DNA from: Bacteroidota bacterium
GTDB taxonomy: Bacteria; Bacteroidota; Ignavibacteria; Kryptoniales; JAKASW01
Assembly: GCA_021845665.1 (NCBI GenBank)
Contig: JAJZVO010000041.1
Span: 1 to 37,751, forward strand
Reading direction: 5' to 3'
DNA: 37,751 nucleotides
Each line of letters opens with the position of its first letter. Position 1 is the stretch's first letter. Positions 1 to 37,751 of the stretch are shown here, piece after piece. Made by a program: the position numbers and the translations under genes. The notes below the pieces were generated by a model. The model saw nothing but the letters and a program-made list of their open reading frames with translations. It did not search any database and was not told the origin of the DNA.

Positions 1-69
1 GGCAAACAGCATCATCGCTCTCAGGTGTATCCTTATGAGCCATCATTGGGACGATTTTTGGGCTTACAG

Positions 70-94
70 GCCCCGCATACGATATAGGCGGGGC
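70..94. other. GC-rich hairpin near the left edge
   Basis: Perfect 7-bp stem (70-76 GCCCCGC with 88-94 GCGGGGC) around an 11-nt loop. There is no T-run on either side, so it is not a clear intrinsic terminator. It lies about 90 nt before the first gene and could end transcription from a gene left of the window or belong to the leader of the first gene. The rest of 1-182 holds no gene I can support. Confidence 0.35.
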
Positions 95-182
95 AGGGCC
101 GCCGCTTGATGAAAACCTCTTACAAAATTGTCGCACACCCCTTGATTGATAGTGTGTTTTGTCGAAATTAAATTCGAACATC

Positions 183-2039
183 ATGAAAAGACTCGTCGTA
201 ACCTCGCTGCTCCTCCTCTCGTTTACTGCAGTGGTCTTTTGCCAGTCGGTCGATGAGCAGAACAAGCTCCGCATCGCACAGGCTCTCGAGCAGGCGGGCG
301 AATTCGGCAAGGCTCTAGACTTCTACAGGCAGTTGCATGATTCCAGCCCGGGAAATTTCGTCTACTTCGACGGCCTTCGGCGTGCCTACATGAATCTGAA
401 GCAGTATGACAGTGCAGGGGTGCTCATACGGCAGCGGCTGCTTGCCGATCCGAAGAATGTTTCACTCTATTGCGAACTAGGCGACGCGTATTTCAAATCC
501 GGCAAACAGGATTCGGCAATGGACGCCTGGAATAAGGCAATCGACGTGGACCCCAAAAACTCGGGCACGTACCAGGCAGTCGCCGGCATTATGGCACAGA
601 ACCGCCTCTTCGAGAAAGCTATCGATATTTATAGGCGTGGAGAAAAAACGACGAGCTACAAATCCGGCTTCATCATACAGATAGCCAGACTATATTTCTA
701 CATGATGAACTACCGGGGGGCGTTGAAGGAAATGCTAAGGCTCCTTTCAACGAGCGACAAAACCGTAGCTGTCACTTACATACAGAATGAGATCGAATCG
801 TACAGCACGAGCAGACAGACTGTAGATCAGTTCACGCAGGAAATGAAGGAGCAGGTCGATAAGAACTCCTCCAACGTCGACTACAGACGCATTCTCGCTT
901 TTCTATACATGCAGCAGAAGAACTACAAGTCCGCCTACGACACTTACAGATGGCTCGACGATCATACCGGTCCCAAAGGCATCGAACTACTGGAGTTTGC
1001 CGAAAGAGCTTACGGCGACGAAGCTTATAGTGTTGCCGCGAATGCGTTCAGCGAAGTGTCAAGGCTCTCCAAAGTCGAGCCCGTGGTTTCCCAGGCGATA
1101 ATGGGATACGCCAATTCGCTTCGCAGGCTTGGCGAAGAGCTATACTCCGATGACGACCGCCCATGCGCCTCCGACGACAGTCTTCAGGACCTCAACGCGG
1201 CTCTTGCTGCCTATGCTCAGATAATTGACAATTATCCCAGGACTCAATACTTCAGCCAGGCAGTCTTGAACTCGATAGATATCCGGATGAACTACTTCCA
1301 CGATACGAAGGCCGCCGAGCGGCTCTTCGCCGAACACGGAAACTTTGCCCCCGAATATTCACATACGGCAGCTCTCGCCAGGATAGACCTCTATATGATG
1401 GAAGGGCGTTTCAATGACGCTCTCTCATCGTCGCTGCAGCTGCTTAGAGCCGACAGCCGCGACCGTTCGTCCCTGCCTTCAGATGTCAATGTTCTGAGTA
1501 AATTGAGATTCGAAGCTGCGCGCGCGCTTTACTATCTCGGAAACTTCGACAGCGCTTCTTATTATCTGAACGAGATCATGGCGGACCCGATGTCGGATGC
1601 GGCTAACGAGGCTATCCAGCTGTCCGATATTATCCAGAGCAATAAGGCGAACACGCAGGCATTGAAAGACTACGCTGCCGCTGACGCGATGGAGATCGAG
1701 GGGCGTATCCCTGAAGCGGCGCTTCAGCTAGAAGAAATCGTGAAATCCTATCCGCAAATGCCGCTTACATCAAACGCGAGATTCCAGCTCGCGACCGCTT
1801 ACTGCGCCATGGGGAATGTGAAAGAGGCACTCAAAAGCTACTTGGTGCTGGCGGCCGACAGCACGGGCGTTTTTGCCGACAGAGCACAGTTCAGGATTGC
1901 AAAAATATATGAAGTGACACTTCACGACAGCAGCAGGGCAGTGACGGAGTATGAGAATTTTCTCGCGAGATTCCCGAATTCCATTTACCAGGATAAGGTG
2001 CGGGATATACTTCGAAGAATGCTTGGAAGTAATTCGTAA
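183..2039 (+). CDS. secreted tetratricopeptide-repeat protein
   Basis: Predicted exported TPR protein of 618 aa. The ATG at 183 is preferred over an in-frame TTG at 159, because it puts a typical signal peptide at the very N-terminus: MKR, a Leu/Val-rich core, then a cleavage region near FCQS at residues 18-21. The mature part is a series of degenerate helical repeats with TPR-type spacing. They are clearest around residues 30-150 and again in the last 100 residues, where the YxxFLxRFPNS pattern resembles BamD/YbgF-type repeats. The role is unknown; TPR proteins of this layout usually scaffold envelope complexes. The next gene starts 27 nt downstream and also encodes an exported protein, so the two are probably cotranscribed. 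No catalytic motif is visible. Confidence 0.85.
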   Translation: MKRLVVTSLLLLSFTAVVFCQSVDEQNKLRIAQALEQAGEFGKALDFYRQLHDSSPGNFVYFDGLRRAYMNLKQYDSAGVLIRQRLLADPKNVSLYCELGDAYFKSGKQDSAMDAWNKAIDVDPKNSGTYQAVAGIMAQNRLFEKAIDIYRRGEKTTSYKSGFIIQIARLYFYMMNYRGALKEMLRLLSTSDKTVAVTYIQNEIESYSTSRQTVDQFTQEMKEQVDKNSSNVDYRRILAFLYMQQKNYKSAYDTYRWLDDHTGPKGIELLEFAERAYGDEAYSVAANAFSEVSRLSKVEPVVSQAIMGYANSLRRLGEELYSDDDRPCASDDSLQDLNAALAAYAQIIDNYPRTQYFSQAVLNSIDIRMNYFHDTKAAERLFAEHGNFAPEYSHTAALARIDLYMMEGRFNDALSSSLQLLRADSRDRSSLPSDVNVLSKLRFEAARALYYLGNFDSASYYLNEIMADPMSDAANEAIQLSDIIQSNKANTQALKDYAAADAMEIEGRIPEAALQLEEIVKSYPQMPLTSNARFQLATAYCAMGNVKEALKSYLVLAADSTGVFADRAQFRIAKIYEVTLHDSSRAVTEYENFLARFPNSIYQDKVRDILRRMLGSNS

Positions 2040-2066
2040 GGACTATGTAACGAAGAGGAGCAGGAT

Positions 2067-3332
2067 ATGAAACGGATGTTGTTCCTGATTTTGATGCTTG
2101 TCTCGACGACCGTCTTCGCTCAAAACAAGCTATTCATATACATGGATTTGAAACAGACAAACGATCTGAGAGCCTATGGCATCGCATACTATGCCCTCGA
2201 GCATGGGACTGAGGTCGACTGGCTTCTCAATTATAGAGGCGGATCGTTCATGATGGATTACAGCCGGGTGCTGGCGACAGAGTGCAGGATACGAGGAGTC
2301 GCGTTCGATGAACTATCTGCGGCGCAGGCGGCTGAGATCTACGCCACGGTTCAGAACATCGACAACAACATGGACGTAGTTCGGCTCGAGAAGGCTCCGA
2401 AGATTGCGGTCTATATACCGCCGAATTATCACCCGTGGGATGATGCCGTCACCCTCGCACTCAACTATGCTGAGATACCCTATACCCAGGTCTGGGACAC
2501 CCAGGTTCTGGAAGGGAAACTCCCCAAGTATGACTGGCTGCATCTTCATCACGAGGATTTCACCGGACAATACGGCAAGTTCTACGGAGCTTATGCGAAC
2601 GCACCATGGTACATACAGGAAGTCGCGATGGACGAAAAGGAAGCGCATCGCATGGGGTTCAGGAAAGTCTCCGACGAGAAGAAGGCAGTGGCCCAGGCGA
2701 TAAAGAACTATGTAGGACAGGGCGGGTTCCTTTTCGCTATGTGTTCGGCCACCGAGACGCTCGACATCGCGCTTGCTGCCCAGCATGTCGATATATGCGA
2801 TGCGGTCTTCGACGGAGATCCGCCCGATCCTCACGCGCAGGAAAAGCTCGATTTTGCGAACTGCCTAGCATTTCAGAACTTCAAGATAATTGAGAATCCG
2901 TACGTCTACGGCTTCTCCAATATAAACGACCCTCCGAACGACTCGGTACAGTTCCGCGACCCGGCGACGGATTACTTCACCCTATTCCAATTTTCCGCCA
3001 AGTACGATCCCGTGCCCACCATGCTCACGCAGGACCAGGTAAACGTTATCCATAATTTCATGGGACAGACCACCTCGTTCCGGAGAAGTCTCATCAAACC
3101 TGACGTTGTCATCATGGGACAGAAGGAAGGGACGCAGGAAGTAAAGTATATCCACGGCGACTTCGGCAAGGGAACATGGACATTTCTTGGTGGACACGAT
3201 CCGGCTGCTTACGAGCATCTTGTAGGCGACCCGCCGACAGATCTGTCTCTTCACAAGAACTCACCCGGCTACAGGCTGATTCTGAACAACGTCCTTTTCC
3301 CGGCTGCGAAGCGTAAGCCGCAAAAAACCTGA
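2067..3332 (+). CDS. secreted FCB-family protein often labelled 'asparagine synthetase B'
   Basis: Exported protein of 421 aa with a signal peptide (MKR, hydrophobic core, cleavage after VFA at about residue 18). An AGGAG ribosome-binding site lies just before the ATG. The segment MDLKQTNDLRAYGIAYYAL and the following VDWLLNYRGGSF match what I recall of a Bacteroidota/Ignavibacteria family that databases often call asparagine synthetase B. No asparagine synthetase features are visible: no N-terminal Cys of a class II amidotransferase and no SGGLDS loop. The fold may instead resemble class I glutamine-amidotransferase-like or ThuA-like proteins (residues ~110-260, GGFLFAMCSAT). It sits 27 nt after a secreted TPR gene. 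I regard the enzymatic label as unsupported and the true function as unknown. Confidence 0.8.
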   Translation: MKRMLFLILMLVSTTVFAQNKLFIYMDLKQTNDLRAYGIAYYALEHGTEVDWLLNYRGGSFMMDYSRVLATECRIRGVAFDELSAAQAAEIYATVQNIDNNMDVVRLEKAPKIAVYIPPNYHPWDDAVTLALNYAEIPYTQVWDTQVLEGKLPKYDWLHLHHEDFTGQYGKFYGAYANAPWYIQEVAMDEKEAHRMGFRKVSDEKKAVAQAIKNYVGQGGFLFAMCSATETLDIALAAQHVDICDAVFDGDPPDPHAQEKLDFANCLAFQNFKIIENPYVYGFSNINDPPNDSVQFRDPATDYFTLFQFSAKYDPVPTMLTQDQVNVIHNFMGQTTSFRRSLIKPDVVIMGQKEGTQEVKYIHGDFGKGTWTFLGGHDPAAYEHLVGDPPTDLSLHKNSPGYRLILNNVLFPAAKRKPQKT

Positions 3333-3378
3333 TCCTGGCCTCGCGTACATTGTCACAAACAATATCGGAGTTTTGCGC

Positions 3379-3416
3379 TCGGGAGAGGCATCGATTTCAA
3401 TAGATGCCTTCGGGAG
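3379..3416. repeat. 24-nt palindrome flanked by 7-nt direct repeats
   Basis: A palindrome at 3386-3409 (AGGCATC, 10-nt loop, GATGCCT) is flanked without any gap by direct repeats TCGGGAG at 3379-3385 and 3410-3416. The arrangement looks like a tiny insertion with a target-site duplication, or like a REP-type element. It lies in the 400-nt gap between two convergent genes, about 45 nt after the upstream stop codon. No T-run follows it, so it is not a standard terminator. Confidence 0.55.
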
Positions 3417-3423
3417 CCCAGCC

Positions 3424-3591
3424 CCTAGAGACGCGGCCGAAAAGTCCAACCAGAAAGAGCACGAAGATTTTTCACGAAGGACACGAAGGGCTCTATTCAT
3501 TTATCGTTCTTTCTTTGTGTTCTTTGCGCCCTTTCTTCGTGACCTTTGTGGTTAAATAGTTTTGCAGCGGGTTTTCGGCCACGTCCCTAGG
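3424..3591. repeat. MITE-like element with 20-bp terminal inverted repeats
   Basis: A 168-nt noncoding block ends in 20-bp inverted repeats, 3424-3443 and 3572-3591, that match at 18 of 20 positions (core GGCCGAAAA). Inside lies a second, longer imperfect inverted repeat: about 3448-3488 against the reverse complement of about 3514-3554, roughly 29 of 41 positions matching, made of CACGAAGG/CACAAAGG-like units. The whole block could fold into one long hairpin. No open frame of interest is present and no target-site duplication is obvious. Together with the neighbouring palindrome it fills most of the 400-nt gap between convergent genes. Confidence 0.6.
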
Positions 3592-3733
3592 CGGCATCTG
3601 CCCAATTCGATTCCTATCAAAACACGAAATCCGGAGGCGTTTGCCCTGTTGGCAGCCATCTCGGACAGGGATCCATTCGGACGATTCATCGGATGGATAC
3701 GTGCTGGACAGCTCCAAGGCCGCCTGGGCGGGA

Positions 3734-4156
3734 TTATCTAACGAGCCTCCTGTGTTCCACCATGATGCACCGGTTCATAACTACCTGCAAACCCCCGTCT
3801 GCCGCGATGCGCGCCGCTTCCTCATTCTCGATTCCCAGCTGCATCCAAAGAACTCCCGCTTTCGCATCTATTGCATCTCTTGCCGTCTCCTCCAGATATT
3901 CGGCGCGCCGGAACACATCGACAATGTCGACCTGCCTGCCGATGCTTGCGACGGTCGGGTAGCACTTCGCCCCGAGGACTTGTATGTATTTAGGGTTCAC
4001 CGGGATAAAATCGTACCCAACGTGCATGAGAAACCGCGAAATCAAATTGCTATCGCGCGACGGGTCCTCTGAGGCCCCGACTACCGCGATGGTCCTCGCA
4101 TCTTTTAGCATCCGACGTATCTCGTCGTCTTCGTCAACGGTAAGCGACGGAGTCAT
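3734..4156 (-). CDS. CoA-binding domain protein (YccU-like)
   Basis: A 140-aa single-domain Rossmann-fold protein of the CoA_binding_2 family. The nucleotide-binding loop [12 protein letters not shown] is at residues 25-36. The family pattern continues with a [10 protein letters not shown]-type strand, then VDIVDVFR and [11 protein letters not shown]. Family members bind coenzyme A, but their physiological role is mostly unknown. The start codon overlaps the gcvPB stop in an ATGA, so the two are translationally coupled on the minus strand. The length fits the family, and no residues appear to be missing. Confidence 0.9.
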
Positions 4157-5595
4157 TCTTTAAAACAGACGTTGATCTTTCTTGCAGCGTAGGCATCGTC
4201 AAGCCTGCGCATCGGCGCGGTTGTAGGTGCGGTTGTCACCACTTCAGGATTCGATTTAGTCTCTTCGTCGATCTTCAGGAGTGCGTCGGCGAAGGCATCC
4301 AGGGTCTCCTTTGTCTCGGTTTCGGTGGGCTCGATCATCAGGGCCTCATGTATTATGAGAGGAAAGTATATGGTCGGCGCGTGGTAGCCGTAGTCGAGAA
4401 TCCGCTTGGCAATGTCGAGTGTCTTAACTCCGCGCTCTTTCTGTTTGTCGGCCGAGAGAACGAATTCATGCATCGGCCGTGCTTTGTAAGGGAGAACAAA
4501 AGCTCCGCGCAGCTTGCTCAGGAGGTAGTTCGCGTTTATGACCGCGTTGACACTGTTTCCTCTCAGACCGTCCGGGCCGTGAGAAAGTATGTAAGTATAC
4601 GCGCGGACATGCATCCCGAAGTTTCCGAAGAACGAATGTATCTTGCCGATCGTGCCCGGCTTGTCATAATTGAGTACGAACTTGTCGTTTCGCTTCTCGA
4701 TGACCGGCACAGGCAAAAATTCTTTCAGCTTGTCGTTGGCGGCCACTGGACCCGAGCCCGGTCCGCCGCCGCCGTGCGGTGTCGAAAAAGTCTTGTGCAG
4801 GTTGATATGCACGACGTCGAATCCCATATCGCCCGGTCTCACCAGTCCGACAATCGCATTGAGGTTCGCGCCGTCCATATAAAGCAAACCGCCCACGTCA
4901 TGAACCATCTTGCTTATCTTAACGATGTTGGTCTCAAAAATGCCGAGGGTATTGGGGTTGGTCAGCATCATGCCTGCCACTTCATCGTCGAGGTGCTGCT
5001 TGAGGTCATCAAGATCTACTGTCCCGTTCTCGTTGGACTTGATGCTTACGGCCTTGTACCCGCTTATGGCAACGCTCGCGGGATTCGTGCCGTGGGCTGA
5101 GTCGGGAACGAGGATCTTACTCCTGACTTTTCCCATCGACTCGTGATATTTTCTGATAAGCATAATGCCCGTCAGTTCGCCCTGGGCGCCCGCAGCGGGT
5201 TGAAGGGAAACTGCAGTCATGCCGGAAATCTCTCTAAGGAGTTCGGCGAGATTGTACATCAGCTCTAGTGCGCCCTGGACCGCTTCCTGCGGGGCCAGCG
5301 GATGAACGTCGGCATTTCCTGCCATCGCCGATGTCTTCTCGTTCACCTTCGGGTTGTACTTCATCGTGCAGGAACCGAGCGGATAGAATCCCTTGTCGAT
5401 GTGGTAATTCATGTTCGACAGCCTCACGAAATGCCGTACCACTTCATTCTCACTCACTTCGGGAAGTTCGGCCGCTGTTTTCCGCAAGAGTTTTTCCGGA
5501 ATCAGTTTCTCTGAAAGTCCGGGAACGTCGATCCGGGGCAGGGTGTAGCCTTTTCGCCCCTTGTGCGATAATTCAAAAATGAGTTTTTCGGGCAT
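4153..5595 (-). CDS. gcvPB: glycine dehydrogenase (decarboxylating) subunit 2
   Basis: C-terminal-type subunit of the two-subunit P-protein of the glycine cleavage system. With subunit 1 it decarboxylates glycine and passes the aminomethyl group to lipoylated H-protein in the cytoplasm. The 480-aa length is normal. The N-terminal [10 protein letters not shown] motif is at residues 74-83. The PLP-binding lysine is K268 in the [13 protein letters not shown] segment. AGAAGG precedes the ATG. It shares an ATGA overlap with the CoA-binding gene downstream. The partner genes (gcvPA, gcvH, gcvT) are not in the window, so they must lie elsewhere. A TATAAT-like -10 is present about 40 nt upstream. Confidence 0.95.
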
Positions 5596-5634
5596 TCAAC
5601 CTTCTCTTTTTGTAAAATTAAAAGTCCGAAGGCG

Positions 5635-5640
5635 ATTATA
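5635..5640 (-). promoter_or_regulatory. candidate -10 element for gcvPB
   Basis: On the minus strand the hexamer reads TATAAT exactly, about 40 nt upstream of the gcvPB start. No convincing -35 is found at 16-18 nt. No glycine-riboswitch fold was recognised by eye in this leader. Confidence 0.3.
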
Positions 5641-5691
5641 CAAGGAAGCCGAACAACGCCTCCGGTTACTCCATTTATTGGACACGGAAAG

Positions 5692-5793
5692 CACTGAAAG
5701 GGCCCGGATATTCACGGATCTTTAACTCAGACACACCTGGAAGTGCGATTTATCCTGTCGTTACGTAACATCCGTGTGCCATTTCCTTCAGTG
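5692..5793. repeat. imperfect inverted repeat in the gcvPB-lemA intergenic region
   Basis: Left arm 5692-5726 (starts CACTGAA, contains CACGGAT) matches the reverse complement of the right arm 5760-5793 (also starts CACTGAA and contains CACGGAT) with several mismatches and one gap. The style recalls the larger element at 3424-3591 and may be a decayed relative. It occupies the middle of the 258-nt divergent intergenic region, and no gene is visible there. Confidence 0.4.
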
Positions 5794-5800
5794 AATAACC

Positions 5801-5829
5801 TTGAGTTTCAATCACCCCTTATCTAAATT
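5801..5829 (+). promoter_or_regulatory. candidate promoter for the lemA operon
   Basis: TTGAGT at 5801-5806, a 17-nt spacer, then TAAATT at 5824-5829. The predicted transcript start falls just before the AAGGAG ribosome-binding site at about 5839. The same -10 hexamer with the same spacing occurs before htpX. Confidence 0.45.
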
Positions 5830-5853
5830 GGGCTAAACAAAAGGAGCACTTTT

Positions 5854-6465
5854 ATGTCGCGAGGAGCGATTATTGCGTTTTCGATAGTGGGTTTCATCAT
5901 TCTTGTCGGGCTTGCAGTTGTCGGATGGTGGTTTGGCACGTACAACAAGCTCGTGGCTTACGACCAGAACGTCAAGCAGGCCTGGGGAGAAGTTGAAACC
6001 CAGTACCAGCGCAGATACGATCTTATTCCGAATCTTGTCGCGACTGTCAAGGGTTATGCAAAGCACGAGTCAGATGTGTTTGATAAGGTGGCCGAAGCTC
6101 AGGCAAATATCGGCCGGGTGAATATGACGCTCCCTTCGAACGTGATAGACAACCCACAGGAATTCAAGAGATTCGAGGAGGCTCAGAACGGCCTGGGCAA
6201 CGCTTTGTCGAGACTGTTAGCTATCACCGAGGCTTACCCTGACTTGAAATCAAATCAAAACTTCCTGGCCCTGCAATCCCAGCTTGAAGGCACTGAGAAC
6301 AGGATTGCTGTGGCTAGAATGCGTTTCAATGAGTCGGTTCAGAGTTATAATACAATAGTGCAGGAAATGCCGGGATCAATCGTGGCATCCGCGAGTGGAT
6401 TCCATACGCGACCTTACTTTGAAGCGGTCCAGGCTGCTGCTGCGGCACCGAAAGTGAAGTTCTAA
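5854..6465 (+). CDS. lemA: LemA family membrane protein
   Basis: LemA-family protein of 203 aa with an N-terminal membrane segment at residues ~5-27 and a long helical exposed domain. The hallmark helices are visible: YNKLVAYDQNVKQAWGEVETQYQRR, YDLIPNLVATVKGYAKHE and the ENRIAVARMRFNESVQSYN segment. AAGGAG lies 9 nt before the ATG. LemA proteins are often encoded beside TPM-domain or HtpX proteins and are thought to act in envelope maintenance, though the biochemical role is not established. Here a TPM gene begins one base after the stop, and htpX lies four genes downstream. Confidence 0.93.
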   Translation: MSRGAIIAFSIVGFIILVGLAVVGWWFGTYNKLVAYDQNVKQAWGEVETQYQRRYDLIPNLVATVKGYAKHESDVFDKVAEAQANIGRVNMTLPSNVIDNPQEFKRFEEAQNGLGNALSRLLAITEAYPDLKSNQNFLALQSQLEGTENRIAVARMRFNESVQSYNTIVQEMPGSIVASASGFHTRPYFEAVQAAAAAPKVKF

Positions 6466-6466
6466 A

Positions 6467-7261
6467 ATGCGTCGTTTAAATTTCTTCAGGAAAGCTCCCG
6501 TTGCTTTCCTAATTGTTCTGGCGCTCTCCGGGGTATCGTTCGCACAGGCGAAACTCTTCGAATCGTCCAAGGTTCCCAGGCTGACACAGTTCGTGACGGA
6601 TAACGCCGGTGTGCTTACTCAAGTCCAGATCGCTGCATTGGATCAGAGGCTGGTTGCGTACCAGGACTCTACATCTAATCAGATTGTTGTACTGACCGTC
6701 AAGTCAGTTCCACAGGGAGACCTGTTTGATTACTCCATGGCGGTCGCTACGAAGAACAAGATAGGCCAGAAAGGCAAGGACAACGGCTTGCTATTCACGG
6801 TGGATGTCGGCGATCATAAGGCGAGGTTCGAAGTGGGATACGGACTCGAGCCAGTTGTCACAGATGCTTACTCAAGTTATATATTGAATGAGATTGTGAT
6901 ACCCGAGTTCAAGAAAGACCAGTACTACCGTGGTATCAGCAAAGGGATCACTGCACTGCAGTCACTGATCGGCGGAACGTTCCATGCGAAACCCATCAAA
7001 CACAGGAATAATGCGAACCTGCTTCCGCTGATATTCTTCGGCATTGTCTTTCTTTTGCCGTTGCTCTTCGGAAACCGAAGGTATTCCGCGTCCTCGGGCG
7101 GAGCCGGATTCGGTTGGCTGATACTGCCGACAATCCTGGGTGGACTCGGTGGCTTTGGCGGTGGAGGTGGTGGAGGTGGCTTCGGCGGCGGCGGTGGATT
7201 TGGCGGCTTCAGCGGCGGCGGCGGCGGCTTCGGCGGCGGCGGTGCAAGTGGAAGCTGGTAA
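6467..7261 (+). CDS. TPM-domain membrane protein with Gly-rich tail (YgcG-like)
   Basis: A 264-aa exported protein: signal peptide at residues 1-26 (ends SFAQA), a TPM domain at ~35-165 (VTDNAGVLT, NQIVVLTVKSVP, NGLLFTVDVGDHKARFEVGYGLE), one membrane segment at ~185-200, then a tail made almost wholly of Gly, Phe and Ser that ends GGGGASGSW. This is the standard layout of TPM/YgcG proteins encoded next to LemA. The spacing to lemA is one base. TPM domains are implicated in photosystem II repair in plants and in envelope functions in bacteria; an enzymatic role here is unproven. Confidence 0.92.
   Translation: MRRLNFFRKAPVAFLIVLALSGVSFAQAKLFESSKVPRLTQFVTDNAGVLTQVQIAALDQRLVAYQDSTSNQIVVLTVKSVPQGDLFDYSMAVATKNKIGQKGKDNGLLFTVDVGDHKARFEVGYGLEPVVTDAYSSYILNEIVIPEFKKDQYYRGISKGITALQSLIGGTFHAKPIKHRNNANLLPLIFFGIVFLLPLLFGNRRYSASSGGAGFGWLILPTILGGLGGFGGGGGGGGFGGGGGFGGFSGGGGGFGGGGASGSW
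7140..7255 (+). repeat. Gly-codon low-complexity tract
   Basis: A GGC/GGT/GGA-rich tract encoding the Gly-rich tail of the TPM protein. Such tracts are prone to slippage and misassembly, but the reading frame is intact here. The Pro-rich frame on the opposite strand is a shadow of it. Confidence 0.7.
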
Positions 7262-7298
7262 TTCAAAATTGAAAATCTAGAATTCAGAATCCCCTGAT

Positions 7299-8315
7299 AT
7301 GCTAATAATAATGGACAAATCCGCGACGGACGAACAGATCGAGATTGTCGAAGACAAGATCAGATCTATGGGATGGACGCCGCACGAAATACCCGGGGCG
7401 CTCAGGATCGCGATCGGGATCACCGGAAACAAGGGCGCGGTCGATCCGACACTGTTTGCCAATCTCCCCGGCGTGTCCGAATGCATCCCGGTCAGCAAGC
7501 CGTACAAACTCGTAAGCCGGGACGTAAAGCCTGAGGATACCGTCGTCAAGCTTCCAAACGCCTCGATCGGCGGAAAGGAACTTGCCGTCATGGCCGGTCC
7601 GTGTTCCGTCGAGAGTCGTGCACAGATAATGGAAATCGCGGAGTTCGTAAAGTCGCGGGGAGCGCAGATACTCCGTGGAGGAGCATACAAGCCGCGTACT
7701 TCACCATACGCGTTCCAGGGGCTGAAGGAAGAGGGGCTGAAGTACTTGCGCGAAGCTGCGGACAAGTTCGGGCTGAGCGTAATTACGGAAGTGAAAGATA
7801 CCGAAACAGTTTCTCTCGTAAGTGAATACTCGGACATTCTTCAAATCGGTGCCCGTAACATGCATAACTTCTCACTCCTCGAAACGGTAGGTCGTCTGAG
7901 AAAGCCGGTCCTCCTCAAGCGTGGCCTGGCTGCAACAATCGAAGAGTGGTTGATGGCGGCAGAGTATATCGCTTCGCAGGGGAATTACAATATCGTCCTT
8001 TGCGAGCGGGGGATTCGGACCTTTGAAACTTACACCCGGAATACCCTTGATCTTAACGCAGTTCCTCTCGTGAAGCAGTTATCTCATCTCCCGATTATTG
8101 TCGATCCGAGTCATGGCACGGGAAGCTGGGAGCTTGTTGTACCGATGGCACTTGCAGCAGTGGCTGCTGGGGCCGACGGATTGATGGTGGAGGTACACCC
8201 GCATCCTGAAAAGGCCCTTTCGGATGGGAAACAGTCGCTGAGGCCCGAGAAATTTGCCGAGCTGGTGGAAAAACTGAAGAGAATTGCACCCACGTGCGAT
8301 AGAAGCCTGAAATAG
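7299..8315 (+). CDS. aroF: 3-deoxy-7-phosphoheptulonate synthase, type I-beta with N-terminal regulatory domain
   Basis: DAHP synthase of 338 aa, the first step of the shikimate pathway (PEP plus erythrose 4-phosphate). An N-terminal ferredoxin-like/ACT-like regulatory domain (residues 1-~70) precedes the (beta/alpha)8 barrel, as in the Thermotoga-type enzyme. Barrel motifs include AGPCSVES at 99-106 and [11 protein letters not shown] at 131-141, and the C-terminal DPSHGTG metal/phosphate motif. In the Thermotoga-type enzyme the N-terminal domain mediates feedback inhibition by Tyr/Phe; the same is inferred here. The ribosome-binding site is weak. It is inserted between two TPM genes, 37 nt after the first and 5 nt before the second. 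The window also carries aroE far downstream. Confidence 0.95.
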
Positions 8316-8320
8316 AAACC

Positions 8321-8764
8321 ATGAAAAAGATACTTACCAAAGTCGAACTTACGGAGCTTAGCAACCAGATTGCTGAGATCGAAAAGAAAACGGCAGCCGA
8401 GATAAGGGTTGTTGTAAGGCATAGACGGCACTGGAGTGAACGTAAACTCAACGTTCGGCAGGTGGCCGAGCGCGAATTCAGGGCTCTCAGAATGTCTAAG
8501 ACAAAAAAGGGAACCGGAATACTCATCTTCATATTGGTTGGCGAAAGAAAATTCGAACTCCTTGCAGATCATGGAATCATAAAGGTGATCCCTGAAGATT
8601 TTTGGGAGAACCTCGCAGGGAAACTTTCTGAACATTTCTCGAAGAGCAACTTCCACCACGGATTAAAAACATCGCTTGCTGAAGTAGGCGAAATACTCGA
8701 AAGTAAGGTCCCGCCCGAAGCTTCAAACCCGCATGAACTTCCGAACGATGTCATAGAGGAATAA
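8321..8764 (+). CDS. second, cytoplasmic-type TPM-domain protein
   Basis: A 147-aa protein that is little more than a TPM domain. TAAEIRVVVRHRR matches the first conserved strand, KGTGILIFILVGERKFELLADHGI the central motif, and HFSKSNFHHGLKTSLAEVGEIL the last helix. Unlike the TPM protein two genes upstream, it has no signal peptide, no membrane segment and no Gly-rich tail, so it should be cytoplasmic unless it associates with a partner. It starts 5 nt after aroF and ends 4 nt before the nitrilase. Paired TPM genes, one anchored and one soluble, are common next to lemA. Confidence 0.88.
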   Translation: MKKILTKVELTELSNQIAEIEKKTAAEIRVVVRHRRHWSERKLNVRQVAEREFRALRMSKTKKGTGILIFILVGERKFELLADHGIIKVIPEDFWENLAGKLSEHFSKSNFHHGLKTSLAEVGEILESKVPPEASNPHELPNDVIEE

Positions 8765-8768
8765 CCGG

Positions 8769-9614
8769 TTGGATAAGTTCAAGCTGACGCTCGCTCAGAT
8801 GAGACCGCGTCTTGGGGATATTAAATGGAATCTCGATCGTCATATCGAGATCGCCGAGCAATCTCAAAAAATCGGCTCAGACATCATAGTGTTCCCGGAA
8901 TTGAGCCTCACCGGTTACTCAGTACGTGATTTGAATGCGGAGCTTGTCCTCAACGCAGAAGACAAATTCTTCGATCCGCTCAGGTCTTTGAGCAGGAATA
9001 TCTCAATCGCCGCAGGCACGATCATTCGTGACGCCGCTGGCGGGATAAGAAACGCTCTATTGTATTTTGAGAATGGGGAGATCAGGCACGTCCATTACAA
9101 AGTATATCTCCCGACATACGGGCTGTTTGAGGAACAGCGTTATTTTCTTCCCGGGAACAGAGTCGAGTCGTTCGACACAAAATTTGGTCGGATAGGTCTT
9201 CTGATATGCGAGGACCTATGGCACATTTCGCTGCCATACTTGCTGGCTGAGCAGGGCGCTAAACTTATTATCGGTGCCGCTGCAAGTCCAACGAGGCTTT
9301 CCGGCGAGGCTGAGACTCATTCCGGTCAAATCGTAAACAGTGAGCAGCATCGGAGCTTCGCCAGGCTCCTGAGCGTCTACCTTGCTTTCGTGAACAGGGT
9401 CGGATTCGAAGACGGAGTGAATTTTTGGGGAGGATCAGAAGTCATTTCCCCACACGGAGACAACATAGCAACGGGTAAACTCTTCGATGAGGATTTGGTC
9501 ACGTCAGAGATAACGCCCGCCGAGGTGGAAAGGGCGCGACTTTTTGCCAGGCATTTTCTTGACGAGAACCCCGCCTTGGTCGTGTCCCATTTGAAAGAAC
9601 TCGGATACAGGTAG
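8769..9614 (+). CDS. carbon-nitrogen hydrolase resembling the NAD synthetase glutaminase domain
   Basis: Nitrilase-superfamily amidohydrolase of 281 aa. The catalytic triad is visible: E44 (FPELSLTGY), K111 (KVYLPTYGLFEEQRYF) and C147 (LLICEDLWH). These motifs are closest to the N-terminal glutaminase domain of glutamine-dependent NAD+ synthetases, but there is no C-terminal synthetase domain. The TTG start at 8769 is supported by GAGG at about 8756 and by the first beta strand (FKLTLAQMRP), which the next Met would remove. It may supply ammonia to a separate NadE or hydrolyse another amide; the substrate is not deducible. It follows the TPM gene by 4 nt. Confidence 0.88.
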   Translation: MDKFKLTLAQMRPRLGDIKWNLDRHIEIAEQSQKIGSDIIVFPELSLTGYSVRDLNAELVLNAEDKFFDPLRSLSRNISIAAGTIIRDAAGGIRNALLYFENGEIRHVHYKVYLPTYGLFEEQRYFLPGNRVESFDTKFGRIGLLICEDLWHISLPYLLAEQGAKLIIGAAASPTRLSGEAETHSGQIVNSEQHRSFARLLSVYLAFVNRVGFEDGVNFWGGSEVISPHGDNIATGKLFDEDLVTSEITPAEVERARLFARHFLDENPALVVSHLKELGYR

Positions 9615-9621
9615 TTGAGCG

Positions 9622-9643
9622 GCAGGGTTTAACTGAATCCTGC
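9622..9643. terminator. hairpin after the nitrilase gene
   Basis: An 8-bp stem with one G-U pair (9622-9629 with 9636-9643) and a 6-nt loop begins 8 nt after the nitrilase stop codon. No U-tract follows, so termination here is tentative. It marks the end of the lemA gene group and lies upstream of the htpX promoter candidate. Confidence 0.35.
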
Positions 9644-9683
9644 AATTATCCAGTATATCGCCGCTTAGGGAGCTACCACTGCC

Positions 9684-9712
9684 TTGCAAGTCCTCAAGTG
9701 CCATAATAAATT
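9684..9712 (+). promoter_or_regulatory. candidate promoter for htpX-gdhA
   Basis: TTGCAA at 9684-9689, a 17-nt spacer and TAAATT at 9707-9712. The predicted start lies shortly before the strong AAAGGAGGA ribosome-binding site at 9721-9729. It shares its -10 sequence and spacing with the lemA promoter candidate. Confidence 0.45.
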
Positions 9713-9739
9713 GTTCCGTTAAAGGAGGATTTGAACGAT

Positions 9740-10603
9740 ATGAAGAATACTATGAAAACGGTGTTCCTCATGACTTTGATGATGGTGTTGTTCCTTTTTA
9801 TAGGGGAAATGATAGGTGGTAAGACCGGACTCACGTACGCACTACTGTTCAGCGTAGTCATGAATTTCTTTGCTTATTGGTTTTCCGACAAGATGGTTTT
9901 GGCCAGCTATCACGCCAAGCCCGTGACAGAGGCTGAAGCACCGCAGCTTTATGCTATGGTCCATCGCCTCGCGACCCGAGCGAATATCCCAATGCCGAAA
10001 CTTTATATAATCCCGACAGAAACACCGAACGCTTTTGCCACGGGCCGCAATCCGCAACATGCTGCCGTGGCCGTCACTCAAGGAATTATGAAGATTGTAA
10101 ACGAAGATGAACTTGAAGCTGTTATCGGTCATGAGTTGTCCCATGTTATTCATCGTGACATACTCACATCGACGATAGTAGCGACTTTCGCAGGTGCGAT
10201 CGCATACCTTGCCCAGATGTTGAGCTGGTCTCTGTTTTTCTTCGGAGGAGGAGGGAGAGGCAGAGACGAGGACTCTTCTCTCTTCGGAGAACTCTTCGTA
10301 ATAATTGTGGCCCCGTTGGCTGCTATGCTGATACAGATGGCCGTATCGCGATCGCGTGAATACAAGGCCGACGAAGGGGGCGCCAAGCTTTCGACGAAGC
10401 CCCTTTCACTTGCCAGTGCCTTGAGAAAACTCGAGAACGGCGCGCAGCAAATCCCGATGCGAGCCCAGACATCGACAGCGCATCTATTTATAGTGAACCC
10501 GCTTACAGCGCAGAGGTTTGCTAAATTGTTCAGCACGCATCCTCCAACAGAGGAGCGTATCGCCAGGCTGGAAGCTCTGGCAAAAGGAAAAAATCTCTAC
10601 TAA
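9740..10603 (+). CDS. htpX: M48 family membrane metalloprotease HtpX
   Basis: Membrane-bound zinc protease of 287 aa that degrades misfolded membrane proteins. Two N-terminal membrane segments (residues ~7-24 and 30-48) precede the catalytic domain. The zinc site HELSH is at 131-135 and the third-ligand region is [12 protein letters not shown]. The C-terminal [14 protein letters not shown] motif is typical. The strong ribosome-binding site at 9721-9729 is correctly spaced for the ATG at 9740. An in-frame TTG at 9731 is only one base from it and is rejected as a start. Two further hydrophobic segments flank a Gly/Arg-rich loop. The gdhA gene starts 14 nt downstream. LemA and HtpX genes are often neighbours. 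Confidence 0.95.
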
Positions 10604-10617
10604 AACATAGGAGAATT

Positions 10618-11901
10618 ATGGACGCGGTCACCTACAAAGAACCAGCCCCGATTCTTGATAAGGAAAATCCCTTTGAATCGATGATGGAACGGTTCGATGT
10701 CGCAGCAGAACTGCTTGAACTGGAGAGAGGCGTTTATGAATATCTTAAAACTCCCGTTAAACAAGTTACGGTTTCCATCCCGATCCAGATGGACAACGGG
10801 GAGATCGAGGTATTCGAGGGATACCGGATAATTCACAACGATGCTCTAGGACCATCAAAGGGCGGCATACGGTATGCCCCGGACCTAACGGTCGACGAAA
10901 TAAAAGCCCTTGCTGCATGGATGACCTGGAAGTGCGCTATCGCAAACATCCCTTTCGGCGGTGCAAAAGGTGGAGTGAAATGCGATCCGACGCGGCTTAC
11001 TCCGGTGGAACTTGAAAAAATCACGCGGAGATTTACTGCGAACATGCTCGATGTGTTCGGACCTGATAAGGATATACCGGCTCCCGACATGAACACCAAT
11101 GAGCAAATCATGGCGTGGATAATGGACACATACAGCATGCACGTTCGCAGGACTGAGAATGCTGTCGTGACGGGCAAGCCGTTGATCATAGGCGGTTCTC
11201 TCGGCAGACGTGAAGCCACCGGCCGAGGTGTAATGGTCGCCACTCTCGCGGCGATGGCCAGGAAAGGAATTTCCCCAAAACAATCCAAGTGTGCTGTCCA
11301 GGGCTTCGGCAATGTCGGTTCGGTCTCTGCCAAACTGCTTAGCGACCAGGGAATCAGAGTGATCGCGGTCAGTGACGTCAGCGGCGGCTATTACAACAAA
11401 GACGGAATTGATCTCGCGAAGGCAATGGATTGGGGCCAGAAGCACAGAACACTCGAAGGGAGTGGAATCGGTGATTCGATAACCAATGAGGATGTTCTCG
11501 AACTGGAGGTCGATGTGCTTGTACCAGCCGCGAAGGAAGACCAGATAACTGCGAAGAACGCTGGAAAGATAAAAGCAAAGATCATCGTCGAGGGAGCTAA
11601 CGGTCCTACGACGGCTAAGGCAGACCCGATTCTCGATGCTAACGGCGTGCTCGTTGTCCCGGACATACTCGCGAACTCCGGGGGTGTTACCGTGAGCTAC
11701 TTCGAATGGGTACAGGACCGTCAGGGATATTTCTGGACGCTCGATAGAGTCAACAGGCGGTTGGAACGCATGATGCACGATGCTTTCAATAACGTGTTCC
11801 ACACCGCGGAAAAATACAACGTATCGATGCGTCTCGGAGCATATGTCCTCGCGATCGATAAGGTCGCTAAGACGCTAAAAGTACGCGGAATTTATGCCTG
11901 A
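10618..11901 (+). CDS. gdhA: glutamate dehydrogenase (Glu/Leu/Phe/Val family)
   Basis: A 427-aa cytoplasmic dehydrogenase interconverting glutamate with 2-oxoglutarate and ammonia. GPSKGGIRY (78-86) and the catalytic-lysine motif PFGGAKGGVKCDP (K117) are intact. The nucleotide-binding GFGNVGS loop and the EGANGP motif (substrate/cofactor domain) follow. The length fits the hexameric small GDH class. AGGAG lies 6 nt before the ATG. Cofactor preference cannot be decided by eye. Its stop overlaps the next start by one base (TGATG), which implies translational coupling to an unrelated envelope protein. Confidence 0.95.
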   Translation: MDAVTYKEPAPILDKENPFESMMERFDVAAELLELERGVYEYLKTPVKQVTVSIPIQMDNGEIEVFEGYRIIHNDALGPSKGGIRYAPDLTVDEIKALAAWMTWKCAIANIPFGGAKGGVKCDPTRLTPVELEKITRRFTANMLDVFGPDKDIPAPDMNTNEQIMAWIMDTYSMHVRRTENAVVTGKPLIIGGSLGRREATGRGVMVATLAAMARKGISPKQSKCAVQGFGNVGSVSAKLLSDQGIRVIAVSDVSGGYYNKDGIDLAKAMDWGQKHRTLEGSGIGDSITNEDVLELEVDVLVPAAKEDQITAKNAGKIKAKIIVEGANGPTTAKADPILDANGVLVVPDILANSGGVTVSYFEWVQDRQGYFWTLDRVNRRLERMMHDAFNNVFHTAEKYNVSMRLGAYVLAIDKVAKTLKVRGIYA

Positions 11902-12512
11902 TGAAATCTCAGCCCCTGCTTGGTACAATGGTATTAATCTTGGCCCTTGCATCGGGCAATGTCTCTGCCGCAGGGAGACCGACAAACCTCGACATTTTCG
12001 AGCGGCAGTTAGACACGTTGTCGGCTAAAGTCGCGTCGGTGCTCAGGAATGACAATGTCACGTCACTGATGCTCGAAAGCGGTTCGAGGAGCGCCGATAT
12101 GTTCGTGAGGCAGAATCTCCTCGAGCACCTCCTGAATGACAAGTTCACTGTCCTCAATGATTCAGCCACAGCGTCGGTAGTAAGAGTGGGCGTTCCGCTG
12201 ATGGAGGTCAGTTACTCGGCCCCGGTGAAGTCGCACATCTTCGGAGCTTCCGACGTTCTCCGCTCCATGCGGTCGGAGTATGACGTCGAGATTTCCGATA
12301 GCGGTAGAGTTGCATTCGCGAAATCATTCGCAATGTCTTTTCAGGACACAGTATCGGAAAGCGAGATTCCGGAACTTGAAGTCGGCTCGTACGGCTTCCT
12401 TCACGGGCGGATTGAATCGACAGCTTTTCTGGACACAGTATTCCAGCCGGTATTATTCGTGGCGTCGGCTGCCGTGATTGTCTACCTTTTTTTCACATTG
12501 AGAGGAACTTGA
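11901..12512 (+). CDS. hypothetical exported protein with C-terminal membrane anchor
   Basis: A 203-aa protein of unrecognised family. The N-terminus is a signal peptide (residues 1-24, ending VSAAG). A mixed alpha/beta domain of about 150 residues follows. A single hydrophobic segment lies near the C-terminus (~182-199, PVLFVASAAVIVYLFFTL) with only three residues after it. The protein should therefore be held in the inner membrane with its domain in the periplasm. It overlaps gdhA by one base and is directly abutted by the BamD-like gene, so it may belong with envelope assembly functions. No catalytic motif is visible. Confidence 0.75.
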   Translation: MKSQPLLGTMVLILALASGNVSAAGRPTNLDIFERQLDTLSAKVASVLRNDNVTSLMLESGSRSADMFVRQNLLEHLLNDKFTVLNDSATASVVRVGVPLMEVSYSAPVKSHIFGASDVLRSMRSEYDVEISDSGRVAFAKSFAMSFQDTVSESEIPELEVGSYGFLHGRIESTAFLDTVFQPVLFVASAAVIVYLFFTLRGT

Positions 12513-13295
12513 ATGAAATTTAGATGGCTTGTGGCCGCACTAGGAGTTTGGACGATGGCTCTTATTCTGGCGTCTTGCACTTCGACACAGCAAGTGATTG
12601 TTCAGGGCGCAGGTGCCACCTTCTACGAAGGACTCGACCTTCTAAGCAGCAAGAAATACGAGAAGGCCAGGGAGGAATTTAATATTGTCGTCAAACAATA
12701 TCCGGCAAGTGCTTTTGCGGATAGCGCCCAGTTCTATCTCGCCGAAACGTATTACAAGACCAGCGAGTATTTGACTGCCGCTTTCGAATTCAGCAATGTC
12801 ACACACAATTATCCATCCTCCAAGCTTGTCCCTGAAGCGCGTTTTCGAATCGCCGACTGTTACAAGGAACTTTCGCCACGTGTGCAACTTGACCAGGCCA
12901 ATACAAAGAAGGCTATCCAAGCCTTTCAGAGTTTCATCGATTATTATCCTGACAGCCCGCTCGTTCCTAAAGCTGAACACGAAATAACCCTACTAAGGAA
13001 CAAACTGGCTTTGAAAAACCTGGAGATCGCGAAACTCTATATGATTCTCGGCTATTATCGTGCCGCTGTGGTATACTACGATGTAATTCTAGAGAGATAC
13101 CACGACTCCGATATTGCGGATAAGGCAGCGATAGGGAAGGTGAAAGCCCTGATTAAGCGCCACCGGGACGGCGAAGCGAGCATTGCTTTGCGGCACTTCT
13201 ACGACTCTTTCCCGCATTCATCTTTAGTCGCTGAGGCGAACGACCTTGCGCGCAAATTGCGAGTCAATTCGGATAAAGCGGACAGCTTGAATTGA
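12513..13295 (+). CDS. bamD: BamD-like outer-membrane assembly lipoprotein
   Basis: A 260-aa lipoprotein with lipobox L-A-S-C22 after an N-terminal hydrophobic segment, followed by TPR-type repeats in the pattern of BamD/YfiO: EEFNIVVKQYPASAFADSAQFYLAETYYK, then FEFSNVTHNYPSSKLVPEARFRIADCY, then FQSFIDYYPDSPL. BamD is the essential lipoprotein of the beta-barrel assembly complex and contacts BamA. Repeat spacing and length fit. The start abuts the previous stop. The bamA gene is not in the window. A related YbgF/CpoB-type protein is possible, but the repeats favour BamD. Confidence 0.88.
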   Translation: MKFRWLVAALGVWTMALILASCTSTQQVIVQGAGATFYEGLDLLSSKKYEKAREEFNIVVKQYPASAFADSAQFYLAETYYKTSEYLTAAFEFSNVTHNYPSSKLVPEARFRIADCYKELSPRVQLDQANTKKAIQAFQSFIDYYPDSPLVPKAEHEITLLRNKLALKNLEIAKLYMILGYYRAAVVYYDVILERYHDSDIADKAAIGKVKALIKRHRDGEASIALRHFYDSFPHSSLVAEANDLARKLRVNSDKADSLN

Positions 13296-13338
13296 TCCTG
13301 AATACGATTGCTAGAAGCGGAAAACACGAGGTGCATGT

Positions 13339-13869
13339 TTGAGGCCTGCCGATGATGCCTCCGTACCGAAACCCGTGAAAGCCTCACATGTGGAGATGAT
13401 CGAACTTGTCCTCCCCAACGACACGAACCAATTAGGAAACCTCCTTGGCGGCAGGCTCATGCACTGGATCGACATTGCCGCGGCGATGTGTGCAACAAGG
13501 CATTCAAACCATGTTTGTGTTACTGCGGCGGTAGATGAAATAAGTTTCCTTCAACCGATCAGGCTTGGTGAGCTTGTTACGCTGAAGGCTAGCGTAAACA
13601 GGGTATTCAATACTTCTATGGAGGTCGGTGTGAAAGTCTTCTCTGAAAATTCGCTCACCGGTGAGCATCGCCACTCCAATTCTGCTTTCCTAACGTTCGT
13701 CAGCATCGACAGCGACCGGAAGCCCGTGAAGTCCGTACAGGTTATGCCTGAGACAGCGGATGAAGTGCGACGGTATGAGCAGGCACTTTTCAGAAGAGAG
13801 CAGCGTCTCAAGCATAGAGAAGAAACAAAAAGACTATGGTCGGAAAAAGGGGCCAACAAGGAGGGGTGA
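13339..13869 (+). CDS. acyl-CoA thioesterase, hotdog fold (BACH/YciA-like)
   Basis: Hotdog-fold acyl-CoA thioesterase of 176 aa. The conserved block VLPNDTNQLGNLLGGRLMHWIDIAAAM contains the family's GG-x-x-M-x-W-x-D active-site segment. The following VDEISFLQPIRLGELVTL strand-helix is typical of the BACH/YciA group. A TTG start at 13339 is supported by GAGG ending about 6 nt upstream; ATG and GTG codons just upstream are out of frame. The C-terminus is Arg/Glu/Lys-rich and helical. Substrate chain length cannot be read from sequence. A ribosome-binding site for the next gene is embedded in its last codons. Confidence 0.9.
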   Translation: MRPADDASVPKPVKASHVEMIELVLPNDTNQLGNLLGGRLMHWIDIAAAMCATRHSNHVCVTAAVDEISFLQPIRLGELVTLKASVNRVFNTSMEVGVKVFSENSLTGEHRHSNSAFLTFVSIDSDRKPVKSVQVMPETADEVRRYEQALFRREQRLKHREETKRLWSEKGANKEG

Positions 13870-13880
13870 CCCTTAAAGCA

Positions 13881-16037
13881 ATGAATTGCATTGCCGGTAT
13901 CAACGAAACTAACTTTGTCAAGAAACTGCTTGTCGCGCTCCTCGTCGTAGCGGCCTTCACAGAGTCGAGCCGGGAACAGGTTTACGCCCCTGTTTTCAAA
14001 TCGGTGGAGATCCAACCCACGATCGCTCCGCTCGGCGAGATGGTCGAGGGTGATTTCTTCGGCCCGAAATGCATTGCGGCACTATCCAAACCAGAGAAGG
14101 CTATTTACTTTTTTGTGCCTGACTCGCTTGAGAACCTGGTCCTCAAGAATATAGTGATTCTGCCGGATACGCCGATCGCGATCTCAAAAGGTAGAGTGGT
14201 TGTCGTGGACAGCAATGGCCATAAGGAAGGCTTCGCCGAGCTTGCTGTATTGATGAAACCAAATTATGTCGTGTTGGTTTCGTTCGATAGTGCCGGCCAG
14301 CCGGAAATCTCGGCAAAGGCTACCGTAGACCCGTACTGTACGAACGTGCGTGCATCGGACATGGAAACGTCCGGAAAACTCGATCTCGTCGGTTTCGGGA
14401 AATTTTCACTTGGCGTGTCGATAGAAAAAAATCTCGGTAACGGAAATTTTAAATCCGTGCAACCGATGCCCGGTGCGCTTGGTAACGTTCCGTTCAGCGA
14501 TATTGCATTTACAGACTTCAACGGCGATCTGGTTCCGGATATGGCTGCTTTGGATTGGGTAAACCGGAAACTCCTTATTTTCTATGGCCGTGGAGACGGG
14601 ACTTTCACTCAGCCTGTTTCGTTTCAGCTCAAAGCCGAACCGTCAGCACTCTCAGTTGCAGATTTGAACGGCAACGGTTATCCCGATATTGTCGTCGGAT
14701 ATTCGCGCCTTCCACAGATCGATATTTTTGAAGGAGACGGATTCGGCCGGTTTTTTCTCCGGCAGTCAATAAAGACACCTGCGCCTGTATCCAAATTTGC
14801 GATTGCCGATTTCACCGGCGACGGCACCATGGATATCGCAGCTCTCAGCCGATCTACCGGCGAGATTATGCTCTATACGTATGACCCCATCTCCCGGCGT
14901 TTCAAATACTCAGGTGTGATTGGCGCGGGGATATCGTACGACAACATTTTGCCATTCTACTTTCGAAACAGGATTAGAGCTGACCTTGTCGCATCGAGTG
15001 CCGCGCAAGAGTCTATCAAAGTCTTCAAGAGTGCTTTGCCTTTCGAGAATTACAAAGGTAAGCTGACACCTGTTGGAGCTAATGCAAACTTTGTGGCTGT
15101 TTTCGGGAAAGACAGCTCGAACTACCTGATCACCGCGACGAGCTCAGGCAGAATGTCGGCAAAATACTCAACTGGACTCTATCCGTTCGATGCTCTATCG
15201 TCGGTCGACTGGGAATCCGGGGGAACGCCTAGGAGGGTGATGGTACTTTCAGACAGCCTTCCATACATCCTGACATCATATACCGACGCGGACATGCTCA
15301 GCCTTTACGAGGTCGGTCGAAAGGGAGAAAGTGTTGCGGAGATGAGGGTTGAGACTGCGTTCCCTCCATTTGCGATGGCAGGCGAAGCGGAAGCGGACTC
15401 GGCATCGATTGCTGCAGCATACCGTTTCACGCCGGACGGGTCAGTTGCAATTTCGTATTTCACGGCGATAAAAGGAAAGGACGAATTTCTCGAGCATGAT
15501 TACTCGATAAACGATACGGGCCGTTATCTGGCGTCAGCGTTGACAGTCACTCCGGCACTCTCTTTCCTTCGTATCTGGAAGTTGTCTGCCGACACGATAC
15601 GACTTGCATTCACATCGCTGAAATCAAACGAGACATCTATTGTGAATCTTCCAGCCCAGGGGGCAAGGCTTCTGGAGAAGGCCGGAAAAGGGTTCCCGTT
15701 GCTTGCCGTCCAGGGAAGCGATACATTGAGTCTCTATTCTCTGGTTTCGGGATCCGTTAGCGGATTCTCGATAACCAAACTGGCTTCTACTCCTTTTGAT
15801 TCGACGGATTTTTCGAGCTTGGAGTTGACTCCCCGAAGTGATTCCACATATTACCTGACGTTTGTGAATCGCACGAGCAAAGCCGTATTTCTCTATCTTG
15901 TGGCAAACGGTCGAATGCAATTCACAAAAGCGTGGCGGGTGAACGAAGATCCCGCCGGGGTAGCCATATCCCCGGATATGAAAACCATATATTTCCTTAA
16001 CCGCGCCCAGGCGTATGTCTCGGTCCATTCTTTTTAG
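13881..16037 (+). CDS. secreted FG-GAP/VCBS beta-propeller protein
   Basis: Large exported protein of about 718 aa with at least three FG-GAP/VCBS calcium-binding repeats: DFNGDLVPDMAAL (~212), DLNGNGYPDIVVG (~261) and DFTGDGTMDIAAL (~310), about 49 residues apart. These form beta-propeller blades on secreted proteins. The ATG at 13881 gives a signal peptide (KKLLVALLVVAAF core). AAGGAGG lies 15-20 nt upstream, which is long, so the GTG at 13866 is an alternative start. The C-terminal half also looks propeller-like but is degenerate. Its last 23 nt overlap the start of the secreted metalloprotease gene, so the two are probably made together. The role may be surface recognition. Confidence 0.82.
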   Translation: MNCIAGINETNFVKKLLVALLVVAAFTESSREQVYAPVFKSVEIQPTIAPLGEMVEGDFFGPKCIAALSKPEKAIYFFVPDSLENLVLKNIVILPDTPIAISKGRVVVVDSNGHKEGFAELAVLMKPNYVVLVSFDSAGQPEISAKATVDPYCTNVRASDMETSGKLDLVGFGKFSLGVSIEKNLGNGNFKSVQPMPGALGNVPFSDIAFTDFNGDLVPDMAALDWVNRKLLIFYGRGDGTFTQPVSFQLKAEPSALSVADLNGNGYPDIVVGYSRLPQIDIFEGDGFGRFFLRQSIKTPAPVSKFAIADFTGDGTMDIAALSRSTGEIMLYTYDPISRRFKYSGVIGAGISYDNILPFYFRNRIRADLVASSAAQESIKVFKSALPFENYKGKLTPVGANANFVAVFGKDSSNYLITATSSGRMSAKYSTGLYPFDALSSVDWESGGTPRRVMVLSDSLPYILTSYTDADMLSLYEVGRKGESVAEMRVETAFPPFAMAGEAEADSASIAAAYRFTPDGSVAISYFTAIKGKDEFLEHDYSINDTGRYLASALTVTPALSFLRIWKLSADTIRLAFTSLKSNETSIVNLPAQGARLLEKAGKGFPLLAVQGSDTLSLYSLVSGSVSGFSITKLASTPFDSTDFSSLELTPRSDSTYYLTFVNRTSKAVFLYLVANGRMQFTKAWRVNEDPAGVAISPDMKTIYFLNRAQAYVSVHSF

Positions 16038-17688
16038 GATTGCTGTCCTGATCCTTATCATCGTACCTGGCTCTGCTGTCAAAGGGATGTCGAATCGTGC
16101 TGCTGAAATGAACCGGGTATTTGAAGCTTATAATAAGAGCCAATACAACATGTGCGGCTTCCACATTATTGGCCACTACCTAAGCCTGCCTGGAGCGGAT
16201 CCGTCAATTAGATCCATTATGCAGACAAGGCCGAGTGATGACACCAGTATCGTGAGTCCTTCGGGGAAATTCAGGATACACTTTGATACCTCGGGGGTCA
16301 ATGAACCCGTGTTATATAATTCGAATGGGCAAGCTGAACCGGGGAGCGCATTTGCCTTCGCAGATAGCGTAGCAAAGATATGTGACTACGTCTACGACGT
16401 CGAAGTAGATTCAGTCGGCTTTCCGCCTCCGCCTTCGGATAGCGGTGCAGGCGGAGGAAACGAGTACGACATCTATATCGAAGGCCTCCCTCTCGGTGAG
16501 TACGGCTATACTGATTGGAACTCTGCGCGTCCGATCATCCAGCGTGCGAACCCCACTTATGCTACCTGGACTGTGATTAGGAACGAATTCGAGTCGACTT
16601 ATACTCAAGGGATCCCGGCGATTGAGGTGACCATCGCACATGAGTTCAACCATGCGATTCAGGTGGGTGATTACGGCGTGTGGCTGAATGACCTCTGGTT
16701 CTATGAACTTACCTCGACATGGATGGAGCAGGTGGTTTACCCGAACGTTAAGGATTACTATCAATACTTGCCGAACTTTTTCGATAATGTAAGCTCCAAG
16801 CCTTTCAATTCGTACAATCCTATTGATTATGCCGGATACGAAAGATGTGTCTTCGGAATATTCGTGCAGCATGCATATGGCGTGAAGCTGATGAAGTCCA
16901 TCTGGCAGAACTTGGCCCATGAAGAAGTCATGCCGGCCATAGAGGATGCCTTCAAATCGGATGGTGTTTCCCCCGCTGCGGCCTTTCAACTTTTCTCGGA
17001 ATGGAACTACTTTACCGGCTACCGGGCACGGCTTGCCAAAGACTTTGATGTAGCTTCATACCCCTCGGCATCTTCGTACCCGATGGCCGGGATCGAAGGA
17101 GCGGGAGGCCTGTCAACCAGCGGAGTTACCTTTTCAGGTTTAGCCCTCTCTCTGACCGAGCATTTTTTTCAGGTTAACGACGGTCCCGATACGGTTGGGT
17201 TGGCTGTTTCAAACGTCAACTTCGCTGCTGCCGTGAGTGCCGATACCACTGAATTCCCATTCTCAGTTGGGATATCTAAAGGTGGCAGCAATTGCGTGCG
17301 GCAACTCTCCGCAGGATATTGCCTCTTTTTCGATGTTCCAAATTTTACGAATTGGTCGTTGGTCCCATTTGTTTCAGGTCAAGCCCTCGTCGCCGCGCAA
17401 GATCTGGTTTTCCCTCAGCCATTTAACCCCGTCTTGGAGGAGCTTAAGATACCATATCCTTTTGCTGCGACCAATAGCGCAAGTCTTTGGATTTACGATA
17501 TTTCGGGCGATTTGATTGATAGAATTGCGGGTGATGTCCGTCTGGTCCACTATCTGAGGGGGAGCTATTTCGTCTGGGATGGTGAGACTGCAGAGGGGAA
17601 AAAAGTGGGCAGCGGTATTTATATTTATGTAGTCAGCGATGGCTCTAAAAGTGTAACAGGAAAAATAGCGGTTGTGAGGAGTCGATGA
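16015..17688 (+). CDS. secreted zinc metalloprotease (MXAN_6640-like) with C-terminal sorting domain
   Basis: Exported protein of 557 aa: a signal peptide (residues 1-~23), then a catalytic domain with zinc motif HEFNH at 209-213 and, about 15-25 residues on, a WFYELTSTWMEQ segment that probably gives the third ligand. The region EYDIYIEGLPLGEYGYT is typical of MXAN_6640-type putative metalloproteases. From about residue 464 a PQPFNP motif opens a FlgD/Por-type Ig-like domain that ends GSGIYIYVVSDG...GKIAVVRSR. This resembles type IX or FCB-type C-terminal sorting domains. It overlaps the FG-GAP gene by 23 nt and the CcmA-like gene by 4 nt. Proteolytic activity is inferred, not shown. Confidence 0.85.
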   Translation: MSRSILFRIAVLILIIVPGSAVKGMSNRAAEMNRVFEAYNKSQYNMCGFHIIGHYLSLPGADPSIRSIMQTRPSDDTSIVSPSGKFRIHFDTSGVNEPVLYNSNGQAEPGSAFAFADSVAKICDYVYDVEVDSVGFPPPPSDSGAGGGNEYDIYIEGLPLGEYGYTDWNSARPIIQRANPTYATWTVIRNEFESTYTQGIPAIEVTIAHEFNHAIQVGDYGVWLNDLWFYELTSTWMEQVVYPNVKDYYQYLPNFFDNVSSKPFNSYNPIDYAGYERCVFGIFVQHAYGVKLMKSIWQNLAHEEVMPAIEDAFKSDGVSPAAAFQLFSEWNYFTGYRARLAKDFDVASYPSASSYPMAGIEGAGGLSTSGVTFSGLALSLTEHFFQVNDGPDTVGLAVSNVNFAAAVSADTTEFPFSVGISKGGSNCVRQLSAGYCLFFDVPNFTNWSLVPFVSGQALVAAQDLVFPQPFNPVLEELKIPYPFAATNSASLWIYDISGDLIDRIAGDVRLVHYLRGSYFVWDGETAEGKKVGSGIYIYVVSDGSKSVTGKIAVVRSR

Positions 17689-18326
17689 TATTAAGCGCAA
17701 TGGGCCTGAAGAAGGTTTTCAACAGACGTGTTGTTTTCAAGGAGCTTTCGTTCGAAGCGAAGTCTGGTCAGGTATTATCGATTACAGGGCCGAATGGGAG
17801 CGGCAAATCGACGGTATCGAAGATAATTTGTGGCGTTTTGACGCCTACAGCTGGCGAGGTGGCCCTTTCAAACGGCGAAGGTAAAATTAGCCGTGAGAAA
17901 GTTCACAAACATATTGGGATGGTATCGCCCTATCTTGAGTTGTACGGCGAATTCACTGCACTTGAGAACCTCAAGATAGAGATAAAAGCTCGAATGCTGA
18001 CGAAACCGGCAGAAGAAAGGGCGCTTGAAATTCTTGACCGTGTAGGATTGTTTAGTAGAAGGAACGACGAACTCAAGGGGTTCTCGTCAGGAATGAAGCA
18101 AAGATTAAAATATGCGGCGGCCCTCATTCATGAACCCGATGTCCTTGTGCTCGATGAGCCGACCGCGAATCTTGATGTTGCCGGAACCGATATGGTGCTC
18201 TCTGTCATCGAACAGTACAGGACAGACAAGATTGTTGTACTGGCGACAAATGACGTTGAAGAGGCCGCGCTCGGCGATGTTAAGGTGGTGCTTCAGAGGA
18301 AGTTAGGCGAAGGCAATGAAAAGTGA
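17685..18326 (+). CDS. ccmA: ABC transporter ATPase, probable heme exporter subunit CcmA
   Basis: A 213-aa ABC ATPase. Walker [10 protein letters not shown] (35-43), signature FSSGMKQ (133-139) and Walker B VLVLDEPT (153-160) are intact. The small size, the SSGMKQRL signature and the presence of ccmBCDEF in the same window point to CcmA, the ATPase that drives release of holo-CcmE from CcmC/CcmD with CcmB. No other ccmA candidate is present. Unusually, it is not next to ccmB: it is on the opposite strand, 7 kb away, just upstream of copA, with ATGA coupling to the metalloprotease gene before it. An unrelated ABC exporter ATPase is the alternative. Confidence 0.75.
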
Positions 18327-20622
18327 TTCTAATATATTGGGAAATGAAAAGAAGGGAAGAATAAAACTTACCCTTCCTGTTCAGGGAATGACCTGCGCGA
18401 GCTGCGTGCTCCGGGTCGAGAACGCCCTGAAAGGAGTCGACGGGGTGGATTCTGCTGTGGTAAACCTTGCGACCGAGTCTGCCACGGTGGAAATTGAGCC
18501 TGAAAAGGTAGACGTAGACACACTGCGTACCGCCGTCGAAGATGTTGGGTACAAAATCATCGATACTGCAGATGAAGTTGATGCGCTCAAAGCGGAGGCT
18601 GAGGCGCGTGAGAAGGAATATCGGGGACTGTGGCGTAAGTTCACTGTCGGCGTTGCGCTTGCAGTCCCGATACTCGTGGGTAGTATGCCGGAAGTAATTC
18701 CGTTCGTGAACGCTGTCCCGGAGAGGTCCAGAGCATTTATTCTGATGCTACTGACAATACCCGTGATGTCCTACGTGGGCGGTCGTTTCTTCAAAGGCTT
18801 CTGGTCGGCAATGAAACACAAAACCGCGGACATGAATACCCTGGTCGCAGTAGGCACGGCATCCGCGTTCATCTACAGCACGGTTGCGGCCATCTGGCCC
18901 CGCGTGTTTGCAGCGGCGGGAAGCGCTCCTCAAACTTACTTCGATACCAGCGCGGTCATTATCGTCCTGGTACTTCTCGGAAAGATTCTTGAAGCGAGGG
19001 CTAAATGGAAATCTTCCGAGGCGGTGAGAAAACTAATGGCCCTCCAGCCTGCGGTAGCCCGAATGCTTATGGATGGAGCTGAAGTGGAGTTGCCATTGAC
19101 CGCCGTTCAGGTGGGTAGTGTGCTCAGAGTCAGACCCGGCGAACGAATCCCGGTCGATGGGAAAATACTCGAAGGTTTTTCCATGGTTGACGAATCGATG
19201 GTTACCGGTGAGAGCATCCCTGTGGAACGTACGGTGGGGAGCGCTGTCTTGGGTGGTACAGTTTGTCTCGACGGCGTGATGACCATCAAAGCTGAGAAGA
19301 TAGGGAAGGAGAGTTTCATAACTCGCATCGCTTCTCTCGTGGAAGAAGCGCAGACTTCAAAGCCTCCGGTTCAAAGGCTTGCCGACAAAGTGGCTTCAGT
19401 CTTCGTTCCTTCTGTGATAGTGGCGGCTCTCGTGAGCGCAACTCTCTGGGCGCTGCTGGGTCCTTCTCCCATTCTTGTGCATTCGCTTATGGCTTTTGTC
19501 GCGGTGCTGATAATTGCATGCCCATGTGCGCTCGGTCTAGCCACTCCGACCGCCATAATGGTCGGCACCGGGCGGGGAGCCGAGATGGGCATCCTTGTCC
19601 GAAGCAGTGAGTCGCTTGAACAGGCCAGAAAAGTTACCAGCGTCGTTTTCGACAAGACCGGCACGGTCACCGCAGGCGAAATGAGAGTCGTGGATACTGT
19701 TCTGCTGGACAGCGTCTCCGAAGACGCACTTCTGAGGCTTGCAGCATATGCCGAAGTGAACTCGGAACATCCGATTGCAAAAGCGATCGTTGATGAAGTG
19801 AAGCACCGTGGGTTGACTGTCTCTCCGAGCATGAGTTCTGCATTCAGGAATTACGCCGGGAAAGGTGTCGAGCTCAACTTGCGCGATTCAGATGGCGGAT
19901 CGGTCGTCAGGGTAGGGAAGCTTGAGTTTGTGAAAGAGTTGACCGGTTCCCAATCCGCTGATTCCGCTGTGGGCAAAGTCGACTTGCGTACCAAGGAACT
20001 TGCGGCGACGGTTCTGTACGTATCTCGAGGAGAGAAGCTCCTCGGTGCCATTCTTGTCAGCGATTATCTGAGGGACGGTGCTGTGGAAGCCATCAAGCAA
20101 GTGAAGAAGCTCGGCTTAAAAGTGATACTCCTTACCGGAGACGGAGAAGACGCGGCAAAACGCATCGCGGGTCAGATAGGGGTTGATAAGTACTTTTCAA
20201 ATGTTCTGCCGGATGGCAAATTCGACGCGATTAAGAAACTGCAGGACTCGGGCGAGGTGGTCGCGTTTGTCGGCGACGGGATTAACGATGCGCCTGCACT
20301 TGCTCAGGCCGACCTCGGTATCGCAATGGCTACCGGGACCGATATTGCCGCGGAAGCGGCGGATATCACCCTTGTACGGAATGACCTCAATCTCGTGCCG
20401 ATGTCCATCAACTTGTCCAAACGCACGCTGAAAATAATAAAGGAGAACCTGTTCTGGGCTTTCTTCTACAACGTCTTTTTGATACCGCTCGCGGCCGGAG
20501 CGCTCTATCCGTTAACGGGTTGGCAGTTGAACCCGATGGTCGCCTCAGTTGCTATGGCTCTTAGCTCCGTCAGCGTCGTCAGTAATTCTTTGCGGCTGAA
20601 AAAGATTAAGATTAAGGCGTGA
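18316..20622 (+). CDS. copA: Cu+-exporting P-type ATPase
   Basis: P1B-type copper ATPase of 768 aa. One N-terminal heavy-metal-associated domain has C27-x-x-C30 in GMTCASC. The membrane metal site is CPC (402-404), the phosphorylation site DKTGT starts at D446, and the TGES-type actuator motif (VTGES) and the HP motif (SEHPIAKAI) are present. The C-terminal hinge [10 protein letters not shown] is intact. CPC plus the CASC domain indicates monovalent copper export from the cytoplasm, or delivery to cuproenzymes such as cytochrome oxidase. It overlaps the CcmA-like gene by 11 nt and is followed by the chaperone gene copZ, a normal copper-homeostasis pair. Confidence 0.96.
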
Positions 20623-20658
20623 ATTCAGAGAACCAGGCTCTAAATCAAGGAGTGTAGC

Positions 20659-20886
20659 GTGTTCAATATCGGATCTAAAAAGAAAATATTGACTGTCGAA
20701 GGGATGACCTGTCATCACTGTGAGATGACCGTTGAGAAAGCCCTCCTCAATATCGACGGTGTGAAAGCGGCCAAGGCCGATCACTCGACCAACACCGTCG
20801 AGGTCCAGTACAAGCCCGATCTCAACATGGATCAGGTAAAAGAGAAGATCGAAAAGGTCGGGTACAAGTTCATCTCTGCAAACTAG
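20659..20886 (+). CDS. copZ: copper chaperone, heavy-metal-associated domain
   Basis: Small 75-aa single HMA-domain protein with the metal-binding GMTCHHC motif (C18, C21) and the closing KVGYKF segment. It should carry Cu+ to CopA, whose N-terminal HMA domain is of the same family. The GTG start at 20659 is supported by AAGGAG six nt upstream. It follows copA by 36 nt and is followed by a bidirectional terminator. Confidence 0.93.
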   Translation: MFNIGSKKKILTVEGMTCHHCEMTVEKALLNIDGVKAAKADHSTNTVEVQYKPDLNMDQVKEKIEKVGYKFISAN

Positions 20887-20921
20887 GTTTGCTCGCAATT
20901 CGCGTGTTGATCCTTAAAACG

Positions 20922-20949
20922 AAAAGCCCCGGTAGTGTCCGGGGCTTTT
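20922..20949. terminator. bidirectional intrinsic terminator between copZ and ccmF
   Basis: Perfect 11-bp stem AAAAGCCCCGG/CCGGGGCTTTT with a 6-nt loop (20933-20938) and T/A runs on both sides. It ends the plus-strand copA-copZ transcript and the minus-strand ccm operon, 30 nt past the ccmF stop. Confidence 0.92.
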
Positions 20950-20978
20950 TGTCGTCTACGTGAACCGCTTTTAGCCGG

Positions 20979-23357
20979 TCAAATATTTTCTCTCAGAAGA
21001 TCTTCCCGTCTTCTCCTCCAGGTTACTATGAATCCTATAACCATGATTACTACTCCGCCCCAGACGAGATTAATGAACGGCTTTATCGTTGCTTCAAGGA
21101 CAAGGGCTTCGTTTGCGGTATTCGGTCCGTCCTCGGCCTGCTTTAGGAGCGCCATGTCGGGCGATTTTTTTGCAGGCATGTAGGCGAGATCTATCGATGC
21201 TTGCTTGGTCTTGCTATCCACATGAACGTCGGTTACTGTGAACTTGTCGCCTGAGCTGATCTTCAGTGTATGCAGTTCCGACTCGCCATTAGGTATTATT
21301 TCGTTGGTCGGGACGATGGTCTGTGAAGCTCCGTCCTTTGAAGTGATCTTAACGATTGATCCGAGGTCGAAGGTCTTACCTTCCATCATTGCCTCGCGTT
21401 CGTTCGGCGGCACCTGAAATCCGGTGAACGTGAAAGTGTACCTACCGACGTTAGTAGGATCGTTCATCTGAAGTGGAACCGTAATTCCATACCTGCTTGA
21501 TTGCAGCGAGCTTCCGCCCGTCATTTCCATCCCCTGCGGGGAAAGATAAAGGTCTCGAGTAAGCATGTTGCTGGCGATGAACCCGAGGAGCTTCGGATGA
21601 GTGAACGCATCATAGTTGACAAGGCTGAAGATATACGGATGACGGAGTATCGCGCCGCCGTTGTAAGCGCTGTGGTACATTACGAGAGGGGCGACAAACT
21701 TGCTCTTGCCGCTTTGGACCGTCACGTCATACGCCACCTTTGTGCCGGTAAGCGGATGTGGTCCGACGTAAGTCAATTCGTATCCGAACGCTTTTTGCGG
21801 CAGATTCGGTTTGAGCTCGAGAGTAACAGTCTTATCATAGTGAGTGGAGGCGATTATCCCTATGAATAGGACTGCCACACCGATGTGCGCGAGCGACGCC
21901 CCGAGAAATTTCGGATTACCCTTGGCGATCTTGTAGCCGATCTCCAGGTTGACGAAGAGTGCGAATGCGCTGGCAAGGAAAAACATCACCATCCAGATGC
22001 TGTGCATCCCTGCAAATATGACTATGACGGTAAGTATGGTCGCGGCTGTCAACGGGAGCTGCAGCGTGCGGAGAAGAGTCTGTGAATTGGTTTTTTTCCA
22101 CCACAGGAGCTGGCCGAGACCGATCATCGCGGCCATGAAGATCGCGAGCGGGAGATTCGTCTTGATGTAGTAACTGTTCGCGATCGCGCTCGGCTTTCCC
22201 TTGAGTATGTTGGTGATGAGAGGGGCGCTGGTCCCGATAAGCGTGAACCCCGCTATTACGACGAGCGAGGCGGCTCCAAGAAAGAGCGCGAACTCCCTCG
22301 AAGAAAATGTGTAATTGATTCGCTTCTTAGGTATGTCTCTTACACGGATGAGATAGAGCCCGAAACCGAGGATTGCAAAAAATGCAATGAATATAACGAG
22401 TAAAACGTAAACCCACATTCCGGGCTTTACGAAGCTGTGCACAGATGTGTCGCCGAGGACTCCGCTCCTTGTCAGAAAAGTGCTGTACAAAACCAACAGG
22501 AAAGGAAGCATCCCCATTATGAAGTTGGCTCGTTTGAACCCACCGGTGCGTCGTTGTACGAGGAGCGTGTGAATAGAAGCTACCGCAAGGAGCCAGGGGA
22601 TAAATGAAGAATTTTCTACCGGATCCCATCCCCAGAAACCACCCCATCCCAGGGTTTCATACGCCCAGAAACCGCCGAGCGTGATTCCAAATCCGAGCAC
22701 TGCGGAAGTGAAAAGTGTCCACGGAACCGCAACCTTCGTCCAGTTGTCGTGGTCTTTTCTCAACAGGCCCGAGAACGCATGAGCGAATGGAACGGCCGTA
22801 GAAGCGAACCCTAAAAAGAGGATCGGAGGATGAATGATGATCCAGAGATTATCGAGGAGTGGATTAAGTCCTCTTCCGTCGGTCGGCATAAATCCCGCCG
22901 GAACCGTCTGCGGCCAAGTCTGCCACACGCGCTCGAACGGATTCTTCACCACGGCCATCAGAATAAGGAATGTCGCTATCGACGAGAAGATTCCCATTAC
23001 GGAAGATTCGTAATGGTGTTTTCTCGAATAAGCCATGAGTATCAGGCCTATGATGGCCGTGTACATAGTCCAGAGCATGAAACTCCCTTGCTGACCGACG
23101 TAGAACGTGGAAATCAGAAGCGGGGGGTGAATCTCGTACGAACTATAGCTCCAGATATATGTGTATTGAAACTGGTGCGTGAGAACCAGGTCCATCAGAT
23201 AGCCTGCGGTGAGAATCACGAAAATTGCGCCGATGTGGAATCCGATGCGCGCTATTTTTAGGAACTTCTCGTCGCCGCTGAAAAAATTATATGTATATGC
23301 AAATGTGGCAGTCAGCATCCCGCCGAATGCCGCATAGACTAACGCTCGGCCTAACAT
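20979..23357 (-). CDS. ccmF: cytochrome c heme lyase subunit CcmF
   Basis: Polytopic membrane protein of 792 aa that ligates heme to apocytochrome c. The tryptophan-rich WWD motif is at about 231-256 (WGGFWGWDPVENSSF). Conserved His residues occur in EIHPPLL (~77) and IIIHPPILF (~176). There are about 15 hydrophobic segments. It is longer than the ~650-aa E. coli protein: a soluble, beta-rich region of about 230 residues lies before the last membrane segment (VVIMVIGFIVTW). AAGG precedes the ATG. It is the last gene of ccmBCDEF, 13 nt after ccmE. Working without CcmH is suggested by its neighbours (see ccmE). Confidence 0.94.
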   Translation of the reverse strand: MLGRALVYAAFGGMLTATFAYTYNFFSGDEKFLKIARIGFHIGAIFVILTAGYLMDLVLTHQFQYTYIWSYSSYEIHPPLLISTFYVGQQGSFMLWTMYTAIIGLILMAYSRKHHYESSVMGIFSSIATFLILMAVVKNPFERVWQTWPQTVPAGFMPTDGRGLNPLLDNLWIIIHPPILFLGFASTAVPFAHAFSGLLRKDHDNWTKVAVPWTLFTSAVLGFGITLGGFWAYETLGWGGFWGWDPVENSSFIPWLLAVASIHTLLVQRRTGGFKRANFIMGMLPFLLVLYSTFLTRSGVLGDTSVHSFVKPGMWVYVLLVIFIAFFAILGFGLYLIRVRDIPKKRINYTFSSREFALFLGAASLVVIAGFTLIGTSAPLITNILKGKPSAIANSYYIKTNLPLAIFMAAMIGLGQLLWWKKTNSQTLLRTLQLPLTAATILTVIVIFAGMHSIWMVMFFLASAFALFVNLEIGYKIAKGNPKFLGASLAHIGVAVLFIGIIASTHYDKTVTLELKPNLPQKAFGYELTYVGPHPLTGTKVAYDVTVQSGKSKFVAPLVMYHSAYNGGAILRHPYIFSLVNYDAFTHPKLLGFIASNMLTRDLYLSPQGMEMTGGSSLQSSRYGITVPLQMNDPTNVGRYTFTFTGFQVPPNEREAMMEGKTFDLGSIVKITSKDGASQTIVPTNEIIPNGESELHTLKISSGDKFTVTDVHVDSKTKQASIDLAYMPAKKSPDMALLKQAEDGPNTANEALVLEATIKPFINLVWGGVVIMVIGFIVTWRRRREDLLRENI

Positions 23358-23370
23358 TGTTTACCTTATT

Positions 23371-23784
23371 TTAGTTGTAGCTCTTGGAGGCGCTCTGTTG
23401 AGTGGAAGCTTCCGGACCGGTTTTCGATTGGTATTTGGAGGGACATTTTGTGAGCACATTGGTCGCCTGAAACACGCCGTCCTCGTAACGCCCCTTCGCT
23501 ACTATGTTGGGCGCTATCTCAAAATTGTTCGGCTTTGCTCCCGCGAGTACAACAGGCAGTATTGTGTGGTGGTCATCCACCATGTAGAAGTGAAATGTGT
23601 TTGTCGTCGGATCATAGAAGGTCTTCATCGTCTTCACCCACGAACCCTTCACCTGAACTGTCCTGTGTGTCTGCTCCGCGACCTTTGCAGAAACGTAAGC
23701 AATATTATTTTGCATGAACGAAATCGCGCCGAATACTACGAACGCCGCGATGACTACACCACCGATTATATATTTTGCCTTCAT
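23371..23784 (-). CDS. ccmE: heme chaperone CcmE, cysteine (CxxxY) type
   Basis: Periplasmic heme chaperone of 137 aa, anchored by an N-terminal membrane segment (residues 5-23), with an OB-fold domain (VQVKGSWVKT, FYMVDD, VAKGRYEDGVFQATNVL). The heme attachment motif reads CPSKY (C114-Y118) where the classical enzyme has HxxxY. This Cys variant is known from Desulfovibrio and archaea, in Ccm systems lacking CcmG and CcmH. AAAGGAG precedes the ATG. The start overlaps the ccmD stop. The C-terminal tail is Ser/Gln/Thr-rich and probably disordered. Confidence 0.93.
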   Translation of the reverse strand: MKAKYIIGGVVIAAFVVFGAISFMQNNIAYVSAKVAEQTHRTVQVKGSWVKTMKTFYDPTTNTFHFYMVDDHHTILPVVLAGAKPNNFEIAPNIVAKGRYEDGVFQATNVLTKCPSKYQSKTGPEASTQQSASKSYN

Positions 23785-23942
23785 TTCATATTCTCCTTTT
23801 CAGACTCATTTTGCTCATACAACTCATTCACCTTCTTATCTAAACGATAGAGATAAATAAAAATTCCAAGCCAGATCACCAAGACTATTATAAGAACGAT
23901 GTAAAGAGAATGCGTATTGAGAAAGTTATAAAGGGAACCCAT
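23781..23942 (-). CDS. ccmD: small heme exporter protein CcmD
   Basis: A 53-aa open frame exactly fills the space between ccmC and ccmE. It begins MGSLYNFLNTHSLYIV, has one membrane segment (about residues 13-32, Ile/Leu/Val-rich), then an RLDKKVNELYEQNE charged tail. That is the expected topology of CcmD, which holds CcmE against CcmABC. The ATG directly follows the ccmC TAA, with a GGAG a few bases upstream, and its TGA overlaps the ccmE ATG. Position, size and topology support the call; CcmD sequences themselves are poorly conserved. Confidence 0.85.
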   Translation of the reverse strand: MGSLYNFLNTHSLYIVLIIVLVIWLGIFIYLYRLDKKVNELYEQNESEKENMK

Positions 23943-24623
23943 TTATTCGATCTCCGAATGATTGTTGTATGACAATATGCCGACTTTGGACCTCAGGTTG
24001 AACAGCCAGATATAAAGAAAAGTAAATCCGAGAAGGGAAGCGTAAAAGACATACCGCATGCTCGCTTCCATGTACATCTTACCGTTCGCGTTGAGGATCG
24101 GTGCGGGCGAACCTTCACCCGGATGTAACCCCGTCATCAGCCTCGGCATTATAAAAACAAAGAACGGAACTGTTACGAAAGCCACAATGGAATAAACGGC
24201 CGAAAGGGTGGCCCTTCTCTCCTCAACCTCGATGGCGCTGCGGAGAGAGAAATAAGCGCCGTAAATCAGCAGAAGAACGAAGATCGAAGTTTCCCTCGGG
24301 TCCCAGTTCCAAAAACTTCCCCAGCTGAATCGTGCCCATATCGAACCGGTCAGTGTCGCGAGTATGCTGAACGCGAATCCCAATTCAGCGGCGGAAGCGG
24401 ATTTGATGTCGTGCTTCATGTCCTTCCTTCTGAGGTACATGATTCCGTACCACATCGACATGAAGAAAGCAAGTACGGCCAGCCATGACATCGGAACATG
24501 GAAATAAATAATCCTTGCCTTTGCTCCAAGACCCGGTATGTGGCCGATCGGCATAGAAATCCCTACCACAAGCACGGCTGCAATCCACACACCGATAGCT
24601 ATTTTCATCCAGCTCTTCTTCAT
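23943..24623 (-). CDS. ccmC: heme exporter/handling protein CcmC
   Basis: Six-helix membrane protein of 226 aa that loads heme onto CcmE. The WWD motif is at about 101-109 (WGSFWNWDP). The two heme-ligand histidines are visible at H42 (YFHVPMSW) and H167 (GLHPGEG). GGAGGGATTAG precedes the ATG, and the ccmB stop ends immediately before it. The adjacent ccmD and ccmE genes match the biochemical CcmCDE unit. Confidence 0.95.
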   Translation of the reverse strand: MKKSWMKIAIGVWIAAVLVVGISMPIGHIPGLGAKARIIYFHVPMSWLAVLAFFMSMWYGIMYLRRKDMKHDIKSASAAELGFAFSILATLTGSIWARFSWGSFWNWDPRETSIFVLLLIYGAYFSLRSAIEVEERRATLSAVYSIVAFVTVPFFVFIMPRLMTGLHPGEGSPAPILNANGKMYMEASMRYVFYASLLGFTFLYIWLFNLRSKVGILSYNNHSEIE

Positions 24624-25346
24624 CTAATCCCTCCAAACAAAATCGAATAACATAACTGAAACGGTTGTAACGACAACACAGTATGAGAGGAGTATCTTAA
24701 AATCCCCCGCCGCTTCCCCAAAAGTCGCTCCTTCAACTGATAACCTTGTAGCATCAATCACGCCCATTAGAAGTGGCAACAAAATTGGAAACGAAAGCAC
24801 AGGATACAGAGTTCCTTTTGAATTTGCCTTAGATATGATCGCAGCGATGAACGTCGATGCCGCCGAGAGACCGAATGTTCCCATTACCACGGTGATGAGG
24901 AAAATCAACGGAGATTTGACGACGAAGGACGGCATGGTTAGCATATATGCCACGATTATCATCAGGTTCAAAACGTATATGAGCAGGGAATTGAACAGGA
25001 GCTTACCGACAAGAACGGATGACGGTTCAACCCACAACTGTAATGTCATGGTCGTGCCGCGCTCCTCCTCGCTGACGAAAGAGCGTGAAAGTCCGCTCAT
25101 TGCGGCAAAGAATACGATTATCCATAAGATGCCTGCCGATAGGCTGGGAGATACCGTCTCGCCGGCAGTCGAAAAAAGGATAATAGAAAGCGTGACCACG
25201 ACGAACATTATCAGCGAGTTCAGTGCGTACCGTGTTCTTAGCTCGCTGTTAAGATCTTTGCTGAATATTGCTACGGCACCTCTCATTGGTGATAAGATAG
25301 GCCTCAACCGCTTCATCTTCAAGGAGCTACAGTCGCTCCCTGGCAT
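24624..25346 (-). CDS. ccmB: heme exporter membrane protein CcmB
   Basis: Membrane subunit of the CcmAB ABC transporter, with six hydrophobic segments and the family's opening pattern AVAIFSKDLNSELRTRYALNS. The longest frame gives 240 aa. Starts at 25316 or 25286 (residues 11 and 21) would give 230 or 220 aa, and 220 matches the E. coli protein. None of the three has a strong ribosome-binding site, so the start is uncertain. It is the first gene of ccmBCDEF. Its ATPase partner, ccmA, is not adjacent, but a candidate lies at 17685-18326 on the other strand. Confidence 0.9.
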   Translation of the reverse strand: MPGSDCSSLKMKRLRPILSPMRGAVAIFSKDLNSELRTRYALNSLIMFVVVTLSIILFSTAGETVSPSLSAGILWIIVFFAAMSGLSRSFVSEEERGTTMTLQLWVEPSSVLVGKLLFNSLLIYVLNLMIIVAYMLTMPSFVVKSPLIFLITVVMGTFGLSAASTFIAAIISKANSKGTLYPVLSFPILLPLLMGVIDATRLSVEGATFGEAAGDFKILLSYCVVVTTVSVMLFDFVWRD

Positions 25347-25385
25347 CAGGAATTCACTGTTTTTTCTTGGAGACCTCCGCCTAAA

Positions 25386-25400
25386 GTGTTAAATTTACAC
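25386..25400. promoter_or_regulatory. imperfect palindrome upstream of ccmB
   Basis: GTGTTAAATTTACAC pairs at six of seven positions around a central base. It lies about 40 nt upstream of ccmB, on the other side facing the tRNA genes. It could be an operator for a dimeric regulator of the ccm operon. The sequence is short and AT-rich, so chance is a real alternative. Confidence 0.25.
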
Positions 25401-25440
25401 GCTTAACCGCACAATTCCATTTTACATGGCGTCATTATCT

Positions 25441-25555
<115 letters not shown>

Positions 25556-25590
25556 TGCCCGCACAGTCGGCTAAGCTGTTTAGAACCTCT

Positions 25591-25680
25591 GGCGAGGTGC
25601 GAGAGTGGTTGAATCGGCCGGTCTCGAAAACCGGAATACCCTTCGGGGTATCGAGGGTTCGAATCCCTCCCTCTCCGCCA
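25591..25680 (+). tRNA. tRNA-Ser (anticodon CGA)
   Basis: A 90-nt class II tRNA with encoded CCA. Anticodon stem CCGGT/ACCGG encloses loop CTCGAAA, anticodon CGA at 25625-25627, reading UCG. The variable arm is TACCC-TTC-GGGGTA-like; T-loop TTCGAAT. The acceptor stem GGCGAGG against CCTCTCC has a C-U mismatch at the third pair, where the neighbouring serine tRNA has A-U. Its first ~27 nt are otherwise nearly identical to that tRNA. Confidence 0.95.
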
Positions 25681-25831
25681 ACCTACGCTGAATCCTCGGC
25701 CGACAGGCCGGACTGAGCCCAGAATTCGTCTCGGGCGGTGCAATACTATTCAGGCCTTCCTTGAAAATAACATCCTAAACGTAAATTCCAATTAAGCCTA
25801 TCCCTTCGGTCGGTGCGAAGAAACGTAATTC

Positions 25832-25860
25832 TTGATTTTTACTATTGGCCCGAATATCTT
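25832..25860 (+). promoter_or_regulatory. candidate promoter for TPR-aroE
   Basis: TTGATT at 25832-25837, a 17-nt spacer and TATCTT at 25855-25860, with the AGAGG ribosome-binding site about 14 nt further on. It is a moderate match to a housekeeping promoter. Confidence 0.35.
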
Positions 25861-25882
25861 GATGTCGTGTTTAGAGGCCTGC

Positions 25883-27346
25883 ATGAGTAACGACGATTTT
25901 GATTTCACATTCGACGACGAAGAGTACGACGAATTTGAAAAGCGTAACATCAATGAAGAAATAAAGCGTCTCCGAAAAGAGGAGCCAACCTTTTCGAGCA
26001 TCGCAGCGCTCGAGGAAATAATCGATTACTTCATGAGTCAGGACAAGTACGAAGATGCCTTGTTCTTCGCCAACAAATTGATTTCCGTAATGCCGGTCAG
26101 TTCGGAAAATTGGTTCCGCCGGGGGGAGATACATGAAACTCTGGGCAAATTTGAGGAGGCACTGGAGGATTACTCGAAGGCCTTGGAGTTCAATCCGATT
26201 GAGGTCGATGCCTTGATCGGCAGGTCCAGCTGCCTCCAGATGCTCGACAGGTTCGAAGAAGCACTGGATAGCATCGAGCGTGCGCTGGCACTTGATCCAG
26301 GAAGTTATGAGGCTCTCATGAACCAGGGGGTGATCCTTGAGAAACTTGCCAGGTACGAGGAAGCCTCGAAGGTGTTCAAGTATCTAACCGAACTCGATTC
26401 GGGCGACAAGGACGCGTGGTTCGAGCTCGCATACTGCTACGACTACCTCGACGAGCCCGATAAATCACTAAAATGTTACGACAAGGTCATAGAATTTGAT
26501 CCTTACAATCACCGCGCCTGGTATAACCGCGGCATCTCTCTGAACGCCCTGGGGAAATACCAGACCGCCGTCGAAAGTTACGAGATGGCGATCGCAATCG
26601 ACGAGAAATTCAGCGCCGCCTGGTATAACAGAAGCAACGCGCTGCTGAGCATGGGCAAACTCAGGGAAGCCATTGAGAGTTATAAAACCACACTGAAATA
26701 TGAGCCTAAGGATGTCGCGTCCTGGCACAACATGGCGACAGCCTATGAGGAGCTTGGAGAATACAAGGATGCTGTAAGGTGTTACGGGGAGGCATTGAAG
26801 ATCGATCCGGCCCACGTTGAGTCACTTTTTGGCCGGGCGGTTTGCTACGATGCCATGAGTATGTACCGGAAGGCATTAAGCGATTTCACTAAGGCGGCTG
26901 AACTCAACCCAGCTGATCCGGATATTTGGCACGCCCGGGGCGACGTCGAGTTTACGCTGGATATGTTCGATGCGTCAGTTGCGAGCTACCGCAGGGTTAT
27001 CGATCTCCAGCCGGATAATGTCGATGGCTGGCTCGACCTCGCGGATGCTCTCAGCGAATGCGGTTCATACCAGGAAGCCTTAACAGCATACAACAGGGTC
27101 ATAACGATGTCGCCTGACTGGAGCGAGGCTTACTATCAGAAATGCAAATGTTGTCTGCAAACCGGCTTATTCCAGGAGGCTATTGAGAGTGCCAAGCGAT
27201 CCCTGGAACTAGAACCCCATAAGATAAATACGTTCTTCCAGGATTTCGGGCAGATCCAGCATTCAAATCCTGAAATATTAGTTAAGTTTGTCTTTCCTGT
27301 TTACGAATGGCTGGTCAATGAAAAAAAATATAAAGACGCACGCTAA
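25883..27346 (+). CDS. cytoplasmic tetratricopeptide-repeat protein
   Basis: A 487-aa protein built of about a dozen consecutive canonical TPRs (34-residue units such as AWYNRGISLNALGKYQTAVESYEMAIAIDE). The ATG at 25883 is preferred over an in-frame TTG at 25832, because AGAGG lies 7 nt upstream and the protein then begins with a strongly acidic stretch (DDFDFTFDDEEYDEFE). No signal peptide or membrane segment is present. TPR arrays of this length bind partner proteins or peptides; the partner is unknown. It overlaps the aroE start by 29 nt, so both are likely cotranscribed. Confidence 0.9.
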   Translation: MSNDDFDFTFDDEEYDEFEKRNINEEIKRLRKEEPTFSSIAALEEIIDYFMSQDKYEDALFFANKLISVMPVSSENWFRRGEIHETLGKFEEALEDYSKALEFNPIEVDALIGRSSCLQMLDRFEEALDSIERALALDPGSYEALMNQGVILEKLARYEEASKVFKYLTELDSGDKDAWFELAYCYDYLDEPDKSLKCYDKVIEFDPYNHRAWYNRGISLNALGKYQTAVESYEMAIAIDEKFSAAWYNRSNALLSMGKLREAIESYKTTLKYEPKDVASWHNMATAYEELGEYKDAVRCYGEALKIDPAHVESLFGRAVCYDAMSMYRKALSDFTKAAELNPADPDIWHARGDVEFTLDMFDASVASYRRVIDLQPDNVDGWLDLADALSECGSYQEALTAYNRVITMSPDWSEAYYQKCKCCLQTGLFQEAIESAKRSLELEPHKINTFFQDFGQIQHSNPEILVKFVFPVYEWLVNEKKYKDAR

Positions 27347-28253
27347 GTTAGTCGGCATCATCGGGCATCCGATAGTACATAGTTGGTCGCCTGCAATTCA
27401 TCAGACTGCTTTCAAGTTTACGAAACAGAATTATGAATACGCGGCGTTTGACGTTCTCCCGAAGAATTTGAGAGATGCGATGAAAGGTCTCCTTGCCCTT
27501 GGAATAGTCGGATGCAATGTCACAGTTCCGCACAAGGAGGCAGTAATCGAGTTTCTCGATGAGATTTCTGCCGATGCTAGGCTTGTTGGCGCGGTAAATA
27601 CTGTGTACGTAGAAAATGAAATGCTCGTCGGACACAATACGGATGTGGATGGGGTCGTCGAAGCGCTTAAGCCGTTCAAGGAACAGGTGGCGAACCAGAC
27701 GGTCACCGTTTTCGGCGCAGGCGGCGGAGCGCGCGCAGTAGTTTATTCCTTGATATCCTACTTCAAACCCAGTGAGATTTTTATCGTCAACAGGGATGCT
27801 TCAAGGGCCGAGCTGCTCAAGAAATTCTTTGCCGACTCCCAAAACTATCTCAACATCCGGGTGGATGAGCTTCACAATCTCAATGAAGCCGATGCCATCG
27901 CAAAGAGTAAACTCGTTGTCAATGCTACCTCGGTCGGCATGTTCCCGGAGGTGGGGGAGAGCGTCATGTCGGATGACTCCGCCGACATGGAGGGAAAGAT
28001 TTTCTTCGATTTGGTTTATAATCCTGTTCATACGCAGTTCCTGAAGACCGCACGCAAGAAGAACGCAATCATAGTCAGCGGGCTTGAGATGCTGTACCAT
28101 CAGGCAGCTAAAGCTTTCGAGCTTTGGACGGGGACGTCTATGCCTCTCGATAAGGTCAGGGCTCAACTGGATCGGAAGTTCCTCGATGAGAGCGGGCCGA
28201 AACTGCGCAAGCAGAGGACTCAAAAGAGCGTCGCGGGAGAGGGGCAGACCTGA
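27318..28253 (+). CDS. aroE: shikimate dehydrogenase
   Basis: A 311-aa enzyme reducing 3-dehydroshikimate to shikimate with NADPH. Substrate-binding HSWSPAIH is at 21-28. The catalytic pair is K73 (NVTVPHKE) and D109 (NTDVDG). The cofactor loop GAGGGAR is at 133-139. The ATG at 27318 lies inside the upstream TPR gene (29-nt overlap) and has no clear ribosome-binding site, which suggests translational coupling. The C-terminal ~30 residues are rich in Lys/Arg/Gln and extend past the usual end of the family. With aroF in the same window it serves aromatic amino-acid synthesis, though in a separate operon. Confidence 0.94.
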   Translation: MKKNIKTHAKLVGIIGHPIVHSWSPAIHQTAFKFTKQNYEYAAFDVLPKNLRDAMKGLLALGIVGCNVTVPHKEAVIEFLDEISADARLVGAVNTVYVENEMLVGHNTDVDGVVEALKPFKEQVANQTVTVFGAGGGARAVVYSLISYFKPSEIFIVNRDASRAELLKKFFADSQNYLNIRVDELHNLNEADAIAKSKLVVNATSVGMFPEVGESVMSDDSADMEGKIFFDLVYNPVHTQFLKTARKKNAIIVSGLEMLYHQAAKAFELWTGTSMPLDKVRAQLDRKFLDESGPKLRKQRTQKSVAGEGQT

Positions 28254-28275
28254 GGTTCAACAAGCCGCAGGTTTA

Positions 28276-28626
28276 CTAAAGAGAATCTTTCTTCTTTCTT
28301 TCCAAAAGAGCGCTTATGACAAGAAGCGCGTCATCGACAGGGGCCGCCGAGACGTTTGCCTCACGACCCGAGGAAACACTCGTCATCAGGCGGGTCGCAG
28401 CCCGGCGAACATCATCCGGCATACCTGCCGACTCGGCGACCATCTTCAGACACTGGATTGAGCTCAACGACTCACCGTTTGTCCCCGTGTAACCGGAAGC
28501 ATTGAAGGCCTTTGCTGCCGCTCGCCTGGCGCAGACGCGGGCTTTCCCGCGGTTACCGTCACGTTCCGCTTCGCGTGCCATCCCAAGCTCGGCTTCAATT
28601 TCTTCTTGCAGAACCATTCGTCCCAT
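28276..28626 (-). CDS. small HEPN-like helical protein
   Basis: A 116-aa predicted all-helical protein. The block EEIEAELGMAREAERDGNRGKARVCARRAAAKAF, followed by SSIQCLKMVAES, resembles HEPN-type or related small helical proteins; the resemblance is by pattern only. No RxxxxH RNase motif is seen. Its start overlaps the uvrA 3' end by 32 nt (or 23 nt if Met4 at 28617 is used), so it is probably translated from the uvrA transcript. Function unknown; a link to repair would rest on neighbourhood alone. Confidence 0.7.
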   Translation of the reverse strand: MGRMVLQEEIEAELGMAREAERDGNRGKARVCARRAAAKAFNASGYTGTNGESLSSIQCLKMVAESAGMPDDVRRAATRLMTSVSSGREANVSAAPVDDALLVISALLERKKKDSL

Positions 28627-31558
28627 TCTTCAGATAGTCGGCCAGAAAGCGGCCGGTGTATGAGCCTTTCGATTTAATGATCGTTTCAGGTGGACCTTGC
28701 GCAACTATCCTTCCTCCACCTTCACCCCCCTCCGGGCCGAGGTCGATGATCCAGTCTGCGCACTTGATAACATCGAGGTTGTGCTCAACGATGAGCACGG
28801 TGTTTCCTCTGTCGACGAGTTTGTGGAGTAGGTCGAGAAGTATCCTTATGTCTTCAAAGTGGAGTCCGGTAGTCGGCTCGTCAAGTATGTAAAGTGTCTT
28901 GCCTGTGGCTACCTTGGAAAGTTCCGTCGCAAGTTTCACTCGCTGTGCTTCTCCTCCGGAGAGCGTCGTGGATGACTGACCGAGACGCAGATAGCCGAGT
29001 CCGACGTCCACCATCGTCTGCAGTTTTCTTCTTATGGAGGGAATATCTTCGAACAGATGCGATGCCTCCTCGACAGTCAGTTCGAGAACGTCTGCGATGC
29101 TCTTCCCCTTGTATTTCACATCGAGAGTCGCGGCGCTGAATCTTTTTCCGTTACAGACTTCGCATTTGACGTACACATCAGGGAGGAAGCTCATTTCTAT
29201 CTTTCTCATCCCGTCTCCCTCGCAAGCCGGGCAGCGCCCTTCCTGAACGTTGAACGAAAACCTCCCCGGACGGTAACCTCTTAGTTTGGATTCGGGGAGC
29301 TGCGAGAACAAGTCCCTGATCGCCGTGAATACTCCGACATAGGTCGCCGGATTGGAGCGCGGAGTCCTGCCGATCGGCGACTGGTCGACGTCGACGACTT
29401 TGTCGATCAGCTCCATCCCCGATATTTCCCCGTAGGGAAGGGGTTGATCAGACATCCTGTAGAAACGTTTCCCGAGTATTCTGTACAGCGTGTCGTTGAT
29501 AAGCGTCGATTTGCCTGATCCGCTCACCCCGGTAACGCAGACTAAGAGGCCTATCGGAAATTTCACATCGACGCTCTTCAGATTGTTTCCAGAAGCTCCC
29601 TTCAGATACAGGAATGCATCGTTCGGCTTTCTCAGGAGTTCCTTAGGTCTTACCGGGATCTCCTTTTCATCGCGCAGGTAGGCCGCAGTCAGCGATTCCT
29701 CTTTTTCGGAAAGGAGTTCCTGCAGCGTTCCTGATTTCACAACATGCCCGCCATGCTCGCCCGCACCGGGACCGAGGTCCACGATGTAATCGGCGTTCTC
29801 CATCGTCTCGCGGTCATGTTCGACGACTATGACGGTGTTGCCGAGATCCCGGAGGGACTTTAACGATTCGATGAGGCGGACGTTGTCGCGCTGATGCAGC
29901 CCGATGGAGGGTTCGTCAATCACGTAAAGTACACCTGTGAGCTGCGAGCCGATTTGAGTGGCCAGCCTGATCCGTTGCGATTCTCCCCCGGATAGAGTCC
30001 CGGAGGGCCGGTTGAGATTGAGATAGTCCAATCCGACGTTTAGAAGAAATTTCAGCCGCGTTCTGATCTCGTGCAGTATTGGCTGGGCAATCTTTAGACT
30101 TCGCTTTGGAAGAGTCAGTCTATCCATCGCACTGCTAACCTTGTCTATGGAATTCTTGACAACCGAGTCGATGATCGTTTCGGTCCCGTCGCTGTCGATT
30201 ACCCTGACGAACCGGCTCTCCGGTCTCAACCTCGTTCCGGCACAGGTCTTACATTCCGTGAATGGGAGATGCGCCTCGATCTCTTCCGCATCCTTTCCAA
30301 AGTAGACCTCAAAGTCGAGCTGTTTGAGCATCGGGACGAGTCCTTCGAACTTATTGTTCAGATTCGAAATAGACACTCCGGCAAAACTGATCCCCTTTTT
30401 GCCCGCCTTTTGGTTTTTTCCGTAGAAAATTAAATCACGTACGGTGGAGCTGAACTGCTCGAAAGGAGTATTCGTATTCACCGAATGCGGTTCGAGAAGG
30501 CTGTTTAGCATGCTCAATAGGAAGAAATCGTCTCTCTTCGGGAAGATCAAAGCGCCTTCGGCAATCGACATTTTGGGATCGACTATGATCGCTTCCGGAG
30601 TGATGTCGCGGCTGAGGCCGGTTCCGCCACAGGTACGGCACATGCCAAATTTCGAGTTGAAGGAGAATGAATTTGGTGCCAGGTCGGGATAGCTGGCACC
30701 ACACTTCGGGCAGGACCTGAGGCGGCTGAAAAAAGTATCTTTCCTCGTTTCGTTGTCTTGAATTATTATTGTCCCCGATCCTCGTTCGAGCCCGAGCTTA
30801 AGGGACTCGCGAAGCCGCGACGATGACTTCGCCTGCATCTTCAGCTTGTCCACGACAAGCTCGATGTTATGCGTCCCATACCGCGATACTTCCATCCCTT
30901 CCTGAATGTCCTTAAGGACGCCGTCCACCCTCGCTTGTATGAAACCTTCCGACATCAACTCGCGAAACAGCTCCCGGTAGTGCCCCTTTCTCCCAACCAC
31001 CAGCGGAGCGAGAAGTATAATGTTGCGGCCGTTGAAGTCCCGCATGATCGCCTGGTGAATCTGGTCGGGGGTCTGTTGCTGAACGGGTATGTCGCAGTTG
31101 ACGCAAAATTGTGTGCCCACTTTCGCAAAGAGCAGCCTGACGTAATCGTAAATCTCCGTTACGGTCCCGACTGAAGAATGAGGATTGGTACTGATCGTTT
31201 TTTGCTCGATGGCCACAGAAGGGCTGAGACCTTCGATCAAATCGACGTCGGGACGTTCAAGTATCTGCAGGAACTGGCGTGCGTAGGCCATCATGGTTTC
31301 CAGATAACGTCTCTGTCCTTCCGCATATATCGTGTCGAAGGCGAGCGAGGACTTGCCGCTCCCGCTCAGTCCGGTGATGACTATGAACTTCTCCCGTGGA
31401 AGATCCAGATCTATGGATTTGAGATTGTGCTGTCGTGCACCTCGAATCACTATGTTGTCCAAAGCATTCTTTGGAACGTCGCCTGATGTCTTTTTCATCC
31501 GAGTCCTGAATTTATTCTCGATCCCCTCCAATTTCAATCCAGTATCTGTTGCCTTCAT
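28595..31558 (-). CDS. uvrA: excinuclease ABC subunit A
   Basis: Damage-recognition ATPase of nucleotide excision repair. Two ABC modules are present: Walker A GLSGSGKSS at 63-71 and GVSGSGKST in the second half, with signatures LSGGESQR and LSGGEAQR and both Walker B regions (IDEPSIGLH, LDEPTTGLH). The zinc-finger cysteines are intact (CPKCG...CRTCGG and CPACEGDG...CEVCNG). The 987-aa length counts from ATG 31558. An internal ATG at 31498 (residue 21) with an AGGA just upstream would give the more usual ~967 aa. The small helical gene overlaps its 3' end. Confidence 0.96.
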   Translation of the reverse strand: MKATDTGLKLEGIENKFRTRMKKTSGDVPKNALDNIVIRGARQHNLKSIDLDLPREKFIVITGLSGSGKSSLAFDTIYAEGQRRYLETMMAYARQFLQILERPDVDLIEGLSPSVAIEQKTISTNPHSSVGTVTEIYDYVRLLFAKVGTQFCVNCDIPVQQQTPDQIHQAIMRDFNGRNIILLAPLVVGRKGHYRELFRELMSEGFIQARVDGVLKDIQEGMEVSRYGTHNIELVVDKLKMQAKSSSRLRESLKLGLERGSGTIIIQDNETRKDTFFSRLRSCPKCGASYPDLAPNSFSFNSKFGMCRTCGGTGLSRDITPEAIIVDPKMSIAEGALIFPKRDDFFLLSMLNSLLEPHSVNTNTPFEQFSSTVRDLIFYGKNQKAGKKGISFAGVSISNLNNKFEGLVPMLKQLDFEVYFGKDAEEIEAHLPFTECKTCAGTRLRPESRFVRVIDSDGTETIIDSVVKNSIDKVSSAMDRLTLPKRSLKIAQPILHEIRTRLKFLLNVGLDYLNLNRPSGTLSGGESQRIRLATQIGSQLTGVLYVIDEPSIGLHQRDNVRLIESLKSLRDLGNTVIVVEHDRETMENADYIVDLGPGAGEHGGHVVKSGTLQELLSEKEESLTAAYLRDEKEIPVRPKELLRKPNDAFLYLKGASGNNLKSVDVKFPIGLLVCVTGVSGSGKSTLINDTLYRILGKRFYRMSDQPLPYGEISGMELIDKVVDVDQSPIGRTPRSNPATYVGVFTAIRDLFSQLPESKLRGYRPGRFSFNVQEGRCPACEGDGMRKIEMSFLPDVYVKCEVCNGKRFSAATLDVKYKGKSIADVLELTVEEASHLFEDIPSIRRKLQTMVDVGLGYLRLGQSSTTLSGGEAQRVKLATELSKVATGKTLYILDEPTTGLHFEDIRILLDLLHKLVDRGNTVLIVEHNLDVIKCADWIIDLGPEGGEGGGRIVAQGPPETIIKSKGSYTGRFLADYLKNGTNGSARRN

Positions 31559-31594
31559 GCGTCTCGGATGTCCTCAATTCCTTTTTCCGCCAGC

Positions 31595-31609
31595 TCCACG
31601 GCGCGTGGA
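31595..31609. promoter_or_regulatory. palindrome in the uvrA/ATP-grasp intergenic region
   Basis: TCCACG-GCG-CGTGGA, a perfect 6-bp dyad about 37 nt upstream of uvrA and just before a plus-strand TTGACT. It could be an operator shared by the divergent genes. It does not match the known gamma-proteobacterial or Bacillus LexA boxes. Confidence 0.3.
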
Positions 31610-31614
31610 AGCGT

Positions 31615-31645
31615 TTGACTAACTGAGACGAAACATTCTTAAATT
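31615..31645 (+). promoter_or_regulatory. candidate promoter for the ATP-grasp gene
   Basis: TTGACT at 31615-31620 and TAAATT at 31640-31645 with a 19-nt spacer (18 nt if TTAAAT is used). The predicted start lies only a few bases before the ATG at 31655, so the leader would be very short. Confidence 0.3.
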
Positions 31646-31654
31646 ATCATCCGT

Positions 31655-32578
31655 ATGGAAACGCTCGATTGCGCGGTTATCTACGAATGGGAATACGATA
31701 ATGATTTCGTCTCCATATTGTCTGGCAAGCTGACGGCGCTGGGCATACCGCATAGAGTCTTCCACGCCGCCGAGCTTAAGGGCGTCCTCGCGCAGGTCAG
31801 GGAGAAGGATCTGCACTTCAGCTGCGTGCTGGATCGCGCCTCGGACGTCGACGACGATGCAGAGGCTCTCGTCAGTATCTTGAGGCGGAGAGGAGCTTGT
31901 ATCGTAAACGACCCGGTCGAGATACGCCACGCGTCAGATAAGGCTTCCATGCATCTCGAGTTCATAACGGCAGGGATTTACGTACCATATACCATTATCA
32001 TTTCTCCCTATAACGCACAGAGAGAAGTCAAGCTAAGTATCGGCGAACTGGCTCGGCTGGGACGTCCGTTCATTATCAAGCCGGCCAACACTACCGGCGG
32101 GGGAATAGGAGTAGTCACTGGTGCGGAGGGCCTCCAGGAGGTTATCGAGACCAGAAAGCATCACAAAGACGACAAATATCTGTTGCAGAAAAAGATCGAG
32201 CCCGTTCGTACGAATGGGCGCCGTGCCTGGTTCAGACCCTTCTACGTTTTCGGAAATGTCGTTATCTGCTGGTGGGACGATCAAACTCACCTTTACCATC
32301 AAGCGACGGGAGAAGAGATATCTCAGCTTGCGTTGAAAGAAGTTGAAAAAATCGTTAAGAAGATATACGGCGTCTGCAAGCTGGAATTCTTTTCGACAGA
32401 AATTGCGTTGGATGAAGAGGGAAAATTTATCGTCATAGATTATGTCAATGAGATGTGTGATATGAGAATAAAGTCGAAGCATTTCGACGGCGTGCCCGAT
32501 ACGGTTGTCGAAGAAATCACCGCACGATTAGCTGTCGGGATAAGGGAACTGCTGGAGCATTGGAAACAGACATCGTGA
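31655..32578 (+). CDS. ATP-grasp domain protein
   Basis: A 307-aa protein with the ATP-grasp pattern. RPFIIKPANTTGGGIGV is the lysine plus glycine-rich loop that binds ATP, DKYLLQKKIEP the hinge region, and KLEFFSTEIALDEEGKFIVIDYVNEMCDMR holds the Mg-binding Glu/Asn residues. The fold is RimK/D-Ala-D-Ala-ligase-like, so it should join a carboxylate to an amine or thiol. The substrates cannot be told. No ribosome-binding site is obvious, and the leader is short. Its end overlaps the start of the nuclease gene. There is no partner biosynthetic gene next to it, so its pathway is open. Confidence 0.85.
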   Translation: METLDCAVIYEWEYDNDFVSILSGKLTALGIPHRVFHAAELKGVLAQVREKDLHFSCVLDRASDVDDDAEALVSILRRRGACIVNDPVEIRHASDKASMHLEFITAGIYVPYTIIISPYNAQREVKLSIGELARLGRPFIIKPANTTGGGIGVVTGAEGLQEVIETRKHHKDDKYLLQKKIEPVRTNGRRAWFRPFYVFGNVVICWWDDQTHLYHQATGEEISQLALKEVEKIVKKIYGVCKLEFFSTEIALDEEGKFIVIDYVNEMCDMRIKSKHFDGVPDTVVEEITARLAVGIRELLEHWKQTS

Positions 32579-33993
32579 TATCCGACCAAGTCACTGAATA
32601 TGAAGACGACTTCAATGATGCGGTTTTTTCCGTTGTCGACATAGAAACTACCGGTGCTATGGCGGCAAACGAGCGCATTATCGAGTTCGCAGCTTACAGG
32701 GTATGCAAAGGAAAAATAGTCGACCAATATTCCACGCTCGTGAATCCCGGTAGGCACATCCCGAATTTCATTCGAAACATGACTGGTATAACCAATGAAA
32801 TGGTTTACGGTGCGCCACAGTTCAAGGACGTCGCTCTCCCTATCAGCAGGTTCCTTGCCGGATCAATCTTTGTAGCCCACAATTCTCAATTCGATTATGC
32901 TTTCGTCCGGGGTGAAATGGAGAAAGCAGGGTTCGGATTGGATATACCGCAGCTGTGTACCCGAAAACTCAGCTCAAGGGTCTTCCCACAACTTCCGAGA
33001 AAAGCGCTTGATCAGGTTTGCCACCACCTCGGCATTAAAATCAGTGGGCGTCATCGCGCCTATGGCGACGCAAGGGCGACGGCACATCTGTTAATTGAGC
33101 TGCTGGAATTCGTAAGGGAAAGGCATGAAGTAGTTACTCTGGAGGAGCTTCTCAGTTTTCAAAATGCACCTCACCGCATCGACAGACACAGGAACCAGAA
33201 CGTCTTCAAGTCGGCGATGAAAGCGGCTCCAAATGTTCCTGGCGTTTATTTGGTCCATGATTCCGATGATGAGATCATCTACGTCGGTAAGGCGAAGAAC
33301 CTGAAACTCAGGATGGCTTCATACCTGACTGAGAACGCGAGAGACGCCGCGAAGGTTCGCAAGATGCTCGGCGCCGCCCGGAGGCTCGAGTGGGAAGAGA
33401 CTTCGTCGGAACTCAGTGCCTTCCTCAGGGAGGTCCAGCTCATCCGGCGGCACCGCCCGCGGTTCAACTCTCAACTCGTGAACTCGAGGCGGTTCCCTTT
33501 TATCAAGCTATCGACCGAGAGAAAGTTCGAAAGGCTCGACCTTGTCTACGAGCTTGGCGAAGAAGGCAGATACTACGGTCCATTTGAGAGCTCGTTCATC
33601 GCCGAGCAAGTCCTTTACGCGGCGGACAAGTATTTCAAGCTTGTGAAATGCGAAAATGATTTTCTTGAGCCATTCGATCCGTGTCTCTATTTCTATATCG
33701 ACAGGTGTGCCGCACCTTGCAGGGGAGAAATCACTACCGAGAGTTATAATCTCGAAGTCGAAGCAGCCGAGGAATTCCTCTGCGGCTCGTTCGAGAAACT
33801 GACCGGTGAGCTGCGCATTAGACTCGATGAGTTGTCGAAGAAGCTCGAATTCGAAGATGCGGCCGTCGCACGGGATCTGATTGAGATACTCGAGCGGACA
33901 TCATCAAAACTGCGCCTTCTAAACGGTCCGATAAGTAAGGCCAACTTCATCTGCGGCTGGAAAACCAACGGTATCATTGAATTGTATAGGTGA
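32560..33993 (+). CDS. DEDDh exonuclease fused to GIY-YIG/UVR (UvrC-like) nuclease, N-terminal part
   Basis: Two nuclease modules in one 477-aa protein. An N-terminal DNA polymerase III epsilon-like exonuclease has D27 and E29 (VVDIETTG), D112 (NSQFD), H165 and D170 (GRHRAYGD). A UvrC-type GIY-YIG domain has GVY at 228-230, YVG at 241-243 and R251. A UVR-like helical segment (FEDAAVARDLIEIL) follows near 415-430. Such fusions are known in actinobacteria and others and act in repair. The TTG start at 32560 is used; a GTG at 32575, overlapping the upstream stop as GTGA, is equally possible. The protein stops just after a C-terminal strand (GIIELYR), and the next frame continues it (see next entry). 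Confidence 0.88.
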   Translation: METDIVISDQVTEYEDDFNDAVFSVVDIETTGAMAANERIIEFAAYRVCKGKIVDQYSTLVNPGRHIPNFIRNMTGITNEMVYGAPQFKDVALPISRFLAGSIFVAHNSQFDYAFVRGEMEKAGFGLDIPQLCTRKLSSRVFPQLPRKALDQVCHHLGIKISGRHRAYGDARATAHLLIELLEFVRERHEVVTLEELLSFQNAPHRIDRHRNQNVFKSAMKAAPNVPGVYLVHDSDDEIIYVGKAKNLKLRMASYLTENARDAAKVRKMLGAARRLEWEETSSELSAFLREVQLIRRHRPRFNSQLVNSRRFPFIKLSTERKFERLDLVYELGEEGRYYGPFESSFIAEQVLYAADKYFKLVKCENDFLEPFDPCLYFYIDRCAAPCRGEITTESYNLEVEAAEEFLCGSFEKLTGELRIRLDELSKKLEFEDAAVARDLIEILERTSSKLRLLNGPISKANFICGWKTNGIIELYR

Positions 33994-34238
33994 CCAGCGG
34001 GCTGGTGTCCGGGCCGGTAATGAGCAGTCTGAATGAACTGGAGCAGGCTTTCGATTTCCTGACGAATAGATCGGAGAAAATCACGGGGGATTTCGTCCCA
34101 CTCAGAATTCTCCTGAACTATGCAATGAAGAATCAGACCGGCTTCTTTAAAGTCGACACCGGCAGCAAAGAGGAGGGCGGAGAATTAGTATTCACCAAAA
34201 TAAAAGCCGCCCCCGGATCTTTGCCGGTCGGCGGCTAA
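33990..34238 (+). pseudogene. probable frameshifted C-terminus of the exonuclease/GIY-YIG protein
   Basis: An 82-residue frame starts at a GTG that overlaps the previous stop as GTGA. One extra G in the AGG run at 33988-33990 would fuse the proteins as ELYRVTSGLVSGPV, which reads smoothly as a strand pair. The segment LRILLNYAMKNQTGFFKV then resembles the C-terminal end of this nuclease family as I recall it. No independent ribosome-binding site is evident for the internal ATG at 34020. A genuine small coupled gene is the alternative. Confidence 0.55.
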
Positions 34239-34248
34239 GTAATTTTTT
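34205..34248. terminator. bidirectional terminator after the nuclease gene
   Basis: Stem AGCCGCC/GGCGGCT (34205-34211 with 34230-34236) with a nested CCGG/CCGG pair. It is followed on the plus strand by TTTTTT at 34243-34248 and preceded by AAAATAAAA, which gives a U-run on the minus strand. The stem includes the stop codon region of the upstream frame. Confidence 0.75.
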
Positions 34249-34261
34249 GGATCTGCTCCCT

Positions 34262-35035
34262 CTACAATTGGGCGATGAATTCCTTGGCTCTTGCGGCGTA
34301 TTGGGATTTAGGGTCTTTGCTGATCAGTTCCTCCCATGTCGCTCGCGCTTCCGGCTTGTTGCCGAGATGAACGTATGACATTCCAAGCATGAGATAAGCT
34401 GCGCCCGTCTTGTAACTGTGGCCGGATGCCAGTACAGACTTGAATGAGTTTGCCGCGTCCGTATACTTCTGTTGAGCATAATAGCATTCACCCATCCAAT
34501 AGACCGCGTTGCTCGTCATGTTCGGCACCACCTTGCTGCCGCTGAGGTTACTGAAGATAGCCAGCGCTTCACTGTACTTCCGAGTCTTAAAGAGATTAAG
34601 TCCATGATCGTAGCCCTGCATGAATTCAGCCTGAGTCGTGACGGGACCGAGTCCACTCCCCAGCGAACCCCGTTCCGCGTCAGCGCTCCTTGCGCTAAGG
34701 TCGCGATTGAGTTGCTTCTGAATTGTGAGTTCGGAGTCCAGCTGGTTCACTCGCGCCTGAAGGTCCTGAAGATCCTGCCATTGCTGACTGCTTTGCCCAA
34801 GTCTTGATGAAAGGTCCGCAACCTTTGCGTTCAAGGCCTTCTTTTCCTGTTCGAGCTGAGTCACGGATTTCCTCATCTGCGAGTTCTGAGCTTGCAATTG
34901 CTGGTTTTCGAAGGTCAATGAATCCGCGCTGACCTTCGACGATTCAACACTCGACCCGCACCCGGCAAGTAGGAGGTTAGCCGCAAAAAATAACGCTATC
35001 AACAGATAAGATGCCCCATGCAGTGATCGTTTCAT
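34262..35035 (-). CDS. YbgF/CpoB-like TPR lipoprotein
   Basis: A 257-aa lipoprotein. The ATG at 35035 has an excellent GAGGAGGG ribosome-binding site and begins a lipoprotein signal peptide with lipobox L-A-G-C26. In-frame codons further upstream are rejected. Residues ~40-115 form a coiled coil (long runs of Gln/Leu/Glu/Lys heptads), and ~150-257 hold TPR-type repeats (GLNLFKTRKYSEALAIFSNL, VYWMGECYYAQQKYTDAANSFKSVL, RATWEELISKDPKSQYAARAKEFI). That is the layout of YbgF/CpoB, which works with Tol-Pal and cell-wall synthesis. No tol or pal genes are nearby, so the name is by domain layout only. Confidence 0.85.
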   Translation of the reverse strand: MKRSLHGASYLLIALFFAANLLLAGCGSSVESSKVSADSLTFENQQLQAQNSQMRKSVTQLEQEKKALNAKVADLSSRLGQSSQQWQDLQDLQARVNQLDSELTIQKQLNRDLSARSADAERGSLGSGLGPVTTQAEFMQGYDHGLNLFKTRKYSEALAIFSNLSGSKVVPNMTSNAVYWMGECYYAQQKYTDAANSFKSVLASGHSYKTGAAYLMLGMSYVHLGNKPEARATWEELISKDPKSQYAARAKEFIAQL

Positions 35036-35498
35036 AAGGATTTCCCTCCTCGAGATTAAGGTTAAAATTCGAATGAAATTAGACAAGAGGCCCATAAAAG
35101 TCAAGAAAGTTGACCCCTATTTATTTCCGGTCACATCAGTGAGGTTGATAGTCTTTAAACTTCCTTTCTTCTAATACTGAACGGCAATTGGACTTAATGC
35201 GGAAATCTGGTGGTGCCGCATTCTTGGTTAACATTGTCCGAGAAGACACCCATCTAATTGCCAAGTTCCGCATGACGGGTTCACACATGTTCCATATTAG
35301 ATAGTAATGCTCGGAATCCGCCGGGAGCAGATAAAATTATTCTTACTTCAAGGACTTAGCGATTCTTCGGAGTCCCGGCGGTTCGTTTCAAACACCCCTG
35401 AAAAGGAAATCGAATTCGGATACTTCGGAATCTCCGTAGTTAGCATTTATTTCAGTATTTCGATAGATTCAAATTATACATGACAGTAAGGAAGCAAA
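35036..35498. other. 463-nt intergenic region with a CCGCCGGGA dyad
   Basis: Divergent region between the YbgF-like lipoprotein (minus) and the GH13 gene (plus); I see no gene in it. A 9-bp inverted repeat (35318-35326 CCGCCGGGA with 35373-35381 TCCCGGCGG) is separated by 46 nt and could be an operator pair or part of a leader structure. TTATAC at about 35474 is a possible -10 for the GH13 gene, but its -35 is poor. AAGGA precedes the GH13 ATG. Confidence 0.45.
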
Positions 35499-37745
35499 AT
35501 GCCCGGGTGTGAAGGCAGACGAGAATTCCAGATTTCGAGGAAGGCCAGAGAACAATTCAGGTTCGATGATACCTTCTTCTCAATAACAGGAGACATCCTG
35601 CTGGTTAATCCGCAGGCGGCACAACTCTTCGCGACCGAGCTGAACGACAAGCGAAAGAAAGAAATCGGCAGAGGGAGGAAGCGACATCTTGCTTCGTCCT
35701 CTCCTGTGACCGCAAGTGAAATAAATGCGATGGGACTCTTCCACGAGGTACTTCACTTTATCATAGCCAGCTATGAGAAAAACGTTAACCGGCAAGTGTT
35801 CGACAAACTGGACAACTGGTTGTCCGGACAGATAGGGAAAAAGGATCTCTCCGGTCTGCAGCATACTTTCCTGGACTTATTTCCCCCGACTCCTGTATTT
35901 CGTAACGAAGTAAATGCCGAGACTTTTTTATCCGGAAACGACTTCGGTCTGAACGGAAGACGGGTCGTGTTCGAAGAGCTCATCCTGCTCTGGCTTCAGA
36001 ATAGAAATCCTGCCTTCGATGCAATTGCGGATCTCATCGATGACTCGGCTCTCGACGAAAGGAGCGCGTATGAGAAAGCCCTCGCGGCGACAAATGTCTT
36101 CTTCGATACCCAGCCGGGGTACGGTCCTGCCGATTCGCCTCTCCTGAAAATGCTTCTCGCCCCGATACAAGCTAGTCCGGAGTCGATCTCCGGCCAGCTC
36201 CAGTTCATCGTTGAAAATTGGGGGGACATTCTGAAGGACTCTCCATTCCTGACAAGAATACTACGGGCAATCGATTTCGTGAAGGAGGAAGGGAAGTATT
36301 TCATGATGCTCGCGCAGGCACAGGCGGACAAAGCAAAAATTCCGAATGTCCGCAGGCCAGGCTTCGAAGGATTTGGCGAACGGGCATCCGAACCTGTGCT
36401 GAAATTCCGGGGCACGGGCGCCGAGTACGAACCCGAGAACTTCAGTGCCGACCTGGGCTGGATGCCGCGACTTGTGTTGATTGCAAAAAATGTATTCGTG
36501 TGGCTTGATCAGCTGAGTAAGAAATACCGCAGGCAAATCGACAGGCTCGATCTCATCCCGGATGAGGAACTGGAGACCATCGCGCACCGCGGCTTCACCG
36601 GACTATGGCTCATCGGGATATGGAAACGCAGCGAAGCGTCTCGCAAAATCAAGCATCTTAACGGCAATCCTGACGCGATTGCCTCCGCCTATTCGCTCGA
36701 TGCCTATGAAATAGCCTCGGAATTGGGAGGCGATCAGTCTTACCGCAATCTAAAAGATAGAGCCTGGCGCCATGGAGTCCGGCTTGCCAGTGACATGGTC
36801 CCTAACCACATGGGAATCGACTCCACGTGGTTGATTAACCACCCCGACTGGTTCCTTTCCTCCGAATATCCGCCCTATCCCAATTATTCTTTTAATGGTC
36901 CTGATCTTAGCGGTGACGAACGGGTTGGAATTTTCATTGAAGATGGATACTGGAGCAAGCGGGATGCATCGGTTGTATTCAAGAGGCTCGATAGGTGGAC
37001 TGGAGAAGTGAGGCACGTCTATCATGGCAACGACGGAACGCACATGCCCTGGAACGACACGGCTCAGCTCGATTTCACAAAACCTGAAGTCAGGGAAGCT
37101 GTGATACAGAGAATTCTCCACGTGGCTAAGATGTTTCCAATAATCAGGTTCGATGCCGCGATGGTTCTTAGCAAGAAACATTATCAACGGCTTTGGTTCC
37201 CCGAGCCGGGTACCGGAGGCGCGATCCCCTCCCGTTCCAATTTCTCGATGACAAAGGAGGAATTTGATACTGTTATGCCCGTCGAATTCTGGCGAGAGGT
37301 TGTGGACAGGATCCAGCATGAGGCGCCTGACACTTTACTCCTGGCCGAGGCGTTTTGGCTTATGGAAGGATACTTCGTCCGAACGCTTGGAATGCACAGG
37401 GTCTATAATAGCGCTTTCATGAACATGCTTAAACGCGAGGAGAATGGGAACTACCGTCAGGTTATCAAGAATGTTCTCGAATATAACCCGCAGATACTCA
37501 AACGATTTGTCAATTTTCTAAATAATCCTGATGAGGAGACAGCCATTGCCCAGTTCGGAAAGGATGACAAATATTTTGGTGTCTGCGTCTTAATGGCTAC
37601 GATGCCGGGGCTCCCGATGTTTGGTCACGGCCAGGTGGAAGGTCTGACGGAGAAATACGGGATGGAATTTAAACGAGCCTATCGTGACGAAAGAGAGGAT
37701 GAGAGCCTCGTTGCCAGGCACGACAGAGAGATTTTCCACTCTTGA
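35499..37745 (+). CDS. GH13 alpha-glucan-acting enzyme with unusual N-terminal domain, frameshifted near the window edge
   Basis: The visible frame is 748 aa. From about residue 320 it is a GH13 barrel: region I DMVPNH (D432-H437), nucleophile D552 (IIRFDAAM), acid/base E617 (LLLAEAFW) and the region IV aspartate D678 (FLNNPDEE). All catalytic residues are present. Residues 1-~320 are a separate, mostly helical domain I do not recognise, with an HEVLH string at 82-86. The frame ends EIFHS-stop. One extra C in the TTTTCC run near 37735 would give EIFPLLRM and keep the frame open to the window end. The true gene is therefore probably longer. Substrate (starch, glycogen, trehalose-type) is not deducible. 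Confidence 0.85.
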   Translation: MPGCEGRREFQISRKAREQFRFDDTFFSITGDILLVNPQAAQLFATELNDKRKKEIGRGRKRHLASSSPVTASEINAMGLFHEVLHFIIASYEKNVNRQVFDKLDNWLSGQIGKKDLSGLQHTFLDLFPPTPVFRNEVNAETFLSGNDFGLNGRRVVFEELILLWLQNRNPAFDAIADLIDDSALDERSAYEKALAATNVFFDTQPGYGPADSPLLKMLLAPIQASPESISGQLQFIVENWGDILKDSPFLTRILRAIDFVKEEGKYFMMLAQAQADKAKIPNVRRPGFEGFGERASEPVLKFRGTGAEYEPENFSADLGWMPRLVLIAKNVFVWLDQLSKKYRRQIDRLDLIPDEELETIAHRGFTGLWLIGIWKRSEASRKIKHLNGNPDAIASAYSLDAYEIASELGGDQSYRNLKDRAWRHGVRLASDMVPNHMGIDSTWLINHPDWFLSSEYPPYPNYSFNGPDLSGDERVGIFIEDGYWSKRDASVVFKRLDRWTGEVRHVYHGNDGTHMPWNDTAQLDFTKPEVREAVIQRILHVAKMFPIIRFDAAMVLSKKHYQRLWFPEPGTGGAIPSRSNFSMTKEEFDTVMPVEFWREVVDRIQHEAPDTLLLAEAFWLMEGYFVRTLGMHRVYNSAFMNMLKREENGNYRQVIKNVLEYNPQILKRFVNFLNNPDEETAIAQFGKDDKYFGVCVLMATMPGLPMFGHGQVEGLTEKYGMEFKRAYRDEREDESLVARHDREIFHS

Positions 37746-37751
37746 GGATGA

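Follow-up and report, generated by a model that had tools for sequence, protein, structure and literature searches.

System I*, a variant cytochrome c maturation (Ccm) pathway of Desulfovibrio, was reportedly described by Allen in 2006. As related in PMC3601427, E. coli can produce cytochrome c from a Desulfovibrio operon even though CcmH, CcmG and the haem-binding His are all lacking (Goddard 2010). The FEBS J 2011 review that names the variant System I* found exactly CPSKY as the CcmE motif in 25 of 36 genomes, and the system has been reported in delta-proteobacteria, Chloroflexi and Firmicutes, with about a third of the bacteria carrying a Cys-type CcmE keeping CcmH (PMC3601427). Such a combination also occurs in the Bacillota, where plasmid p1 of Cytobacillus firmus bears ccmE-ccmF-ccmH with a CPSKY CcmE and an annotated CcmH without LRCxxC. 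A 2022 eLife paper described CcmABCEF with a CxxxY CcmE in Methanosarcina, presented this streamlined CcmH- and CcmI-free machinery as archaeal, and regarded the archaeal Ccm genes as acquired from bacteria (PMC9084895). In the searched literature, which excludes many subscription papers, we found no statement on this variant in Bacteroidota or Ignavibacteria.

Here, we analyzed a stretch of 37,751 nucleotides from a bacterium of that class (the window), which very probably encodes a cytochrome c maturation pathway of the System I* kind, reduced yet complete, consisting of CcmABCDEF with a Cys-type CcmE and working without CcmG, CcmH or CcmI, and this is the sole c-type cytochrome maturation system detected in the genome. 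As in the System I* of Desulfovibrio desulfuricans and D. vulgaris, there is a CxxxY CcmE and a CcmABCDEF set that includes CcmD, and CcmH was not found; CcmG is absent from that system and no recognizable one was seen here, with ResA/TlpA-like thioredoxins as possible stand-ins; unlike in Desulfovibrio, where a CcmI enhances the system, CcmI was not detected, ccmA is split off beside copA, and the host belongs to the FCB lineage and is not a sulfate reducer. The streamlined Ccm of Methanosarcina acetivorans (PMC9084895) shares the CxxxY CcmE, CcmABCEF and the lack of CcmH and CcmI, but has CcmF1 and CcmF2 where the window has a single CcmF, and differs from it in that CcmD (CcmD_alt) is present here. 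Compared with the classical CcmABCDEFGH of E. coli, the window has homologous CcmA, B, C, E and F, an equivalent CcmD, the same CcmE OB fold and the same four CcmF histidines, whereas the haem-binding residue is Cys instead of His and neither CcmH or CcmI nor a recognizable CcmG is seen. Since System I* has been on record for Desulfovibrio and archaea from 2006/2010 onwards, and CPSKY is its commonest published motif, we regard the locus as a known variant and not as a new kind of system.

The ccmBCDEF operon and its Cys-type CcmE

The genes ccmB, ccmC, ccmD, ccmE and ccmF form, in that order, one tightly packed minus-strand operon (Table 1), in which the ccmE start is overlapped by the ccmD stop codon. 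All five assignments of the original prediction were confirmed by Pfam matches, CcmD through an alternative family (26.6 bits against PF20077, cut-off 23.5) and with homologues occupying the corresponding position in relatives. CcmF retains the conserved H176, H263, H307 and H491, in register with H173, H261, H303 and H491 of E. coli, and its tryptophan-rich domain (WGGFWGWDPVEN) is likewise intact and in register. Promoter and terminator scans returned matches at chance level only.

Table 1. Features of the window and, in the last five rows, motif-less ccmE-like genes at related loci (locus handle before the colon)
Feature	Position	Strand	Basis or remark
ccmA, ABC transporter ATPase (predicted)	17685..18326	+	Homology and synteny; apart from the operon, joined to copA
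copA-like copper P1B ATPase	18316..20622	+	TIGR01511 1.1e-174; context, outside the Ccm machine
ccmF, haem lyase, 792 aa	20979..23357	-	Pfam CcmF_C 3.6e-26, Cytochrom_C_asm 4.3e-24
ccmE, Cys-type haem chaperone	23371..23784	-	137 aa ORF; Pfam CcmE PF03100
CPSKY codons (C114-Y118)	23431..23445	-	TGTCCCTCCAAATAC on the minus strand; invariant in relatives
ccmD, short membrane protein, about 52 aa	23785..23942	-	Alternative CcmD family, Pfam CcmD_alt PF20077
ccmC, haem-handling membrane protein	23943..24623	-	Pfam Cytochrom_C_asm 2.9e-26; TIGR01191 ccmC 8.9e-32
ccmB, ABC transporter membrane subunit	24624..25346	-	Pfam CcmB 1.2e-17
Two tRNA-Ser genes, preceding ccmB along the minus strand	25441-25680	+	
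CcmE-like, motif-less	L060:5609-6034	-	
CcmE-like, motif-less	L018:1730-2188	+	
CcmE-like, motif-less	L074:3617-3994	-	
CcmE-like, motif-less	L070:5640-6041	-	
CcmE-like, motif-less	L147:8382-8753	+	

CcmE matches PF03100 with 57.3 bits (2.1e-15, cut-off 24.6), and the plus-strand frame of the same interval encodes no CcmE. The protein comprises an N-terminal membrane helix (residues 3-26), an OB fold and a C-terminal KCPSKY in the context L-T-K-C114-P-S-K-Y118, C114 being its sole cysteine. That this motif replaces HxxxY, as initially proposed, was borne out by a MAFFT alignment with E. coli CcmE and seven more His-type (HxxxY) proteins, in which C114 and Y118 share columns with His130 and Tyr134, the haem-binding residues of the E. 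coli protein, and with the His and Tyr of the HDENY, HDETY or HDEKY motifs of E. coli, Legionella, Xanthomonas, Caballeronia, Paracoccus and Sinorhizobium. A profile alignment to PDB entries 2KCT (D. vulgaris, KCP) and 1SR3/8CE8 (E. coli) gave an identical register, and neither alignment placed a His elsewhere in the motif. A single-sequence phmmer search of the PDB sequences gave no match, and a profile built from 15 relatives matched 2KCT, 1SR3, 8CE8 and 1J6Q; the AlphaFold2 model (mean pLDDT 85) had CcmE structures as its best PDB matches. Relatives of the protein on plasmids were sought by tblastn and none was found.

C114-P-S-K-Y is invariant in an alignment of 27 sequences composed of the window CcmE and named relatives, the latter collected through the KCPSKY pattern itself. 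Additionally, every profile-found CcmE that was read, in 127 genomes of the relative and phylum samples (counted by hand), carries CPS[KR]Y; two genomes from a single family have CPSRY and all others CPSKY. The Cys motif is therefore not a chance variant.

Judging by the alignment with His-type CcmE and by what has been published for D. desulfuricans and Methanosarcina, C114 would hold a haem vinyl group and Y118 would likely ligate the iron, in place of His130 and Tyr134. CcmC and CcmD would load haem onto CcmE at the outer face of the inner membrane, CcmAB would free holo-CcmE using ATP, and CcmF would then take over the haem and, with no CcmH partner, attach it to apocytochromes bearing CxxCH. 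Reduction of the CxxCH thiols, if needed, would be provided by DsbD/CcdA-type proteins and ResA/TlpA-like thioredoxins from other loci. The thio-linkage through C114 is probably covalent by the same analogy, although even for the type case this point is contested, since the CcmE of D. vulgaris was reported to bind ferric haem non-covalently via C127 (PMC3884852).

A separate ccmA candidate beside a copper ATPase

The ATPase gene initially put forward as ccmA is located on the opposite strand, roughly 6 kb away from ccmB, and overlaps the copA-like gene. TIGR01189, tried as the only identifier, gave 48 matches, none of them above the cut-off and with the window candidate ranked fifth; because this model does not discriminate, the call had to draw on synteny and homology in relatives. 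The candidate shares 43-49% identity with ATPases whose genes neighbour ccmB in several other families, and 47-49% with those whose genes immediately precede it; the ccmA-copA-copZ layout recurs in two relatives of the genus (L194 and L195) and in a close relative (L098). As its homologue directly precedes ccmB in relatives, the case for predicting this ATPase to be CcmA is convincing, and the candidate could be upheld.

Together with the copA-like gene and a gene for a small HMA (CopZ-like) protein, ccmA makes up one plus-strand cluster (17685-20883) that faces ccmBCDEF and is kept in the genus. In other families (L061, L063) copA is also found near ccmF. The proximity of copA to ccmA and to ccmF hints at a link between copper and haem through terminal oxidase assembly.

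Elsewhere on the plus strand of the window, positions 35499-37745 encode a protein of 748 aa that has an alpha-amylase catalytic domain at its C-terminus, preceded by a long N-terminal portion to which no Pfam family matches, and positions 32560-33993 encode a DnaQ-type exonuclease fused to a GIY-YIG/UvrC-like nuclease.

Missing components and alternative readings

Family profile searches of the draft genome (135 contigs, 95.6% completeness) gave no match to CcmH (PF03918), CcmI (TIGR03142) or ResB (PF05140); as a control, PF03918 was detected in E. coli, Caulobacter, Thermus and Deinobacterium. No thioredoxin of CcmG/DsbE grade was found either, the best one reaching 57 bits against a TIGR00385 cut-off of 123, and the membrane-anchored candidate scored 130 bits as ResA compared with 52 bits as DsbE. 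Since ResA/TlpA-like thioredoxins do occur in the genome, and could act as CcmG, the absence of CcmG stays soft. Other possible reductant carriers are two DsbD-like proteins and one weak CcdA-like protein. Substrates for the pathway are present, with 13 Cytochrome_CBB3 matches and CxxCH in at least 8 ORFs. A CcmH that has diverged strongly, or an unrelated protein acting in its place, could still be encoded.

The genome thus carries what characterizes System I*, namely CcmA, B, C, D and F, a CxxxY CcmE that groups with other Cys-type CcmE and away from the His type, and no CcmH, and neither the HxxxY, CcmG and CcmH of classical System I nor the ResB/CcsB of System II was seen. Of the predicted lack of ccmG, ccmH and ccmI, the parts on ccmH and ccmI stood and the part on ccmG is less firm. 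The association of a Cys-type CcmE with pathways free of CcmG and CcmH holds here but is not restrictive, given the published cases and the Cytobacillus plasmid mentioned above, and the proposal that an FCB-type organism may use the reduced pathway is supported by the gene content and the absence of CcmH and CcmI.

A classical nine-component System I, in which CcmG, CcmH and CcmI are encoded elsewhere or were lost in assembly gaps and the CcmE cysteine is a mere motif variant, would be compatible with the draft state of the genome and with the known coexistence of Cys-type CcmE and CcmH. However, 12 further genomes of the genus gave only weak zinc-ribbon matches to CcmH, and no genuine CcmH was found in 247 genomes of the phylum; an assembly gap cannot account for an absence repeated in this way and accompanied by that of CcmI from the genome under study, and the hidden classical system is largely refuted and very unlikely. 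We also consider it improbable, though somewhat less so, that the role of CcmH is kept by an unrecognized protein. Two such proteins come into question, zinc-ribbon membrane proteins whose CxCxxC tail scores 20-30 bits against PF03918 in a small number of genomes, and a motif-less CcmE-like protein found within the ccm operon in several families, but neither was detected in this genome, the zinc-ribbon genes whose surroundings were read are not at ccm, and the Desulfovibrio System I* functions in E. coli without CcmH and CcmG, according to PMC3601427.

Maturation of the cytochromes by System II (CcsBA/ResB), with the Ccm genes serving another haem-export role, is scarcely credible. The C-terminus of CcmF is ResB-like and accounts for most of the apparent, weak ResB matches in relatives, and one member of the class (G057) has a stronger ResB match; against this, ResB is missing from the genome under study, and its CcmF keeps all four conserved histidines and the tryptophan-rich domain.

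Distribution in relatives and across the phylum

The reduced, System I*-type pathway extends well beyond this organism. A family profile search found CcmE in 57 of 61 relatives and in 161 of the 247 phylum genomes (all at least 90% complete), and genuine CcmH in none of 60 relatives and none of the 247. Weak matches to the CcmH profile appeared in 3 of the 61 relatives and 7 of the 247 phylum genomes; those read in relatives proved to be zinc-ribbon membrane proteins with a CxCxxC tail and not CcmH, and the remaining ones among the phylum seven were dismissed because they scored low (20-30 bits) and their coverage was partial. An HKNLF at one locus (L112), picked up by a regular expression, was an artefact located upstream of the true KCPSKY.

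Zinc-ribbon membrane proteins with this CcmH-like tail were noted at L031, L032, L033, L034, L051-L055 and L057, for the last six on the basis of the match range, and the genes at L031, L032 and L034 adjoin an FtsX-like permease gene.

The nearest named loci come from Ignavibacteria/Bacteroidetes metagenome-assembled genomes, and the closest CcmE among them, of "Bacteroidetes bacterium FK_Sedi_A_Bin.46", is 77% identical; these 80 loci were chosen by the L[TVM]KCPSKY pattern and were kept out of estimates of Cys frequency. In a maximum-likelihood tree of both CcmE types, built without Desulfovibrio and archaeal CcmE, all sampled Bacteroidota fall into one group (100/95), the Cys types of Calditrichota, Zixibacteria and Acidobacteria stand beside it, and eight His types separate at 100/98. 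The broad pattern of the tree tracks taxonomy, which suggests that CcmE was inherited mainly vertically in the phylum.

A Cys-type CcmE without CcmH is therefore the rule across the phylum and not a peculiarity of this organism, and a very large, well-sampled phylum is added to those using the CcmH-less Cys-type route. Its culturable members, among them Melioribacter roseus, where proteomics found CcmF among the proteins responding to aerobic growth (PMC5492636), make two questions testable, namely how CcmF attaches haem to CxxCH in the absence of CcmH, and how the CcmE-haem bond, of thioether type, is subsequently cleaved.

In several families of the class Ignavibacteria, a CcmE-like protein of about 115-150 aa, without CxxxY and ending in GHxH...FHA, is encoded directly between ccmE and ccmF (Table 1), while in two genomes (G029 and G047) its gene lies elsewhere. 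The one protein tested against Pfam had no significant match. A profile search of 149 class genomes found clear copies in five families (f5, f8, f12, f15 and f53) and none in the genus of the window, many of the weaker matches being CcmE itself. This protein is possibly an extra Ccm component. More tentatively, and with the odds slightly against it, System I* may be the ancestral and essentially exclusive form of Ccm throughout Bacteroidota sensu lato (Ignavibacteria and sister classes), relying on a Cys-type CcmE and operating without CcmH throughout, to which several lineages added the motif-less CcmE-like OB-fold protein, maybe to take over part of the haem hand-off of CcmH.

Some class families also have longer CcmC frames, of 325-392 aa compared with 226 aa in the window (L060:6540-7715, minus; L068:4674-5729, plus; L073:1791-2765, plus; L074:4581-5663, minus). 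The added piece, without a Pfam match in L060, amounts to about 100 residues near the N-terminus.
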